A stretch of 64,000 nucleotides of DNA from Pseudomonas sp. Au-Pse12 (lineage in GTDB: Bacteria; Pseudomonadota; Gammaproteobacteria; Pseudomonadales; Pseudomonadaceae): contig NZ_JAJTTH010000010.1 in assembly GCF_021341665.1 (NCBI RefSeq), positions 124,001 to 188,000 on the forward strand. Direction: 5' to 3'. Positions 1 through 64,000 of this stretch are shown piece after piece. The notes beneath the pieces were generated by a model, which made no database searches, was not told the origin of the DNA, and saw only the letters and a list, made by a program, of their open reading frames with translations. Within the stretch, counting starts at the first letter, position 1. The number at the start of each line of letters is the position of its first letter. A program made the position numbers and the translations under genes.

Positions 1-92
1 ACCGTTACGAAAACCTCTGACATAGAGCGTTCAGCGCCCCCCGGACTGCGCATTGGCGCGGCCCGGAGGCGCGCTATACCAAAGTCTATCCC

Positions 93-748
<656 letters not shown>

Positions 749-764
749 GGCGTTCGCTGCGAAC

Positions 765-797
765 AAAAAAACGGCGCCCCGTGAGCGCCGTTTTTTT
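765..797 (+). terminator. Intrinsic terminator of nfuA
   Basis: A GC-rich hairpin (AACGGCGC, loop, GCGCCGTT) is flanked by an A-run on the left and a run of seven T on the right, starting 16 nt after the nfuA stop. The flanking A and T tracts would also let it work on the minus strand for transcription coming from cobM. Confidence 0.92.
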
Positions 798-835
798 ATG
801 CCCGCTCCCCCCCCAAAAAAAAAAGAACATCCAAT

Positions 836-891
836 GCCGGCGAACAGGCCCTTGAACCCGGTGTTGCCGGTGAGAGCGCCTGTTCGCTGGC
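836..891. repeat. REP-like inverted repeat (GCCGGCGAACAGGC type)
   Basis: GCCGGCGAACAGGC (836-849) pairs with GCCTGTTCGCTGGC (878-891), a REP/BIME-type palindrome of the kind scattered in fluorescens-group intergenic regions. On the minus strand it lies just after the cobM stop and is followed by a T-run (read from the A-run at 815-824). It may therefore act as the terminator of the cbtB-cobM operon. Confidence 0.6.
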
Positions 892-910
892 GACAGGGTG
901 GGGCGATGTT

Positions 911-1657
911 TCAGGGGCGGTAGAGGTGCGCGTGCCCAGCGCGGTACAGCGATGACTCGCTGAACGCATCCGTGGCCAGCACCCGGCCAACCAGAATCAG
1001 CGCCGTACGCCGGAAACCCTTGGCCGCAACCTTCTCGGCAATGTCCGCCAGGGTGCCCAGCGCCCAGTCCTGGTCCGGCCAGGTAGCCCGGTGCACCACG
1101 GCAATCGGGCAGTCGGCGCCGTAATGAGGCAGCAGTTCGGCGACGATCTTCTCCAGGTGATTGACCCCCAGGTGAATCGCCATGGTGGCGCCGTGGGCCG
1201 CCAGGCTGGCGAAGTCTTCACCGGCCGGCATCGAGGTCTTGTCCGCATAGCGGGTCAGGATCACGCTCTGGGACACATCCGGCAGGGTCAATTCGGCCCC
1301 CAGCAGTGCGGCGCAGGCGGCGGTGGCGGTGACTCCGGGGACGATCTCGAAGGGAATGCCCAGTTCCCGCAGGCAGCGAATCTGTTCGCCAATGGCGCCG
1401 TACAGGCTCGGGTCGCCGGAATGCACCCGGGCCACATCCTGGCCCTGGTCGTGCGCGTGCTTGATGGCCTCGATGATCTGTTCCAAGTGCAGTTCGGCGC
1501 TGTTGATCACCCGTTCCGCGCGATGCCCATCAAGCACCGCCTGGGGCACCAGCGAGCCGGCATAGATGATCACCGGGCAACGATGAATCAGGCGCTGGCC
1601 CTTGACGGTGATCAGTTCCGGGTCGCCGGGGCCGGCACCGATGAAATAGACAGTCAT
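911..1657 (-). CDS. cobM: Precorrin-4 C11-methyltransferase CobM
   Basis: A 248-aa SAM-dependent tetrapyrrole methyltransferase that methylates C-11 of precorrin-4 in aerobic cobalamin synthesis. The N-terminus VYFIGAGPGDPELITVKG is the family's SAM/precorrin motif. VHSGDPSLYGA follows near residue 80, and the C-terminal RTALILVG segment also fits the family. The start at 1657 puts the GAGPGDP motif at residues 7-13, as in homologues; the frame is open further upstream, but that extension is not family-like. It is the last gene of the minus-strand set led by cbtB, 83 nt after cobE. Confidence 0.95.
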   Translation of the reverse strand: MTVYFIGAGPGDPELITVKGQRLIHRCPVIIYAGSLVPQAVLDGHRAERVINSAELHLEQIIEAIKHAHDQGQDVARVHSGDPSLYGAIGEQIRCLRELGIPFEIVPGVTATAACAALLGAELTLPDVSQSVILTRYADKTSMPAGEDFASLAAHGATMAIHLGVNHLEKIVAELLPHYGADCPIAVVHRATWPDQDWALGTLADIAEKVAAKGFRRTALILVGRVLATDAFSESSLYRAGHAHLYRP

Positions 1658-1740
1658 GGCTGTGTCCTGTGCAAAAAAGGGCGGGAGCTGAGCGGTAGAT
1701 GAAGAGCGCTCATGTTCGAAGAGGGGAATTGTCGGCGATT

Positions 1741-2154
1741 CTACCGGGCAACGGCCAATGCCAGGGTGGCCTGGGCGCATTTTTGCCTGGGAACCCGCAG
1801 TTCGGCCGAGCCACCGGACAGCCTTTCGGCCAGGGCCAGGGCGGCACTTTCGGCGACGCCATAGCAGCCGCTGTGCTCGAAGGCGATGGGCGAACGATGG
1901 CTCAGGCGCGGGGCATAGGGGGCGAGCTGACTGCTGCTGAAGCAGGTCAGCGGCAGTTGCAGCTGTTCGGCCAGTTGCAGCAGGCCGGGCTCGTTGCGCT
2001 TGAGGTCGATGCTGGCCAGGGCCTGGATCTGCCGCGTTTGCAGGCGGTGCGCGGCCAGGACCTGGTCGAGCAGGGCGCGCAGTGTGGTCACCGGGCAGCC
2101 TTTCTGGCAGCCCAGGCCGACCACCAGGGTCGGCGCTGCGCTCACCTCGATCAT
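1741..2154 (-). CDS. cobE: Cobalamin biosynthesis protein CobE (CbiG C-terminal-like)
   Basis: A 137-aa protein matching the CobE/CbiG-C family (TLVVGLGCQKGCP near the N-terminus, then ...IDLKRNEPGLLQLAEQL... and an SSQLA segment). In the anaerobic pathway this domain belongs to CbiG. In aerobic Pseudomonas it stands alone as CobE, whose exact step in corrin ring synthesis is less settled. The start overlaps the cbtA stop by ATGA at 2151-2154, a sign of translational coupling. The frame continues upstream to 2424, but that part lies inside cbtA. Confidence 0.9.
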   Translation of the reverse strand: MIEVSAAPTLVVGLGCQKGCPVTTLRALLDQVLAAHRLQTRQIQALASIDLKRNEPGLLQLAEQLQLPLTCFSSSQLAPYAPRLSHRSPIAFEHSGCYGVAESAALALAERLSGGSAELRVPRQKCAQATLALAVAR

Positions 2155-2852
2155 GCCGGGTACTGGCCCGCGCCCTTGCGTCGGAACAGCCAGGCGCTGA
2201 TCAGCCCGAGGGCCAGCCAGAACGCCGCGTTGGTCAGCTGCGAGGCGATCTTGAACTGCGCTTCCAGTTCTTCCGGGGCCAGCATCGAATGCACGTCCGG
2301 CTGTGGCGCGCCGATCACATGGGGCACGACGAGGATGGCCGCGCCGAGGATCTTCAACAGCCAGTGCTGGGCGAACACGATCAGGGCAATACCCACGGCG
2401 GTGGACGCGGCGGTGCCGACCCACCAGATCTGCCGTTGCGCCAGGTCGGCCGCAGCGGTGCCCGGCAACTCCGGCGGCAGGCCCAGGGTTGGCGCCAGGC
2501 AGAAGGTCGCATAGCCGGCCAGGCCCCAGAGCAGGCCCTGGGACGTGCGGTTGGGCGCGCGCAGGGTATAGAGCCCGGCCAGCATCAGGGCAAAGCCCAC
2601 GGCCACCACCAGGTTGCCGCCGGTGGTCGACAGCACGCGCTGCCAGCCGTCTTCCGGTTCCCAGGCCTCGGCGTCGTGGCTGTGGCCGGCCATGGCGCCG
2701 TCGGCGTGCTCGTGGACTTCGGTCGCCGGGGCTTTTTCATAGGTTTCCGCCTGCAGAATCAGCGGGGCGACCCAGAAGCTTTGCAGCAGGGTCAGCAGCA
2801 GGGCGGCCAGCAACCCGGTGAACCCCGCGGTTTGCGCGATACGCTTGATCAT
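2151..2852 (-). CDS. cbtA: CbtA family cobalt transporter subunit
   Basis: A 233-aa integral membrane protein of the CbtA family, predicted on comparative-genomic grounds to take up cobalt with CbtB. It has a hydrophobic N-terminal segment (MIKRIAQTAGFTGLLAALLL), a His/Glu-rich stretch (HEHADGAMAGHSHDAEAWEPE) that could bind metal, and several further membrane segments. It follows cbtB by 11 nt and overlaps cobE. The cobalamin riboswitch upstream of cbtB should shut down this transporter when B12 is plentiful. The transport role is inferred from the family. Confidence 0.9.
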   Translation of the reverse strand: MIKRIAQTAGFTGLLAALLLTLLQSFWVAPLILQAETYEKAPATEVHEHADGAMAGHSHDAEAWEPEDGWQRVLSTTGGNLVVAVGFALMLAGLYTLRAPNRTSQGLLWGLAGYATFCLAPTLGLPPELPGTAAADLAQRQIWWVGTAASTAVGIALIVFAQHWLLKILGAAILVVPHVIGAPQPDVHSMLAPEELEAQFKIASQLTNAAFWLALGLISAWLFRRKGAGQYPA

Positions 2853-2863
2853 GTCGGCAGGTC

Positions 2864-3052
2864 TCAGTGGCAAGGGAAGGCGGCGCTGTGGCGGGTATCG
2901 TGGGCCGCGTTGTGCACCGCTTCGATGTGCGAGAAACCGGCGAAGTACACCAGGCAGGCGCCGAGGATCGAGGCGCCGATGGCGGCCACCAGGCGCTGGC
3001 TCAGGGTGGAGGTGCTGCTGGCGGAGTGGCTGGTGCTGCTGATGATCGACAT
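2864..3052 (-). CDS. cbtB: CbtB family cobalt transporter subunit
   Basis: A 62-aa single-span membrane protein. It has one hydrophobic segment (VAAIGASILGACLVYFAGF) and a C-terminal His motif (HIEAVHNAAHDTRHSAAFPCH) typical of CbtB, which probably contacts cobalt. The start at 3052 is preceded on the minus strand by AGGGAAG, a clear ribosome binding site. It is the first gene after the minus-strand cobalamin riboswitch and forms a tight pair with cbtA. Confidence 0.92.
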   Translation of the reverse strand: MSIISSTSHSASSTSTLSQRLVAAIGASILGACLVYFAGFSHIEAVHNAAHDTRHSAAFPCH

Positions 3053-3165
3053 GGCGCTTCCCTTTTTTGAGTATCGGCGGGTAGCGGCGCAGGAAAACCC
3101 CGCGTGACCGGCACGCAGGGTTTGCAACAGCGCCCGCCCACCGCGGGTTTGTTATGTAGGTGTTG

Positions 3166-3371
3166 CGGGCCGGTCTCCGGGCTCGCGAGGGGCAGGGGCC
3201 GAGTCATGTCGTACCGTGCCGGCAAGTGTCGCCTTCCCATGCCATGGGCACAGTGGATCTGACACTTCGCTCGCTTACCGTTGCGGGGGCAGCACCGGAC
3301 TGGCCACGGCTTTTTAGTTAAGCACGTGATTCACCGGTTTCCCGTTTCACCCTGTGAAGGGCACCCGTAAC
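3166..3371 (-). promoter_or_regulatory. Cobalamin riboswitch upstream of cbtB
   Basis: Read on the minus strand from 3371, the sequence shows the conserved cobalamin aptamer elements in order: GGTGCC..., AGGGTGAAACGGGAAACCGG, GGTGAATC, the core GCTGCCCCCGCAACGGTAAG, and near the 3' end the closing AGCCCGGAGACCGGCC. It lies about 115 nt before the cbtB start. Binding of adenosylcobalamin is expected to lower expression of cbtB-cbtA-cobE-cobM. Confidence 0.93.
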
Positions 3372-3489
3372 AAGGCGCGTAGGAAATCATGGGCGGGGCA
3401 GGGGCGTCAATTGTCGTGAACGGGGCGCTCGCCGGGCGCCGCCGGCGCATTGCCGATTGACCGTCCTCCGCGCTCTGCGTAGCCTTGCG

Positions 3490-3695
3490 CGTTCGAGGTT
3501 CTTCGGCCGGCGGTCGAAGCTAAGAAGGGAACGCGGTCGATGCCGCGGCTGCCCCCGCAACTGTGAAGGGTTTCGTTTCTGCAAGGCCACTGCCTGCGCG
3601 TCCAGAACGCCGGCGGGAAGGCGCAGCAACCGCCGGTCCGACGACTGGCAAGCCCTCAGCCAGGAGACCTGCCTCGATCCCAGATTCTCACTACA
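3490..3695 (+). promoter_or_regulatory. Cobalamin riboswitch upstream of cobW
   Basis: A second, independent cobalamin aptamer on the plus strand: GAGGTTCTTCGGCC, AAGAAGGGAACGCGGT, the core GCTGCCCCCGCAACTGTGAAG, a long variable arm, and the closing AGCCAGGAGACCTGCCT. It ends about 95 nt before the cobW start and should control cobW, cobN and chlI/chlD. The ~120 bp between the two aptamers must hold both divergent promoters; no clear -35/-10 pair could be assigned there. Confidence 0.93.
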
Positions 3696-3788
3696 ACCGG
3701 GCGGGGTGATCCGGTGGCGAAATCTCCGCGCGCCCTTGCGCCGCGGCTCTCGTCCCGTATGCCCGCCACCTTTGCCAAGGGGCATCCG

Positions 3789-4859
3789 ATGAAAACACTG
3801 GCCAAACTTCCCGTCACCATCGTCACCGGCTTCCTTGGTTCGGGTAAGACCACCTTGCTGCGGCACATGCTGGACAACGCCCAGGGCCGGCGCATCGCGG
3901 TGATCGTCAACGAGTTCGGCGAGCTGGGCATCGACGGCGAAATCCTCAAGCAATGCGCCATCGGCTGCACCGAGGAAGAGGCCAGTGGCCGGGTCTACGA
4001 ACTGGCCAACGGCTGCCTGTGCTGCACCGTGCAGGAAGAGTTCTTCCCGGTGATGCGTGAACTGGTGGCGCGCCGTGGCGACCTGGACCACATCCTTATC
4101 GAAACCTCCGGCCTGGCCCTGCCCAAGCCCCTGGTCCAGGCCTTCCAGTGGCCGGAAATCCGCAGCGCCTGCACCGTCGATGCGGTGATCACCGTGGTCG
4201 ACAGCCCGGCCGTGGCCGCCGGCACTTTCGCCGCCTTCCCCGAGCAAGTGGACGCCCAGCGCAAGCTCGACCCCAACCTGGACCACGAATCGCCGCTGCA
4301 CGAGCTGTTCGCCGACCAGCTGTCCAGCGCCGACCTGGTGATCCTCAACAAGACCGACCTGATCAACCCCGCCGACCTGGCCAAGGTGCGCCTGGAAGTG
4401 GCCGAGGAACTGCCGCCGGCGGTGAAAGTCATCGAAGCCAGCAGCGGTCGCCTGCCGCTGGACGTGCTGCTGGGCCTGGGCGCCGGTTCCGAGGAACACA
4501 TCGACGCTCGCCACAGCCACCACGACCATCACCACGACGGTGATGACGATCACGACGACCACGATCACGACGCCTTCGATTCCATCTCCATCGAACTGCC
4601 CCAGGCCGACGAAAGCCTGCTGCTGGACGCCCTGACCCAGCTGGTGGTCAAGCACGGCATCCTGCGGGTCAAGGGCTTTGCCGCGATCCCCAACAAGCCG
4701 ATGCGCCTGCTGATCCAGGGTGTGGGCACCCGCTTCGACAAGCACTTCGACCGCAAGTGGGGCGCCGATGAAGCCCGCACCACGCGCCTGGTGCTGATCG
4801 GCCAGGAACTGGATGCCGCCCAGCTCGAAGCGCAACTGCGCGCCGCGCTCAGCGTGTAA
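3789..4859 (+). CDS. cobW: CobW GTPase, cobalt metallochaperone-like
   Basis: A 356-aa G3E-family P-loop GTPase. It has a Walker A motif GFLGSGKT (residues 14-21), the metal-binding CLCC motif (76-79), an NKTD guanine-specificity motif and a C-terminal CobW_C domain. A histidine/aspartate-rich loop lies at about residues 240-262. CobW-type proteins are thought to deliver Co(II) to the CobN chelatase. The start at 3789 is chosen because AAGGGG precedes it and the P-loop then sits where the family has it; the frame is open back to 3714 without a better start. It lies 3 nt from cobN, under riboswitch control. Confidence 0.95.
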   Translation: MKTLAKLPVTIVTGFLGSGKTTLLRHMLDNAQGRRIAVIVNEFGELGIDGEILKQCAIGCTEEEASGRVYELANGCLCCTVQEEFFPVMRELVARRGDLDHILIETSGLALPKPLVQAFQWPEIRSACTVDAVITVVDSPAVAAGTFAAFPEQVDAQRKLDPNLDHESPLHELFADQLSSADLVILNKTDLINPADLAKVRLEVAEELPPAVKVIEASSGRLPLDVLLGLGAGSEEHIDARHSHHDHHHDGDDDHDDHDHDAFDSISIELPQADESLLLDALTQLVVKHGILRVKGFAAIPNKPMRLLIQGVGTRFDKHFDRKWGADEARTTRLVLIGQELDAAQLEAQLRAALSV

Positions 4860-4862
4860 GCC

Positions 4863-7800
4863 ATGCACCTGCTCAGGACCCAGCCCGGCGGTTTCGTCTC
4901 GGATGACAACATTGCCGACCTTGGACAAACCCCCGCCGAGCTGGTGATCCTGTGCAGCGGTGATTCCAGCCTGGCGCTGCTGGCGGACGCCGCCGAGCAG
5001 TTGCCCGAGGATTACCCCAGTTTTCGCCTGGCCAACCCGATGCAGGTGCAGAACCACGCCTCGGTCGACCTGTATGTCGACCAGGTGCTGCGCCACGCCA
5101 AGGTGATCCTGATTTCCCTGCACGGCGGCATTGCCTACTGGCGCTACGGCGTTGAACAGTTGGTGGCGCTGTCCCAACGTGGGGTGCAGCTGATTCTGGT
5201 GCCGGGGGACGACCGCCCGGACCCGGAGCTCAGCGACCTGAGCACGCTGCCTGCCGTCGAACGCGACCGCCTGTGGCAGTTCCTGCGCCAGGGCGGGCGG
5301 GACAACGCGCTGAATTTCTACCGTTGCCTGGCCAGCGGCCTGCTGGGGCGCGACTACCCCTGGAGCGAACCGCAGACCCTGCCACGCACGGCGATCTACC
5401 ACCCGCACAAGAGCCAGGCCGTCCTCAGCGACTGGCAAGTCGATTGGCAGCCTGGTCAAGCAGTGGCGGCGCTGCTGTTCTATCGCTCCCACTTGCAGGC
5501 GGCCAACACCGGCTTTATCGACCTGTTCTGCCAGCGTTTGCTGGCGGCGGGCCTCAACCCCTTGCCAATAGCGGTGGCCAGCCTCAAGGAGCCCGGTTGC
5601 CTGAGCCAGGTGGAGGACTGGCTGGATGAAACCGCGGCCGGGGTGATCCTCAACACCACCGGCTTTGCCCAGTCCAGCCCGGAAGCCCCGCACCTGCGGC
5701 CGTTCCGGCGCAATATCCCGGTGATCCAGGCCATTTGCGCCCAGGACAACGAGCCGGGCTGGCGCGACAGCGAGCAGGGCCTGGGCCCGCGGGACCTGGC
5801 CATGCACATCGCCTTGCCGGAACTGGACGGGCGCATCATCAGCCGACCCATCAGCTTCAAGGACCTGGCCTGGCGCAGCGAACGCAGCCAGTCGGACGTG
5901 GTGTGCTACCGCGGCCAGCCCGAACGCATGGATTTTGTCGCCGAGCTGGCGCGGCGCTGGGTCGAGCTGGGGCGCCTGGACAACGGCCACAAGCGCATTG
6001 CCCTGGTGCTGGCCAACTACCCGACCCGGGATGGGCGCATCGGCAACGGCGTCGGCCTGGACACTCCGGCGGCGGCGCTGAACATCCTCATGGCCCTGCA
6101 CGCCGAAGGCTATCCGCTACCGGCCGAGCTGCCCGCCAGCGGCACCGAGTTGATCCAGCAGTTGCTGGGCGGGGTCAGCAACGACCTGGACAGCCTCGAC
6201 CAGCGTCCGTGCCAGCAAAGCCTGGCCCTGGACGACTACGCGGCGATGTTCCAGGCCCTGCCGCCCGCCAACCGTCAGGCCGTCCTGGCGCGCTGGGGCA
6301 GCCCGCAGCAGGACCCGATGTTCCGCAACGGGCGGATGATGATCGCCGGCCTGCGCTTTGGCCTGACCTTCGTCGGCATCCAGCCGGCCCGGGGCTACCA
6401 GGTGGACCCCAGCGCGGTGTACCACGACCCGGACCTGGTGCCGCCCCACGGCTACCTGGCGTTCTACTTCTGGCTGCGCCAGGCCTACGGCGCCCACGCG
6501 CTGATCCACGTCGGCAAGCACGGCAACCTGGAGTGGCTGCCGGGCAAGGGCGTCGGCCTGTCGGAGAACTGCTGGCCGGACGCGTTGCTGGGGCCGCTGC
6601 CAAACATCTACCCGTTCATCGTCAACGACCCGGGGGAGGGCGCCCAGGCCAAGCGCCGCACCCAGGCGGTGATCATCGACCACCTGATGCCGCCGCTGAC
6701 CCGCGCCGAAACCTACGGCCCGCTGCGCAACCTGGAACTGCTGGCGGACGAATACTACGAAGCCCAACTGCTGGACCCACGGCGTGCGCGGGAGCTGCAG
6801 CGGGACATCCTGCAACTGGTGCGCGAAACCCATATCGACCGCGAGCTGCAACTGGAGGGCGCGCTCGACAGCGACACCGACGCCGCCCTCTGGCTGCCAC
6901 GGCTGGACACCTACCTGTGCGACCTCAAGGAATCGCAGATCCGCGACGGCCTGCACGTGTTCGGCGAGTCCCCCGACGGCCGCCTGCGCATCGACACCTT
7001 GCTGGCCTTGCTGCGCATTCCCCGGGGCGATGGCAAGGGCGCCCACGCCAGCCTGTTGCGGGCCCTGGCCAAGGCCTTCGGCCTGGGCTTCGATCCGCTG
7101 GACTGTGCCCTGGCCGAACCCTGGACCGGGCGCCGGCCGCAGCCGTTGCGGCAGATCAGCGATGGGCTCTGGCGCACCGCCGGCGATACGCGCGAGCGCC
7201 TGGAACTGTATGCCGCCGAGTTGATCGAGGCGGCGCTCCAGGGCCCGCTGGCGCAGCTGGATGAACCCGGCTGGGAGCCGGTGCAGAGCATTATCGAGGG
7301 CCTGCGTGAAGTGGTCGCGCCGCGCCTGGACGCCTGCGGCCCGGCGGAAATGCGCGGCCTGCTGGAGGCCCTGAACGGGCGTTTCGTTCCGGCCGGCCCC
7401 AGCGGCGCGCCCAGCCGTGGGCGCCTCGATGTGCTGCCCACCGGGCGCAATTTCTACTCGGTGGACGTGCGCAACCTGCCCACCACCACTGCCTGGCGCA
7501 TCGGTTTCCAGTCGGCCAGCCTGATCCTCGAACGCCACCTGCAAGACCACGGTGATCACCTGCTGCACCTGGGCCTGTCGGTGTGGGGCACCGCGACCAT
7601 GCGCACCGGCGGCGACGACATCGCCCAGGCCATGGCCCTGATGGGCGTGCGCCCGGTGTGGGCCACCGGCAGCCAGCGGGTCGACGATTTCGAGATCCTG
7701 CCCCTGAGCCTGCTGGACCGGCCGCGGGTCGACGTGACCCTGCGGGTGTCCGGGTTCTTCCGCGACGCCTTCGCCAACCTGATCCGCCTGTTCGACGCGG

Positions 7801-8636
7801 CGGTGCAGGCGGTGGCGGCCCTCGACGAACCCGATGACCTGAACCCGCTGGCGGCCAGGGTTCGCGCCGAGCGCGCAGCCTTGATCGCCTCCGGCCTGGA
7901 CCAGGACACCGCGGCGCGTCAGGCCGGCTGGCGGATCTTCGGCGCCAAGCCCGGGGCCTATGGCGCCGGGGTCCAGGGCGCTATCGACGGTCGCCTGTGG
8001 CAGAGCCGCGAAGACCTGGCCGAGGTCTACCTGAACTGGGGCGGCTACGCCTATGGCGGCCAGGATGAAGGCACCGCCGCCCGCGAGCAGTTCGCCTCCC
8101 GCCTGAGCCGGGTGCAGGCGGTTGTGCAGAACCAGGACAACCGCGAGCACGACCTGCTGGATTCCAACGACTACTACCAGTTCCAGGGCGGCATGCTGGC
8201 GGCGGTGGAAAGCCTCGGCGGGGCCAAGGCCGCCAGCTATCACGGCGACCACAGCCAGCCGGACCTGCCGAAGATCCGCACGCTCAAGGAGGAACTGAAC
8301 CGGGTGATCCGTTCCCGGGCGGCCAATCCGAAGTGGATCGAAGGGGTCAAGCGGCACGGCTACAAGGGCGCCTTCGAAATGGCCGCGACCCTGGACAACC
8401 TGTTCGCCTTCGACGCCACCACCGAGCTGATCGACGATCACCAGTACGCCTTGCTGGCCGATGCCTACCTGCTGGACGACTCGACCCGCGAGTTCGTCCG
8501 CCAGCATAATCCCCACGCCCTGCGCGACATGACCGAGCGCCTGCTGGAAGCCCAGCAGCGCGGCCTGTGGCAAGAGCCCGGCGAGTACCGCGAGGCCCTG
8601 GAGCACCTGTTGCTGGATATAGAAGAAGACTCCTGA
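4863..8636 (+). CDS. cobN: Cobaltochelatase large subunit CobN
   Basis: A 1257-aa CobN/BchH-family protein, full length for the family. This large subunit binds hydrogenobyrinic acid a,c-diamide and inserts cobalt with ATP-driven help from AAA+ partner subunits. Recognisable CobN blocks include HVGKHGNLEWLPGKG (about residue 550), the region around GLSVWGTATMRTGGDDIAQA, and a C-terminal YKGAFEMAATLDNLFAFDA segment. The start is 3 nt after the cobW stop with little ribosome binding site of its own, suggesting coupled translation. The long open frames antisense to it are composition artefacts. Confidence 0.96.
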   Translation: MHLLRTQPGGFVSDDNIADLGQTPAELVILCSGDSSLALLADAAEQLPEDYPSFRLANPMQVQNHASVDLYVDQVLRHAKVILISLHGGIAYWRYGVEQLVALSQRGVQLILVPGDDRPDPELSDLSTLPAVERDRLWQFLRQGGRDNALNFYRCLASGLLGRDYPWSEPQTLPRTAIYHPHKSQAVLSDWQVDWQPGQAVAALLFYRSHLQAANTGFIDLFCQRLLAAGLNPLPIAVASLKEPGCLSQVEDWLDETAAGVILNTTGFAQSSPEAPHLRPFRRNIPVIQAICAQDNEPGWRDSEQGLGPRDLAMHIALPELDGRIISRPISFKDLAWRSERSQSDVVCYRGQPERMDFVAELARRWVELGRLDNGHKRIALVLANYPTRDGRIGNGVGLDTPAAALNILMALHAEGYPLPAELPASGTELIQQLLGGVSNDLDSLDQRPCQQSLALDDYAAMFQALPPANRQAVLARWGSPQQDPMFRNGRMMIAGLRFGLTFVGIQPARGYQVDPSAVYHDPDLVPPHGYLAFYFWLRQAYGAHALIHVGKHGNLEWLPGKGVGLSENCWPDALLGPLPNIYPFIVNDPGEGAQAKRRTQAVIIDHLMPPLTRAETYGPLRNLELLADEYYEAQLLDPRRARELQRDILQLVRETHIDRELQLEGALDSDTDAALWLPRLDTYLCDLKESQIRDGLHVFGESPDGRLRIDTLLALLRIPRGDGKGAHASLLRALAKAFGLGFDPLDCALAEPWTGRRPQPLRQISDGLWRTAGDTRERLELYAAELIEAALQGPLAQLDEPGWEPVQSIIEGLREVVAPRLDACGPAEMRGLLEALNGRFVPAGPSGAPSRGRLDVLPTGRNFYSVDVRNLPTTTAWRIGFQSASLILERHLQDHGDHLLHLGLSVWGTATMRTGGDDIAQAMALMGVRPVWATGSQRVDDFEILPLSLLDRPRVDVTLRVSGFFRDAFANLIRLFDAAVQAVAALDEPDDLNPLAARVRAERAALIASGLDQDTAARQAGWRIFGAKPGAYGAGVQGAIDGRLWQSREDLAEVYLNWGGYAYGGQDEGTAAREQFASRLSRVQAVVQNQDNREHDLLDSNDYYQFQGGMLAAVESLGGAKAASYHGDHSQPDLPKIRTLKEELNRVIRSRAANPKWIEGVKRHGYKGAFEMAATLDNLFAFDATTELIDDHQYALLADAYLLDDSTREFVRQHNPHALRDMTERLLEAQQRGLWQEPGEYREALEHLLLDIEEDS

Positions 8637-8702
8637 CCCGGCGCAGATCGCGAGCAAGCGTTCCCCCAGACACCACCGACCCGACCCAAGCGAGCCCCCG
8701 AC

Positions 8703-9710
8703 ATGAGCGACACCCCCCATTTCCCGCTGTCCGCCGTGGTCGGCGCCGAAGCGCTGAAACTGGCCCTGTGCCTGACCGCCATTGACCCGAAGATCGGCGG
8801 CGTGCTGATCGAGGGCCCGCGTGGCATGGCCAAGTCGACCCTGGCCCGGGGCCTGGCGGATCTTCTGGCCAGCGGGCAGTTCGTCACCTTGCCCCTGGGC
8901 GCCAGCGAAGAGCGCCTGGTGGGCACCCTGGACCTGGACGCCGCCCTGGGTGAAGGCCGGGCGCAGTTTTCCCCCGGCGTGCTGGCCAAGGCCGACGGCG
9001 GGGTGCTCTACGTCGATGAAGTCAACCTGCTGCCCGATCACCTGGTGGACCTGCTGCTGGACGTGGCCGCCAGCGGCACCAACCTGATCGAGCGCGACGG
9101 CATTTCTCACCGCCATTCGGCGAAGTTCGTGCTGATTGGCACCATGAACCCGGAAGAGGGCGAACTGCGCCCGCAACTGCTGGACCGCTTCGGCCTCAAC
9201 GTCGCCTTGAGCGGCCAGCCGGCACCCGAAGAACGCGGGCAGATCATCCGCCGCCGGCTGGATTTCGACAGCGATCCTGAGGGGTTCTGTGCCCAGTGGG
9301 CCCCGGCCCAGGCGGTTTTGCGCGAGCGTTGCCAGCAGGCGCGGGCGGCCCTGGCCAGCATCCCGCTGGACGACCAGGCCCTGGCGCTGATCACCGAGCG
9401 CTGCTTTGCCGCTGCGGTGGACGGCCTGCGCGCCGACCTGGTCTGGCTGCGCGCGGCCCGGGCCCACGCCGCCTGGCGCGGTGCTCCGGCGATTGCCGAG
9501 GAAGATGTCGACGCCGTGGCCGAGTTCGCCTTGCGCCATCGGCGCCGGGAGACTGCGCCCAGCGCGCCGCCATCGGGGCCAAGCCCCCAGACGCCGGCAT
9601 CCGCCAACGCCAACCCCAGCGAAGGCCAGGGCCAATGGGGCGAAATGCCGGCCCAGGCCTTGCCCACCGGCGCCCGTCGAGAAGTGCCCAGCTGGCCAAA
9701 AAAGCCCTAG
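8703..9710 (+). CDS. chlI: ChlI-like AAA+ ATPase, small cobaltochelatase subunit (zero-frame product)
   Basis: A 335-aa Mg-chelatase-ChlI-type AAA+ ATPase. It has Walker A GPRGMAKS (about residues 39-46), Walker B VLYVDEVNLL (about 101-110), sensor segments near GTMNPEEGELRPQLLDRFGL and a C-terminal helical lid followed by a Pro/Ala/Ser-rich linker (about residues 280-330). The zero-frame product stops at TAG 9708-9710, two codons after an A AAA AAG slippery site. The AAA+ module would power CobN. In chlorophyll-free Pseudomonas a role in cobalt rather than magnesium insertion is the sensible reading, supported by position after cobW and cobN. Confidence 0.9.
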   Translation: MSDTPHFPLSAVVGAEALKLALCLTAIDPKIGGVLIEGPRGMAKSTLARGLADLLASGQFVTLPLGASEERLVGTLDLDAALGEGRAQFSPGVLAKADGGVLYVDEVNLLPDHLVDLLLDVAASGTNLIERDGISHRHSAKFVLIGTMNPEEGELRPQLLDRFGLNVALSGQPAPEERGQIIRRRLDFDSDPEGFCAQWAPAQAVLRERCQQARAALASIPLDDQALALITERCFAAAVDGLRADLVWLRAARAHAAWRGAPAIAEEDVDAVAEFALRHRRRETAPSAPPSGPSPQTPASANANPSEGQGQWGEMPAQALPTGARREVPSWPKKP

Positions 9711-10363
9711 GCATCCGCCCCCGTACTGACCAGGGGGCGGATGCCAAGCCCCGGGCGGGGCACCTGGATCAAGGTCGGCACGGCGCCAGTCGCGCGGCCG
9801 GCAGCGGCGCGATCAACTGGCCCGGCACCTTGCTCAAGGGCCGGCCACGGTTGCGCGAAGACCTGCTGTTTCGCCTGCGCCGCCGCGCGCCCCACGAACT
9901 GTGGCTGGTGATCGTCGACGCCTCGGCCTCGACCCGTCGCCACCGTGCCCTGAGCGACGCCAAGGGCCTGCTGGCGCAACTGTTCGACGACGCCTACCGC
10001 CAGCGCGCGCGCCTGGCCTTGCTCACCGCCAGCGGCCGCGCGCCGAACTGGCAGGTGCAGGGCCTGAAGGCCTCCAAGGACTTGCGGTACTGGCTCGACG
10101 GCCTCGGCGCCGGCGGCGGCACGCCCTTGCCACAGGCCCTGAGCGAAGCGGCCCGGTGGCTGGAACAGCGCCAGCGCCGCCTGCCGGCGGAGCAGCAGCG
10201 TGTGCTGCTGATCACCGATGGCCGGCTGAAAAGCCTGCCGCCGCTGCAGCCCCTGAACTGCCCGACCTTGCTGCTCGACATCGAACGCGGCCCGATCCGC
10301 CTGGGCCGGGCCCGCGAACTGGCCGCCGGCCTCGACGCCGCCTACCAACATATCGACCTGTAG
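8703..10363 (+). CDS. chlD: ChlD-like medium cobaltochelatase subunit made by programmed -1 frameshift
   Basis: If ribosomes slip -1 at 9698-9704, 334 zero-frame codons join 219 codons of the second frame to give a 553-aa protein: AAA+ domain, Pro-rich linker, then a von Willebrand A domain. The VWA part has a complete MIDAS: DASAS (in VIVDASASTRR), the Thr of GGGTPL and the Asp of ITDGR. AAA+ plus linker plus VWA is the architecture of the ChlD/CobT-type medium chelatase subunit, and the length fits. Production of both subunits from one gene by -1 frameshifting has been described for chlD-type genes near cobN in other bacteria. A separate initiation at ATG 9635 is the alternative. Confidence 0.82.
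9635..10363 (+). CDS. VWA-domain reading frame (second half of chlD)
   Basis: This frame encodes the VWA/MIDAS domain described under the chlD fusion. If translated alone, the only reasonable ATG is 9635 (242 aa), with AAGG about 11 nt upstream and a 76-nt overlap with chlI. The first ~25 residues from that ATG would be out-of-frame chlI linker sequence, and real domain similarity begins only after the slip site. That favours frameshift synthesis over separate initiation. Standard annotation may still show it as a separate VWA protein. Confidence 0.5.
   Translation: MGRNAGPGLAHRRPSRSAQLAKKALGIRPRTDQGADAKPRAGHLDQGRHGASRAAGSGAINWPGTLLKGRPRLREDLLFRLRRRAPHELWLVIVDASASTRRHRALSDAKGLLAQLFDDAYRQRARLALLTASGRAPNWQVQGLKASKDLRYWLDGLGAGGGTPLPQALSEAARWLEQRQRRLPAEQQRVLLITDGRLKSLPPLQPLNCPTLLLDIERGPIRLGRARELAAGLDAAYQHIDL
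9698..9745 (+). promoter_or_regulatory. -1 ribosomal frameshift signal: slippery heptamer plus stimulatory hairpin
   Basis: The heptamer A AAA AAG (9698-9704) is in exactly the phase needed for tandem -1 slippage (zero-frame codons CCA AAA AAG). After a 5-nt spacer (9705-9709) comes a perfect 13-bp hairpin: GGCATCCGCCCCC (9710-9722), 10-nt loop, GGGGGCGGATGCC (9733-9745). The zero-frame stop TAG overlaps the hairpin base. A weak GAGAAG lies about 14 nt before the slip site. All elements match the classical dnaX-type arrangement. Confidence 0.9.
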
Positions 10364-10938
10364 CCGCTGCCGCAGGCTGCGAACGGCCCGCAGGGCCGCA
10401 AAAACCCTGAGAGCGCTAGAGGTTCGTCGGTCGATCGCCAGGCAAGGTCCTGCGGACCTTTACGCAGCCTCGCCGAGGCTTGGCAGCGGCTACACCAATC
10501 CGAGGTTGTAGCCGCTGCCGCAGGCTGCGAACGGCCCGCAGGGTCGCAAAAACCCTGAGAGCGCTAGAGGTTCGTCGGTCGATCGCCAGGCAAGGTCCTG
10601 CGGACCTTTACGCAGCCTCGCCGAGGCTTGGCAGCGGCTACACAAATCCGAGGTTGTAGCCGCTGCCGCAGGCTGCGAACGGCCCGCAGGGCCGCAAAAA
10701 CCTGAGAGCGCTAGAGGTTTGTCGGTCGATCGCCAGGCAAGGTCCTGCGGACCTTTACGCAGCCTCGCCGAGGCTTGGCAGCGGCTACACCAATGCGAGG
10801 TTGTAGCCGCTGCCGCAGGCTGCGAACGGCCCGCAGGGTCGCAAAAACCCTGAGAGCGCTAGAGGTTTGTCAGTCGATCGCCAGGCAAGGTCCTGCGGAC
10901 CTTTACGCAGCCTCGCCGAGGCTTGGCAGCGGCTACAC
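10359..10938. repeat. Four tandem ~148-bp repeats with nested palindromes
   Basis: Four near-identical units start at 10361, 10509, 10657 and 10804 (periods 148, 148, 147). Each begins TAGCCGCTGCC and ends GGCAGCGGCTA, an 11-bp terminal inverted repeat, with inner palindromes GGTCCTGCGGACC and CCTCGCCGAGG. Units are joined by a ~15-nt spacer of the type CACCAATCCGAGGTTG. Units 1 and 3 share GGGCCGC where 2 and 4 have GGGTCGC, hinting at duplication of a two-unit block. The element is the common fluorescens-group GTAGCCGCTGCCGCAGGCTGCG repeat, probably a non-autonomous MITE/REP-like element. It fills almost the whole 602 bp between chlD and the next gene; nothing coding was seen in it. Confidence 0.93.
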
Positions 10939-10965
10939 TGCCTGCGCCAACACAGGAGTGATTTC

Positions 10966-12612
10966 ATGCGGGTAGTGGTGCGTAACGACAAGGACGATTT
11001 CCGGGTCAAGGCTTATGCCGGAACCAACGGGGTGCTGCTGGCCGTGGACCTGGACGCTTCACGGCGCCAGGGCCTGCTGGGGTTTGCCATCGAGAAGCAA
11101 ACCGGCAGCAAGCCCTGGCTGTTCCTGTTCAACAGCCTGACCTTTCCCGGCAAGGCCCACAGCTTCCCGCAATACAACGCCACCCCCAGCGATCAGGCGC
11201 CGCTGCAGAAGTTTCGCTGGGCCGACTACGCGGTCAACCCCGGTGCCACCCTCAACTACCGGGTGCACCTGGTGTATGGCAGCCCCGAGGCGCCGCAACT
11301 GGGTGAAGCCCTGGAACTGAGCATCAGCGCCGACAACGGCCAGCCACCGGGACAGCGGGTGATCTTCAATCGCGCGGTGGCCGCCAGTCAGGCCTTCTCG
11401 CGCAAGTTTCCCGAGCTCGATGCGCTGCTCAGCGCCAACAAGAACCTGGCTATCGAGGCGTGGCCGGATGCGCCCAGGCAATGGCTGGAAAACGGCCTGC
11501 TGGAGGAGCTGCTGGGCTTTATTCAGCGCGCCACGGACGCCAGCTGGAGCCTGGACATCGCCATCTACGAGTACCAGTTGCAGGCGATCATCGATGCGGT
11601 GAACGCGGCCTTCGACCGTGGCGTGCAGGTGCGGGTGCTGTACCACGCCGCCCCCGGCGATACCGACACCACGATGAACCAGGCCAGCCTGCAGCACCTG
11701 CCGCAGGACTGTCAGCGCGGGCGGGTGACCCACGCCATCTTCCACGACAAGTTCATCGTCCTCAGCCGCCTCGACGCCACCGGCCAGCGCCAGCCGCAGT
11801 CGGTGCTCTGCGGCAGCACCAACTTCACCGCCAACGGCGTCTACCGCCAGGCCAACGTGCTGCACAGCCTCGACCGCGCCGACCTTGCCGCGCGCTACCT
11901 GGAGGTGTTCGAACAGGTCTGGGCGACCCCGGCGGACGTCGGCGCCACCCGTCAATGGCTGACCCAGCACAACCCCATGCAAGCCGATGCGCCGCTGTTC
12001 GCCGGGTTTTCCCCGCGCAGCGGCCAGGGCGACCTGAGCGAATTCGTCGAGATCATCAACGGCGCCCGCCGCGACCTGCTGTTCGTCACCGCCTTCGCCT
12101 TGCCCGACAGCATTCTCGATGCCTTGCTCGGCCAGCCCCATGACGATGTGCTGCGCTACGGCCTGCAGAACACCGCCAGCCGCATCACCGGTTTCCACGC
12201 CGACCGCACCGCCGAGTTCGCCGCCACCGCGCTGCTCAACAACGGCCTGGAGGGCTGGCTCAAGGAGGGGCTCAAGGGCCAGAAGGGCAACCTGCTGGTG
12301 CACACCAAGGCCATCGTCACCGACTTCACCAGCGAGGCGCCGGTGATCATCAGCGGCAGCCACAACCTCAGCGTCGGCGCCAGCCAGAGCAACGACGAGA
12401 ACTTCCTGATCATCCGTGGCGACACCGACCTGGCGGACCGCTACGGCCTGGAACTGCTGCGCTTCTACGAGCACTACCGGTTCCGCTACTTCGCCAAGCA
12501 GCTGGCCCTCAAGCAGGTGCAGCCGCTGGCGGTGGACGACAGCTGGAGCAACGACTACTACCTGGAAGGCGATTTGCGCCAGTTGTCGCGGCTGCGCTTT
12601 TCCGGGCGTTGA
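10966..12612 (+). CDS. Phospholipase D-like protein with two HKD motifs
   Basis: A 548-aa protein with two PLD-type catalytic half-sites: HDKFIVLSRLD (about residues 261-271) and HTKAIVTDF (about residues 446-454). Two HxK motifs are expected to form one phosphatidyl-transferase or phosphodiesterase active site. The N-terminal ~180 residues (VRNDKDDFRVKAYAGTNGVLLAVDLD...) form a separate domain I do not recognise. No signal peptide is seen, so it probably acts in the cytoplasm or is released by another route. ATG 10966 is preceded by AGGAG; an upstream in-frame extension would run through repeat DNA and is rejected. The true substrate (lipid or nucleic acid) cannot be told from sequence. Confidence 0.8.
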   Translation: MRVVVRNDKDDFRVKAYAGTNGVLLAVDLDASRRQGLLGFAIEKQTGSKPWLFLFNSLTFPGKAHSFPQYNATPSDQAPLQKFRWADYAVNPGATLNYRVHLVYGSPEAPQLGEALELSISADNGQPPGQRVIFNRAVAASQAFSRKFPELDALLSANKNLAIEAWPDAPRQWLENGLLEELLGFIQRATDASWSLDIAIYEYQLQAIIDAVNAAFDRGVQVRVLYHAAPGDTDTTMNQASLQHLPQDCQRGRVTHAIFHDKFIVLSRLDATGQRQPQSVLCGSTNFTANGVYRQANVLHSLDRADLAARYLEVFEQVWATPADVGATRQWLTQHNPMQADAPLFAGFSPRSGQGDLSEFVEIINGARRDLLFVTAFALPDSILDALLGQPHDDVLRYGLQNTASRITGFHADRTAEFAATALLNNGLEGWLKEGLKGQKGNLLVHTKAIVTDFTSEAPVIISGSHNLSVGASQSNDENFLIIRGDTDLADRYGLELLRFYEHYRFRYFAKQLALKQVQPLAVDDSWSNDYYLEGDLRQLSRLRFSGR

Positions 12613-12697
12613 ACGAGCCGCCGGACGGCCTGCCACCGGTCCGCTTTTACGGGGCCGGAACAGGCAGATTGATATCACCTGATCTAGCGTTGCCAGC

Positions 12698-12715
12698 GGA
12701 GGAAATGCTTCCTCC
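12698..12715 (+). terminator. Possible hairpin after the PLD gene
   Basis: GGAGGAA, loop ATGC, TTCCTCC forms a perfect 7-bp hairpin in the 132-bp gap before the tyrosinase gene, followed after a few bases by GGTTTTA. It could terminate the PLD transcript or sit in the tyrosinase leader. There is no clean T-run directly after it. Confidence 0.35.
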
Positions 12716-12744
12716 TCAACGCGGTTTTATCAGGGAGATAGGCC

Positions 12745-14322
12745 ATGGTTCATGTACGGCGTGACGTGTGGAAAATGACCAGCGATTGGGATGCCACCTT
12801 GCTCTGGTACGCCAAGGCGGTTGGCGTCCTGCAACAGCGACCGATCACCGACCGCACCAGTTGGCGGTTTCTCGCGGCGATCCACGGTTTTGACGAGGAC
12901 ATGTGGATCGACGCCGGTTATCTGCAAGAGGGTGAGAAGCTGCCGGGCGATGACGACCGTGGGCTGTACTGGAAACAGTGCCAGCACTCCAATTGGATGT
13001 TCCTGCCCTGGCATCGCGGCTACGTGGCCTCCTTCGAGCAGATTGTCCGCGATGCCGTCGTCTCGCTCGGTGGCCCCAAGGATTGGGCCCTGCCGTACTG
13101 GAACTACAACGGGGCGCAGAAAACCCTGCAACTGCCGCCGTGCTTCGCCGCCCGGACCCTGCCCGAGGGCGGTGGCAGGAACCCGTTGTACGTCGAGCGT
13201 CGCTACGGCCCCGATGGCAATGGCGAGGTGGTGCTGATAGCCGACTTGATCGGCCTGGGCTGCCTGGATGACCCGGTATTCGAAGGCGGCTACATGGGCA
13301 ACCCACCGGGGTTCGGGGGCACCCCCAGCAGCCAGGGCGGGCACAAGAGCGGCATCCGTGGCGGCCTGGAGGCGCGCCCGCACAACATTGTGCATACCGA
13401 AGTGGGCGGCGAGGATCAGGTCACGCCGGTGCCTGCGGGCCAAGACCCGACGCAGGGCTTGATGAGCTACCCCCAGACTGCGGCCCTGGACCCGATCTTC
13501 TGGTTGCACCACGCCAATATCGACCGCCTGTGGCAGGTCTGGCTGGACCGCAACGAGGACCACCAGAACCCTGATGTGGCCGACTGGTACAACGGCCCGA
13601 CCGGCCTGAACCGGCCCTTTGTCGTGCCCACCGTCAGCGGTCAGCCGTGGAAGTTCAAGGTGGCGCAGATGCTCGACACCCAGGCGCCCGGGCTCGACTA
13701 TCGCTATGACACCAGCGCCGCGGCCAAGCCTGGCGTCCACCCCTTGCACCAGCGCCTGGCGCGCCTGGGGCTGGCGGCCGAGCAAGTGCAGCAGTTCTCT
13801 ACCCAGGGGCTACTGATGAGCAACCAGCAGAACAGTGAATTGATCGGTGCCAACCAGGCGCCGCTGGGCCTGGTCGGCCGTTCGACGCAGACCCGCGTGC
13901 TGCTGGACAAGGCCACCACCCAGAAGGTGTTCGGCAGCCTCAAGTCGAACCTGCTGGCCGCCAGCCTGACCCCGCCGGACCGGGTATTCCTCAACCTGGA
14001 GAACATCCGCGGCAAGCGCGACTCGATCGTGTTGCAGGTCTATATCAACCTGCCGCCGGGTGCCGATCCGGACCAGCATCCGGAATTGCGCGCCGGGGTG
14101 CTGTCGCTGTTCGGCTTGTGCCAGGCCTGCCAGGTGGACGGTGATCACGGCGGTCAGGGCATCACCGAGGTGTTTGAAATCACCGACATCATCGACGCGC
14201 TGCATTTGAACGGCATCACCTCGGCGGATCAGCTGGACGTGCGTTTCATCTCCAAGACCCCGATCCGTCCGGAGGACCAGGTGACGGTCGCCCGGGTCAG
14301 CCTCACGCGGCTGGGTGGCTGA
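12745..14322 (+). CDS. Tyrosinase-type (type 3 copper) oxidase
   Basis: A 525-aa tyrosinase/polyphenol-oxidase-fold protein that would oxidise phenols to o-quinones with a dinuclear copper centre. Candidate CuA ligands are H47 (AIHGFD), H81 (CQHSNW) and H90 (LPWHRGY). CuB ligands are H213 and H217 (HNIVH) and a His of the signature DPIFWLHHANIDRLW (H255/H256). After the ~290-residue core comes a C-terminal domain (about 330-525) with a VFLNLENI and a VYINLPP strand, resembling the lid domain of polyphenol oxidases. No signal peptide is visible. Start 12745 has GGGAG upstream. The stop overlaps the start of the next gene by one base, so the two are coupled. Confidence 0.9.
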   Translation: MVHVRRDVWKMTSDWDATLLWYAKAVGVLQQRPITDRTSWRFLAAIHGFDEDMWIDAGYLQEGEKLPGDDDRGLYWKQCQHSNWMFLPWHRGYVASFEQIVRDAVVSLGGPKDWALPYWNYNGAQKTLQLPPCFAARTLPEGGGRNPLYVERRYGPDGNGEVVLIADLIGLGCLDDPVFEGGYMGNPPGFGGTPSSQGGHKSGIRGGLEARPHNIVHTEVGGEDQVTPVPAGQDPTQGLMSYPQTAALDPIFWLHHANIDRLWQVWLDRNEDHQNPDVADWYNGPTGLNRPFVVPTVSGQPWKFKVAQMLDTQAPGLDYRYDTSAAAKPGVHPLHQRLARLGLAAEQVQQFSTQGLLMSNQQNSELIGANQAPLGLVGRSTQTRVLLDKATTQKVFGSLKSNLLAASLTPPDRVFLNLENIRGKRDSIVLQVYINLPPGADPDQHPELRAGVLSLFGLCQACQVDGDHGGQGITEVFEITDIIDALHLNGITSADQLDVRFISKTPIRPEDQVTVARVSLTRLGG

Positions 14323-15059
14323 TGAGCTTCGGGGCTTACCTGCAGCGCCTGGAGCGCAGCGCGGTGCCCTGGCTGCTGCTGGCCAGCCTGTGTGGCTGGG
14401 GATGGCTGTTGGGGTCGACGGCGCTGCTGTCGATCCCGGCGTTCTGCGGCAGCTTGCCATTGGCCGGCTATGCCCTGGGCTGGCAGGGGATCGAGCAGGC
14501 GCTGCTGTTCAACCCGCCGGGGCCCCTGGTACTGGCCTGGCTGCTGATGCTGCTGGCCATGACCCCGTTGTTGCTGGTGCAGCCACTGCGTTACGTCTGG
14601 CACCGCAGCTTGCGGCGCAAGCGCTGGCAGGCCGCGAGCCTGTTCGTGCTGGGCTTTGTCGCGGCCTGGAGCCTGATGGGGGTGTTGTTGCTGAGCCTGG
14701 TGGTCGTGGCGCGGCTCTGGTTGGGCTTGTCGGCGCTGCAGAGCGTCGGCGCGGCGCTGGCCTTGTGCCTGGTGTGGCAGGCGTCGCCGTTCAAGCAGCA
14801 CTGCCTGAACCAGTGTCACCGGCAACCGCGCATTGCCCCGTTCGGCTGGCGCTTTGGCCGTGACTGCCTGGGGTTTGGCCTGGTGGTGGGAGGTTGGTGC
14901 GTGGGGGCCTGCTGGCCGTTGATGCTGTTGCCGATGCTGGCGCAGCAGGGGCATGTGTTGCTGATGCTGTTGGGCATGCTGTGGATGCTCTATGAACGGC
15001 TGCTGCCTTCACGGCCGGCCCGTTGGTACTGGCCGTTGGCGTTGCGTTGGCGCACCTGA
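14322..15059 (+). CDS. DUF2182 integral membrane protein
   Basis: A 245-aa, very hydrophobic protein with about five or six membrane spans and the DUF2182 pattern (YVWHRSLRRKRW loop, then WQASPFKQHCLNQCHRQP). The family is described as predicted metal-binding membrane proteins; function is unproven. It begins within the tyrosinase stop (TGATG), so it is made with the tyrosinase. A role in copper supply or membrane attachment of the oxidase is my inference. The HCLNQCH segment would be the natural metal site. Confidence 0.8.
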   Translation: MSFGAYLQRLERSAVPWLLLASLCGWGWLLGSTALLSIPAFCGSLPLAGYALGWQGIEQALLFNPPGPLVLAWLLMLLAMTPLLLVQPLRYVWHRSLRRKRWQAASLFVLGFVAAWSLMGVLLLSLVVVARLWLGLSALQSVGAALALCLVWQASPFKQHCLNQCHRQPRIAPFGWRFGRDCLGFGLVVGGWCVGACWPLMLLPMLAQQGHVLLMLLGMLWMLYERLLPSRPARWYWPLALRWRT

Positions 15060-15074
15060 GGCAGCGGGGCGAGC

Positions 15075-15137
15075 CTGGGGCAAAGCGGCGCTTGCCCCAG
15101 CCTGCCCTGCAAGGCCAAGGCTCCCTGGGCCTTGGCC
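15075..15137. terminator. Two stacked hairpins between convergent genes
   Basis: Two perfect 9-bp hairpins follow each other: CTGGGGCAA/TTGCCCCAG (15075-15100) and GGCCAAGGC/GCCTTGGCC (15113-15137). They lie in the 102-bp gap between the converging DUF2182 and TPR-like genes. They lack T-runs, so they are probably bidirectional barriers or repeat remnants rather than classical terminators. Confidence 0.5.
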
Positions 15138-15161
15138 TGGCAGTCATTCGCGGGCCCGCGC

Positions 15162-17174
15162 CTAGAGCTTCGGCACCGGGCTCACCGTGGCATTGCGCCA
15201 GGCGGTTTGCAGTTGCTCGTCGAGCAACGCCGGCACCTGCTTGTCGGGCTGGTTTTCCAGGCTCAGCTTGAGGCCGTTGAGGGAGCGGCCACTGAGGCGA
15301 TTGCCCGCCAGGTCTTCACGGAACACCTGTTCCGCCTCGGCATAGCGTTTCTGTGCCAGCAAGGCATAACCCAGGGACTCGCGCAGGGTGTAGTACCAGT
15401 CCGGTGGCTCGTTGTAGGCCAGGGCGTCCTGCACTTGCACCGCCTTGCGCCAGGCGGCGATCTGCTGCTGCCCGGCATCCCCAGTCAGGGCCTGCAGGTC
15501 GGCGTTGAGGCCTCCCTGATCGTTGTTGAACACCTGGTTGCTCAGGCTCTTGAGGGCGGCCAGGTCCAGTGGGCCGGCGGCGCCGGCCTGGGCGCGGTTG
15601 AACAGGGTCAGGTTGGCGATGCGCAGCAGTTGCAGCGCCGGGTTGTTGCCGTATTGCAGGGCGCCCTGGCCGGTCAGGGGCTGGGGCGAGGTGGCGACGG
15701 CCTGCCAGAACCCCTTGAGGGCATCGCGGGCCGCGTCCTGGTTCAGGTCCTGGGCCCCCAGCTGGCGGTAGGCCAGGGCATAGGCCTTCATCAGCTGGCT
15801 GTAGGGCTTGCTCAGCTCTTGCCAATCCGGGTTTGCCGCCTTGCACGTCTGGTTGACCTTCGCCAGGCCGGCGTCGATCTTCGGCTCGATCCGCGCCAGG
15901 GCGTCCCAGGCTTCGAAGCGCACGGCGAAGTAGTAGGGCACGGCGTAGAAATAGTCGGTCTTGGTCTTCAGCTCGTCGCGGTATTGCTGGCAGAGGAAGG
16001 GCACGGCCGAGTACTGGGTGGTGTTTTCCACCAGTTCCTCGGCCATGTTCAGGGATTCGTTCTGCCGCCCTTCGATGGACAGGGTCCAGGTCAGGAAGTG
16101 CAGGTTGTGCCCCAGGTAGTGCAGGGCATAGGGGCTTTGCGGCTGCACCTGGTGGGCGTAGGCGCGGTCCACCGAGACGGCGGTGTAGTTGGCCACGCTG
16201 GCCAGGTTGTTGTTGCCGGTGCGCTGGTAGATGTGCGACGCCATGTGCACCAGATGGCCGATGGCCGGGTTCTGCTCGCGAAAGCGATCGGCCATGGGCA
16301 GGCCGCTGTCGGGGAACGGCGATTCCTCGATGGCATGGATGTAGAAGTGATTGGCCCCGGTGTGCTGCTGGTCCTGCACCAGCACCCGGTTGAGCACTTG
16401 CAGGGCCTCATAGGCGGCGTCGGTCGGCTTGACCTGATTGGATACGGCCTCGGTGCCGTCCCACCATTTCCACGGGTCGCGGCTGAGCAGGGCGTCGGCG
16501 TACAGGGTCGCGGCATCGAGGTCGTCGAAGTAGTTCTCCGACAGGGCCTTCATGGCCTCGGCGTAGCGCTTGTTGCCTTCATCGCCGAGGCTGACCTGGC
16601 CGTCCTTTTCGCTGTAGAGGCTCAGCAGCGCCTTGGCGTAGTCCACCTCGCGCTGCAGCTGGCGCTGGCTGAAGGCGGCTTGTGCGGCGCTGTCCTTGAG
16701 CCGTGCGCTGGCGTGCTCCAGGGCGATCTGCGCGGAGCGGTAGGCCAGCTGGTTGCAACCGGGGGTGGCGACGCTGTTGATGTTCGAGTTGGCCGACAGC
16801 GCGATGCCCCAATACGGCATCGCCGAGCCCTCGTCGAAACGGCTGGCCTGGTAGAACGCGCGGATCGCCGCGGAGAAGTTGAAACCGTATTGCAGGGCCA
16901 TGCCCTGGCTGTAGAAGGCCTGGACTTGCTCCGCCTGCTTCAGGCTGACCAGCCCGTAGCGGGTGCCCCCCAGGCCCGAGAGCAACTGGTCGGCTTCGGT
17001 GTCCTGGGGGCTGACGCACTGGTGCAGCACTTGCAGGTAGGGCGTGTCCGGTGGCACCGGGGTGAAACCGCCGCTGTGCTCATCGGCGCCGTGGTTCATG
17101 GTGTGGGCCAGGGCAGCGGTGCTGGCCAGCAGCAGGCCGGCGGCCAGGGTCGAACGCAGGAAGGGGACGTCCAT
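15162..17174 (-). CDS. Exported TPR-like protein of unknown function
   Basis: A 670-aa protein with a clear signal peptide (DVPFLRSTLAAGLLLASTAALA, cleaved near residue 23) and a helical, TPR-like body. It carries the blocks NHFYIHAIE (about 275-283) and GHLVHMASHIYQRTG (306-320). I recall these as hallmarks of a family of bacterial exported TPR proteins with conserved histidines, possibly a metal site. There is no known activity. It is the last gene of the minus-strand run after the amine oxidase and decarboxylase, with a 122-bp gap that holds a REP-type repeat. The start at 17174 is chosen for the signal peptide; the frame upstream of it is decarboxylase antiphase sequence. Confidence 0.75.
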   Translation of the reverse strand: MDVPFLRSTLAAGLLLASTAALAHTMNHGADEHSGGFTPVPPDTPYLQVLHQCVSPQDTEADQLLSGLGGTRYGLVSLKQAEQVQAFYSQGMALQYGFNFSAAIRAFYQASRFDEGSAMPYWGIALSANSNINSVATPGCNQLAYRSAQIALEHASARLKDSAAQAAFSQRQLQREVDYAKALLSLYSEKDGQVSLGDEGNKRYAEAMKALSENYFDDLDAATLYADALLSRDPWKWWDGTEAVSNQVKPTDAAYEALQVLNRVLVQDQQHTGANHFYIHAIEESPFPDSGLPMADRFREQNPAIGHLVHMASHIYQRTGNNNLASVANYTAVSVDRAYAHQVQPQSPYALHYLGHNLHFLTWTLSIEGRQNESLNMAEELVENTTQYSAVPFLCQQYRDELKTKTDYFYAVPYYFAVRFEAWDALARIEPKIDAGLAKVNQTCKAANPDWQELSKPYSQLMKAYALAYRQLGAQDLNQDAARDALKGFWQAVATSPQPLTGQGALQYGNNPALQLLRIANLTLFNRAQAGAAGPLDLAALKSLSNQVFNNDQGGLNADLQALTGDAGQQQIAAWRKAVQVQDALAYNEPPDWYYTLRESLGYALLAQKRYAEAEQVFREDLAGNRLSGRSLNGLKLSLENQPDKQVPALLDEQLQTAWRNATVSPVPKL

Positions 17175-17202
17175 GCTGTGTTGCTCCTGAGAGAACAGGC
17201 TC

Positions 17203-17271
17203 GGTAGGAGCCGGCTTGCCGGCGAAGGCGATCTGGGTGACCTGTTCGCCGGCAGTCGGCTCCTGCAGTGG
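17203..17271. repeat. REP-type inverted repeat (TAGGAGCCGGCTTGCCGGCGAA)
   Basis: The left arm TAGGAGCCGGCTTGCCGGCG (17205 onward) pairs with the right arm TTCGCCGGCAGTCGGCTCCT (17244-17263), a typical fluorescens-group REP/BIME unit. It sits between the decarboxylase and the exported TPR-like gene and could modulate mRNA stability or partial termination within the run. Confidence 0.75.
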
Positions 17272-17296
17272 GAGGGGCAATGACAACCGCCGGGGT

Positions 17297-19027
17297 TCAG
17301 TCGTTGTCGTGGCTGTGGCGGGCGACGAACAGCTCGCCATCCGGCTTGGCCAGGCGCCTGATCTGTGGCGCCAGGTCCTGCTGGGGAATCACCACCTGGA
17401 TCAGGGCCGGGCGATCCTTGAGCTTGAGCAACTGCGGCAGCAACTGTTCCAGCCCGGAGCGGGTCGAGACCTTGAAGCCCTCGGCGCCAAAGCCCTTGGC
17501 CAGGGCCAGGTAATCCCAGCCGGGCAGGATGTCGAACGGGGCGAACTGGCCGCCCGGCTCGAAGGCGCTGATGTCGACGAAGGCCTGCTCGATGGCATAC
17601 ACCTCGTTGCTCATGACGAACACCAGGGCGTTGACCCGGTTGCGCGCCAGGGTCGACAGCGACTGGCAGATCATCATGAAACCGCCGTCGCCGGCCACCA
17701 CGATGGGGCGTCGGCCGCTGCCCAGGTAGACCCCCAGGGCACAACCGGTCTCGTGGCCCAGCGAGCCCCAGATGGCATCGGCGACAAAGCTGTCCCGGGG
17801 CAGGCCGTTGATGTTGCTGGCGGCATACAGCGCCGAGCTTTCGCCGAGGATCAGGCTGCTGTCGGCCCACAGGTCCTGTTGCCGGGCAAAGCCGTCGAGG
17901 ATCTCCAGGAACAGCTCATAGCCCAGGGCATCGTCGGCCAGGCCCTGTTGCAACAGCGGCGGGCGCACAGGTTCAGGCGCGTGGTTGCGCAGTGGGTAGT
18001 CGCTGTCCAGGCCCATGGCCCCCAGCAGCCTTTGCAGGTACTGCGGCAGCGGCACGTGGGGGTAGTACTGCAGGCCGGTGCGGGCCAACTGGCTGTTGAC
18101 CAGGATGATCCGGCTGAAATCCTTGTTCAGCAGTTGCAGGTAGTCGTCGGTGAAGATCACCCCCAGGGCCAGGATGCAGTCCACGTCCTGCATGAACGCC
18201 TGGGTCCATGGCCGCGAGGCCGGGCCGGCGTAGGTGCCGATGAACTGCGGGTGACTTTCGTCGACCACGGTCTTGGCTTCCAGGCTGGTGGTGAAGGGCA
18301 GGCCGCTGGCTTCGATCAGGCGCATCGCCTGCTCCTGCAGGCCATAACGGGCGATTTCGATACCGAGCATGATCAGTGGCGAACGGGCGCCGTCCAGGCG
18401 CAGCAGGCTGGCCTCGATGGCGGCGTTCATCGACACGGTGTCGCAACGTGCCGGCAGGGCGCGCAGTTCGCCCTGCGGTCGTGGGCAGGGCTCGCCCCAG
18501 ACGTTCTGCCAGGCCTCCAGGTAAATCGGCCGGCGCTCGCTGATGGCCTTGACCAGCGCCTCGTCGATCAACTCCGGGGCGCGGCGGCTGTCGTCGAGGA
18601 TCAGGCTGGCCACGGTCACCGGTTCGAAGACCTTGCGGCCCACCTCCAGGTCACCGGTGGAATGGTGGAACAGCACATCCTGGGACCAGATCAGTTCGCG
18701 GTTCTGCGCCGTGGGGCTGGCGCTGATCAGCACCACCGGGTTGCGTTCGACGTAGGCGCCGGCGATGGCGTTCAGGCCACTGAAGGTGCCGACGCTGTAT
18801 TGCAGCGATACCGCGCCGATCCCGGCGTAGCGGGCATACCCGTCGGCCGCGTAGGCCGCAGCCATTTCATTGATTTCGCCCACCGCGTCGATGCCGTCGA
18901 AGTCTTCCAGGGCCGACATGAAATGCGAGACGTAGTCCCCCGGCACCTGGAACACATTGCGCAGGCCCAGTTGCTGCAGGCGGGTCAGCAGGTAGTCGGC
19001 GACGCTGAAGGTGTCATTGCTGGCCAT
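17297..19027 (-). CDS. ThDP-dependent 2-keto-acid decarboxylase (pyruvate/indolepyruvate decarboxylase type)
   Basis: A 576-aa thiamine-diphosphate enzyme that would turn a 2-keto acid into an aldehyde and CO2. It has the catalytic Glu (GEINEMAAAYAADG, E51), the His-His pair diagnostic of pyruvate/indolepyruvate/phenylpyruvate decarboxylases (LFHHSTGD, H121-H122) and the ThDP-Mg motif GDGGF...N near residue 450. The HH pair argues against acetolactate synthase. The ATG at 19027 overlaps the stop of the upstream amine oxidase gene by 14 nt. The natural reading is that the oxidase makes a keto acid that this enzyme decarboxylates. Aromatic versus aliphatic substrate cannot be decided by eye. 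Confidence 0.88.
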   Translation of the reverse strand: MASNDTFSVADYLLTRLQQLGLRNVFQVPGDYVSHFMSALEDFDGIDAVGEINEMAAAYAADGYARYAGIGAVSLQYSVGTFSGLNAIAGAYVERNPVVLISASPTAQNRELIWSQDVLFHHSTGDLEVGRKVFEPVTVASLILDDSRRAPELIDEALVKAISERRPIYLEAWQNVWGEPCPRPQGELRALPARCDTVSMNAAIEASLLRLDGARSPLIMLGIEIARYGLQEQAMRLIEASGLPFTTSLEAKTVVDESHPQFIGTYAGPASRPWTQAFMQDVDCILALGVIFTDDYLQLLNKDFSRIILVNSQLARTGLQYYPHVPLPQYLQRLLGAMGLDSDYPLRNHAPEPVRPPLLQQGLADDALGYELFLEILDGFARQQDLWADSSLILGESSALYAASNINGLPRDSFVADAIWGSLGHETGCALGVYLGSGRRPIVVAGDGGFMMICQSLSTLARNRVNALVFVMSNEVYAIEQAFVDISAFEPGGQFAPFDILPGWDYLALAKGFGAEGFKVSTRSGLEQLLPQLLKLKDRPALIQVVIPQQDLAPQIRRLAKPDGELFVARHSHDND

Positions 19028-20771
19028 GGTCGATCCCCTCGTAGGCAAAGGTGGTGACCGCGTTCAAGGTCTTGCCGCAGTCCTGGCAGGGCAGCGGCTC
19101 GGTGCCGGGCAGCGCGCAGCCATCCGGGGTCGGCACCGGCAGCAGGTCGTAGCCCTTGGGCAGCCAGTTGGGGCGTTTCAGGCCAAAGAAGTCCTGCAGG
19201 GTCGACTCGGCCACGGTCAGCGCGCCCTCGACCCAGCCCTGGCCCATGGAATAGGCCTCGCCGACGATATGGATCTGCTGGTCCGGCACCGGGTGGCGCA
19301 TGCGGCAGAGGATCTGGTCGATCCGGTAGTTGGCCTTCCATTCATGCCAGCCACCGCCGTAAGGGTCGGCGTCCCAGGCGTGATAGACCGCCGAATAGGG
19401 CCGCGGCAACTCCACCTGATCATGGACCTGGGTGACTTGCATCTGCGCCACCCGGACCATTTCATCGCTGACCTGGAACTCGCAGCGCGGCACCACCTCG
19501 GCGGCTTGCAGCTTCCCGGCGAGGCTGGACGGTACATGGCCGACAAAGGGCGCGCCGTCTTCCAGGCCCTTCCAGAACGGCACGGTGCCGATGTCGTTGT
19601 AGGAGGCCATGAGCAACGAGTTGAGGGTCGGCTCGCCGCCCGGTTGCTCGCATTCGGTGCCCATGTAGTAGACCTGGCGCACCGGCAGGTCGGTGACCGA
19701 GCGCCCGGCCACCAGCCCGAGGCTGCGCCACCAAGGCTGTTCGTAGGCCAGGAACAGCTTGAACGCGGATTGCATCAGCACCGAACCGAGGTTTTCCTTG
19801 AGCCAGGGATCGTCGAACAGCGGCGCGTCGATCAACTCCAGGGCCCGGCGCGGCATGGCCAGAATGATCTTCTTGGCCTTCACCACCTGGCTGCCCCCGG
19901 CGTCGCGGGTGCTGCCTTCCTCGGTGACGGTGCTCTGAAAGTGCAGGCGATAGGGGAAGTCGCGGTCCTTGGCGTAGGTGATGTTCACCAGGCGCTGGTT
20001 CTTCTGCACCCGCTGCTTGGCGGGCAGCAGCCCCGGCAGCTTGCGGAACTTGGCTTCCAGGGCCAGGGGCAGGCTCTGGAAACCCTTGGTCAGGGTCAGA
20101 AAGGTGGTGTCGTCGCTGTATTCGGTGGCGGGCAACTGAGTCACGGCGCTGGCGTTGGCCACGTTGGCGTCGTAGCCGCCGGCGTCCTTCATGAACTGGT
20201 AGCCCTCGTTGCTCATGACCCGGTACAGCAAGTCCCAGAAGCCGTATTTCCAGATTTCCTTGCCGAACACCTTGACCTGCATCTGCTGGCACAGGCTGAG
20301 CTGGTCGAAGCCCGGGTACACGTAGTTCATCACCTTGACCTGCAGGTCCTCGGGGCCGAAGCCGCGCTCGGACCAGGCCAGGTCATAGGGGATCTTGTGC
20401 GGCGCTTCCTTGAAGTCGCGATAGCGAAAGCGTTTGCCGCGCAGGTAGAACAGGTTGTTCAGCGAGCCCACCGGTGGTGGCGCGCCCATGGGGAAGGCCT
20501 TGCTCGGCAGGCGCAACTGCTTGACCAGGTTGTCCACCAGCACATGGCCCGTGGGGCCGGGGATGTAGCGCATGCCGCCGACTTCCGCGACCACGTTGGG
20601 CAGGCCCGGCAGGTTGATGCTGAACAGCCGGCCGCCGATACGGTCGCTGTATTCGAACAGGCCGATCCTCAGTTGTTCACCTTGTTCATGTTGCAGGCGC
20701 CAGGCGCTGTAGGTGCCTGAAGCCCCCCCGCCGACAACCGCCACATCGAGTTCGAGTTCTTGAGCGTGCAT
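19014..20771 (-). CDS. FAD-dependent amine/L-amino acid oxidase
   Basis: A 585-aa flavoprotein of the amine oxidase family. An N-terminal Rossmann motif VAVVGGGASGTYSAW (GxGxxG at 14-19) is followed by EYSDRIGGRL and EVGGMRYIP. A C-terminal FAD segment GEAYSMGQGWVEGAL is present. The protein would oxidise an amine or L-amino acid to the imine/keto acid with H2O2 release. No signal peptide is seen. The C-terminal tail contains PLPCQDCGKT, a CxxC pair not usual in this family. It is the first gene of the minus-strand set with the decarboxylase and the exported TPR-like protein. Confidence 0.88.
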   Translation of the reverse strand: MHAQELELDVAVVGGGASGTYSAWRLQHEQGEQLRIGLFEYSDRIGGRLFSINLPGLPNVVAEVGGMRYIPGPTGHVLVDNLVKQLRLPSKAFPMGAPPPVGSLNNLFYLRGKRFRYRDFKEAPHKIPYDLAWSERGFGPEDLQVKVMNYVYPGFDQLSLCQQMQVKVFGKEIWKYGFWDLLYRVMSNEGYQFMKDAGGYDANVANASAVTQLPATEYSDDTTFLTLTKGFQSLPLALEAKFRKLPGLLPAKQRVQKNQRLVNITYAKDRDFPYRLHFQSTVTEEGSTRDAGGSQVVKAKKIILAMPRRALELIDAPLFDDPWLKENLGSVLMQSAFKLFLAYEQPWWRSLGLVAGRSVTDLPVRQVYYMGTECEQPGGEPTLNSLLMASYNDIGTVPFWKGLEDGAPFVGHVPSSLAGKLQAAEVVPRCEFQVSDEMVRVAQMQVTQVHDQVELPRPYSAVYHAWDADPYGGGWHEWKANYRIDQILCRMRHPVPDQQIHIVGEAYSMGQGWVEGALTVAESTLQDFFGLKRPNWLPKGYDLLPVPTPDGCALPGTEPLPCQDCGKTLNAVTTFAYEGIDHGQQ

Positions 20772-20772
20772 G

Positions 20773-20850
20773 CTGGAATTCCCTTTCGGTTGAAGGCGGA
20801 CACGGCGTCCTGCCGTGGCCTAGTATTGTCGAGTTCTGGCGGAATTCCAG
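20773..20850. promoter_or_regulatory. Inverted repeat CTGGAATTCC / GGAATTCCAG
   Basis: Perfect 10-bp arms at 20773-20782 and 20841-20850 flank the region just upstream of the amine oxidase start, in the 274-bp gap shared with the divergent LysR gene. Each arm contains the palindrome GGAATTCC, so each could be a separate dimer site with the pair looping. This is a candidate operator for the oxidase operon. Confidence 0.45.
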
Positions 20851-21045
20851 TTTGCCATCATTGGCGCTACGGCCCTGTGTGGACGGGGCTTTGGCGATGA
20901 TTGTCGGACGAAATACCGCGCCCCGTGCCGGGTGGCCGGCAGGCGCCGCGGGGCGTCTTTGCACAGGCTCGCCAGCAGCGCCACAAGGTTGGACAGGGGG
21001 CGCCCGACTGGGTAGTTTCCACGGACCGCGCACAAGGAACCTGCC

Positions 21046-21948
21046 ATGGCCCCGGACCTGACTTCCATCGAGCTGTTTCTCAAGGCCTTGACCCTGGGCA
21101 ACCTGTCCCGGGCTGCCGAGCAGTCGCACCTGTCGCTGTCGGCCGCCAGCCGGCGCCTGTCGCTGCTGGAGCAGCATTTCAAGGTGGCGCTGCTGCTGCG
21201 CACCTCCACCGGGGTGCTGCCGACGGCAGCCGGGCAGGCCCTGGCCGAACATGCCCGGTCGTTGCTGCGGGCGGTGGATGTGATGCACGCCGACCTGGCC
21301 GACTTCGCCAAGGGCGCCACTGGCCGGGTCAGCCTGTATGCCAACAGTTCGGCCATGAGCCAGGAGCTGCCCCGGCAACTGACCGAGTGGAGCGACCTGC
21401 ATCCGGGCATTCGCGTGGACATCCGTGAGGAGCGCAGCCGCGAGATCATCCTGGCCGTGCGTGACGGTGTCGCCGATGTGGGCATTGTCACCACGCGCCC
21501 GCGGGGCCAGGACCTGCACTACATCCCTTATTGCCGCGACCGGCTGTGCCTGATCGTGCCCCGGGAGCACCCGTTCAGGATGAGCCATGCGCGCTTCCAG
21601 GACCTGTTGGGCTACGACTTCGTCGGCCTGGAAGACAACGCCGCGATCACCTCGCTGATCAGCGAGGCGGCCGCGGCGGTGAGCATGCCGTTGCGCCTGC
21701 GGGTGCAGGTGCGCAGCTTCGAGGCGGTGTGCCGGCTGATCGCCGCCGGGCAGGGCGTGGGGGTGCTCCCCCAGGGCGCGGTGCAGATCTTTCGCAAGGA
21801 GATGGCCTTGCGTTTTATCGAAATCGACGATGCCTGGGCCGATCGGCAGATGTACCTCTGCCGACGCCAGGAACAGCCGTCCCTGGCCAGCCGCGAGCTG
21901 TTCGACTACCTGGCCGGCTGCGGGCAGGCCGTGACGCAGGCTGGCTAG
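21046..21948 (+). CDS. LysR-family transcriptional regulator
   Basis: A 300-aa LysR regulator. The N-terminal winged helix-turn-helix is LTLGNLSRAAEQSHLSLSAASRRLSLLE (about 15-42). A substrate-binding domain (about 90-295) includes VADVGIVTTRP. It starts 274 bp from the divergent amine oxidase operon and lies 161 bp before the same-strand dehydrogenase cluster, so it could control either. The hairpin after its stop suggests it is a separate transcript from the cluster. Confidence 0.93.
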   Translation: MAPDLTSIELFLKALTLGNLSRAAEQSHLSLSAASRRLSLLEQHFKVALLLRTSTGVLPTAAGQALAEHARSLLRAVDVMHADLADFAKGATGRVSLYANSSAMSQELPRQLTEWSDLHPGIRVDIREERSREIILAVRDGVADVGIVTTRPRGQDLHYIPYCRDRLCLIVPREHPFRMSHARFQDLLGYDFVGLEDNAAITSLISEAAAAVSMPLRLRVQVRSFEAVCRLIAAGQGVGVLPQGAVQIFRKEMALRFIEIDDAWADRQMYLCRRQEQPSLASRELFDYLAGCGQAVTQAG

Positions 21949-21977
21949 TCGCGGGGCAAGGCCGGACCTCCCTGACG

Positions 21978-22000
21978 CGCCTTCGAATTTTGCGAAGGCG
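21978..22000 (+). terminator. Hairpin after the LysR gene
   Basis: CGCCTTCG and CGAAGGCG form a perfect 8-bp stem around a 7-nt AT-rich loop, followed by GTTTCC. It lies 29 nt after the LysR stop and 109 nt before the next start. It may be a weak terminator or an operator for the downstream cluster. Confidence 0.45.
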
Positions 22001-22109
22001 GTTTCCATAATGAGCAATTCCCACTGGTGCTCCCCTGTGCCCAGAATGGGCTCGCCCGTGCGCTTGACCTGCCTCCATAACAACAACACGTCAGACCAGG
22101 AGAGACGGC

Positions 22110-23222
22110 TTGTCCAGGATCAATCCCGCTGTAAAACCTCCCCATCGCATCGCGGTGATCGCCGGTGACGGCATCGGCCGCGAGGTGGTTCCCGAAGGCT
22201 TGCGCGTGCTGGAAGCCGTCAGCCGGCGCTTCGGCATCGCCTTGCAGTTCGATCATTTCAACTGGTGCAGCGAGCACTACCAGGCCCACGGCAGCATGAT
22301 GCCCGCCGACTGGGCCGAGCAGATCGGCGACCACGAGGCGATCTTCTTCGGCGCCGTGGGCGCGCCGGACATCGTGCCCGACCATATTGCGGTGTGGGAT
22401 TCGCTGCTGAAGATCCGCCGCCAGTTCGACCAGTACGTGAACATCCGCCCGGTGCGGCTGATGCCCGGGGTGCCGTGCCCGCTGGCCGGGCGGGTGCCCG
22501 GCGACATCGATTTCATCGTGGTCCGGGAAAACACCGAGGGCGAGTATTCCAGCGTCGGCGGCCGCATGTGGGAAGGCACCCCGCGAGAGATCGCCCTGCA
22601 GGAGTCGGTGTTCTCCCGCCACGGCGTGGACCGGGTGGTGAAGTACGCCTTCGAGCTGGCCAGCCGCCGGCCCCGGCGCAACCTGGTGGCGGCCACCAAG
22701 TCCAATGGCATCGCCATCACCATGCCGTTCTGGGACGAGCGAGTGGAGGCACTGGCCAAGGCCTACCCCCAGGTCGACACGCGCAAGTTCCACATCGACA
22801 TTCTCTGCGCGCACTTCGTCCAGCACCCGGACTGGTTCGATGTGGTGGTGGCGTCCAACCTGTTCGGCGACATCCTTTCCGACCTCGGCCCGGCCTGCAC
22901 CGGCACCATCGGCATCGCGCCCTCGGCCAACCTCAACCCGGAGCGCCAGTACCCCTCGCTGTTCGAGCCGGTGCATGGCTCGGCGCCGGACATCGCCGGC
23001 CTTGGCGTGGCCAACCCGATCGGCCAGATCTGGTCGGCGGCCTTGATGATCGAGCACCTGGGGCAGGGCGACGCGCTTTACCAGCAGGCCGCGGCGGCGA
23101 TTGTCCAGAGTATCGAGACGGTGCTCGCCGAAGGCCCGCGTACCCGGGAAATGGGCGGCAATGCCAGTACCACGGAAGTGGGCAGGGCGATTGCCGAATG
23201 TCTGGCTGGCAACAGGAGCTGA
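22110..23222 (+). CDS. Tartrate dehydrogenase/decarboxylase or D-malate dehydrogenase family enzyme
   Basis: A 370-aa member of the isocitrate/isopropylmalate dehydrogenase superfamily, in the TtuC/DmlA branch: NAD-dependent oxidative decarboxylation of tartrate, D-malate or a related 3-hydroxy acid. Family marks are AVIAGDGIGREVVPEGLRVL at the N-terminus, the substrate loop IRRQFDQYVNIRPVR, VRENTEGEYSSVGG, and FEPVHGSAPDIAG near the C-terminus. Translation starts at TTG 22110, with AGGAGAGA upstream and no closer ATG. It is the first gene of a run with an ALDH, an SDR and a cyclase-like hydrolase. The exact substrate is open. Confidence 0.85.
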   Translation: MSRINPAVKPPHRIAVIAGDGIGREVVPEGLRVLEAVSRRFGIALQFDHFNWCSEHYQAHGSMMPADWAEQIGDHEAIFFGAVGAPDIVPDHIAVWDSLLKIRRQFDQYVNIRPVRLMPGVPCPLAGRVPGDIDFIVVRENTEGEYSSVGGRMWEGTPREIALQESVFSRHGVDRVVKYAFELASRRPRRNLVAATKSNGIAITMPFWDERVEALAKAYPQVDTRKFHIDILCAHFVQHPDWFDVVVASNLFGDILSDLGPACTGTIGIAPSANLNPERQYPSLFEPVHGSAPDIAGLGVANPIGQIWSAALMIEHLGQGDALYQQAAAAIVQSIETVLAEGPRTREMGGNASTTEVGRAIAECLAGNRS

Positions 23223-23226
23223 ACAG

Positions 23227-24675
23227 ATGAGTCTGGAACACTACATCGACAACCAATGGCAAGCCTCGTCCTGGGCCGAGGACATTCCGGTACTCGACCC
23301 CAGCACCGGGATCAGCTACGCGCGGATCGCCCGTGGCACCGCCGAGGACGTCGACCTGGCGGTGCAGGCCGCGCAGCGGGCCCTGGGCGACAACTTCGAC
23401 GGGCCTTGGGGCGGCCTTTCGGCCCTGGAGCGCGGGCGCTTGCTGGCGCGCCTGGGCCTGGCGGTGCTGGAGCACCACGAAGAACTGGCGCAGATCGAGG
23501 CCCGGGACACCGGCAAGGCGCTGAAGGTGGCCCGCGCCGACGCCACCGCCCTGGCGCGCTACTTCGAGTACTACGCCGGAGCCGCCGACAAGCTGCACGG
23601 CGAGACCTTGCCCTACCAGGCCGGCTACACCGTGCTCACGGTGCGCGAGCCGCATGGCGTCACCGGGCACATCATTCCCTGGAACTACCCGATGCAGATC
23701 TTCGGCCGCAGCGTCGGCGCCGCCCTGGCAGCGGGCAACGCCTGCGTGGTCAAGCCTGCCGAAGACGCCAGCCTGTCGCTGCTGCGCCTGGCGGAACTGG
23801 CCGCCCAGGTCGGCTTCCCCGCGGGCACGATCAACGTGGTCAGCGGCTACGGCCACGAAGCCGGCGCGGCGCTGTGCGCTCATCCCGGGGTGGCACACAT
23901 CTCCTTCACCGGCTCCACCGGCACCGGCGCCCTGGTGGCCAAGGCCGCCGCGCAGCGTCATTGCCCGGTGACCCTGGAACTGGGGGGCAAGTCGCCGCAG
24001 ATCGTCTTCGCCGACGCCGATGTGGAGCGCGCGCTGCCGGTGCTGATCAACGCCATCGTGCAGAACTGCGGGCAGACCTGTTCCGCCGGCAGTCGCCTGC
24101 TGGTGCAGCGCAGCCTCTATGAACCGCTGCTGGAGCGCCTGGCCCAGTGCTTTGGCCAACTGCGCGCCGGGCCCTCGGAGCTGGACCTGGACATGGGCCC
24201 GCTGATCAATCAGAAGCAGCTGGGTCAGGTCCAGGCGTTCGTCCGCGAGGCCGAGGCCGCCGGCATCCGAGTGGCGGCGCGTGGGCAGGTGGTGGCCGAG
24301 GCCGGCAGCGGCGGCTACTTCCAGGAAGCGGTGCTGTTTCGCGATGTGCCGCCAGACAGCCGCCTGGCCCGGGAGGAAGTGTTCGGCCCGGTGCTGGCGG
24401 TGATGCCCTTCGAGGACGAGGCCGAAGCCATTCGCCTGGCCAACGACAGTGCCTTCGGCCTGGTGGCCGGGGTCTGGACCCGCGACGGCGCGCGGCAGTT
24501 GCGCATGGCCCACAAGCTGCGCTGCGGCCAGGTGTTCATCAACAACTACGGCGCCGGCGGTGGAGTCGAACTGCCCTTCGGCGGAGTCAAGGCCAGCGGC
24601 TACGGGCGCGAGAAAGGTTTCGAAGCGCTGTTGGGTTTCACCACCTTGAAGACCATCGCCATTCGCCACGACTGA
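23227..24675 (+). CDS. NAD(P)-dependent aldehyde dehydrogenase
   Basis: A 482-aa ALDH superfamily enzyme. It has the IPWNYPMQIFGRSVG cofactor segment, the glutamate motif LELGGKSPQIV, the catalytic cysteine in NCGQTCSAGSRLLV and the C-terminal PFGGVKASGYGREKG. It oxidises an aldehyde to an acid. ATG 23227 is 4 nt after the previous stop, so it is co-transcribed; the frame open upstream of it lies inside the dehydrogenase gene. Its branch looks like betaine-aldehyde/vanillin-type ALDHs, but the substrate cannot be fixed. Confidence 0.92.
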   Translation: MSLEHYIDNQWQASSWAEDIPVLDPSTGISYARIARGTAEDVDLAVQAAQRALGDNFDGPWGGLSALERGRLLARLGLAVLEHHEELAQIEARDTGKALKVARADATALARYFEYYAGAADKLHGETLPYQAGYTVLTVREPHGVTGHIIPWNYPMQIFGRSVGAALAAGNACVVKPAEDASLSLLRLAELAAQVGFPAGTINVVSGYGHEAGAALCAHPGVAHISFTGSTGTGALVAKAAAQRHCPVTLELGGKSPQIVFADADVERALPVLINAIVQNCGQTCSAGSRLLVQRSLYEPLLERLAQCFGQLRAGPSELDLDMGPLINQKQLGQVQAFVREAEAAGIRVAARGQVVAEAGSGGYFQEAVLFRDVPPDSRLAREEVFGPVLAVMPFEDEAEAIRLANDSAFGLVAGVWTRDGARQLRMAHKLRCGQVFINNYGAGGGVELPFGGVKASGYGREKGFEALLGFTTLKTIAIRHD

Positions 24676-24723
24676 AGGCCGCCCGTGGGGCGGTCAATAA
24701 CAACAAAAACAGGAGTCACTTCC

Positions 24724-25482
24724 ATGCGTCTAGCCAACAAGACTGCCATCGTCACCGGCGCCGGTTCCGGCTTTGGTGAAGGCATCGCCAAGACCTTCGC
24801 CCAGCAGGGCGCCAACGTCATCGTCGCCGACATGAACGCCACCGGCGGCCAGCGGGTGGTCGACGAGATCCGCGCCGCTGGCGGCCAGGCCCACTTCATC
24901 GAGGTCAACGTGGCCCAGGACGCCAGCGTTGGCGCCTTGCTGCGCAACACCCTGGAGCAATACGGCGGCCTCGACATCGTGGTCAACAACGCCGGCACCA
25001 CCCACCGCAACCGGCCGATGCTGGAAGTCGACGAGGCCGAGTTCGACCGGGTGTTCGCGGTCAACGTGAAAAGCATCTTCCTCAGCGCCAAGCACTTCGT
25101 GCCGCATTTCCGTGGCCAGGGCGGCGGGGTGTTCATCAACATCGCCTCCACGGCGGCGATCCGCCCGCGTCCCGGCCTGGTCTGGTACAACGGCAGCAAG
25201 GGCGCGGTGGTGGTGATGAGCAAGACCATGGCCGCCGAGCTCGGGCCGGACAACATCCGCGTCAACTGCGTCAACCCGGTGGTGGGCGCCACGGCGCTGC
25301 TCAGTGAGTTCATGGGCGTGCCGGACACCCCGGAAAACCGCCAGAAATTCATGGCCACCATTCCCCTGGGGCGCTTCTCCACCCCCCAGGACGTGGCCAA
25401 CGCCTGCTTGTATCTCGCCTCCGACGAAGCCGCGTTCATCACCGGCACCTGCCTGGAAGTGGATGGTGGACGTTGCGTCTGA
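24724..25482 (+). CDS. Short-chain dehydrogenase/reductase
   Basis: A 252-aa classical SDR. It has the cofactor motif TGAGSGFGEGI (residues 11-21), NNAG (90s), the catalytic YxxxK in VWYNGSKGAVV, and a C-terminal YLASDEAAFITGTCLEVDGG. It would interconvert an alcohol and a ketone with NAD(P)H. ATG 24724 has AGGAG at the right distance. It lies 48 nt after the ALDH and 55 nt before the cyclase gene, in the same operon. Confidence 0.92.
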   Translation: MRLANKTAIVTGAGSGFGEGIAKTFAQQGANVIVADMNATGGQRVVDEIRAAGGQAHFIEVNVAQDASVGALLRNTLEQYGGLDIVVNNAGTTHRNRPMLEVDEAEFDRVFAVNVKSIFLSAKHFVPHFRGQGGGVFINIASTAAIRPRPGLVWYNGSKGAVVVMSKTMAAELGPDNIRVNCVNPVVGATALLSEFMGVPDTPENRQKFMATIPLGRFSTPQDVANACLYLASDEAAFITGTCLEVDGGRCV

Positions 25483-25537
25483 TGATCTGTAGAAACCCTG
25501 TTGGCCAGACCTGAACCAGCTACGGAGTGCAGTCGAC

Positions 25538-26512
25538 ATGTGTGGGATCGATAACGACCAGAACCACCCCAATACCAAGCAGCTTCTTGAAGGCCTGCCG
25601 AAGAACTGGGGCAAATGGGGGCCGGACGACGAGGTTGGCGCCCTCAACTACCTGCAGCAGGCCGAGGTGCTGCGCGGTGTCGCCGCGGTGCGCCAGGGCA
25701 AGACCTTCACCCTGCAAGTGCAGATCGGCCACCCCGGCGGTGACCCGATGTGGCCGGCGCGCAACCCTTCGATGCGCTTCAACACCCTGGACCGCAGCCA
25801 CTACCAGGCCGGCAAGCAACCGTCCATGACCGGCGGCGCCGAGTACTGCGACGACGTGATCTTCATGCAGCTGCAGGGCTCGACCCAGTACGACGCCCTG
25901 GGCCATGCCTGGTACGACAACCAGCTGTGGAACGGCTACGACGCCAGCAGCACCGTCGGCGGCATGGCCAAGGCCAGCGTGCTGCCGATTGCCGAGCGCG
26001 GCGTGGTGGGCCGCGCGGTGCTGATCGACATGGCCCGGCATCGCGGCAAGAAGTACCTGGGCCGCGGCGAAACCTTCAACCACCTCGACCTGCTGGCCGC
26101 CGCCAAGGCCCAGGGCGTGGCCATCGAGAAGCGCGACATCCTGATCATCCGCACCGGCTCCATGGGCGCCTTCTACGAGTACGGCAAGACCGAGTTCTTC
26201 AAGGACCTGGTGGAGCCGGGGCTGACCTACAGCCGCGAATTGGTGGACTGGTTCAACCAGATGGAAATCCCCAACCTGGTGACCGACACCATCGCCAACG
26301 AAGTGATCACCGACCCGGTATCGGGCGTGCAGATCCCGCTGCACTGCGCGCTGATGCGCAACCTGGGGATCGCCTTCACCGAGATCGTGCTGCTGGAGGA
26401 CCTGGCCGAGGATTGCGCCGCCGACGGCCAGTGGAGCTTTCTCTATACCGCCGCGCCGTTGAAGATCGTTGGCGGCAGCGGGGCGCCGGTCAATCCCATT
26501 GTGATCAAGTAG
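25538..26512 (+). CDS. Cyclase-family hydrolase (kynurenine formamidase-like fold)
   Basis: A 324-aa member of the cyclase family (PF04199: kynurenine formamidase, isatin hydrolase). In canonical members the metal site is HxGTHxD. Here the equivalent stretch reads QGSTQYDALGH, with Gln in place of both His, as I recall for a larger-protein subfamily in which the following DALxH contributes. A role in opening or closing a cyclic ester or amide in the pathway of the neighbouring oxidoreductases is inferred. Start 25538 follows GGAG by about 13 nt. No signal peptide. Confidence 0.82.
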   Translation: MCGIDNDQNHPNTKQLLEGLPKNWGKWGPDDEVGALNYLQQAEVLRGVAAVRQGKTFTLQVQIGHPGGDPMWPARNPSMRFNTLDRSHYQAGKQPSMTGGAEYCDDVIFMQLQGSTQYDALGHAWYDNQLWNGYDASSTVGGMAKASVLPIAERGVVGRAVLIDMARHRGKKYLGRGETFNHLDLLAAAKAQGVAIEKRDILIIRTGSMGAFYEYGKTEFFKDLVEPGLTYSRELVDWFNQMEIPNLVTDTIANEVITDPVSGVQIPLHCALMRNLGIAFTEIVLLEDLAEDCAADGQWSFLYTAAPLKIVGGSGAPVNPIVIK

Positions 26513-26534
26513 CCGACACTGCTGGTTTTGCGCT

Positions 26535-26558
26535 GGGCGCAGGGTTTATCCTGCGCCC
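26535..26558 (+). terminator. Hairpin after the cyclase gene
   Basis: GGGCGCAGG, loop GTTTAT, CCTGCGCCC form a perfect 9-bp stem 22 nt after the cyclase stop. No T-run follows, so it may be a partial terminator or an mRNA 3'-end stabiliser ahead of the next gene. Confidence 0.5.
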
Positions 26559-26591
26559 CCTCACCAGACCGATAGGGATCATCGACCGATC

Positions 26592-27104
26592 ATGCATGAC
26601 GATTCACATTCGCCAGACTGTAGCTGTTGCCTGGATCACACCCGCGCCCATCAAGGCGTGCTCGACACCCTGGAATTGATGGCCGGCCATCCCGAGGCCA
26701 GCGAGGATGAGATCGTCCAGCAGTTGCAGGAGCGTGGCTACTCGGCCATTGCCGCGGAAAAACTCAACGCCTTCGTGCCCTCGGCCCTGGCCTGGATCGT
26801 GCTCAAGCGCCTGGGGGTGGAGCACCTGCCCAACCACTTCATCGCCCTCGACGAGGCCGGTGAGGAAGTACGGATTCCGGTGTCCAGCCAGCACTACTTC
26901 ACCGCCGCGCTGACCCTGGCCTACAACACCTTTGAAAATGGCTGGAGCGAGGTTCTGCCGCGTGCAACCTACAAGGTCGTTGCCGACCGAAGCGCGGAAA
27001 TGGACGCTGCCAACAAGGTCCTGAATGCGGGCGAGTCCCTGCAGGGCACCACGCTGGGGGCTTTGCATCTGCTGCGCCTGAGCGCCAGCGAGGTACTGGC
27101 GTAG
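26592..27104 (+). CDS. Conserved hypothetical protein with Cys/His-rich N-terminus
   Basis: A 170-aa soluble protein I do not recognise. The N-terminus MHDDSHSPDCSCCLDH is rich in Cys and His and could bind metal. The middle has helical stretches (ASEDEIVQQLQERGYSAIAAEKLNAFVPSALAWIVLKRLG), and the rest looks like a compact alpha/beta domain. It starts 79 nt after the cyclase gene on the same strand and converges with the PAS-LuxR regulator. No function is proposed. Confidence 0.75.
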   Translation: MHDDSHSPDCSCCLDHTRAHQGVLDTLELMAGHPEASEDEIVQQLQERGYSAIAAEKLNAFVPSALAWIVLKRLGVEHLPNHFIALDEAGEEVRIPVSSQHYFTAALTLAYNTFENGWSEVLPRATYKVVADRSAEMDAANKVLNAGESLQGTTLGALHLLRLSASEVLA

Positions 27105-27135
27105 CGGCAGGCGCCTGGCGCTCGGCGGTGGCGCA

Positions 27136-27708
27136 TCAGCGGATGTAGATGATCTTCGACACCAGCTCCGCGCTGTTCTTGGCTTGCAGCTTCTTCATCA
27201 GCCGGGCGCGATGGACTTCCACGGTGCGGTGGGAAATCGCCAGTTTGCGCGCCACTTCCTTGCAGGTCAGGCCGTTGACGATGTGCAGCGAGATCTCGCG
27301 CTCGCGTGGGGTCAGGCGCACCGTTGGCGCCAGTTGCCGGTCCAGGCGTTCGAAGTGCCAGATCATCAGCCCGAACGGGTCTTCGGGGGTCAGGGAAAAG
27401 CCGTGGGCCCGGGCCCAGAACACTTCGCCATTGCGGTGCTGCATAAAGCGTTCGTCCGTGTAGGAAGCGCCGTGGCCGTTGCGCAGCCAGTGTTCGCTGC
27501 GCTCGCCAATGCTCTGGTAATCGGCCTGGGACGGATACAGCAGCAGGGTCAGGCGGTCCAGCAACTGCTCGCGCTCATAGCCGAACAGGCGCAGGAAGGC
27601 CTGGTTGCAATCGAGCATGCGCCGATGCCCAGTGATCAACTGCGGTGCGGGTGAAACCTGGAAGGCCAGGCGCTCTAGGTCCTGGAGCTGCTGGGCATAT
27701 ACGGTCAT
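27136..27708 (-). CDS. PAS-domain LuxR-type transcriptional regulator
   Basis: A 190-aa regulator. The N-terminal PAS sensor (about 15-120) includes QVSPAPQLITGHRRMLDCNQAFLRLFGY. A C-terminal LuxR/GerE helix-turn-helix (about 128-190) includes LTPREREISLHIVNGLTCKEVARKLAISHRTVEVHRARLMKKL. There is no receiver domain, so it senses a ligand or redox state directly. The start at 27708 is preferred over an upstream one at 27759, because the latter would place coding sequence over a conspicuous palindrome. It is divergent from the thiolase/ligase/transporter set and is its likely regulator. Confidence 0.9.
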   Translation of the reverse strand: MTVYAQQLQDLERLAFQVSPAPQLITGHRRMLDCNQAFLRLFGYEREQLLDRLTLLLYPSQADYQSIGERSEHWLRNGHGASYTDERFMQHRNGEVFWARAHGFSLTPEDPFGLMIWHFERLDRQLAPTVRLTPREREISLHIVNGLTCKEVARKLAISHRTVEVHRARLMKKLQAKNSAELVSKIIYIR

Positions 27709-27752
27709 GGGGCATCCTGCCTCGTGGAAGTCGTTGCGCCGCTCTAGCGAGC

Positions 27753-27785
27753 GGGGCACTACTTACTGTTGTACGTAGTTGCCCC
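27753..27785. promoter_or_regulatory. Palindromic operator candidate between PAS-LuxR and thiolase genes
   Basis: GGGGCACTAC (27753-27762) mirrors GTAGTTGCCCC (27775-27785) except for one inserted base, around a 12-nt AT-richer centre. It lies 45 bp before the regulator start and 68 bp before the thiolase start. LuxR-type dimers bind such dyads. It is the best candidate site for the adjacent PAS-LuxR protein. Confidence 0.55.
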
Positions 27786-27853
27786 AACTAGCGTCGGATT
27801 CCGGCGCTCGCCATTGTAGGGAATGCCCGCTTCAAGCACAGAAGAAAATCACC

Positions 27854-29032
27854 ATGAATCATGCTTCCGTTTCCATTGTCGCTGCCGCCCACACATCATT
27901 CGGTCGTCTCCAGGGGCTGACCCTGGAGGACCTGATTGTCCAGGTCACCCGCGAGGCCCTGGCCGACGCCGCGATCGATGCCGCCGAGATCGACGCGCTG
28001 TTTCTCGGGCATTTCAACGCAGGCCTGGTGCCGGACGGGTTTCCCGCCTCGCTGATGCTCCAGGCCGACCCGCAGTTGCGCTTCAAACCGGCCACCCGTT
28101 GCGAAAACGCTTGCGCCTCGGGCTCGGCGGCGATCCTCGCGGGGGTCAATGCGATCCGCAGTGGCGCCGCTGAGCTGGTGCTGGTGGTGGGCGCGGAAAA
28201 GATGACCAGCAACTCCACCGCCGAGGTCACCCAAGCCCTGGCCGGTGCCGGCTACCAGAACGATCCGCAGGAAGCCGGCCTGAGCTTTGCGCAGCTGTTT
28301 GCCCGGGTCGCGCAGCAGTACACCGAGCGCTACCACAGCCCGCTGGCCTCGATGGCGGCGATTGCGGTGAAGAACCACGCCAATGCCATGGCCAACCCGC
28401 TGGCGCAGATGCACCGGCCGATGGACTTCGAGCATTGCAACCAGGTGTCCCAGAGCAATCCGCTGATCGCGCCGTCCTTGCGCCTCACCGACTGCTCGCT
28501 GATCAGTGACGGCGCGGCGGCGATTGTCCTGGCTTCGCCGCAGCGCGCGCGCTCGTTCCGGCGTGAAGTGGCGATCCGCGCCCTGAGCCAGGTCAATGAC
28601 CTGCTGCCAATGGCCAGTCGCGACATCCTGGCCTTTGACGGTCCGCAGCGGGCCATTCATGGCGCCTTGCGCGAGGCCGGGGTCAGCCTGGGAGACATGA
28701 GTTTTGCCGAGGTCCACGACTGTTTCACCATCGCCGAGCTGCTGATCTATGAAGCCATGGGCCTGGCGCCCAAGGGCGAAGGCCATCGGGCCCTGGACGA
28801 GGGCATCGTGCGCCACGGCGGCCGTTTGCCGGTCAACCTGTCCGGCGGGCTCAAGGCCAAGGGCCACCCGGTGGGCGCCACTGGCGTGTCGATGCATGCC
28901 CTGGGCTTTCGCCAGCTGATCGACGAGCCGATTGGCCTGGGCGTGCCCCGGGCCGAGTTCGGCCTGCTGTTCAACATGGGCGGGATGGCCGTGGCCAACT
29001 ACGCCACGGTCCTGCAAGCGCTCAGGGCCTGA
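27854..29032 (+). CDS. Thiolase (acetyl-CoA acetyltransferase type)
   Basis: A 392-aa thiolase. The nucleophilic Cys is in ENACASGSAAI (about 85-95), the NEAFA-like position reads EVHDCFTIAE, and the C-terminal GLKAKGHPVGATG (about 335-347) supplies the base region. The HDCF motif (rather than NEAF) is typical of SCP2/thiolase-like enzymes rather than classical beta-oxidation thiolases. It would cleave or form an acyl-CoA. It overlaps no gene and is followed 2 nt later by the CoA ligase, clearly one operon. Confidence 0.9.
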   Translation: MNHASVSIVAAAHTSFGRLQGLTLEDLIVQVTREALADAAIDAAEIDALFLGHFNAGLVPDGFPASLMLQADPQLRFKPATRCENACASGSAAILAGVNAIRSGAAELVLVVGAEKMTSNSTAEVTQALAGAGYQNDPQEAGLSFAQLFARVAQQYTERYHSPLASMAAIAVKNHANAMANPLAQMHRPMDFEHCNQVSQSNPLIAPSLRLTDCSLISDGAAAIVLASPQRARSFRREVAIRALSQVNDLLPMASRDILAFDGPQRAIHGALREAGVSLGDMSFAEVHDCFTIAELLIYEAMGLAPKGEGHRALDEGIVRHGGRLPVNLSGGLKAKGHPVGATGVSMHALGFRQLIDEPIGLGVPRAEFGLLFNMGGMAVANYATVLQALRA

Positions 29033-29034
29033 GC

Positions 29035-30576
29035 ATGAACATCGCCCATTGGCTGCTGGACGCGGCCCAACGCTGGCCGCAGCGCCCCGCGCTGTTCGAG
29101 GGCTGCCGCCAGGTGGCCGACTACCAGGGCTTCGCCGCGCGGGTCCGGGCCCGCGCCCTGCACCTGCGGCATGACCACAGCATCGCCGCCGGGGACCGGG
29201 TGGCCTTGCTGCTGAAGAACAGCTGCGACTACCTGGAACTGCTCTACGCCATCTGGTGGAGCGGGGCCGTGGCGGTGCCGGTCAACAGCAAGCTGCATCC
29301 GCGGGAGGCGGCCTGGATCGTCGGCAATGCCGGGGCCAGGTTGATCTTCACCGACGGCGGCCGGACCTTCGAGCTGCAGGACTTGCCCGCCGATTGCCGC
29401 GAGGTGCCGGCCGACGTCATGCCGGTGCCGGCGGGCGCGGTGGACGCCGAGCTGCGCGAGCCCTGGCCGTGCGCCGACGACGAGCTGGCCTGGCTGTTCT
29501 ACACCTCGGGCACCACCGGCCGTTCCAAGGGGGTGATGCTGTCCCACGGCAACCTGATCGCCATGTCGCTGTGCTACCCGCTGGATGTCGACCCGGTGCA
29601 GGCCGGCGATGCGCTGGTCTATGCCGCGCCGATGTCTCACGGCGCCGGGCTGTACAACTTCATTCACGTGCGCTGTGGTGCCCGGCACGTGGTGCCGCAA
29701 TCCCGGGGGTTCGATGCGCCAGAGCTGTTCGGGCTGGCGCAGCAATTGGGGCAGGTCAGCCTGTTTGCCGCGCCGACCATGGTCAAGCGCATGGTCGAGC
29801 AGGCCCGGCAGCAAGGCTATGACGGCACGGGCATCAAGACCATCGTCTACGGCGGGGCACCGATGTACCAGGCGGACCTGGCCCAGGCCCTGGACACCTT
29901 CGGCCCGAGGCTGGTGCAGATCTACGGCCAGGGCGAGTGCCCGATGAGCATCAGCGCGCTGTCCCGGGAGCTGATTGCCGACCGCCAGCACCCGGACTGG
30001 CCGGCGCTGGCGGCGTCGGTGGGGCGCCCGCAGGCCTGTGTCGAAGTGCGCATCCTCGATGCCGGGGGGCAGCCCCTGCCGGCCGGCGCGCCCGGGGAAA
30101 TCGCCGTGCGCGGCGCCCCGGTGATGCACGGCTACTGGGACAACCCGGCCGCCACCCGGGCGACCCTGGTGGAGGGCTGGTTGCTCACCGGCGATATCGG
30201 TTTCCTCGACAGCCGCGGCTTCCTGACCCTGACCGACCGTTCCAAGGATGTGATCATTTCCGGCGGCAGCAACATCTACCCGCGGGAAGTGGAGGAGGTG
30301 CTGATGCAGCATCCCCAGGTGTTCGAGGTGTGCGTGGTGGGCGAGGCGGATGCCGAGTGGGGCGAGTCGGTGGTGGCCTTCGTGGTTGCGCGCAGCCCCG
30401 ACAGCCTCGACCCGCAAGTGCTCAACCAGTGGTTCGTGACGCGCATGGCGTCGTTCAAGAAACCGCGCAAATACCTGTTTTGCGCCGAGCTGCCGAAGAA
30501 CAGCTACGGCAAGATTCTCAAGACCCGCTTGCGTCAGTGGCTGCTGGACCCCTCCGGGGCCCTCGGCGACCACTGA
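29035..30576 (+). CDS. Acyl-CoA synthetase / AMP-dependent CoA ligase
   Basis: A 513-aa ANL-superfamily enzyme that activates a carboxylic acid to its CoA thioester with ATP. It has the P-loop YTSGTTGRSKGVMLSHGN (about 161-178), IYGQGE (the A5-type motif), LTGDIGFLDSRG, and the C-terminal catalytic Lys in KNSYGKILKTRLR. Start 29035 is 2 nt after the thiolase stop. Together with the thiolase and the MHS permease it suggests uptake, CoA activation and thiolytic cleavage of an organic acid. Confidence 0.92.
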   Translation: MNIAHWLLDAAQRWPQRPALFEGCRQVADYQGFAARVRARALHLRHDHSIAAGDRVALLLKNSCDYLELLYAIWWSGAVAVPVNSKLHPREAAWIVGNAGARLIFTDGGRTFELQDLPADCREVPADVMPVPAGAVDAELREPWPCADDELAWLFYTSGTTGRSKGVMLSHGNLIAMSLCYPLDVDPVQAGDALVYAAPMSHGAGLYNFIHVRCGARHVVPQSRGFDAPELFGLAQQLGQVSLFAAPTMVKRMVEQARQQGYDGTGIKTIVYGGAPMYQADLAQALDTFGPRLVQIYGQGECPMSISALSRELIADRQHPDWPALAASVGRPQACVEVRILDAGGQPLPAGAPGEIAVRGAPVMHGYWDNPAATRATLVEGWLLTGDIGFLDSRGFLTLTDRSKDVIISGGSNIYPREVEEVLMQHPQVFEVCVVGEADAEWGESVVAFVVARSPDSLDPQVLNQWFVTRMASFKKPRKYLFCAELPKNSYGKILKTRLRQWLLDPSGALGDH

Positions 30577-30619
30577 ACGCGCTTTCCCATGGACCGCAGT
30601 ACGACAGGAGTCTCCCAAC

Positions 30620-31960
30620 ATGGACGTGTCCTCTTGCAACCCCCAGCGCCAGCGGCGCCGGGCCTTTATCGGCGCCACCTCCGGCCACTTGATCGAGTGG
30701 TACGACTACGGCGTCTACGGCTTTCTGGCGCTGTACATCGGCAAGGCGTTCTTCGTCTCCGATGACCCCACCAGCAGCCTGCTGGCGAGCTTCGCGGCCT
30801 TTGCCCTGAGCTTTTTCATCCGCCCCCTGGGCGGCCTGTTCTTCGGCCCGTTGGCGGACCGCATCGGCCGGCGCCGGACCCTGATCACGGTGCTGGTGCT
30901 GATGGCCGGCTCGACCTTCCTCTTGGGCCTGTTGCCGACCTACGCCAGCATCGGCATCGCCGCGCCGGTCATCCTGGTGCTGATCCGCTGTGTGCAGGGG
31001 TTCTCCGCCGGTGGCGAGATCGGCACCATCACCAGCTTCATTGCCGAATACGCTGGCCCCGGGCGCCGCGGCTTCGCCACCTGCTGGCTGATGGTCACCG
31101 CGGTGCTCGGCCTGTTGCTGGGCGGCGCGGTGGCCAATGGCATGACCTGGGTCCTGGGCGCGGAACTGATGCAGAACTGGGGCTGGCGCATTCCGTTCCT
31201 GCTCGCCGGTCCTTTGGGCTTCATTTCCCTGTACATCCGCCTGAAGCTTGAAGACAGCCCGGAATTCCTCGCCCTGGCGCAGGCCGGGCAGACCTCCAAG
31301 GCGCCGCTGCGCGAAGTCTGGCAGTGGAAACGCTCGATTGCCCTGGTGTTTTTCATCATCACCCTGCACAGCTCGATCTTTTACCTGGTGCTGACCTTCG
31401 CCTCGACCTACATGTCCAACACCCTCAAGTTCGACAGTGGCACCACCTTGCTCTATGTGTTCGTCGCCAGCCTCTCGGCGGCGCTGGTCATGCCCCTGGG
31501 CGGGGCCTTCACCGACCGCTACGGACGCAAGCCGTTCCTGATGGTGATCGGCACCCTGGCCACCCTGGCGATGTACTGGTTCTTCAAGACCGCGCCCAAC
31601 GCCACCCCGGCCACGCTGTTCTGGCCGTTGATGGCGGTGGCGATCCTGTTCGGGCTCTACGCGTCGTCGACCTACGCGCTGATGAGCGAGCTGCTGCCCA
31701 CCCGCATCCGCTCCACCGGCATCGCCGTGGCCTACAACATTCCGGTGGCGGTGTTCGGCGGCAGCGCGCCACTGATTTCCACCTGGCTGATCAAGCTCAC
31801 CGGCGACATCACCGCGCCCTGGTACTTCTACGTGGCCACTGGCGTGGCGTCGCTGATTGCCCTGGTGGTGCTGCGCAAGGAAGACTTTGTTGCCTGTGCT
31901 CCCGGCTTGCAAAACCATCACAGCCTGGCATCGCCGTTGCTGGTCAACCCGGCGCCCTGA
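30620..31960 (+). CDS. MHS-family MFS organic acid transporter
   Basis: A 446-aa, 12-span transporter of the metabolite:H+ symporter branch (MHS; citrate, ketoglutarate, shikimate, aromatic acids). It has the N-terminal signature IGATSGHLIEWYDYGVYGF, the MFS loop motif GPLADRIGRRRTL between spans 2 and 3, RCVQGFSAGGEIG in span 4, and a second-half loop GGAFTDRYGRKP. ATG 30620 is preceded by CAGGAG. It likely imports the acid used by the upstream ligase; the substrate is unknown. Confidence 0.92.
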   Translation: MDVSSCNPQRQRRRAFIGATSGHLIEWYDYGVYGFLALYIGKAFFVSDDPTSSLLASFAAFALSFFIRPLGGLFFGPLADRIGRRRTLITVLVLMAGSTFLLGLLPTYASIGIAAPVILVLIRCVQGFSAGGEIGTITSFIAEYAGPGRRGFATCWLMVTAVLGLLLGGAVANGMTWVLGAELMQNWGWRIPFLLAGPLGFISLYIRLKLEDSPEFLALAQAGQTSKAPLREVWQWKRSIALVFFIITLHSSIFYLVLTFASTYMSNTLKFDSGTTLLYVFVASLSAALVMPLGGAFTDRYGRKPFLMVIGTLATLAMYWFFKTAPNATPATLFWPLMAVAILFGLYASSTYALMSELLPTRIRSTGIAVAYNIPVAVFGGSAPLISTWLIKLTGDITAPWYFYVATGVASLIALVVLRKEDFVACAPGLQNHHSLASPLLVNPAP

Positions 31961-32014
31961 GCCGGATTGAGCGAAACATTCATTCATCCCAGGCGCCGTC
32001 TGCTGCTGTCCTTC

Positions 32015-33427
32015 TCAGCGGTATTGCGCCGCCGGCACGGGGCCTTGATCCTTGCGCCCGGCGGTCAGGCGGTAGGCAATGCCCAGCCAGACAAACCACG
32101 CCGGCATCACGCACAGCGCCAGGCGGGTGTCCGGACGCAGGGCCAGCAGGCCGAGGACGAACAGCAGGAAGGCCAGGGCGAACCAGGCCATGGGCACGCC
32201 ACCGGGCATCTTGTAGTGCGAGCGGGCGTGCAGTTCGGGGTGCTTGCGGCGGTAGGCGATGTAGGAGGCGAGGATGGTCGACCAGGTGAAGATCACCAGG
32301 ATCGCCGACACCGTGGACACCAGGGTGAAGGCGGTCATCACCTCGGGCACTACGTACAGCAGCAGGACCCCCAGCAGCATCAGCAGGGTGGTGAAACTCA
32401 GGCTGATGACCGGCACGCTGTGGTTCGACAGGCGCTTGAACAGCCGGGGGGCATTGCCCTGGTCGGCCAGGCCGAAGAGCATGCGGCTGGCGGAGAAGAC
32501 CCCGCTGTTGGCCGAGGAGGCGGCGGACGTCAGCACCACGAAGTTGACGAGGCCCGCCGCCGCCGGGAAGCCGGCAATCAGGAACAGCTCGACGAACGGG
32601 CTCTTGCTCGGCGACACCTGCTGCCAGGAGGTCACCGCAATGATGCAGGCCAGGGCCAGCACGTAGAACAGGATGATCCGCAGCGGAATGGCGTTGATCG
32701 CCTTGGGCAGGGTGCTGTGTGGGTCGCGGGTTTCCGCGGCGGCGGTGCCGATCAGTTCGGTGCCTGCGAAGGAGAAGATCGCCATCTGGAAACCGGCGAA
32801 GAAACCCAGCAGGCCGTGGGGAAAGGCCGCTTGCCGGTCCAGCAGGTGGCCCAGCGAAGCGGTCACGCCGGAGGGCGAGACAAACGCGCTGGCGATCAGC
32901 ACCAGGCTCACGCTGATCAAGGTGACCACGGCAATGATCTTGATGATGGCGAACCAGAATTCCACTTCGCCGAACAGCCGCACGGTGAGCACGTTGAGGG
33001 CGAACAGGGTCAGCATCATGCTGATCGCGGGCATCCAGGCCGGCACGCCGGGGAACCAGTACTGGAAGAAACCGCCGACCACCACCGCGTCGCCGACCAC
33101 CGCCACGCTCCAGCTCAGCCAGTAGGACCAGCCGAGAAAGAACGCCGCGCGCGGCCCCAGGTAGGCGCCGGCAAAGTCGGCGAAGCTCTTGAATTGCAGG
33201 TTCGACAGCAGCAGCTCGCCCATGGCGCGCATCACCAGGTACACGAACAGGCCGATGATCATGTAGATCAGGATGATCGAAGTGCCGGACATGGCGATGA
33301 TCTTGCCCGAGCCCATGAACAGCCCGGTGCCGATGGCGCCGCCCATGGCCATGAGCTGGATGTGACGGTTATGCAGGGTGCGTTGCAGTGCAGGGCGCGC
33401 AGCGGCGCCGAGGGTGTCTGGAGTCAT
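32015..33427 (-). CDS. Amino acid permease (APC family, CycA/GABA-permease type)
   Basis: A 470-aa, 12-span amino acid:proton symporter. The N-terminal signature is RHIQLMAMGGAIGTGLFMGSG, with further family blocks at GELLLSNLQFKSFADFAG and FAGTELIGTAAAE. Relatives carry D-alanine/D-serine/glycine, GABA or proline. Start 33427 is chosen because upstream codons are not family-like. It is the most downstream gene of a minus-strand group with ornithine cyclodeaminase and the amidohydrolase, but a strong hairpin separates it from them. Confidence 0.88.
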   Translation of the reverse strand: MTPDTLGAAARPALQRTLHNRHIQLMAMGGAIGTGLFMGSGKIIAMSGTSIILIYMIIGLFVYLVMRAMGELLLSNLQFKSFADFAGAYLGPRAAFFLGWSYWLSWSVAVVGDAVVVGGFFQYWFPGVPAWMPAISMMLTLFALNVLTVRLFGEVEFWFAIIKIIAVVTLISVSLVLIASAFVSPSGVTASLGHLLDRQAAFPHGLLGFFAGFQMAIFSFAGTELIGTAAAETRDPHSTLPKAINAIPLRIILFYVLALACIIAVTSWQQVSPSKSPFVELFLIAGFPAAAGLVNFVVLTSAASSANSGVFSASRMLFGLADQGNAPRLFKRLSNHSVPVISLSFTTLLMLLGVLLLYVVPEVMTAFTLVSTVSAILVIFTWSTILASYIAYRRKHPELHARSHYKMPGGVPMAWFALAFLLFVLGLLALRPDTRLALCVMPAWFVWLGIAYRLTAGRKDQGPVPAAQYR

Positions 33428-33527
33428 CACAAAACCTCTTGATTTTATAGTTGTCGAGTTTTGGCAGTGAAAGGTTGCTGGGGCTGCGCCTTGTGGTTGT
33501 AGGTCGGGGCGGCGCAGTCGGGGCAGG

Positions 33528-33566
33528 GCGCTGAACAGGGGCACGCGCGCTTGCCCTGTTCAGCGC
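33528..33566 (-). terminator. Perfect 13-bp hairpin between ornithine cyclodeaminase and permease genes
   Basis: GCGCTGAACAGGG (33528-33540) and CCCTGTTCAGCGC (33554-33566) are exact inverted copies around a 13-nt loop, just downstream of the cyclodeaminase stop on the minus strand. There is no T-run. It may attenuate read-through into the permease gene or be a REP-like element. Confidence 0.55.
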
Positions 33567-33581
33567 TCATCGGGCCGGGCC

Positions 33582-34643
33582 TCAGCCGCTGGCCAGCCGG
33601 CGCGGGGCGTTGGTGGCGGCTTCGGCGCCCGGGCCGATCAGTTGGAACAGGTCCTTGAGGTTGGCCGGGGTCGGCACCAGGTGGATCTGCTCGCCTATGC
33701 CGTGTTCACGCGCCAGGTCGTGCAGGTAGCGCAGCGACGAAAAGTCCTCCAGGGCGAAGCCCACCGAGTCGAACACCGTGACCTGGGCGGCGTGCTCGCG
33801 CCCAGGTTCCAGGCCCTGGGCAATGCGAAAGTATTCGGTGACCGCAAAGTCTGCCGGCAACTGCTGGATGTCGCCCTCGATGCGCGTCTGCGCCTCGAAT
33901 TCGACCACCACCCGGGCGTTGCGCAGGATCTGCGCGTGCAGCTCGGTCTTGCCCGGGCAGTCGCCGCCCACGGCATTGAGGTGCATGCCGGGTTCGATCA
34001 GCTCCGGGGTGAGGATGGTGGCGTAGGCCTTGTCCGCGGTCACCGTGGTGACGATATCGGCGCCCCGGACCGCCTCGGCCACTGAGCCGGCGATCTGCAC
34101 CTTGAGCCCCGGCCAGGCGTGCAGGTTGTGCTGCAGCTTGCGCGAGGCGGCCGGGTCGATGTCGAAGATCCGCAGTTCGTCGATGCCGAGCATGTCGTGG
34201 AAGGCGATGGCCTGGAATTCGCTCTGGGCACCGTTGCCGATCAGCGCCATGACTCGGCTGTCCGGGCGCGCCAGGGCCTGGGCCACCAGGGCCGAGGTGG
34301 CGGCGGTGCGCACCGCAGTGGTCAGGGTCAGCTCGCTGAGCAGCACCGGGTAGCCGCTGTCGACGTCCGCCAGCACGCCGAAGGCCATCACCGTCAGCAA
34401 CTGCCTGGCGGGGTTGCCGGGGTGGCCGTTGACGTACTTGAAGGCGTATTGCCGGCCGTCGTCTGTGGGCATCAGCTCGATCACCCCGGTGGGCGAATGG
34501 TTGGCCGTGCGCGGGGACTTTTCGAACGCCTGCCAGCGCTGGTAGTCGGCCTGGATGTAGCCGGCCATTTCACGGATCGCCCGGGCGACCCCCAGGCGCG
34601 AGTACAGGGCGGCTGCCTGATCCACATCGATATACAAGGTCAT
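33582..34643 (-). CDS. Ornithine cyclodeaminase / mu-crystallin family protein
   Basis: A 353-aa NAD-dependent enzyme family that turns ornithine into proline and ammonia (or acts on related amino or imino acids). It has TDDGRQYAFKYVNGHPGNP near the N-terminus, an NAD-binding Rossmann segment VMALIGNGAQSEFQAIAF, and LNAVGGDCPGKTELH. Length fits bacterial ornithine cyclodeaminases of the longer type. The start at 34643 is followed by TLYIDVDQAA. It is 58 nt after the amidohydrolase stop and probably co-transcribed with it. A link to polyamine or arginine-derived ornithine is plausible but inferred. Confidence 0.88.
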   Translation of the reverse strand: MTLYIDVDQAAALYSRLGVARAIREMAGYIQADYQRWQAFEKSPRTANHSPTGVIELMPTDDGRQYAFKYVNGHPGNPARQLLTVMAFGVLADVDSGYPVLLSELTLTTAVRTAATSALVAQALARPDSRVMALIGNGAQSEFQAIAFHDMLGIDELRIFDIDPAASRKLQHNLHAWPGLKVQIAGSVAEAVRGADIVTTVTADKAYATILTPELIEPGMHLNAVGGDCPGKTELHAQILRNARVVVEFEAQTRIEGDIQQLPADFAVTEYFRIAQGLEPGREHAAQVTVFDSVGFALEDFSSLRYLHDLAREHGIGEQIHLVPTPANLKDLFQLIGPGAEAATNAPRRLASG

Positions 34644-34701
34644 GTTGATTTCCCTCTCGGTCGGAACGTTGAACACTGCTGGGGAACGCGTCGGGCGCGC
34701 G

Positions 34702-35730
34702 TTAGCGGTTGGCATGGCCGTGCAGCACATTGACCGCGTTGATGCCGATCTCATCCACCATGTAGCCGCCTTCCATCACGAACAGCGTGGGCACGCCCAC
34801 CGTGGCGATGAGCTGGCCCATGCCGAGGAAGTCCTGGCTTTCCAGGAGGAAGTGGCTGATGGGATCGTCCTTGAAGGTGTCCACCCCGAGGGACACCACC
34901 AGCAGCTCCGGAGCGAACGCGCGCAGTTGCCGGCAAGCCAGCTCAAGGGCTTCGCGGTAGCGCGGCCAGGTGGTGTTTTTCGGCAGGGGCAGGTTCAGGT
35001 TGCAGCCTTCGCCGGGCCCCGTGCCGCGCTCGTCGGCATGGCCGGAGAAGTAGGGGTAGGACACCGTCGGGTCGCCGTGCAGCGAGACGAACAGCACGTC
35101 GCCGCGGTCGTAGAAAATGTTCTGGGTGCCGTTGCCGTGGTGGAAGTCCACGTCCAGCACCGCCACCCGCTTGGCGCCCCGGGTGATGGCCTGCTGCGCG
35201 GCGATGGCGGCGTTGTTCAGGTAGCAGTAGCCGCCCATGTATTCACGCGCGGCGTGATGGCCCGGCGGGCGGCACAGGGCGAAGGCACTGTCCTGGCCTT
35301 CGTCGATCAGCGCCAGGGCGGTGAGGGCGATATCGGCGCTGGTGCGCGCCGCGTCCCAGGTGGTGGCGGTGATCGGCGAGCCGGCGTCCATGGCGAAGAA
35401 GCCCAGCTTGCCGTCGATGAAGTGCGGCACTTGCTGGTTGGCCAGGTCGCGCACCGGCCAGACCAGGGGCAGGGCGTCGTGGCGGCGGCCGGTGGCGCTC
35501 CACTCGTGCCAGGCGTTTTCCAGGAAGGCCACGTAACGTTCGCTGTGAGCGGCGACGTAGCAGGCGCGGTCGAAGCGCCGTGGCCCGATGATCTCGCCAA
35601 GCCCCACGTGGCGGACCCGGTCACGCACCGTATCGGCGCGGCTGGGTTGTTCGAAGGAGGGCTTGAGCACGCCATCCTTCAATTCGGTGCCGTGGTGCAG
35701 GCGGTGGGATTCGCTGAAGACGGTAAGCAT
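34702..35730 (-). CDS. Acetylpolyamine amidohydrolase / histone deacetylase family
   Basis: A 342-aa zinc-dependent deacetylase of the arginase/HDAC fold. The charge-relay His-His is in CRPPGHHAAREYMGGYCYLNN, zinc ligands are in VLDVDFHHGNGTQ, and the C-terminal block is VMEGGYMVDEIG. Bacterial relatives remove acetyl groups from acetylputrescine or other acetylated polyamines. I use MLTVFSESHRLHHG as the start because it aligns with relatives and has GGATG upstream; an in-frame ATG 15 nt earlier (35745) is also possible. It heads the minus-strand set and faces the Lrp-type regulator, its likely controller. Confidence 0.88.
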   Translation of the reverse strand: MLTVFSESHRLHHGTELKDGVLKPSFEQPSRADTVRDRVRHVGLGEIIGPRRFDRACYVAAHSERYVAFLENAWHEWSATGRRHDALPLVWPVRDLANQQVPHFIDGKLGFFAMDAGSPITATTWDAARTSADIALTALALIDEGQDSAFALCRPPGHHAAREYMGGYCYLNNAAIAAQQAITRGAKRVAVLDVDFHHGNGTQNIFYDRGDVLFVSLHGDPTVSYPYFSGHADERGTGPGEGCNLNLPLPKNTTWPRYREALELACRQLRAFAPELLVVSLGVDTFKDDPISHFLLESQDFLGMGQLIATVGVPTLFVMEGGYMVDEIGINAVNVLHGHANR

Positions 35731-35854
35731 GCTGAACGCATCCATTGTTATTGTCCGGTGCAAATAGTTTGTTCCGGCATGGCGGCGATTTCTTTGCTTT
35801 TTGTTCGGGTGGAAGTAGATTTTTGGGTAATATTTTTCCTATTGGTGGCTGATT

Positions 35855-36352
35855 GTGAAAAAAACCACTCGTCGCGTCAGTCTCGACGACACCGACCTGG
35901 CCATTCTTGCGCTGTTGCAACAGGACGCGAGCATTTCCAACGCCGAACTCAGCGAGCGCCTGTCACTGAGCCTTACCCCCTGCTGGCGGCGGCGCAAGCG
36001 CCTGGAGGAAGAAGGGGTGATCAGGGACTACCAGGCCAACCTCGACCGGCGCCTGCTGGGGCTGGACATCCTGGCGTTTGTCCATGTGCGTTTCGCCACC
36101 CACTCCGACCAGACCCCGGACGATTTCGAACAGGTGATCATGCGCCTGCCCGAGGTCCAGGCCTGCCACAAGATCACCGGCGATGCCGACTACCTGCTGC
36201 AGGTACTGGCCCGGGACCTGGACAGCTACAGCGACTTTGTCGAGCACGTGCTCAGGCGCCAGCCGGGCATCGCCTCGATCCAGTCGAGCCTGGCGCTGCG
36301 CGAGGTCAAGGCCACCAGCCGCCTGGCGATTGCCCAGCCGCTGCCCAGGTAG
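35855..36352 (+). CDS. Lrp/AsnC-family transcriptional regulator
   Basis: A 165-aa feast/famine regulator. The N-terminal HTH is LSLDDTDLAILALLQ...NAELSERLSLSLTPCWRRRKRLEEEGVI-like (about 10-55), and the C-terminal RAM ligand-binding domain includes VQACHKITGDADYLLQVLARD. It starts with GTG (35855) in an AT-rich divergent intergenic region of about 110 bp opposite the amidohydrolase operon, which it probably controls in response to an amino acid. Confidence 0.92.
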   Translation: MKKTTRRVSLDDTDLAILALLQQDASISNAELSERLSLSLTPCWRRRKRLEEEGVIRDYQANLDRRLLGLDILAFVHVRFATHSDQTPDDFEQVIMRLPEVQACHKITGDADYLLQVLARDLDSYSDFVEHVLRRQPGIASIQSSLALREVKATSRLAIAQPLPR

Positions 36353-36414
36353 GGCAGCGATTTCCCAAGCGGCGGCGCCTGGCCGCGGCGCGGTGGTTGT
36401 CCAAGCCCTAGCGC

Positions 36415-37068
36415 CTACTGGAACTCGCCGGACTCCAGGCAGAAGGCGACCAGCGCCTGGTCGCTGTCGAGGTTGAGCTTGCGGATCGCCGAGATCTTCT
36501 GCGCGCTGACGGTCTTCACGCTGCGCTTGAGGTTGGCGGCGATCTGCATCATCGACTCACCGCGCACGAAGTGCCGCAGCACCTCGTATTCCTTGGGCGT
36601 GAGGCTGCTCAGGCCGTCGGCCATGGAGCGCACCGGGCTGCTGTGGAATTCGTTCGGCACCAGGCTCGGCGGGTGGTGGATGCGCCCCAGCCGGACGTTT
36701 TCCAGGGCACTGAGCAGTTCGCTCATGTCGTGGCGCTTGAGCAGCACCGAGCGCACGCCGATGTCATACAGCGCGGCCACGATCATCGGGTTGGACATCA
36801 TGGTCAGCACCAGCACCTGGACCCTGGGAAAGTGGCGGATCAGGTAGGTCACCAGGCGAATGCCGTCGCCGAACTTCTCGTCGCCCTCCATGAAGTAATC
36901 GGTGATCACCACATCGATCCGCGGGTCGTCCGCCAGTTGCTGGACCAGCGCGCTCGGGGTGGTGACGGCGGCCACCACTTCATATTTACCGGTCTTGTGC
37001 AACAGGTCGCTGACGGCAGCGAGCACCAGGGGATGATCGTCAGCCAGGGCAACTCGGATTTTTTTCAT
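36415..37068 (-). CDS. rcsB: RcsB-like LuxR-type response regulator
   Basis: A 217-aa response regulator. The N-terminal receiver begins VALADDHPLVLAAV, with the phospho-acceptor Asp in VVITDYFM (about residue 56). A C-terminal LuxR HTH carries RSVKTVSAQKISAIRKL. The receiver insert GDEKFGDGIRLVTYLIRHFP and the HTH closely resemble enterobacterial RcsB, closer than to NarL/FixJ types. It is the last gene of the four-gene phosphorelay operon. In P. aeruginosa PA14 the matching gene activates cupD fimbriae; here the divergent autotransporter is the obvious target. A start 9 nt upstream (37077) is also possible. Confidence 0.85.
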   Translation of the reverse strand: MKKIRVALADDHPLVLAAVSDLLHKTGKYEVVAAVTTPSALVQQLADDPRIDVVITDYFMEGDEKFGDGIRLVTYLIRHFPRVQVLVLTMMSNPMIVAALYDIGVRSVLLKRHDMSELLSALENVRLGRIHHPPSLVPNEFHSSPVRSMADGLSSLTPKEYEVLRHFVRGESMMQIAANLKRSVKTVSAQKISAIRKLNLDSDQALVAFCLESGEFQ

Positions 37069-37127
37069 GGTGGACACGATCCATTTTCGTCAAAGGAGAT
37101 GCGCAGGGATGCGGGTGCTGCGAGAGG

Positions 37128-40100
37128 TCAGTCGGGCTGGCTGATGTCCTGCAAGGCGTGCAACAGCGTCAGGCTATTCGTGCGCGTGGTGGCCGTCAAA
37201 CCGGCTTCGCGCAGGCTCTGGCCCAAGGCTTCCAGCTGTTGGATCAGGGTTTCGTAGCCGGCGACCGCCAGCGACCCGCGAATCCGGTGCAGCAGGTGGA
37301 AGATGCGTTCGTAGTCGTGTTGATCAAGGGCCCGGCGCAGGTGTTCGAGGTCGAGCTTCATGGTGTGGGTGAAAATCTGCCGCAGGTTGGGCGGCAGGCT
37401 GCCGCTATCCGGGGGCGTCGGTACGTCGGGCAACAGGCCCTGATCGTCCTCGGGGGCCACCTGGGTGAGCCGCGCCAGGCTGGCCCGCAGGGTCTGCAGG
37501 GGCACCGGCTTGACCAGCCAGGTGTCCATGCCGGCGGCCTGGCAACGGGCTTCTTCATCGCACATGGCGTTGGCGGTGATGCCGATGATCGGCCGGTCAT
37601 CCCCCGAGGCCCGCAGGATGCAGGTCAGCTCATAGCCGTTCATGCGCGGCATGTTGACGTCGGTCAGCAGCAGGTCGTAGTCGCCCACCCGCCACAGGTC
37701 GAGGGCTTCGGCGCCGTCGGCGGCCAGGGTGTTGCGACAGCCCAGTTGCTGCAGCTGATGGCTCAGGGTCGCCTGGTTGATTGGGTTGTCCTCGGCCACC
37801 AGTACGTTCAAGCCCAGGGCCGGCAGGCCGCTCAGGTCACTCGGCGACGGCTCGCTGGGCTCCGGCGCGCGCCCCAGGCGGCGTTCGATCAAACGGCCGA
37901 TGGCCATGAAATCACAGGCCTCGGCCAGGCTCGTGCCCGGGGCCTGGTGCTGCCCGCCGAGGTCGATCCGCAGCAGGCCGGTGGCCGGCGACGGCGCTTG
38001 CGGGCCGTCGTCCAGCAGGCGCAGGAGGATGCCCTCGCCGTGGGGCATGGCAGCCGCGGTGTCCAGGGGGCTGGCCTGGGCGCCCCATTTTTGCAGCCAC
38101 AGGCACAGGTTGTCGGTCAGCTCGTGGTGCGGGCTGTGGACATGGATCTGCGTGCCGCCGAGGTCCGGTACAGGCGCGTCGGGCACCTCGTCCGCCACCG
38201 GCAGTTCCAGGCTCATGGTGAAGCTGCTGCCCAGGCCCAGCTCGCTGGTGAGGTGGATCTGGCTGCCCATCAGTGCCGCCAGCCGGGCGCAGATCGACAG
38301 GCCCAGCCCGGCGCCGTGCACCGTGTGGGAGTGGGCGTCGATCTGATAGAAGGGGATGAACAGCTGCTGCTGTTCCTCCTGGCCGATGCCGATCCCGGTG
38401 TCCACCACCTGCAGTGACAAGCGCACCCGGCCCTGGCTGCCGGGCTCGCTGCGGGCCCGTACGATCACATGCCCGGAATGGGTGAACTTGACCGCATTGC
38501 TGATCAGGTTGGTGAGGATCTGGCTGATTCGCCCGGGGTCGCCCAGCAACGGCGGCAGCGCCGGGTCGACCGAGGCAAACAGCAGCAGGCCCTTGTTGCG
38601 GGCCGCGTCGACAAACGCCGCGGTACAGCGCTGCACCAGCGCCCTGGGGTCGAACGACTGATCGCCGAGGGACAGTTGGCCGGATTCGATGCGGGTGATG
38701 TCGAGGATGTCACTGATGATCTGCAGCAACAGGCCTGAGGACACCTGGATGCGTTCGAGCAACTGGCGTTGCTCGCGGTCCAGGTCGGTCAGGCCCATCA
38801 GTTCCAGCGAACCGAGCACGCCGTACAGCGGCGTGCGGATTTCATGGCTCATGGTCGCCAGAAACACCGACTTGGCGCTGTTGGCCTTGTCGGCCGCCTG
38901 TTTTGCCTGGGTCAGTTGCTGTTCCATCTGGGCCCGCACGCTGAGGTCGGCGAAGGCGCAGACCAGCACGTCCTGGTTGCGGTAGCGGGTCGGTGCGTAG
39001 GCGATGTAGAACGAGCGGCCGTCGTGGCTCTGATAGTTCTCGATCTCCCCCGGTTCCCTGGCCTGGCTGATCTGCTCCAGCAGCCCCGGTTCCAGGCCGC
39101 TGTCCTGCAGGCTCTGGCCGACCTGGGTGTCGAACCATTTCAGCGCCAGGGTGTTGGCGAAGACAATCAGGCTGCGCTCGCGGCGGAACACGCACAGCGC
39201 CACCGGGGTGGTTTCCAGCAAGGTCCGGTTGAACTGGTCGCTTTCCACCAGCTCGCTGTGGGCCCGCTGCGCCGGCACGATGACCCGGCGCTGATACCAG
39301 CGGGCGTAGGCGCGGCCGGCCACGGGGCTGAGCACCAGCAGCAGGAGGATCCCCGCCAGGGGCCAGGAATGGCCGAGGAACAGGGTCCGGTAGCTCAGCA
39401 GGTAGTAGCCGGTCCAGGTGGCACTGTCGTCACTGACGCGAAAGACCAGGCCGTCGCTGCGCAGGTTGACCGCCCGGTCCATGTCCGCCGGTTGCGGGCG
39501 TTCCCCCAGCAGCAGGCCATCGTGCTGGCTTTCCAGCCAGAAGGCGTCATAGAAGGTCGGTTGCCTTGGCCGGGAAAAGACATTGATGCGCTGGCGGTAG
39601 CTCAGGGTGGCGGCGTAGGTGTCGGTGGCGCTGTCGCTGAAGCGCGGGTTGCGCAGTGCTTTGAAGGCCAGCAGGTGGCCGGCAAACCCCGGCAGGCGGA
39701 TCCAGCGGACCTCGTCGTTGCCGCCGCCGCGGGCGCTGTTGCGGATGGCCTGGATGCTGGCCATGACCTGGGCGGCGGACAGAGACGGCTGGTGCGCGCC
39801 GACGGTCGGCACGGTAAAACTGCTGCCGGTACCGGCATCCACCACCAGCAAGGCCGAGGCCGGGTAGCTGGAGCGGACCCAGAAGCTGGAGTAGAGGTCC
39901 GCCAGGTAGCGGCCGAAGCTTGCGGCCCGGGCGCTGTCCAGGGGGCAATGGAGCATGTCCTCGCAGACCAGGGTGAAGGGGGTTTCCACAGGCGACGGGC
40001 TGCCCTGGAACAGGGTCGCGCCGAGCGCCTGCTGCTGGTCCATCAGGCGAAAGATGCGCGCCGTGCTCTGCGGGTCGTCGTCGCCGAACGGCTCGTTCTT

Positions 40101-40310
40101 CAGGCGTTCGAGCAGGGCTTTCTGCTCGCCCATGTAGCGGGTCAGCAGTTTGAAGTCCACGGCGATCCGTTCCTGCTCCTGGCGAATGATCCGTTGGCCA
40201 CCCCAGAACAGGGCGCCCCCCATGATCAGCAGCAAGGGCAGGATGACGAACAGAACCAGATTCAGTCGTCGGAAGTTTTGTGCAATGCGTCGTAGCGGGA
40301 TGTCTGGCAT
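37128..40310 (-). CDS. rcsC: Hybrid sensor kinase with receiver and HPt domain (RcsC-like)
   Basis: A 1060-aa membrane hybrid histidine kinase. Transmembrane segment near the N-terminus (LNLVLFVILPLLLIMGGALF), periplasmic sensor (about 40-340), second membrane span, PAS-like stretch, HisKA with MSHEIRTPLYG (His about 489), HATPase with NLISNAVKF, DTGIGIG and GAGLGLSIC, receiver with LLLTDVNMPRMNG (Asp about 883), and a C-terminal HPt domain with HRIRGS (His about 1008). It can thus run a full His-Asp-His relay to the RcsB-like and EAL regulators. Its start overlaps the end of the REC-EAL gene by 49 nt. The ligand is unknown. Confidence 0.9.
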   Translation of the reverse strand: MPDIPLRRIAQNFRRLNLVLFVILPLLLIMGGALFWGGQRIIRQEQERIAVDFKLLTRYMGEQKALLERLKNEPFGDDDPQSTARIFRLMDQQQALGATLFQGSPSPVETPFTLVCEDMLHCPLDSARAASFGRYLADLYSSFWVRSSYPASALLVVDAGTGSSFTVPTVGAHQPSLSAAQVMASIQAIRNSARGGGNDEVRWIRLPGFAGHLLAFKALRNPRFSDSATDTYAATLSYRQRINVFSRPRQPTFYDAFWLESQHDGLLLGERPQPADMDRAVNLRSDGLVFRVSDDSATWTGYYLLSYRTLFLGHSWPLAGILLLLVLSPVAGRAYARWYQRRVIVPAQRAHSELVESDQFNRTLLETTPVALCVFRRERSLIVFANTLALKWFDTQVGQSLQDSGLEPGLLEQISQAREPGEIENYQSHDGRSFYIAYAPTRYRNQDVLVCAFADLSVRAQMEQQLTQAKQAADKANSAKSVFLATMSHEIRTPLYGVLGSLELMGLTDLDREQRQLLERIQVSSGLLLQIISDILDITRIESGQLSLGDQSFDPRALVQRCTAAFVDAARNKGLLLFASVDPALPPLLGDPGRISQILTNLISNAVKFTHSGHVIVRARSEPGSQGRVRLSLQVVDTGIGIGQEEQQQLFIPFYQIDAHSHTVHGAGLGLSICARLAALMGSQIHLTSELGLGSSFTMSLELPVADEVPDAPVPDLGGTQIHVHSPHHELTDNLCLWLQKWGAQASPLDTAAAMPHGEGILLRLLDDGPQAPSPATGLLRIDLGGQHQAPGTSLAEACDFMAIGRLIERRLGRAPEPSEPSPSDLSGLPALGLNVLVAEDNPINQATLSHQLQQLGCRNTLAADGAEALDLWRVGDYDLLLTDVNMPRMNGYELTCILRASGDDRPIIGITANAMCDEEARCQAAGMDTWLVKPVPLQTLRASLARLTQVAPEDDQGLLPDVPTPPDSGSLPPNLRQIFTHTMKLDLEHLRRALDQHDYERIFHLLHRIRGSLAVAGYETLIQQLEALGQSLREAGLTATTRTNSLTLLHALQDISQPD

Positions 40311-41538
40311 GGATGTGGAGAGACGGGCCGGGTGGGTGAAGAAAGAAGGGGTGTGACACTGCATCCCAGCAATTGTGTAAAAGCGTCCAGCTCCAATGCC
40401 GCCGAAATAAGATAGCCCTGGGCGCTATCGCAGCCAATCAAGCGCAAGAACTCCAGGTCGCGGGCCGATTCTACGCCTTCGGCCACCACTTCCAGGCCTA
40501 ATTGCCGGCCCAGCTGCACCGCCGCCACCAGGGCCGCGGCACGGGCGTCATCGGCGGCGGCGCCATGGACGAAGTGGCGATCGATTTTCATCTCGGTGAA
40601 TGGCGTGGAAATCAGCGCGTACATCGAACTGTAGCCCATGCCGAAGTCATCCTGAGCCAGGCCGAAACCTTTCAGGCGCAGGCGGCTGGCGCCCATGTGG
40701 TACTGGCCTGGGGACAGCGGCCGTTCGGTCTCCAGCAGCTCGAAGCACAGGTCGCTGGTGGACAGCCCGGCGGCAACGGTCAGGCGCTGCAACTGGTCCG
40801 GCAGGCCGGGGTCGTCCAGCAGCCCGGTGGGCAGGTTGACCGAGACCTTGAGGCGATAGCCCAGGCGCTGCCAGTGCTGCTGCGCCTGGATCGCGTCGTC
40901 GAGCATCAGCAGCAACAGTTGATGGTCCAGCTGGCAGCGGCTGATCGAGGCCAGGAACGAGTCCGGCATCAGCAGGCCGAAGGACGGGCTGTCCCAGCGC
41001 ACCAGGGCCTCGGCGCCGACGATCCGGCCACTGCTCAGCGAGCGCCGGGGCTGGAACCTGGCCTTGAGTTCGCGACGCTCGATGGCCCGCTCCAGCACCT
41101 GGCGGTCGAACACCGCCGCATGCTCGGGCCGGGGCACGACCCCGTGGCCCTGGTGGTTGCCGATGATGGCGCTGATCTGCTCGACGTGGGTCGCTTCCAG
41201 TGGCTTGGGGAAGGTCCCGAGCACCGCCAGGCCTTTCTCCTTGGCCATCAGGCTGACGCTGTTCATCAGCCGTCGCGAGCAGGAGGAAACGATCGCCAGG
41301 ATCGGCACTTGCTCGACGCCGGTCAGGGCGTGGATGAACTGCACTCCATCCATTTCCGGCATGTGCAGGTCCACCAGCACCAGGTCGTAGACCTGGCGGT
41401 GCAGCATGGCCAGGGCCTGGCGCGCGTCCAGGGCGCTGTCCACCGGGCCGAACCCTGCCTGCTGCAGCAGTTGCCGGGCCTGCATGCAGTGTATCGGGTG
41501 GTCGTCCAGCACCAGGACGCGCAGGGTTTTGGGCAAGC

Positions 41539-41542
<4 letters not shown>
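40262..41542 (-). CDS. pvrR: REC-EAL response regulator, c-di-GMP phosphodiesterase (PvrR-like)
   Basis: A 426-aa protein. The N-terminal receiver begins VLVLDDHPIHCMQA, with phospho-acceptor Asp in LVLVDLHMPEMDG (about residue 56). The C-terminal EAL domain (about 145-390) keeps the catalytic set as far as can be seen: E of EAL (GAEALVRW), N of SVNLP, E of FELLETE, DD of QDDFGMGYSS, K of MKIDRHF, E of AEGVES and Q of AQGY. It should therefore degrade c-di-GMP, under control of the flanking kinases. The start overlaps the upstream kinase stop by ATGA. Family members PvrR and RocR oppose fimbrial expression and biofilm. Confidence 0.88.
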
Positions 41543-44481
<2,939 letters not shown>

Positions 44482-44519
44482 TTCTGCCTCTTGTGCTCTA
44501 ACACAAAGGCTTGGAAGTT

Positions 44520-47500
44520 ATGGTTGTGCTTAAGAAAACCATCAGTCTCGCGGTCAGTTCCGCGTTGTCGTTGATGACATTTGTTGCTCCATCCGCCACC
44601 GCTGCCGACTATGAAAACATCGATGTTTCTTCCGCCGAAGGTGAATCGCGGGTGCTGGATGACGCGCGCGTCGACCACGCCGGCAGCGGCCCGGCGGTGC
44701 GCGTCAGCGGTTCGCAAAATCAGTTGCAGGGCAGCGGCTACGATATCCACGCCACCGCGGGTGGCCCGAGCAATTCGGTGGTGGGCGTGCAGGTGGAGGC
44801 GGGTGGCAAGGCCCAGCTGTCCGATGTGACCATCACCACCGGCGGCTCCGATTTCGCCACTGGCGCCACGTCTGCTGGCGCCGGCAGCCGCTTGATCCTG
44901 AACAACGTGAACATCACCACCCAGGGTAACCAGAGCCGCGGTGTGGTGGCCTCTGCCGGTGGTCAGGCGGAGCTGTCCGGGGGCTCCATCAGCACCTCGG
45001 GCAACCAGGCCTCGGCATTGTCGGCCACAGGCAAGGGCTCGGCGATCAAGGCCTCGAACCTGACCCTGAGCAGCACCGCGAGTGGATTTTCCTCGGTCGT
45101 GCAGGTCCAGGACGGCGCGAGCATCGAACTGGAGCAGGTTGACATCAACTACCAGGGCTCTTCCTCAGCGCTGTCCGCCGATGGCGTGGGGTCGTCCATC
45201 AACGCCAATGGCGTCAACATCAGTGCCAGCAACGGGCGCGGCGTGGGCGTCAACAGTGCTTCGCTGACCTTCAGCAACGGCACCATCAACGCCAAGGGCG
45301 ACGGCATCACCTTGAGCGGCCTGTACCAGAAGCCGGGCGGCACGGCGGTGGTCAGCAACAGCCGGATCACCTCGCAGAATGGCTACGGCATCAACGTCAA
45401 CGCCGACCAGTCCGCCGCCGACCTGGACAACGTGCACATCACCACCCTGGGTGCCTATGGCTCGGCGATCTGGATGCCGGGCAGCAACACCCGGGTAGAC
45501 GTCAAGAACAGCATTCTGCAAACCAGCGGCACCCAGGCTGTGGCCATCGACAACCGTGGCGGCGTGTTCAGCATGGACGGCGGCTCCATCATCACCCAGG
45601 GCAACAGCTCCCATGCGCTGTACGCCTCGCCGGACACCCCTGACAGCCCCGGCGCGGTGTTCAACGTCAGCCGCGTGCTGATCGAAACCAGCGGGCGTGG
45701 CGCCGTAGGGGCACTGGCCCGGATGTCGGGGGCGAACATCAGCCTGAGCAACAGCCGCATCGTCACCCACGGTGATCTGGGCTATGGCCTGTTCGCCTCG
45801 GGCCGCGGCGCCAGCGTGCAACTGCTCGACAGCGACGTGCAGACCTCGGGCGCGCAGGCCCACGGCCTGGCCATCAGCAACAACGCGACCACCCGGCTGC
45901 AGGGCTCGACCCTGGTGACCGGCGGAACCGACGCCCACGGCATCGTCAGCTACGCCACGGGCGCCGGGGTGGTGAACAACGTCGAGGTCACCTCCAGCCA
46001 TATCCAGACCCAGAACGGCGCCGGCATCCAGGTCAACGGCGGCGGCTTGACCACGCGCTTCACCGACAGCAGCCTGAGCGCCCGCAGCGGCGGCGAGCCG
46101 GGCATCGCCTTGTGGATCACCGACCGCGCCGACGGGGTGCTGGCCGGCGCCGTGCAACTGCAGGCTGTCCGGTCGCAGCTGGTGGGTGACGTGCAGGTGG
46201 ACGGCGGCAGCCTGCAACTGTCCCTGGCCGACCATTCCAGCCTGGACGGGGCGATCAGGGGCGGCAGCCGGGACACTCAGTTGAGCCTGGATGACAGCAG
46301 CGCCTGGACCCTGCGGGGCGACTCGCAGCTCACGCGCCTGAGCAACAACGGCGTGGTGGAGTTTGCCGACCCCGGACTGGCGGGCGCCTTCAAGCAGTTG
46401 CAGATCAGTGGCGATCTGAGTGGCGATGGCCGCTACATCATGAACACCGACCTGGGGCGCCAGCAGGGCGACCAGTTGCAGGTCGGCGGCCAGGTCACCG
46501 GCCACAACGACATCCTGGTGCGCAACTCCGGCGGTGAGCCAGGGGCTGAAGGGCAGAGCCTGACCCTGGTGCAAAGCGCGGGCGGCCCGGGTTCGTTCAG
46601 CCTGGCCAACCGTGGCGGCGTGGTGGATGCTGGGACCTATCGCTACGGCTTGCATGCCGATAGCCAGGGCAACTGGAACCTGGTCAACGTCGGCCGGACC
46701 CAGCCGGCGCCGGGGCCGGACAACCTGTCCACCGGCGCCAGCGCGGCGCTCAACAGCAGCGCCATCGCCACCTTGCGGGCGACCTGGGACGCCGAGCGCG
46801 CGACCCTGGTACAGCGCCTGGGCGACCTGCGCGAAGGCGCGGATCGCCAAGGCCTGTGGATCCGTGGTTTCGGCCAGCAGCAGTCGCTGGACAACGGCGT
46901 CGGCCGCGATTTTTCCCAGCAGGTGCAAGGCACCCAGTTGGGCCTGGATACCCGGCTCGACACCGCCGGCGGCACCCTGGTGCTGGGCGCGCTGGCCGGC
47001 TACAGCCAGACCGACCGCGACTTCAAGCGCGAAGGCAGCGGCAAGCTCGACAGCTACCACCTGGGCGGCTATGCCACCTACCTGGATGATTCGGGCTGGT
47101 ACACCGACACCCTGCTGACGCTGAACCGCTGGTCCACCCGCCTGGATGTGTGGGGCACCGACGGCGCCAAGGTTTCCGGGCATTCACGCAGCAAGGGCGC
47201 GGGCCTGTCGGTGGAAGCCGGCAAGCAGATCGACCTGGGCAATCGCTGGTTCGTCGAACCCCAGGCGCAGGTGTCCATGCTCTATGCGCGCTCCGACAAC
47301 TACCGCCTGGACAACGGCCTGCAGGTGCAGCCCGGCGAGGGTCTGTCGACCCAGATCCGCAGCGGTGCCCGGGCCGGGCGCCACCTGCAACTGGACAATG
47401 GCACGCGTTTGCAGCCTTACCTCAAGGCCGGCTGGGTCGAGGACCTGTCGGCGCAGAACAAGGTCCGCACCAACGGCATCGCCAGCCGCCCCGATGGCAG

Positions 47501-47642
47501 CGGTGGCGGCTGGTACGCTGGCGCCGGCATCAGCGCCGAGCTGAGCCGCCGCCACCAGCTGTATGCCGAGCTGGAGACCAGTGAAGGCACGAACATCGAC
47601 CGGCCGTGGGCGGCCAACCTGGGTTATCGCTTGTCCTTCTGA
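44520..47642 (+). CDS. Type V autotransporter, pertactin-like adhesin
   Basis: A 1040-aa classical autotransporter. Signal peptide about 1-28 (KKTISLAVSSALSLMTFV...ATA), a beta-helical passenger (about 30-750) rich in Gly, Ser, Asn and Thr with repeating ITTxG, SG and NN turns, a pertactin-type junction (about 600-720), then a 12-strand autotransporter domain (about 780-1040) starting near RQGLWIRGFGQQQ and ending with LGYRLSF, the expected C-terminal Phe. No protease triad is evident, so adhesion or aggregation is more likely than proteolysis. A TTG 9 nt upstream is less likely than ATG 44520. Only 38 bp separate it from the divergent kinase start. Confidence 0.92.
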   Translation: MVVLKKTISLAVSSALSLMTFVAPSATAADYENIDVSSAEGESRVLDDARVDHAGSGPAVRVSGSQNQLQGSGYDIHATAGGPSNSVVGVQVEAGGKAQLSDVTITTGGSDFATGATSAGAGSRLILNNVNITTQGNQSRGVVASAGGQAELSGGSISTSGNQASALSATGKGSAIKASNLTLSSTASGFSSVVQVQDGASIELEQVDINYQGSSSALSADGVGSSINANGVNISASNGRGVGVNSASLTFSNGTINAKGDGITLSGLYQKPGGTAVVSNSRITSQNGYGINVNADQSAADLDNVHITTLGAYGSAIWMPGSNTRVDVKNSILQTSGTQAVAIDNRGGVFSMDGGSIITQGNSSHALYASPDTPDSPGAVFNVSRVLIETSGRGAVGALARMSGANISLSNSRIVTHGDLGYGLFASGRGASVQLLDSDVQTSGAQAHGLAISNNATTRLQGSTLVTGGTDAHGIVSYATGAGVVNNVEVTSSHIQTQNGAGIQVNGGGLTTRFTDSSLSARSGGEPGIALWITDRADGVLAGAVQLQAVRSQLVGDVQVDGGSLQLSLADHSSLDGAIRGGSRDTQLSLDDSSAWTLRGDSQLTRLSNNGVVEFADPGLAGAFKQLQISGDLSGDGRYIMNTDLGRQQGDQLQVGGQVTGHNDILVRNSGGEPGAEGQSLTLVQSAGGPGSFSLANRGGVVDAGTYRYGLHADSQGNWNLVNVGRTQPAPGPDNLSTGASAALNSSAIATLRATWDAERATLVQRLGDLREGADRQGLWIRGFGQQQSLDNGVGRDFSQQVQGTQLGLDTRLDTAGGTLVLGALAGYSQTDRDFKREGSGKLDSYHLGGYATYLDDSGWYTDTLLTLNRWSTRLDVWGTDGAKVSGHSRSKGAGLSVEAGKQIDLGNRWFVEPQAQVSMLYARSDNYRLDNGLQVQPGEGLSTQIRSGARAGRHLQLDNGTRLQPYLKAGWVEDLSAQNKVRTNGIASRPDGSGGGWYAGAGISAELSRRHQLYAELETSEGTNIDRPWAANLGYRLSF

Positions 47643-48586
47643 GGTGCATTCATCGCCGCGGCCAGGGTCTGGCGCACGCCTTCGGCATAGCGGGTCTTGG
47701 CAATCGGCCCGAGCAAGCGTTGCAGGGCCGAGTCGTCGAGGATCAGCGGCGAGCTGAGCAGGTAGTGCATCTCCACCATCTCGCGCAGCAACGGGTCGAA
47801 CAGCCCCAGCAGGCGCAGCAGGTTCTTGCCGATCACTCGCTGCTTGAAGGGCGCGGCGCCGTGCTGGCGGATCAGCTCCAGCAGTTGGCGCTGGCTGGTG
47901 ACCCCGGCGCCGCCCAGGTGCCAGGTCTTGCCGAAGGCGCCGGGCTGCTCGATCAAGCGGCAGACCACCGGGCCGACATCGGGAACGAAGACGAATTCGT
48001 GAGGGCGATCGAGGGGCCCCACCAGGTTCGCCGTACCGCCCCGGACGGCAGCCTGGAACGCGCCGTGCAACAGGCTTTTATCGACCCCCGGGCCGTAGAA
48101 GTCCGGCAGGCGCAGCACCGTGGCCTGGATTTTCCCCCCGGCATGGGCCTGCCACAGCAGGTCTTCCTGGGCCTTGCGCATGCGCCCCTTGAAGCTGTTG
48201 GGCTGGCGCGGGTGATCTTCGGCCACTGGGTTGCCCTGGGGCGGGCCGTAGGGGTAGACGGTGCCGATCAGCAGGATCTTGCGCACCCCGGCGGCGATCG
48301 CCGCGTCCAGGGTCTTGCGCATCAGTTGCGGGTGCAGTTCGAACTGCCAGTAGTTGACCCCCACCAGATAGATCAGGGTGTCGATGCCGGCGGCTGCGGC
48401 TTCGATGCTGGCGCTCCGCTCGGGGTTCCAGGTCACGCATTCGGCCAGCGGGTCGGCGCCGAAGGCCTGTTGCAGGCTGGCGGCATCGCGGCCCACCACC
48501 CGATAGGCCCGCCCCTGACTGCGCAGGCTGCTGGCGATACTTTGACCGATGGCGCCGGCGGCACCCAACAGGGCGATGTCTGGCAT
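47624..48586 (-). CDS. NAD(P)-binding epimerase/dehydratase-like protein
   Basis: A 320-aa atypical/extended SDR. It has the Rossmann motif LLGAAGAIGQSIA (GxxGxxG at the N-terminus) and the active-site-like region GTVYPYGPPQGNPVAEDHP, where the Tyr-containing segment resembles nucleoside-sugar epimerases, then RLPDFYGPG. The substrate is unknown. Its 3' end overlaps the tail of the convergent autotransporter gene by 19 nt. It is divergent from the LysR gene at 48679, whose likely target it is. Confidence 0.85.
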   Translation of the reverse strand: MPDIALLGAAGAIGQSIASSLRSQGRAYRVVGRDAASLQQAFGADPLAECVTWNPERSASIEAAAAGIDTLIYLVGVNYWQFELHPQLMRKTLDAAIAAGVRKILLIGTVYPYGPPQGNPVAEDHPRQPNSFKGRMRKAQEDLLWQAHAGGKIQATVLRLPDFYGPGVDKSLLHGAFQAAVRGGTANLVGPLDRPHEFVFVPDVGPVVCRLIEQPGAFGKTWHLGGAGVTSQRQLLELIRQHGAAPFKQRVIGKNLLRLLGLFDPLLREMVEMHYLLSSPLILDDSALQRLLGPIAKTRYAEGVRQTLAAAMNAPQKDKR

Positions 48587-48678
48587 GGCGAGGTTCCTTG
48601 TGGTTGACGAGTGCTTGCAGGGTGCAAAATCCTCGGCTAAATGAAAATTGCCTGTTCCTCGATGGTCTCTATAAAAAA

Positions 48679-49584
48679 ATGCATACCCAGACTGACAATG
48701 CCCCTCACTGGGATTGGTACCGCAGCTTTCTCGCGGTGCTGGAAACCGGTTCGCTTTCCGCTGCTGGCCGCGCCATGGGCCTGACCCAGCCCACGGTCGG
48801 CCGGCATATCGAGCAGCTTGAGTCCGCCCTGGGCCTGACGCTGTTCATCCGTTCCTTCGACGGTTACGCCGCCACCGAAGCGGCGCTGGAACTCAAGCCT
48901 TACCTGCTGCAGGTGGCGGCGGGGGAGGCGGCCTTGCGCCGGGTGGCCAGCAGCCATGGAGCCGGCGTGCAGGGCTGTGTGCGGATCTCGGCCAGCGAAG
49001 TCATCGGTGTCGAGGTATTGCCGCCGATGCTCGCCCGCTTGCGCCAGCAACATCCCCAGCTGGTGGTCGAGCTGGTGCTGTCCAACCGTGCCGACGACTT
49101 GCTGCAGCGCGAGGCGGACATCGCGGTGCGGATGTTTCGCCCGACCCAGGAAGCGCTGCTGGTGCGCCGCGTGGGGGATATCGAACTGGGCCTGCATGCC
49201 CATCGCGATTATCTGGCGCGCGAGGGCACGCCGCAGACGCTGGAGCAGCTGGATGGCCATGCGCTGATCGGCTTCGATCGGGAAAGCGCCTTTATCCGAC
49301 GCATGCAACAGCAGTACCCACTGCTCTCCCGCGGTCGTTTTGCGCTGCGCAGCGACAGCGATCTGGCGCAACTGGCAGCGCTGCGCGCGGGGTTCGGCAT
49401 TGGCGCCTGTCAGGTCCGGCTGGCCAGCGCCGACCCGCGGCTGGTGCGGGTCCTGGCCGAGGCGTTCGCACCGCGCCTGGAAACCTGGGTGGCCATGCAC
49501 GAAGACCTGCGGGACAGCCCGCGCTGCGCGGTGACCTTCGCCGCGCTGGCGCAGGGGCTGGCGGCCTACGCCGAGGGCGGTTGA
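48679..49584 (+). CDS. LysR-family transcriptional regulator
   Basis: A 301-aa LysR regulator. The N-terminal HTH is LETGSLSAAGRAMGLTQPTVGRHIEQLE (about 20-47), followed by a co-inducer domain including READIAVRMFRPTQEALL. The start at 48679 gives the usual short lead before the HTH. It is 92 bp from the divergent epimerase-like gene, the standard arrangement for a LysR target. Confidence 0.92.
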   Translation: MHTQTDNAPHWDWYRSFLAVLETGSLSAAGRAMGLTQPTVGRHIEQLESALGLTLFIRSFDGYAATEAALELKPYLLQVAAGEAALRRVASSHGAGVQGCVRISASEVIGVEVLPPMLARLRQQHPQLVVELVLSNRADDLLQREADIAVRMFRPTQEALLVRRVGDIELGLHAHRDYLAREGTPQTLEQLDGHALIGFDRESAFIRRMQQQYPLLSRGRFALRSDSDLAQLAALRAGFGIGACQVRLASADPRLVRVLAEAFAPRLETWVAMHEDLRDSPRCAVTFAALAQGLAAYAEGG

Positions 49585-49634
49585 CGGCGGGGGAGGTTGA
49601 GAAAGGTTGTCAGGCGGCCCCGGGAACGGTTTAT

Positions 49635-49647
49635 CATACGCTGTATG
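49635..49647. promoter_or_regulatory. Palindrome CATAC-N3-GTATG before the DHFR-like/TetR pair
   Basis: A perfect 5-3-5 palindrome lies 25 bp upstream of the reductase start, overlapping the probable -10 area (TTATCATACG). Its position is right for an operator of the TetR-family gene that forms the second gene of the operon. Confidence 0.5.
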
Positions 49648-49672
49648 TTTAGGCCTTCAGGAGGCAACGCCC

Positions 49673-50221
49673 ATGGCATTTGGCAAGGTATTCATCGCCA
49701 CTTCGGTGGACGGTTTCATCGCTCGCGACGATGGCGCCATCGACTGGCTGCCCAGCGGCGAGTCCGGCGAGGACTATGGCTACACCGCGTTCATGGACGC
49801 GGTGGACGGGATTGTCATGGGCCGCGCCACCTACGACAGCGTGCTGGGTTTCACCCCCTGGCCGTTCGCCAAGCCGGTGGTGGTGCTCAGCCGCACCCTT
49901 GGCCAGCAGGACGTGCCCCAGCGCCTGGAGGGCCGGGTGCGCATCAGTGCCATGCAGCCTGTGGAGCTGGTCGCGCAGTTGCGGGCCGAGGGCTGGAAGA
50001 GCGCCTATATCGACGGCGGCACGCTGATCCAAGCCTTTCTCAGGGCCGGCCTGATCGATGAAATGACCCTGACCCGGGTGCCGGTGCTGATCGGCAGTGG
50101 CCGGCCATTGTTCGGCGCCCTGGCGCAGGATCTGCGCCTGAGCTGCATCGACTCCCGGCGCTATCCCGACGGGCTGGTCAGCACCCGTTATCGGGTCGAA
50201 CGCGAGGCCGCCCATGACTGA
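49673..50221 (+). CDS. Dihydrofolate reductase-family protein (RibD C-terminal type)
   Basis: A 182-aa protein of the DHFR/RibD-C superfamily. It starts KVFIATSVDGFIARDDGAIDWL, and later has DGIVMGRATYDSVLGF and KSAYIDGGTLIQAFLRAGLIDEMTL, the usual NADPH-binding and substrate blocks. These small stand-alone reductases are usually not the folate enzyme; the substrate is unknown. ATG 49673 has AGGAGG upstream. It overlaps the TetR gene start by 8 nt, a self-regulated pair. Confidence 0.88.
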   Translation: MAFGKVFIATSVDGFIARDDGAIDWLPSGESGEDYGYTAFMDAVDGIVMGRATYDSVLGFTPWPFAKPVVVLSRTLGQQDVPQRLEGRVRISAMQPVELVAQLRAEGWKSAYIDGGTLIQAFLRAGLIDEMTLTRVPVLIGSGRPLFGALAQDLRLSCIDSRRYPDGLVSTRYRVEREAAHD

Positions 50222-50756
50222 GCGTCCCAAGCGCAGCGGCCGCCCCGTGGCGGGTCGCGAGCTGAGCCTGGATCAGGTCCTCGACGTCGGCCTGGCGTTG
50301 CTGGAGGAACTGGGGCCCCAGGGCTTCGGTGGCCGGGCCCTGGCGCGGCAACTGGGGATTACCCCGATGTCGGTGGCCTACCACGTTGGCGACCAGCACA
50401 ACCTGATGCGCCTGCTGGTGGAGCGAGTGCACGCAGAGCCATTGCCCGAGCCGGCGCCGTCGTTGCCGCCGGGGCAACGGATCCAGGCGCTGCTGGGCGA
50501 GTACATGGCCCGGGTTCGGCGCCACCCGGCGCTGACCTTGTGCATCCTCGGTGACCTGCGGTTGTTCGCCGGCTCCCTGGCGGCCTTCAGCCAGCGCCTG
50601 CGCGAGGAAGTGCGCGCCTTCGACACCGACCCGGTGCTGTTCGACCTGCTGGTGGACTACAGCCACGGCCACGCCCTGGCGCTGGCCCTGGCCGGGGAGG
50701 CCGGGGCGGAACTGGATGGAGCCTTCGAGGCGGGGCTGCGACGCTTGCTGCGCTGA
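50214..50756 (+). CDS. TetR-family transcriptional regulator
   Basis: A 180-aa regulator. The N-terminal HTH (about 20-65) has LSLDQVLDVGLALLEELGPQGFGGRALARQLGITPMSVAYHVGDQHNL in shape, with the C-terminal ligand domain resembling TetR_C. It is coupled to the DHFR-like gene by overlap and probably binds the palindrome upstream of that gene. Confidence 0.88.
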   Translation: MTERPKRSGRPVAGRELSLDQVLDVGLALLEELGPQGFGGRALARQLGITPMSVAYHVGDQHNLMRLLVERVHAEPLPEPAPSLPPGQRIQALLGEYMARVRRHPALTLCILGDLRLFAGSLAAFSQRLREEVRAFDTDPVLFDLLVDYSHGHALALALAGEAGAELDGAFEAGLRRLLR

Positions 50757-50764
50757 ACGGCGTT

Positions 50765-51547
50765 TTACCGGGCCGCGCCGAGCATTGCGGCGAACTGCTG
50801 CGCCGACCATTCCTTGCGGTCTGATACCTGGCCGTCGCCCACTTCCACCAGGCGCAACACACCGTCGGCCCGCAGCACCACATCCACTGAGAAAAACCGG
50901 CTGTCGATCAGTGCCGCGCACTCGTGCACCAGGGCCGGCACTTCAGCGCTGGCGCCGTAGGCCTGGCCGTTGAGGACGAAATAGCGGCGCTCGGTGTCCT
51001 CCAGGTACTCCTCGCGGCGCCTGACGCAGATACCGCCCTCGACCTGACCGCGGTACTGGCGCATGCGCTCGATCAGCGGCGCAATGTCCTCGGCGCAGTC
51101 CACCAGGCTGCCGCTGCCGGTGTTCAGCGACTTGACGTAATCCTTGATGAAGTACCCCGGCCAGTCGAGGTCGGCCAGGGCCTGGGTGAAGTCGGCGTCG
51201 GCGTCCAGCACCCGGGTTTCGCAGGTGTAGCGGGCCAGTTGCGGATACCACTGCGGCAGGTGGTGGCAGTGCTGGTAGGCGGCGACGCTGGTGAAGGCGA
51301 CGGCGCCCAGCTGCTGCAACTGTTCGACCAGCGAGCCGTAGCCTTCGGGCGTCAGCATCCAGCCGCGATAGAGCACCGGGGTTGCCGGCGCAATGGCTGG
51401 CCGTGGCCGGAAACGGCCGCTTTCGAAGTCTTCGAAGCAAAACAGCGAGGCACTCAGCCCGGCGGCCAGCACGGCTTGATATTCGTCGAGGTACTGCTCG
51501 TCCGGGCGTTTCGGATCGAACGGGTCGCTGGGGTAGAGAAGGTGCAT
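50765..51547 (-). CDS. ATP-grasp domain protein (DUF4343-like)
   Basis: A 260-aa protein that looks like an ATP-grasp ligase domain. An N-terminal substrate-side part (about 1-90) is followed by FIKDYVKSLNTG, GGICVRRREEYLEDTERRYFVLNG and a C-terminal FFSVDVVLRADGVLRLVEVGDGQVSD with the acidic metal ligands. Start 51547 is used because the frame upstream shows no related sequence. It is a single gene converging on the TetR gene 8 nt away. No partner gene indicates its substrate. Confidence 0.78.
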   Translation of the reverse strand: MHLLYPSDPFDPKRPDEQYLDEYQAVLAAGLSASLFCFEDFESGRFRPRPAIAPATPVLYRGWMLTPEGYGSLVEQLQQLGAVAFTSVAAYQHCHHLPQWYPQLARYTCETRVLDADADFTQALADLDWPGYFIKDYVKSLNTGSGSLVDCAEDIAPLIERMRQYRGQVEGGICVRRREEYLEDTERRYFVLNGQAYGASAEVPALVHECAALIDSRFFSVDVVLRADGVLRLVEVGDGQVSDRKEWSAQQFAAMLGAAR

Positions 51548-51786
51548 GGCGGATCCTGGAAGTGAGCGTTCTGCGGGGCTCAAGAAGCGTCGATGGAGCC
51601 CATTGGGCCGGCCGATGATAACCGGGTTTTTGCGGCAGATCCGACCGATTCGGGCGCGTTTTACATCCCTGCACGTTTGTTCACAGAAAATCACCGGTGC
51701 GCCACAGATTGCAACGCAGGCGCTGGGGATACTGGCGCCTGCTCTGCCGGAGCACCCGGGACCGACGCGATTGAAGGATGAACGAC

Positions 51787-53406
51787 ATGCGCGCACTGCT
51801 GACCTGCTTGCTGATCTCGACCCTGGGGGCCTTGCCCCTGGCCCATGCCGGCGCGCCCCCGGCGTTCCACAAGGTGTTCGAGGATATTGCGGCCGACCAG
51901 CCCGGTTGCGCCGCCGGGGTGATGCGCGGCGGCAAGCTGATCTGGAGCGCGGGCTATGGCGTCGGCAACCTGGCGACCGGCGCGGCGATCCAGGCCGACA
52001 CGCTGTTCAACCTGGCCTCGGTGTCCAAGCAGTTCACCGCCTTCGCGATCCTCCAGCTGGAGGCCCAGGGGCGCCTCAGCCTGGATGACCCGATCCGGCG
52101 TTTTCTGCCCGAACTGCCGGCCTATGCCCAGGGCATCAGGATCCGCCATCTGCTGCACCACACTTCAGGGTTGCAGGACTACATGCTGCTGGCCGAGCTG
52201 GCGGGGATCCCCCTGACCCAGCGCTTCACCCAGCAACAGGCGTTGGACCTGCTGGCGCGCCAGGACAGCCTGATGTTCCCGCCCGGCAGCGAGTTCAGCT
52301 ACAGCAACAGCGGTTACCTGCTGCTGTCGAGCATCGTCGAGCGGGTCAGCGGCCAGCCGCTGAAGCACTACGCGCGGGCGAACATCTTCCTGCCCCTGGG
52401 CATGGAACGCTCCAGCATCGTCGACCAGTACCCGGTGCAGTTGCCGAACCTGGCGCAGGGGCATGAACTGGACGAGCAGGGCAAGGCCCTGGTGGCGGTG
52501 GATGCGCGCTGGGAACAGACCGGCGACGGCCAGGTGCACAGCAACGTGGCGGACCTCATGCGGTGGCTGCGCAACCTGTCCACCGGGCGGGTCGCAGGCC
52601 AGGCATTGGTGAAGCAGATGCGGCAGACCGCGCCCTTCAACGACGGCGACCCGGGCTACTACGGCATGGGCCTGGCCAACCGCAGCTACCGCGGCCTGCA
52701 GGAGCTGTCCCACAGCGGCAGCTGGGCCGGTTTCAGCACCGACGTGGCCTGGTATCCCACGCTGGATGTCGCCACGGCGGTCTTGTGCAACCTGGAGGAC
52801 GGCCAGGCGTCGGAGCGTGCTCATCAGTTGCTGGACACCTTGCTGGGCGAGCCCGGCGCTCCCGCGCCAGGCGACATTCCCGCGCCGCCGCCCAGCATCA
52901 GGGCGGTGCCCAAGGCTGCCCTGGAAACCCTGGTGGCCGGCACCTACCTGGATGCATCGGGTCATCAGTTCCAGCTGCAACGCAGCGGCCAGGGCTGGGC
53001 CCTGGAGAGCTTCCCTGATGTCCTGCCGCTGCGCCGGCACCGTGACCAGCTGCTGGCGGCGGACAACGACGGCACGCCGATCTACCTGGTGGCGGCCGGG
53101 CCAGGGCGGATCGTGGCCAACAACCCGGCTTCGAGCTATGCCCTGGCCCCGGCCTGGAAGCCCGCGGACATCCGCCCCTACGTCGGCCTCTATGCCCTGA
53201 AAACCAGCCCCGGGCAGCTCAAGGTCTATGCCCGGCAAGGTAAGCTCTACGTGCGTATCGGCCCGCACACCTACCCGATGCAGCCACTGACCGCGGAGCG
53301 CTTCAGCGCCGGGGAACTGGGGGTGCTCAGCTTTGCCGAGCAAGGGGCGGTGCTGACCAGCAGCCTGGCGCGCAATCTGCGCTTCGGCAAAGTCCGACAG
53401 GAGTAG
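51787..53406 (+). CDS. Exported serine beta-lactamase-fold hydrolase
   Basis: A 539-aa protein with a signal peptide (RALLTCLLISTLGALPLAHA) and a class C beta-lactamase/DD-peptidase/esterase-type domain (about 30-350). The SxxK nucleophile motif is S78-V-S-K81, the YxN motif Y172-S-N174, and HSG at 309-311 replaces KTG, as in esterase/peptidase members (Pab87/EstB type). A C-terminal beta-rich domain (about 380-539) follows, lipocalin-like. It acts in the periplasm or outside. ATG 51787 is chosen since AAGGATG precedes it; ATG 51778 is possible. Substrate unknown; it is not evidently an antibiotic-resistance enzyme. Confidence 0.85.
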   Translation: MRALLTCLLISTLGALPLAHAGAPPAFHKVFEDIAADQPGCAAGVMRGGKLIWSAGYGVGNLATGAAIQADTLFNLASVSKQFTAFAILQLEAQGRLSLDDPIRRFLPELPAYAQGIRIRHLLHHTSGLQDYMLLAELAGIPLTQRFTQQQALDLLARQDSLMFPPGSEFSYSNSGYLLLSSIVERVSGQPLKHYARANIFLPLGMERSSIVDQYPVQLPNLAQGHELDEQGKALVAVDARWEQTGDGQVHSNVADLMRWLRNLSTGRVAGQALVKQMRQTAPFNDGDPGYYGMGLANRSYRGLQELSHSGSWAGFSTDVAWYPTLDVATAVLCNLEDGQASERAHQLLDTLLGEPGAPAPGDIPAPPPSIRAVPKAALETLVAGTYLDASGHQFQLQRSGQGWALESFPDVLPLRRHRDQLLAADNDGTPIYLVAAGPGRIVANNPASSYALAPAWKPADIRPYVGLYALKTSPGQLKVYARQGKLYVRIGPHTYPMQPLTAERFSAGELGVLSFAEQGAVLTSSLARNLRFGKVRQE

Positions 53407-53545
53407 CGCCACGTCTGGCGTGGCGGCCCCGCAAGTGCTTGCCGCATTGATTAAAGTGGCGCAGGTCCTGGAGCGTACAACAGGCCTCTTAATCTTGAGT
53501 CGAACTCATCAGGCTGGGCATTTTGCGATGTGGCCGCAGTCTCGG

Positions 53546-53572
53546 AAAAAGGCTGCAGCAACTTCGGCAGCC
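53546..53572 (-). terminator. Intrinsic terminator of the RND efflux operon
   Basis: On the minus strand, directly after the RND gene stop, GGCTGC, a 10-nt loop and GCAGCC form a 6-bp stem followed by five T. It is a plausible rho-independent terminator for the TetR-OMF-MFP-RND transcript. Confidence 0.65.
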
Positions 53573-53575
53573 GGC

Positions 53576-56500
53576 TCAGGCCGGGGGCGCGACGTCCTCG
53601 CCGGCCACCGGGCCTGGCTCCGCGGTGGTCGCAGCGGTGTGGGTGGTGCCAATGAACAGGTACATGGCCGGCACCATGAACAGGGTCAGCAGGGTGCCGA
53701 TGGACAGCCCGGCGAAGATCACCAGGCCCATGTCGTGGCGCCCCGCAGCACCGGCACCGGAAGCCCAGACCAGCGGCACCACCCCCAGGACCATGGCCGC
53801 GGTGGTCATCAGGATCGGTCGCAGGCGCACCGCGGCGGCTTCTTCGATGGCCTCGCGCTTGCTGTACCCGGCCAGCTGCAACTGGTTGGCGAACTGCACG
53901 ATGAGGATCCCGTGCTTGGTGATCAGCCCCAGCAGGGTCACCAGCCCGACCTGGGTGTAGACGTTGATCGAGGCGAAACCCATGGTGATGAAGGCCAGGG
54001 CGCCGAACAGCGCCGGCGGCACCGAGAACAGGATCACCACCGGGTCGCGGTAGCTTTCGAACTGGAACGCCAGGGCCAGGTAGACGATCAGGATCGAGAA
54101 CAGCAGCAGGCCGACAAAGCCGCCGGATTCCTGGATGAACTGCCGCGACTCGCCGGCGTAGTCGCTGGAATAACCGGACGGCGCCACCTGTTGCAGGATG
54201 CCCTTGAGCCGGGCCAGCAGTTCGCCCTGGGACACGCCGCTGACCCCGGCCAGGGTGGCTGAGTTGAGTTGCTGGAAGTGGTTGATCGACTCCGGTTCGG
54301 TGGAGGTCTCGATGTGCGCCACGGTGCGCGCGGCAATCATCGCCCCCGACGGGGTGCGGATGTAGTAGTCGAGGATCTGCTCGGGGTTCAGCCGGTTCAC
54401 CTGCAACACCTGGGGGATCACCCGGTAGGAGCGCCCGGCGGTGGAGAAGTAGTTCACGTAGTTACCGCCCAGCGCGGCCGACAGCGCGGCGCCGACGTCG
54501 GCCTGGGTCATGCCCAGGGCGGCGATCTTTTCCCGGTCCACCACCAGTTTGGCCTGGGGCTTGTCGAGCTTGAGGTCGAGGTCGGAAAACCAGAACAGTT
54601 GCTGCTTGGTGGCTTCAGCCAACACCGCCTGGGCCACTTCGTTGAGGTTTTCCACCGATTCGGTGGTGCTGATCACGAACTGCACCGGCAGGCCCTGGGC
54701 GCCGGGCAGCGAGGGCAGGGGGAACGCGGCGATGGTCGCGCCGGGCACCTGGTTCCATTTCTGTTGCAGGTCGAGGATCAGCTGCGCCTGGGTCCGGCTG
54801 CGGTCTTCCCAGGACTTGAGCAGCACCCCGCCCAGCCCCTGGTTCAGCGAGGGCAGCCCGGTGAGCTGGAACATCTGCAGGTACTCGGGTTCCTTGTTGG
54901 CGATCTGGAACGCCTGGTCGGCAATCCATTCCATCTGCTGTGGCGAGGCGGTGGGCGCGCCCTTGATCTGCATGAACACCAGGCCCTGATCCTCGGTGGG
55001 CGACAGTTCGCTCTTGGCGGTCATGCCGCTGGCGGCCACCAGCAGGAACAGCAGGAAGCCGAAGGTCACCAGCACCGGCCAGCTGTCCAGACCGGCTGCC
55101 AGTACCCGGTGGTAGCGCCCCCGCAACCAGTCGAAATAGCGGTCCAGGCGCTTGGCGAAGCGGCCTTCCTCCTGGCCGTCCTTGAACAGCCGCGAGGTCA
55201 TCATCGGCGACAGCGTCAGGGCGATCACCGCCGACACCGTCACCGCGCCGGCCAGGGAAAAGCAGAACTCCTTGAACAGCGCCCCGGTCAGGCCGCTGCG
55301 CAAGCCGATGGGCACGTAGGCGGCGATCAGCACCACGGTCATGGCGATGATCGGGCCGCCCAGTTCGCGGGCCCCCAGCAGCGCCGCCTCCAGCACGCCA
55401 CGGCCTTCCTCCTTGATGTGCCGGTCGACGTTTTCCACCACGATGATCGCGTCGTCCACCACCAGGCCGATGGCCAGCACCAACGCCAGCAGGGTCAGCA
55501 GGTTGATCGAATAGCCCAGCAGGTACATGACGAAAAACGTGCCCACCAGCGACAACGGGATTGCCACCAGGGGCACGATCACCGCGCGGAACGAGCCGAG
55601 GAACAGGTAGATCACCACCGAGACGATGATCATGGCTTCCACCAGGGTCTTCACCACCTCGAAGATCGAGGTGTTGATGAAGGCCGTGGAGTCGTAGACG
55701 ATTTCGCCGCGGACCCCGGCGGGCAGCTGCGATGCCAGTTCGGGGAAGGCTTTGCGCACGTTGTCGGCGACGTTGAGGATGTTCGCGCTGGGCGCCGCCT
55801 TGATGCCGATGAACACCGAGCGCTTGCCGGAAAAGGCCACGCTGCTGTCGTAGTTCTCCGCCCCCAGGGTGATGTTGCCCAGGTCTTCCAGGTACACCAG
55901 GGCGTCGCCGTTGTGCTTGACCACCAAACGCTTGAATTCGTCCACCGTGTGCAGGTCGGTGCCGGCGGTGAGGTCCACGGTGATCATCTGGCCCTTGGTC
56001 GAACCCACGGCGGACAGGTAGTTGTTGCTGGTCAGCGCGGTGGCCACGTCCTGGGCGGTGACGTTGTGCGCGGCCAGTTTGTCCGGGTCGAGCCAGGCGC
56101 GCAGGGCGAATTGGCGGCCGCCGAGGATTTCCGCGGTCTGCACGCCTTCCAGGGAGTCGAGCTTGGGCTTGACCACCCGCACCAGGTAGTCGGTGATGTG
56201 GTTGGTGGCCAGGGTGTCGCTGTAGAAACCCAGGTACATGGCGTCGGTGGTCTGGCCCACCGCCACCGTCAGCACCGGCTCCTGGGACTGGGCCGGCAAC
56301 TGGTTCTTCACCGAGTTGACCTGGGTGTTGATCTCGGTCAGCGCCTTGCTCGAGTCGTAGTTCAGGCGCAGGGTCGCGGTGATGGTGGAGAGCCCGGTGA
56401 TGCTGGTGGACGACAGGTAGTCGATGCCCTGGGCCTGGGCGATGGCTGCCTCCAGCGGCTGGGTGATGAAGCCGGCGACGGTGGCGGCATCGGCGCCGTA

Positions 56501-56653
56501 GTAATAGGTGCTGATGGTGACCACGGTGTTTTCGGTGCGCGGCCACTGGTTCACCGGCAGCTCGAAGATCGAGCGCAGGCCGAGGATCAGGATGAACAGC
56601 GAGACCACCACGGCCCAGACCGGGCGCTTGATAAAGGTATCGGTGAAGTTCAT
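53576..56653 (-). CDS. RND multidrug efflux transporter, inner membrane pump
   Basis: A 1025-aa HAE1-type RND pump: 12 membrane spans with two large periplasmic loops. It begins NFTDTFIKRPVWAVVVSLFI, and has the proton-relay DD in GLVVDDAIIVVENV (span 4), the loop block IEEAAAVRLRPILMTT, and GLITKHGILIVQFANQL. It exports drugs or other small molecules from periplasm and membrane using the proton gradient. It starts 8 nt after the MFP stop. It resembles the MexB/MexQ/MuxB group, but I cannot assign a particular pump name. Confidence 0.93.
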   Translation of the reverse strand: MNFTDTFIKRPVWAVVVSLFILILGLRSIFELPVNQWPRTENTVVTISTYYYGADAATVAGFITQPLEAAIAQAQGIDYLSSTSITGLSTITATLRLNYDSSKALTEINTQVNSVKNQLPAQSQEPVLTVAVGQTTDAMYLGFYSDTLATNHITDYLVRVVKPKLDSLEGVQTAEILGGRQFALRAWLDPDKLAAHNVTAQDVATALTSNNYLSAVGSTKGQMITVDLTAGTDLHTVDEFKRLVVKHNGDALVYLEDLGNITLGAENYDSSVAFSGKRSVFIGIKAAPSANILNVADNVRKAFPELASQLPAGVRGEIVYDSTAFINTSIFEVVKTLVEAMIIVSVVIYLFLGSFRAVIVPLVAIPLSLVGTFFVMYLLGYSINLLTLLALVLAIGLVVDDAIIVVENVDRHIKEEGRGVLEAALLGARELGGPIIAMTVVLIAAYVPIGLRSGLTGALFKEFCFSLAGAVTVSAVIALTLSPMMTSRLFKDGQEEGRFAKRLDRYFDWLRGRYHRVLAAGLDSWPVLVTFGFLLFLLVAASGMTAKSELSPTEDQGLVFMQIKGAPTASPQQMEWIADQAFQIANKEPEYLQMFQLTGLPSLNQGLGGVLLKSWEDRSRTQAQLILDLQQKWNQVPGATIAAFPLPSLPGAQGLPVQFVISTTESVENLNEVAQAVLAEATKQQLFWFSDLDLKLDKPQAKLVVDREKIAALGMTQADVGAALSAALGGNYVNYFSTAGRSYRVIPQVLQVNRLNPEQILDYYIRTPSGAMIAARTVAHIETSTEPESINHFQQLNSATLAGVSGVSQGELLARLKGILQQVAPSGYSSDYAGESRQFIQESGGFVGLLLFSILIVYLALAFQFESYRDPVVILFSVPPALFGALAFITMGFASINVYTQVGLVTLLGLITKHGILIVQFANQLQLAGYSKREAIEEAAAVRLRPILMTTAAMVLGVVPLVWASGAGAAGRHDMGLVIFAGLSIGTLLTLFMVPAMYLFIGTTHTAATTAEPGPVAGEDVAPPA

Positions 56654-56661
56654 GGCGGGCC

Positions 56662-57858
56662 CTAGCGCTCTTGCGGCGTCGGCGAAGGATCGTTCAACGG
56701 CGCGTGGCTGTCGTCGATTTTTACCGGCGAGCCGTTCTTCAGTTTCATCTGGCCACTGGTGATCACCAGGTCGCCTTCCTTGACCCCGGACAGCACCGCC
56801 ACCTGGTCGCCACGCTTGGGGCCGGTCTCGATGAAGGTCTGTTGCGCGCTGAGCACGGCCTCGCCCTGGTCGTTGTTTTTCTGGACGGCGATGAACACCG
56901 TGGTGCCGTAGGGGTTATAGGTGACCGAGGTCTGGGGCAGGGTCAGGTAGCGCTGGGTGCCGCCGGAGGCCACCACGGCGCGGGCGAACATGCCGGGCAC
57001 CAGGCTGCGCTTGGGGTTGTCGATGGTGGCCTCCACCGTGACGTTGCGCGTGGCGGGGTCGAACTGGGTGTCGATGGAGCTGACCCGGCCCGTGAACGTC
57101 TGCTTGGGCAGGCCGTCGGCGCTGACCGTGACGCTTTGGCCAAGGGCGACCTGCTGTACCTGGGCCTGGGGCACGTTGAAGTCGATGTAGATCGGGTCGA
57201 AGGTCTGCAGGTTGGCGATCTTGTCCCCCGGGTTGAGGTACTGCCCGGGGTTGACCGCGGTGAGGCCGATGCGCCCGGCAAAGGGCGCGCGGATGCTCTT
57301 TTTCGCCACCAGCGCGCGCTGCTGTTCGGCGGCGGCCAGCTTGGCCTTGAGGTCGGCCTCGTCGGCTTCGACCTGGGCCTGGGACACCGCGTTGACCTTC
57401 AGTTGCGCGCGGTCGCGCTTGAGCACCGTGCCGGCCAGGGCCGCGGTGGCCTCCAGGGCGTGCAGCTGGGCGATGTCGGAATCGGCATTGAGCTGCACCA
57501 GCAGATCGCCCGCCGCCACCTCCTGGCCGGGCTTGAAGCCGAGGCTGCGCACGATGCCGCCGACCTCGGTGGTGACATCCACCCCGCGCACGGTTTTCAT
57601 CGAACCGACGGCGGAAACGTTGGGCTGCCATTCCTCGTACTGCGCCTTGATCGCGGTGACCACGGCGGCTGGCAGGGGCACCTTGGCCTGGGCGATCAGC
57701 TTGGAGATCTGCGCGAACTTGACCCCGCCGATCACCGCGACGATCAGCAGCACCACGCCGAGCATGATCAGCATCGGCCGCAGCAGCCGGCGCTTGCGCG
57801 GCGCCTGGGGGGCGGCGCCAGGGTGCGCAGGGGAGGGGCTGGAGTTGACGTCGGCCAT
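56662..57858 (-). CDS. RND efflux periplasmic adaptor (membrane fusion protein)
   Basis: A 398-aa adaptor with one N-terminal membrane anchor (LLRPMLIMLGVVLLIVAVIGG, about 28-48) instead of a lipobox. It has lipoyl halves (GFKPGQEVAAGDLLVQLN and IRAPFAGRIG), a short alpha-hairpin (about 120-155) and beta-barrel segments. It bridges the RND pump and the outer membrane channel. Start 57858 lies 12 nt after the OMF stop, tightly in the same operon. Confidence 0.93.
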   Translation of the reverse strand: MADVNSSPSPAHPGAAPQAPRKRRLLRPMLIMLGVVLLIVAVIGGVKFAQISKLIAQAKVPLPAAVVTAIKAQYEEWQPNVSAVGSMKTVRGVDVTTEVGGIVRSLGFKPGQEVAAGDLLVQLNADSDIAQLHALEATAALAGTVLKRDRAQLKVNAVSQAQVEADEADLKAKLAAAEQQRALVAKKSIRAPFAGRIGLTAVNPGQYLNPGDKIANLQTFDPIYIDFNVPQAQVQQVALGQSVTVSADGLPKQTFTGRVSSIDTQFDPATRNVTVEATIDNPKRSLVPGMFARAVVASGGTQRYLTLPQTSVTYNPYGTTVFIAVQKNNDQGEAVLSAQQTFIETGPKRGDQVAVLSGVKEGDLVITSGQMKLKNGSPVKIDDSHAPLNDPSPTPQER

Positions 57859-57870
57859 GGTGGGTCTCAC

Positions 57871-59523
57871 TTAAGGCAAGGGGGCAGGTCGAGTGGCTGG
57901 CGCGGCAGTTGCGGGCACCGGCGGCCGGTCGGCTTGAGCGTGTTCACGGTGATGGGGCGCGGGTGGCGGATACATTTCCTGGAGCGACGGCCAGCCGAAA
58001 CGATCAGGGCTGCCGAGGCTCGCGGGGGCGACGTCGTGGCGCTGCCACCAGCCGCCACCGAGGGCCTGGAACAGCGCCGTGGTGTCGCTGTAGCGCGTGG
58101 CCTGGGCCCGCACCCGGCTGACGATTGCATTCTGGTAGCTCTGCTGCGCGGTCAGCAGGTTCAGGTAGCCCACCGCGCCCAGGCGGTACTGGGCCTGGGC
58201 CAGTTCCAGGCTCTGGCGCGCGGCGGTTTCGGCGGCCACTTGCTGTTGCAGGGCCTCGGCATCGGCCTGCAGCGCGCGCAGGGCATTGGCCACATCCTGG
58301 AACGCGGCGATCACCGTGCCGCGATAGCGCGCCGCGGCCTGGTCATAGGCGGCCACGGCGGCGCGCTTGCGATGTTCCAGGGCGCCGGCATCGAACAGCG
58401 GCTGGGCGATGGAGCCGGCCAGGCTCCAGACCCCGGTGCCGGAAGAGAACAGCTTGCTGCCCGCCAGCGCCGAGGAACCCAGGGACCCGGTGATGCTGAA
58501 CTGCGGCAACTGGTTGGCGATGGCCACGCCGATATCGGCGCTGGCCTGATGCAACTGGGCTTCGGCTGCGCGCACGTCGGGCCGTTGCTCGACAATCGCC
58601 GAAGGCAGGCTCAGGGGCAGTTCCTCGGGCAGGTGCAGGGCGGCCAGCTGGAAGTGTTCGCCACGGTCCTGGCTGGGGAAACGGCCCAGGTAGGCCTGCA
58701 ACTGGTTGCGGGTCTGCGCCAGCTGCTTGTGCAAGGGCGGCAGCGTGGCGCGGGTCTGGGCCAGGGTGGCTTGCTGGGTCAGCACGTCGCTGTCGCCGAT
58801 GGCGCCCAGTTGGCGCTGCGCCTGCAACAGGTCGAGCTGGTCGCCTTGCAGGCGGATCACGGTTTCGGTGGCGGCGATCTGGTCGCGGATCGAAGCCAGG
58901 CTGATGGCGGTGTTCACCAGGTTGGCGGTCAGGGTCAGGTAGGTTGCCTCCAGCTGGTAGCGCTGATAGTCGGCCGCGGCGCCGCTGGCCTCGATCTGCC
59001 GGCGAGTGCCGCCGAACACGTCGGGGGCGTAGGACACGCTCAGCGACGCCGAATTGACCGTGAAGATCTGCGCCGAGGAACCGCCCGCCGCGCCGGCGGA
59101 GCCCAGGGCGCTGGCGGCGGACAGCTTCTGGCGGGTTTTCGAGGCCGAAGCGCTGAGCGAGGGAAACAGCGACGCCTGTTCGGCGTACAGCAGTTCATTG
59201 GCCTGGCGCAGCGCGGCTTGGGCGGCGCCGATGTCCGGGTTGGCCTGCAGCGCTTCCTGCACCAGGGCATTGAGTGGCGGCGAGCGGAACAGCGTCCACC
59301 ACTGCCCGGGAATGTCCATGCCGCTGACCAGCCGCTGCGCCGCGCCGCCGTCGGCGATCCCAGCCGCGGCGGTGCTCGGCGGCAGTGGCGTGGCGCTGTA
59401 GCCGGCGTCCTGGCTCAGTTCCGGGCGGCTGAAATCCGGCCCCACGGCGCAGCCGGCCAGGACGCTGGCGCAGGCCAGGCTCAAGGGCAGCAGGGCGGAT
59501 GGCAAGCGCGAGGTGTGGCTCAT
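57871..59523 (-). CDS. RND efflux outer membrane channel lipoprotein (OMF, NodT type)
   Basis: A 550-aa TolC-like outer membrane factor with a lipoprotein signal ending LAGC (Cys about residue 24), then CAVGPDFSRPEL, typical of NodT-family channels. Two repeats of the long alpha-helical barrel occur (about 60-270 and 280-490). The C-terminus carries an unusual ~60-residue extension rich in Pro, Ala and His (ending ...ATAAPATRPAPLP), which most relatives (about 470-490 aa) lack. Its start overlaps the TetR stop by ATGA. Confidence 0.9.
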   Translation of the reverse strand: MSHTSRLPSALLPLSLACASVLAGCAVGPDFSRPELSQDAGYSATPLPPSTAAAGIADGGAAQRLVSGMDIPGQWWTLFRSPPLNALVQEALQANPDIGAAQAALRQANELLYAEQASLFPSLSASASKTRQKLSAASALGSAGAAGGSSAQIFTVNSASLSVSYAPDVFGGTRRQIEASGAAADYQRYQLEATYLTLTANLVNTAISLASIRDQIAATETVIRLQGDQLDLLQAQRQLGAIGDSDVLTQQATLAQTRATLPPLHKQLAQTRNQLQAYLGRFPSQDRGEHFQLAALHLPEELPLSLPSAIVEQRPDVRAAEAQLHQASADIGVAIANQLPQFSITGSLGSSALAGSKLFSSGTGVWSLAGSIAQPLFDAGALEHRKRAAVAAYDQAAARYRGTVIAAFQDVANALRALQADAEALQQQVAAETAARQSLELAQAQYRLGAVGYLNLLTAQQSYQNAIVSRVRAQATRYSDTTALFQALGGGWWQRHDVAPASLGSPDRFGWPSLQEMYPPPAPHHREHAQADRPPVPATAAPATRPAPLP

Positions 59524-60212
59524 GAAGGCTTCCTGGCGTAGGCGGTGGCGTACAGGTTTGGCCCCGTCAGGCCATTCATCAGCAACGCCAGCGTGTGCTT
59601 GCGTACCTGATCGCGGGTCAGGCTGAGCGTGGGGTTGACCTCATGCCAGATACGCGCGGTGGCTTGGGGCAGCATCACCTGGGCGAGCATCGAGATGAAC
59701 AGCAGGTGTGGATCGATGCGCGGGTTGATTTCGCCCAGGGCCTGGGCATCGATGACCTTCTGCCGGAAGGCCCGGGTGCGCTGCGGGGGAATATGGCGGA
59801 ACACCCGTTCGCGCAGCAGGCCGCCGACCTGGATGATCTCGCGCAGCCACAGCGCCGGCAGCCAGGGCGCCTTGTCGATGACGTCGAACATCCGCGTCAG
59901 CAGGCCCTGGATCAGTTCCAGGGCGTTTTCGCGGCCCAGGTCGGCCGGCTCCCAGATGGCCTGCAACAGCGGCAGCAAGCGTTCCTCGACCACGGCGTCG
60001 TAGAGCGATTCACGGGTGTCGAACCAGTAATGCACCATGGCCGAGGTGACGGTTCCAGCCTTGGCGATCTGCGCCACGGTGGTGTTGGCGATGCCGCGAT
60101 CGGCGAACAGCAGGATCGCCGCGTCCAGCAGGCGTTCGCGGCCACTGCCATCATCCTTGCGGGGGCGTCGGCCAGCGCTGGGGAGCGGTGCCGACGGCGG
60201 CTGCTTGTTCAT
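59520..60212 (-). CDS. TetR-family regulator of the efflux operon
   Basis: A 230-aa TetR repressor. The N-terminal HTH (RLLDAAILLFADRGIANTTVAQIAKAGTVTSAMVHYWF, about 33-70) is followed by a helical ligand domain. Being the first gene of the OMF-MFP-RND transcript, and coupled to it by a 4-nt overlap, it should repress itself and the pump. Start 60212 is chosen, since MNKQPPSAPL follows; a start at 60248 is less likely. Confidence 0.9.
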   Translation of the reverse strand: MNKQPPSAPLPSAGRRPRKDDGSGRERLLDAAILLFADRGIANTTVAQIAKAGTVTSAMVHYWFDTRESLYDAVVEERLLPLLQAIWEPADLGRENALELIQGLLTRMFDVIDKAPWLPALWLREIIQVGGLLRERVFRHIPPQRTRAFRQKVIDAQALGEINPRIDPHLLFISMLAQVMLPQATARIWHEVNPTLSLTRDQVRKHTLALLMNGLTGPNLYATAYARKPS

Positions 60213-60321
60213 ATTCTCTCTGGCCGAGCAATCGATGGTTCGTTGCAACAGGACAATGCAGAGCGGCGCAACAGCGGGATAAGCGCCCCTCGCGCCTGGG
60301 GCGGCGCGAGGTGTGATGAAC

Positions 60322-60343
60322 GTTAATTGATGAGTTAGTTAAC
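60322..60343. promoter_or_regulatory. TetR operator candidate (GTTAA-N12-TTAAC)
   Basis: GTTAA (60322-60326) and TTAAC (60339-60343) form an AT-rich dyad; extended to seven bases per arm, six of seven pair. It lies about 110 bp before the TetR start in an otherwise GC-rich stretch, and is the best visible site for repressor binding at the efflux promoter. Confidence 0.45.
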
Positions 60344-60441
60344 CGCCAATAGAGGAAATCTTGTGCGCACCGGCGATCGGTGTCCTGCGGCTATGTGTCC
60401 CGCCGACAGCCCCAGGCCAGGGCCTTCGCCCCGCTGGTGGC

Positions 60442-60891
60442 CTACCAGTGATCGAACAGTTGCTTGACCTGGGTCGCCTGGTTGCAGCGCAGCAGGGCCT
60501 GGCGAAAGCGCGGGTTGCCGAACAACCGGGCGGTGTCCGCGAGCAGGTCGAGGTGCTGCTGGTCGGCGGGGGCGGGCACCAGCAGCACGAGGATATCGCT
60601 GACCGGCTGCTGGTCGGGCGCGGCGAAGGCCATGGCGGCCTGCGGTCGCAGGTACAACGCGTGGATGCGATCGAGTTCGGCGAGTCGTGCATGGGGCACC
60701 GCCACCCCCTCGCCGATCGCGGTGCTGGCGGCCTGTTCCCGGCGCCACAGGCTGGCCGTGACTCCGTCCGCCGGCAGTTGCCGGGTCTCTTGCAGATGCT
60801 GGCCGACCTGTTCGAACAGGCGCTGTTTGCTTGAGACGTTGACGGCCAGGAGGATGTCTTCGACCTGCAGGTAGCGCGCGACTTTGCTCAT
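60442..60891 (-). CDS. PTS IIA domain protein (fructose/nitrogen type)
   Basis: A 149-aa stand-alone EIIA of the fructose/PtsN family. The phosphorylatable His is H67 in GEGVAVPHARL, and LLVPAPADQQHLDLLADTARLF matches the family's second half. There is no EIIB or EIIC beside it, so it may act as a regulatory phosphocarrier rather than in sugar uptake. PtsN itself sits elsewhere beside rpoN in Pseudomonas, so this is a paralogue. Start 60891 has GGAGAA upstream. It is 107 nt downstream of the solute-binding protein gene on the same strand. Confidence 0.85.
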   Translation of the reverse strand: MSKVARYLQVEDILLAVNVSSKQRLFEQVGQHLQETRQLPADGVTASLWRREQAASTAIGEGVAVPHARLAELDRIHALYLRPQAAMAFAAPDQQPVSDILVLLVPAPADQQHLDLLADTARLFGNPRFRQALLRCNQATQVKQLFDHW

Positions 60892-60998
60892 GGGGTTCTC
60901 CGGGAGTTTCGAGGCTGGCTTGCAGGCTATTGAAGCGCATCTGTCGGGCCGGCGGATGCACGGGCGAGCAGTCTTTACGAACTCTTTAGATCGCCGGC

Positions 60999-62045
60999 CT
61001 AGCGCGCAGCCCAGGCGTTGAAGCGTTCCTCCAGTTCTTGCCCATGCTCGATCCAGAAGTCGCTGTCGACTTTCAGCGCCAGGGCCAGGTTCTGTGGCGC
61101 GGTGGGGAAGTTGCGCTGGGTCTCGGGCGCGATCAGCGCCAGCGTCTGCTTGTGGGTCGGGCCGTTGTGCATGATTTCGGCGAACTGTTTCTGCTGCGCC
61201 GGCTGGCTGGCGAAAGCGATGAACTGCAACGCCGCCGGCACATTCGGGCTGCCCTTGACGATGCCCCAACTGTCCATGTCGTAGAGGTTGCCGTCCCACA
61301 CCAGCGGGAAGTCATAGCCGGCCTGTTGGGCACTGACGGCGCGGGCGGTGTAGACCGAGGTCATGGCGACGTCCCCGGCTGCCAGCCACTGCAAGGGCTG
61401 GGCCCCCGATTCCCACCACTGGATCTGTTGCTTGATCTGCTCCAGCTTGCGAAACGCACGGTCCACGCCATCGGCCTCACGCAGCACGGTGTACACCTGA
61501 TCGCGGGGGACGCCATCGGCCATCAGGGCGATCTCCAGGGTCAGCTTGGCGCCTTTGTGCAGGGCCCGCTTGCCGGGAAAGGTCTTCAGGTCCCACAGGT
61601 CGGCCCAGCCGGTCGGCGCCTTGGCCACGGCCTTGGGGTTGTAGGCCAGGGCGGTGGACCAGATGAAGATGCCCACCCCGCATTCGCTCAGGGCACCCTC
61701 GATAAAGTCGTTCTGAGCCACGTCGGGCATGGCCGGCAGCCGCTCGAACAAGCCCTCGTCGCAACCGCGCTGGATGTCGGCATGGTCGACTTCGACCACG
61801 TCCCAGCCGACGCTCCCGGTCTCGACCATGGCCTTGATCATGCCGATCTCGCCGTTGTACTCGCCGGCGCGGATCGTCATCGAATGCTGCTGCTCGAAGG
61901 GGCGGTAGAACGCCTGCTGCTGGGCTTGCTTGTTCAGCCCGCCGACGGAGACAACGGTCAGGGTTTCGGCCTGGGCCGCGTGGCAGAGCAGCGCCAGGGT
62001 CAGGGGCGGGGTCAGGATCAGGGCACCGAGGGTGGTTTTCAGCAT
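60999..62045 (-). CDS. PotD/PotF-like extracellular solute-binding protein
   Basis: A 348-aa periplasmic binding protein of the spermidine/putrescine type. The signal peptide is LKTTLGALILTPPLTLALLCHAAQA, cleaved before ETLTVVSVGG. The family pattern includes GEIGMIKAMVETGSVGWDVVEVDHAD and WADLWDLKTFPGKR. Ligands of such proteins are polyamines or small organic acids/amino acids. No ABC permease or ATPase gene is next to it, so it is an orphan component here. ATG 62045 has AAGGAAG upstream. Divergent from the LysR gene at 62280, its probable regulator. Confidence 0.9.
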   Translation of the reverse strand: MLKTTLGALILTPPLTLALLCHAAQAETLTVVSVGGLNKQAQQQAFYRPFEQQHSMTIRAGEYNGEIGMIKAMVETGSVGWDVVEVDHADIQRGCDEGLFERLPAMPDVAQNDFIEGALSECGVGIFIWSTALAYNPKAVAKAPTGWADLWDLKTFPGKRALHKGAKLTLEIALMADGVPRDQVYTVLREADGVDRAFRKLEQIKQQIQWWESGAQPLQWLAAGDVAMTSVYTARAVSAQQAGYDFPLVWDGNLYDMDSWGIVKGSPNVPAALQFIAFASQPAQQKQFAEIMHNGPTHKQTLALIAPETQRNFPTAPQNLALALKVDSDFWIEHGQELEERFNAWAAR

Positions 62046-62279
62046 GGCTGGTCTTCCTTCTTGTTGTTGTTTTAAAGATCGCGAGCACCATCCTAGCGAG
62101 CACGGCTGGCGCCCATGAGGAATAAAAGGCGCGCCCGGCGGGAGGGTTTTTCTCACGGCGTTGCACAGGCATCGCCTCGGCGCCGGCAGGCTGGGTAAGA
62201 TCCAGACCTTGGCGCAACCCGTTACCGGAACCGGGAGCTGTGCCCGGACCCTCGTCGGTGTGTGCCTAGGAGCCCAGCC

Positions 62280-63197
62280 ATGAACAACTTCACTGACTAT
62301 CGCCTGCCTTCCCTGGATGCCTTGCTGGCCTTCCAGGCGGGCGCGCAGTTGCAGAGTTTCGAGCGCGCGGCCGATGCCCTGTCGCTCACCGGCAGCGCCT
62401 TGCGCAAGCGCATTGCAGGCCTGGAGCAACTGCTGGGCGTGGCGTTGTTCGAGCGCCAGGGCGGCACCCTGGTGCTGACGGTGCAGGGGCAGGTCTACCT
62501 GGAGCAGATCAGCCCGATCCTCGCGCAGTTGCGGGCGATCCCCGGGCACCAGCGGCCCGTGCAGCGCAAGCAGCACCTGACGGTCAGTTGCCCGCCGACC
62601 TTCGCCCGTCAGGTGCTCATCCCGCGGTTGCAGGAGCACAGCCTGGCCTACCCGGACGTCGACATGCAGATCCAGCTGAGCGCGCCGATGGGCAGTGTCG
62701 ATGGCAGTGCTTGCGACGTGCTGATCAGTGGCGACAGCGCCGAGGTCGCGCCGGGTCAGCGGCTGCTCGACGAACAATTGCAGCCCATGGCCGCACCGGC
62801 CTTGCTGGCGCGTTTCCCGGGCCTGGACCCCGTGCGGGATTTCGCCCGCTTGCCCTTGTTGCGTTCTCCCCTGGAGCCCTGGCGGCCCTGGTTCATGCAG
62901 GCCGGCCTGGAGCTTGTCGAGCCGCGCCAGGGCCCGGCCCTGCTGGACCTGGGCATGATGCTTGAGGCGGCGGCCAAGGCTCAGGGCGTGGTCCTGGCGC
63001 GCCCCTCGCTGGCACAGGCGTGGCTGGCCGATGGGCAGTTGGTGGCTATTGGCGAGGTGCGCAGCGAGCCCTCCTTTCACTACCAGCTGCGGGTTCGCCA
63101 GCCATCCCCGGCGGCAGAAGCCTTCAGCCGCTGGGTGACCCGGGTCTGTCATGAAACCGTGCTTGAGGCGCAGGCACGCTTGCAGCATTCGCTGTAG
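62280..63197 (+). CDS. LysR-family transcriptional regulator (GcvA-like)
   Basis: A 305-aa LysR regulator. The HTH region FQAGAQLQSFERAADALSLTGSALRKRIAGLEQLLG lies at about residues 17-52, with FERQGGTLVLTVQGQVYLEQI following, and a C-terminal ligand domain. ATG 62280 has AGGAG upstream. A 234-bp gap separates it from the divergent solute-binding protein gene; the lldD-like gene follows 92 bp downstream. Either could be its target. Confidence 0.9.
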   Translation: MNNFTDYRLPSLDALLAFQAGAQLQSFERAADALSLTGSALRKRIAGLEQLLGVALFERQGGTLVLTVQGQVYLEQISPILAQLRAIPGHQRPVQRKQHLTVSCPPTFARQVLIPRLQEHSLAYPDVDMQIQLSAPMGSVDGSACDVLISGDSAEVAPGQRLLDEQLQPMAAPALLARFPGLDPVRDFARLPLLRSPLEPWRPWFMQAGLELVEPRQGPALLDLGMMLEAAAKAQGVVLARPSLAQAWLADGQLVAIGEVRSEPSFHYQLRVRQPSPAAEAFSRWVTRVCHETVLEAQARLQHSL

Positions 63198-63289
63198 GAA
63201 AGTTACGCCCGACAAGCGCGAAATCTTTTCCCGGTCATACCGCGGGCGGGTCGTTAATCTCCCGCTGAACCTCAATCGGGAGCGGGCCA

Positions 63290-64000
63290 ATGCCCATCAT
63301 CACCTGTATCGAAGACCTGCGTGCAATGGCCCAGCGGCGTGTGCCGCGGATGTTCTATGACTATGTCGATGGCGGTTCCTGGACCGAGAGCACCTACCAG
63401 GCCAACCAGGCCGACTTCAGCGCGATCAAGCTGCGCCAGCGGGTCGCGCGCAACATCGAGCGGCGCTCGCTCAGCACCCGGCGACTGGGCATCGACATGG
63501 CCATGCCGCTGGCCATCGCGCCCACCGGCCTGGCCGGAATGATCCACGCCGACGGCGAGATCCTTGCCGCCCGCGCCGCCACCGCCGCCGGCATTCGCTA
63601 CACCCTGTCGACGGTGAGCATTTGCTCCCTGGAGGACATCGCCCAAGCCATTGCCGCGCCTTTCTGGTTCCAGCTCTACGTGATGCGCGACCGAAAGTTC
63701 GTTGCCCGCCTGATCGACCGGGCCAAGGCCGCCGGTTGTGATGCCCTGGTTCTGACCCTTGATCTGCAGTTGAGCGGCCAGCGCCACAAGGACCTGAAAA
63801 ACGGCCTCAGCATTCCACCGCGGCTGACCCCCTCCAGCCTGTTGAACATCCTCGGCAAGCCACGCTGGATCAAAGGGATGCTGGGCACGCGCCGGCACCA
63901 CTTCGGCAACATCATGGGGCACGTCAAAGGCGTTGATGACATGCAGCAGCTGGCGGAGTGGACTTACCAGCAGTTCGACCCGCGCCTGAGCTGGGACGAC
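63290..64000 (+). CDS. lldD: FMN-dependent alpha-hydroxy acid dehydrogenase (L-lactate dehydrogenase type), 3' truncated by window end
   Basis: The first 237 residues of an FMN enzyme that oxidises L-lactate or a similar 2-hydroxy acid. Family marks seen: RRVPRMFYDYVDGGSWTES, the FMN segment LAIAPTGLAGMIHADGE, PFWFQLYVMRDR, and LTLDLQLSGQRHKDLKNG. Catalytic His and the C-terminal Gly-rich phosphate site lie beyond the window edge. ATG 63290 has GGGAG upstream. The symbol is by family; mandelate or glycolate specificity is not excluded. Confidence 0.85.
   Translation, partial: MPIITCIEDLRAMAQRRVPRMFYDYVDGGSWTESTYQANQADFSAIKLRQRVARNIERRSLSTRRLGIDMAMPLAIAPTGLAGMIHADGEILAARAATAAGIRYTLSTVSICSLEDIAQAIAAPFWFQLYVMRDRKFVARLIDRAKAAGCDALVLTLDLQLSGQRHKDLKNGLSIPPRLTPSSLLNILGKPRWIKGMLGTRRHHFGNIMGHVKGVDDMQQLAEWTYQQFDPRLSWDD

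Follow-up and report, generated by a model that had tools for sequence, protein, structure and literature searches.

A cluster of 23 magnesium chelatase genes with a −1 frameshift has been reported from Pseudomonas, Burkholderia, Delftia, Herpetosiphon, Methanocaldococcus and Methanococcus; annotations had treated each such gene as two neighboring ones (Antonov 2013, PMC3711429). In E. coli reporters, three genes showed 63, 40 and 10% frameshifting according to the same report. Under the heading 'Magnesium chelatase: also regulatory?', Atkins 2016 prints the stem of the Pseudomonas protegens fs-chlD gene together with its A_AAA_AAR shift site (PMC5009743). Kuznetsov 2022 describes an fs-chlD signal that leads to both the small and the medium subunits of Co-chelatase, and places P. 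aeruginosa at stage 8 (PMC9227772). Because these three publications report it, the phenomenon is already known, and almost the same site as the one analyzed here has been in print since 2016. The original prediction for our locus had stated that dual production from chlD genes near cobN is in the literature, and this is true to a greater degree than it claimed, since even the P. protegens stem has been printed.

We analyzed a window of 64,000 nucleotides from Pseudomonas sp. Au-Pse12; all positions given below are those of this whole stretch. A single chlD gene with a frameshifting signal reportedly yields the small and medium cobaltochelatase subunits (Antonov 2020, in Mol Biol Evol). From the sequence of the window and its comparison across the genus, we consider it very probable that one fs-chlD gene here likewise encodes two cobaltochelatase subunits of the aerobic B12 pathway by −1 ribosomal frameshifting.

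Anatomy of the frame junction

Across the junction (9696-9710, + strand) the zero frame reads CCA AAA AAG CCC TAG. The slippery heptamer A_AAA_AAG occupies positions 9698-9704 (+) and is separated by a spacer of 5 nt (9705-9709, +) from a putative stimulatory hairpin (9710-9745, +), in which a perfect, GC-rich 13-bp stem (9710-9722 with 9733-9745) encloses a loop of 10 nt. The wider inverted repeat, 9707-9722 with 9733-9748, is 94% complementary across 16 nt. The zero-frame stop codon TAG (9708-9710, +) overlaps the structure, its last G (9710) being the first base of the stem. Heptamer, spacer and hairpin, with their coordinates and the product lengths of 335 and 553 aa, had all been proposed beforehand, and each agrees exactly with the sequence. 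The contact between stop codon and stem, which had also been emphasized, is true in the window but is no general rule: the G-C version is present in 89 of 138 rows of the genus comparison.

The local fold of 71 nt reaches −40.5 kcal/mol (z −2.68) and was equalled by 2 of 200 shuffles. The heptamer alone is not rare, because AAAAAAG occurs four times on the two strands of the window against 1.58 expected, and 7 of 100 shuffles reach four copies. Of these copies, only that at the junction precedes a strong hairpin (−32.0 kcal/mol, versus −12.4, −14.2 and −5.2 for the others), and just 0.05% of 6000 45-nt stretches drawn at random from the window are as stable. Perfect 13-bp hairpins with loops of 3-15 nt number six within the window. 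Genus-wide conservation, presented below, is much stronger evidence than these chance odds within the window.

The two predicted products and their domains

The zero-frame open reading frame (8703-9710, +) encodes 335 aa of a ChlI-like AAA+ ATPase, the predicted small subunit, with AAA_lid_2, AAA_5 and Mg_chelatase domains. Its continuation in the −1 frame (9704-10363, +) adds 219 aa with a VWA domain (PF13519 VWA_2, 39.1 bits), so that the shifted product, counting 334 codons up to the AAG, would be a ChlD-like medium subunit of 553 aa. The best NCBIfam match of the zero-frame part is TIGR02442 ('putative cobaltochelatase', 641 positions), at 405.9 bits over part of the model and below the whole-protein cut-off of 779. 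The best stretches of the two parts cover model positions 88-339 and 459-641; that neither part reaches the cut-off is expected, because the gene is split between frames.

The VWA part carries the MIDAS-type motifs DASAS, GGGTP and TDGR. Among the 145 loci of the genus in which the whole layout is intact, Walker A and Walker B are present in all 145, DxSxS in 145, GGG[ST]P in 140 and [TS]DGR in 144, counted with the usual definitions of the Walker A, Walker B and VWA MIDAS motifs. The earlier claim that the −1 frame continues into a VWA domain with intact MIDAS is borne out by the VWA_2 match and the invariant DxSxS, and the domain matches and the comparison support the reading of the two products as ChlI-type and ChlD-type. 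By sequence, the gene would be classed as fs-chlD: a ChlI-like AAA+ frame is followed by a VWA frame in −1, with A_AAA_AAR in the right phase.

Conservation of the heptamer and frame layout

ChlI matches were obtained in 374 of 398 genus genomes at E 1e-60. From these we compared 150 loci, comprising the window, the 29 closest matches listed with their loci, 75 from a group of 80 distant genomes and 45 more from the genus match list. Partial or contig-cut matches in G076, G133, G162, G201 and G284 were left out; those in G034 and G080, partial too, were counted. A named set of 80 loci (67 Pseudomonas-type and 13 others) overlaps the 150-locus set and is not independent of it.

The heptamer A_AAA_AAG is intact in 147 of the 150 loci, in phase in 146 of them and, in L105, behind a broken ChlI frame. 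The three loci without it are L097, which is cut off ahead of the junction by a contig end, and the pair L110 and L111, which combine a changed heptamer with a broken ChlI frame. The distance from heptamer start to stop codon is 10 nt in 144 of the 146 in-phase loci and 7 nt in the other two, and of the 149 loci having a VWA match, 145 carry it in the −1 frame. The layout as a whole is preserved in 145 of the 150, the window among them. The named set gives the same picture: of its 67 Pseudomonas-type loci, 64 have the heptamer in phase, with the stop at 10 nt in 63 and at 7 nt in one, and the remaining three end before the junction. Alignment across Pseudomonas had been suggested as a check on the heptamer, and these counts answer it in favor of conservation.

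AAA serves as the first Lys codon in 147 of 147 loci, though AAG outnumbers AAA (426 versus 205) elsewhere in the same ChlI genes. The stop codon varies: among the 145 intact loci it is TAG in 88, TGA in 52 and TAA in 5. We note that in L139, L144 and L203 (P. koreensis) the sequence reads AAA AAG TAA, the stop following directly after the heptamer, 3 nt early, while the stem has not moved.

Conservation and covariation of the stem

Stem counts were made on 96 distinct junction sequences and 13 pairs. Standard pairs fill 82.3% of the stem cells, compared with 34.5-48.6% when the arms are slid by 1-3 columns. Cells changed on both sides number 61, against 23.6 in shuffles (0 of 500 as high) and 20-35 with slid arms; such both-side changes occur in 10 of the 13 pairs, against 6.5 in shuffles (5 of 500 as high) and 6-9 with slid arms. 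The covariation score is 0.166, versus up to 0.140 in slid arms. Further pair types in the stem were no more numerous than in the slid versions of these 96 sequences.

For the count on the tree we used 138 of 147 rows, leaving out L039, L063, L082, L096, L104 and L106-L109 because their 3' arm is displaced or their stem is another one. The clearest pair is formed by columns 18 and 43, with T-A in 68 rows, C-G in 61, T-G in 8, C-C in 1 and C-A in 0. In the −1 frame the 5' change of this pair is silent (ATC/ATT) but the one on the 3' side replaces an amino acid (GAT/AAT), so constraint on the codons does not by itself account for the pattern. On the ChlI tree, the best covarying pair shows only 7 changes on one side and 5 on the other (sign test median p 0.5, underpowered), pairs 21/40, 23/38 and 22/39 showed mixed directions, and the sign tests were underpowered for all pairs tried. 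The search for compensatory changes proposed at the outset thus has a qualified answer: judged from the alignment, pairing is kept through both-side changes in several pairs while the bases change, but few of the changes are independent.

RNAalifold recovered no hairpin from all 96 distinct junctions; with the nine rows with shifted or different arms removed, it returned a 6-pair stem from the remaining 87. Folded singly, each of the nine forms some hairpin (−14.9 to −23.8 kcal/mol), those of L108 and L109 being the weakest. The 45 nt after the heptamer are the most stable stretch of the gene in 80 of 147 loci, and in 44 loci at least 10 other stretches are as stable. A stem finder that permits starts at +12 or +13 served for viewing only. 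A downstream structure is predicted for the site, with a stem that is weaker in part of the genus and a putative stimulatory role. Evidence for an upstream Shine-Dalgarno-like stimulator was not convincing in the 147 loci, where pairing below −4 kcal/mol occurs in 18-22% at −18 to −13 and in 20% at −30 to −29, over a background of 8.7%.

Neighboring genes and co-occurrence with CobN

A cobalamin riboswitch (RF00174; 3479-3690, +; Rfam 97.7 bits, E 4.4e-24, full model) lies ahead of cobW-cobN-chlID, and the frameshifted gene is therefore probably B12-controlled too. The intervening genes encode a CobW-family GTPase (3714-4859, +; TIGR02475, 531.4 bits, cut-off 332) and CobN, the large cobaltochelatase subunit (4863-8636, +; TIGR02257, 1746.8 bits, cut-off 822). 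A cbtA-type gene and a cobM-type gene are found on the opposite strand of the window. Right after the VWA stop there are about 3.9 tandem copies of a 148-bp unit with inverted repeats (10359-10938), REP-like in appearance, and just downstream are genes for a PLD-like domain protein (10867-12612, +) and a tyrosinase-domain protein with DUF7868 (12745-14322, +).

In the window's genome CobS and CobT gave no match, though the positive controls respond, and no second close ChlI was found, the next best ChlI-like match being 30% identical (E 3e-9). With cobN adjoining the chlID gene, and no cobS, cobT or separate chlI found, the gene content is that of an aerobic cobaltochelatase of the CobN plus ChlI/ChlD type. 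CobT-family matches occur in 7 of 99 genus genomes (6 above cut-off; none in the window's genome), and three of these seven (G041, G042 and G060) are without this cobN.

The same 99 genomes (G000-G098) were used to assess how closely the two genes travel together. CobN is above cut-off in 93, and the same 93 genomes, with no others, have a ChlI match. Among the six genomes without a ChlI match, CobN has no match in four (G014, G041, G042 and G069) and only weak ones in G060 and G082. In G034 CobN is fragmented, and in G052 it is interrupted. For the 20 ChlI-less genus genomes listed, of 24, CobN is above cut-off in one, G273; its cobN ends 93 bases from the contig end, so the chlID gene may lie off the contig.

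Two further observations concern CobN-like proteins. Seven genomes without the gene pair (G060, G082, G180, G185, G242, G260 and G317) encode a CobN/ChlH-like protein; its open frames span 1408-1491 codons, and its scores fall well below the CobN cut-off. At L177 (genome G176), CobN and ChlI share one open frame of 1582 codons (543-5291), with A_AAA_AAG intact behind it; this is possibly a CobN-ChlI fusion protein, or else ChlI starts at an inner start codon.

Relatives beyond the genus

A class survey of 274 gammaproteobacterial genomes gave 17 matches at E 1e-45, 16 of them besides the window's own. In four of the 16, an A run leads up to the stop in a −1 layout: L160 and L161 with A7G, L162 with A_AAA_AAG CCC TGA, and L157 (genome G588), where an A10G run precedes the stop and the VWA domain is in the −1 frame. 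ChlI and VWA share one frame in six, L159 has its VWA match in the +1 frame, and the remaining five lack a VWA match nearby and look like separate ChlI genes.

Among the 13 loci of the named set outside Pseudomonas, eight, marine gammaproteobacteria and others, join both parts in a single frame, and four (three Caballeronia and one Cupriavidus) have a −1-frame VWA behind seven A, a run found in L252, L254, L255 and L260. The 563-codon frame of L258 has no VWA match and holds N.

Alternative explanations

The two products could instead come from different mRNAs, if transcriptional slippage on the A run left one base more or less. The site does contain such a run, longer ones occur outside the genus in the A10G, A7G and seven-A loci just described, and longer A runs gave more frameshift product in published reporters (Antonov 2013, PMC3711429). 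Within the genus, however, the run is fixed as A6G in 145 of the 147 loci with an intact heptamer and has seven A in only two, and because it stays at six we regard transcriptional slippage as highly improbable. The codon phase suited to a tandem slip, the spacer and the downstream stem are also kept, and transcriptional slippage would presumably need none of them. An equally small probability attaches to the idea of two genes, with the VWA protein arising from its own initiation or from re-initiation after the TAG. Start codons in the −1 frame are indeed available downstream in the window (TTG at +132 and +153, GTG at +210 from the heptamer), but a −1-frame ATG, GTG or TTG lies at −40 to +50 nt of the heptamer in only 19 of 145 intact loci, or in 12 if upstream TTG codons are disregarded, which makes re-initiation unlikely. 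ChlD would moreover lose its AAA+ part, and the fixed heptamer and stem would be left unexplained. Homologs in other bacteria join ChlI and VWA in one frame (6 of 16 in the class survey and 8 of 13 named non-Pseudomonas loci).

A sequencing error or a decaying gene in the window's strain deserves almost no weight. The junction is a homopolymer, and four genus genomes do have broken-frame copies: G034, with five A in the run and with both ChlI and CobN disrupted; G080, where the heptamer is changed and ChlI is broken while the neighboring CobN is intact; and G164 and G245, which keep the heptamer and have a further frame break, CobN being broken too in G245. The layout is nevertheless intact in 145 of 150 loci, including the window, which refutes this explanation, and an assembly error is excluded because the heptamer is kept in 147 of 150. 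If the window had merely suffered an error, the two frames should already be one in other strains, a possibility raised in the original prediction. ChlI and VWA matches share a frame in only three of the 150 loci (L105, L110 and L111), every one with a broken ChlI frame.

Proposed mechanism and possible regulation

Our preferred explanation is −1 ribosomal frameshifting; that ribosomes slip here, how often they do so and which enzyme results are inferences. Ribosomes would start at 8703, and some would stop at the TAG at 9708 to give the 335-aa ChlI/CobS-like AAA+ subunit. Lys-tRNAs would occupy the P and A sites at A_AAA_AAG while the GC-rich hairpin, beginning 5 nt farther on, holds the ribosome; some ribosomes would then slip back one base and read into the VWA domain, giving the 553-aa ChlD/CobT-like subunit. 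Both products would then assemble with CobN, encoded just upstream, as cobaltochelatase.

Rather than giving a fixed ratio, the frameshift might act as a switch: by binding a divalent metal, for which cobalt is the obvious choice, or by sensing supply in another way, the stem would set the ratio of small to medium subunit. The stem is long, with a purine/pyrimidine strand bias, and the idea of a triplex and a divalent cation has been put forward by Atkins et al. 2016 (PMC5009743). We give this reading little credence, including its corollary that the inserted metal would set the subunit ratio while the B12 riboswitch sets the mRNA level.

The locus is a clean case of one gene predicted to supply two enzyme subunits. 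Our survey, with the heptamer intact in 147 of 150 loci and exact co-occurrence with cobN in 99 genomes, broadens the published finding and adds no new principle; a new contribution would be to measure how often the shift takes place in Pseudomonas and how cobalt or B12 affects it.

Comparison with known systems

In E. coli dnaX, the −1 frameshift is assisted by a downstream stem-loop and a Shine-Dalgarno stimulator, and the shift shortens the protein. The heptamer of dnaX is the identical A_AAA_AAG (PMC5009743). Unlike in dnaX, the shift would lengthen the protein in the window, and a dnaX-type Shine-Dalgarno stimulator is not clearly present in the fs-chlD loci.

Within the chlD family itself, the A runs reported as tested in Antonov 2013 were 11, 9 and 7 long, and the A6G of the window is not among them (PMC3711429); the parts of the published accounts of this gene family that we consulted gave no shift rate for an A6G site. 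As far as the fs-chlD model is set out in the consulted part of Kuznetsov 2022, the window gene does not differ from it in substance (PMC9227772). The closest described counterpart is the stem-loop of P. protegens printed by Atkins 2016: compared by eye with window positions 9707-9748, its 42 nt are identical at 40, and the two differing bases lie in the loop (PMC5009743).
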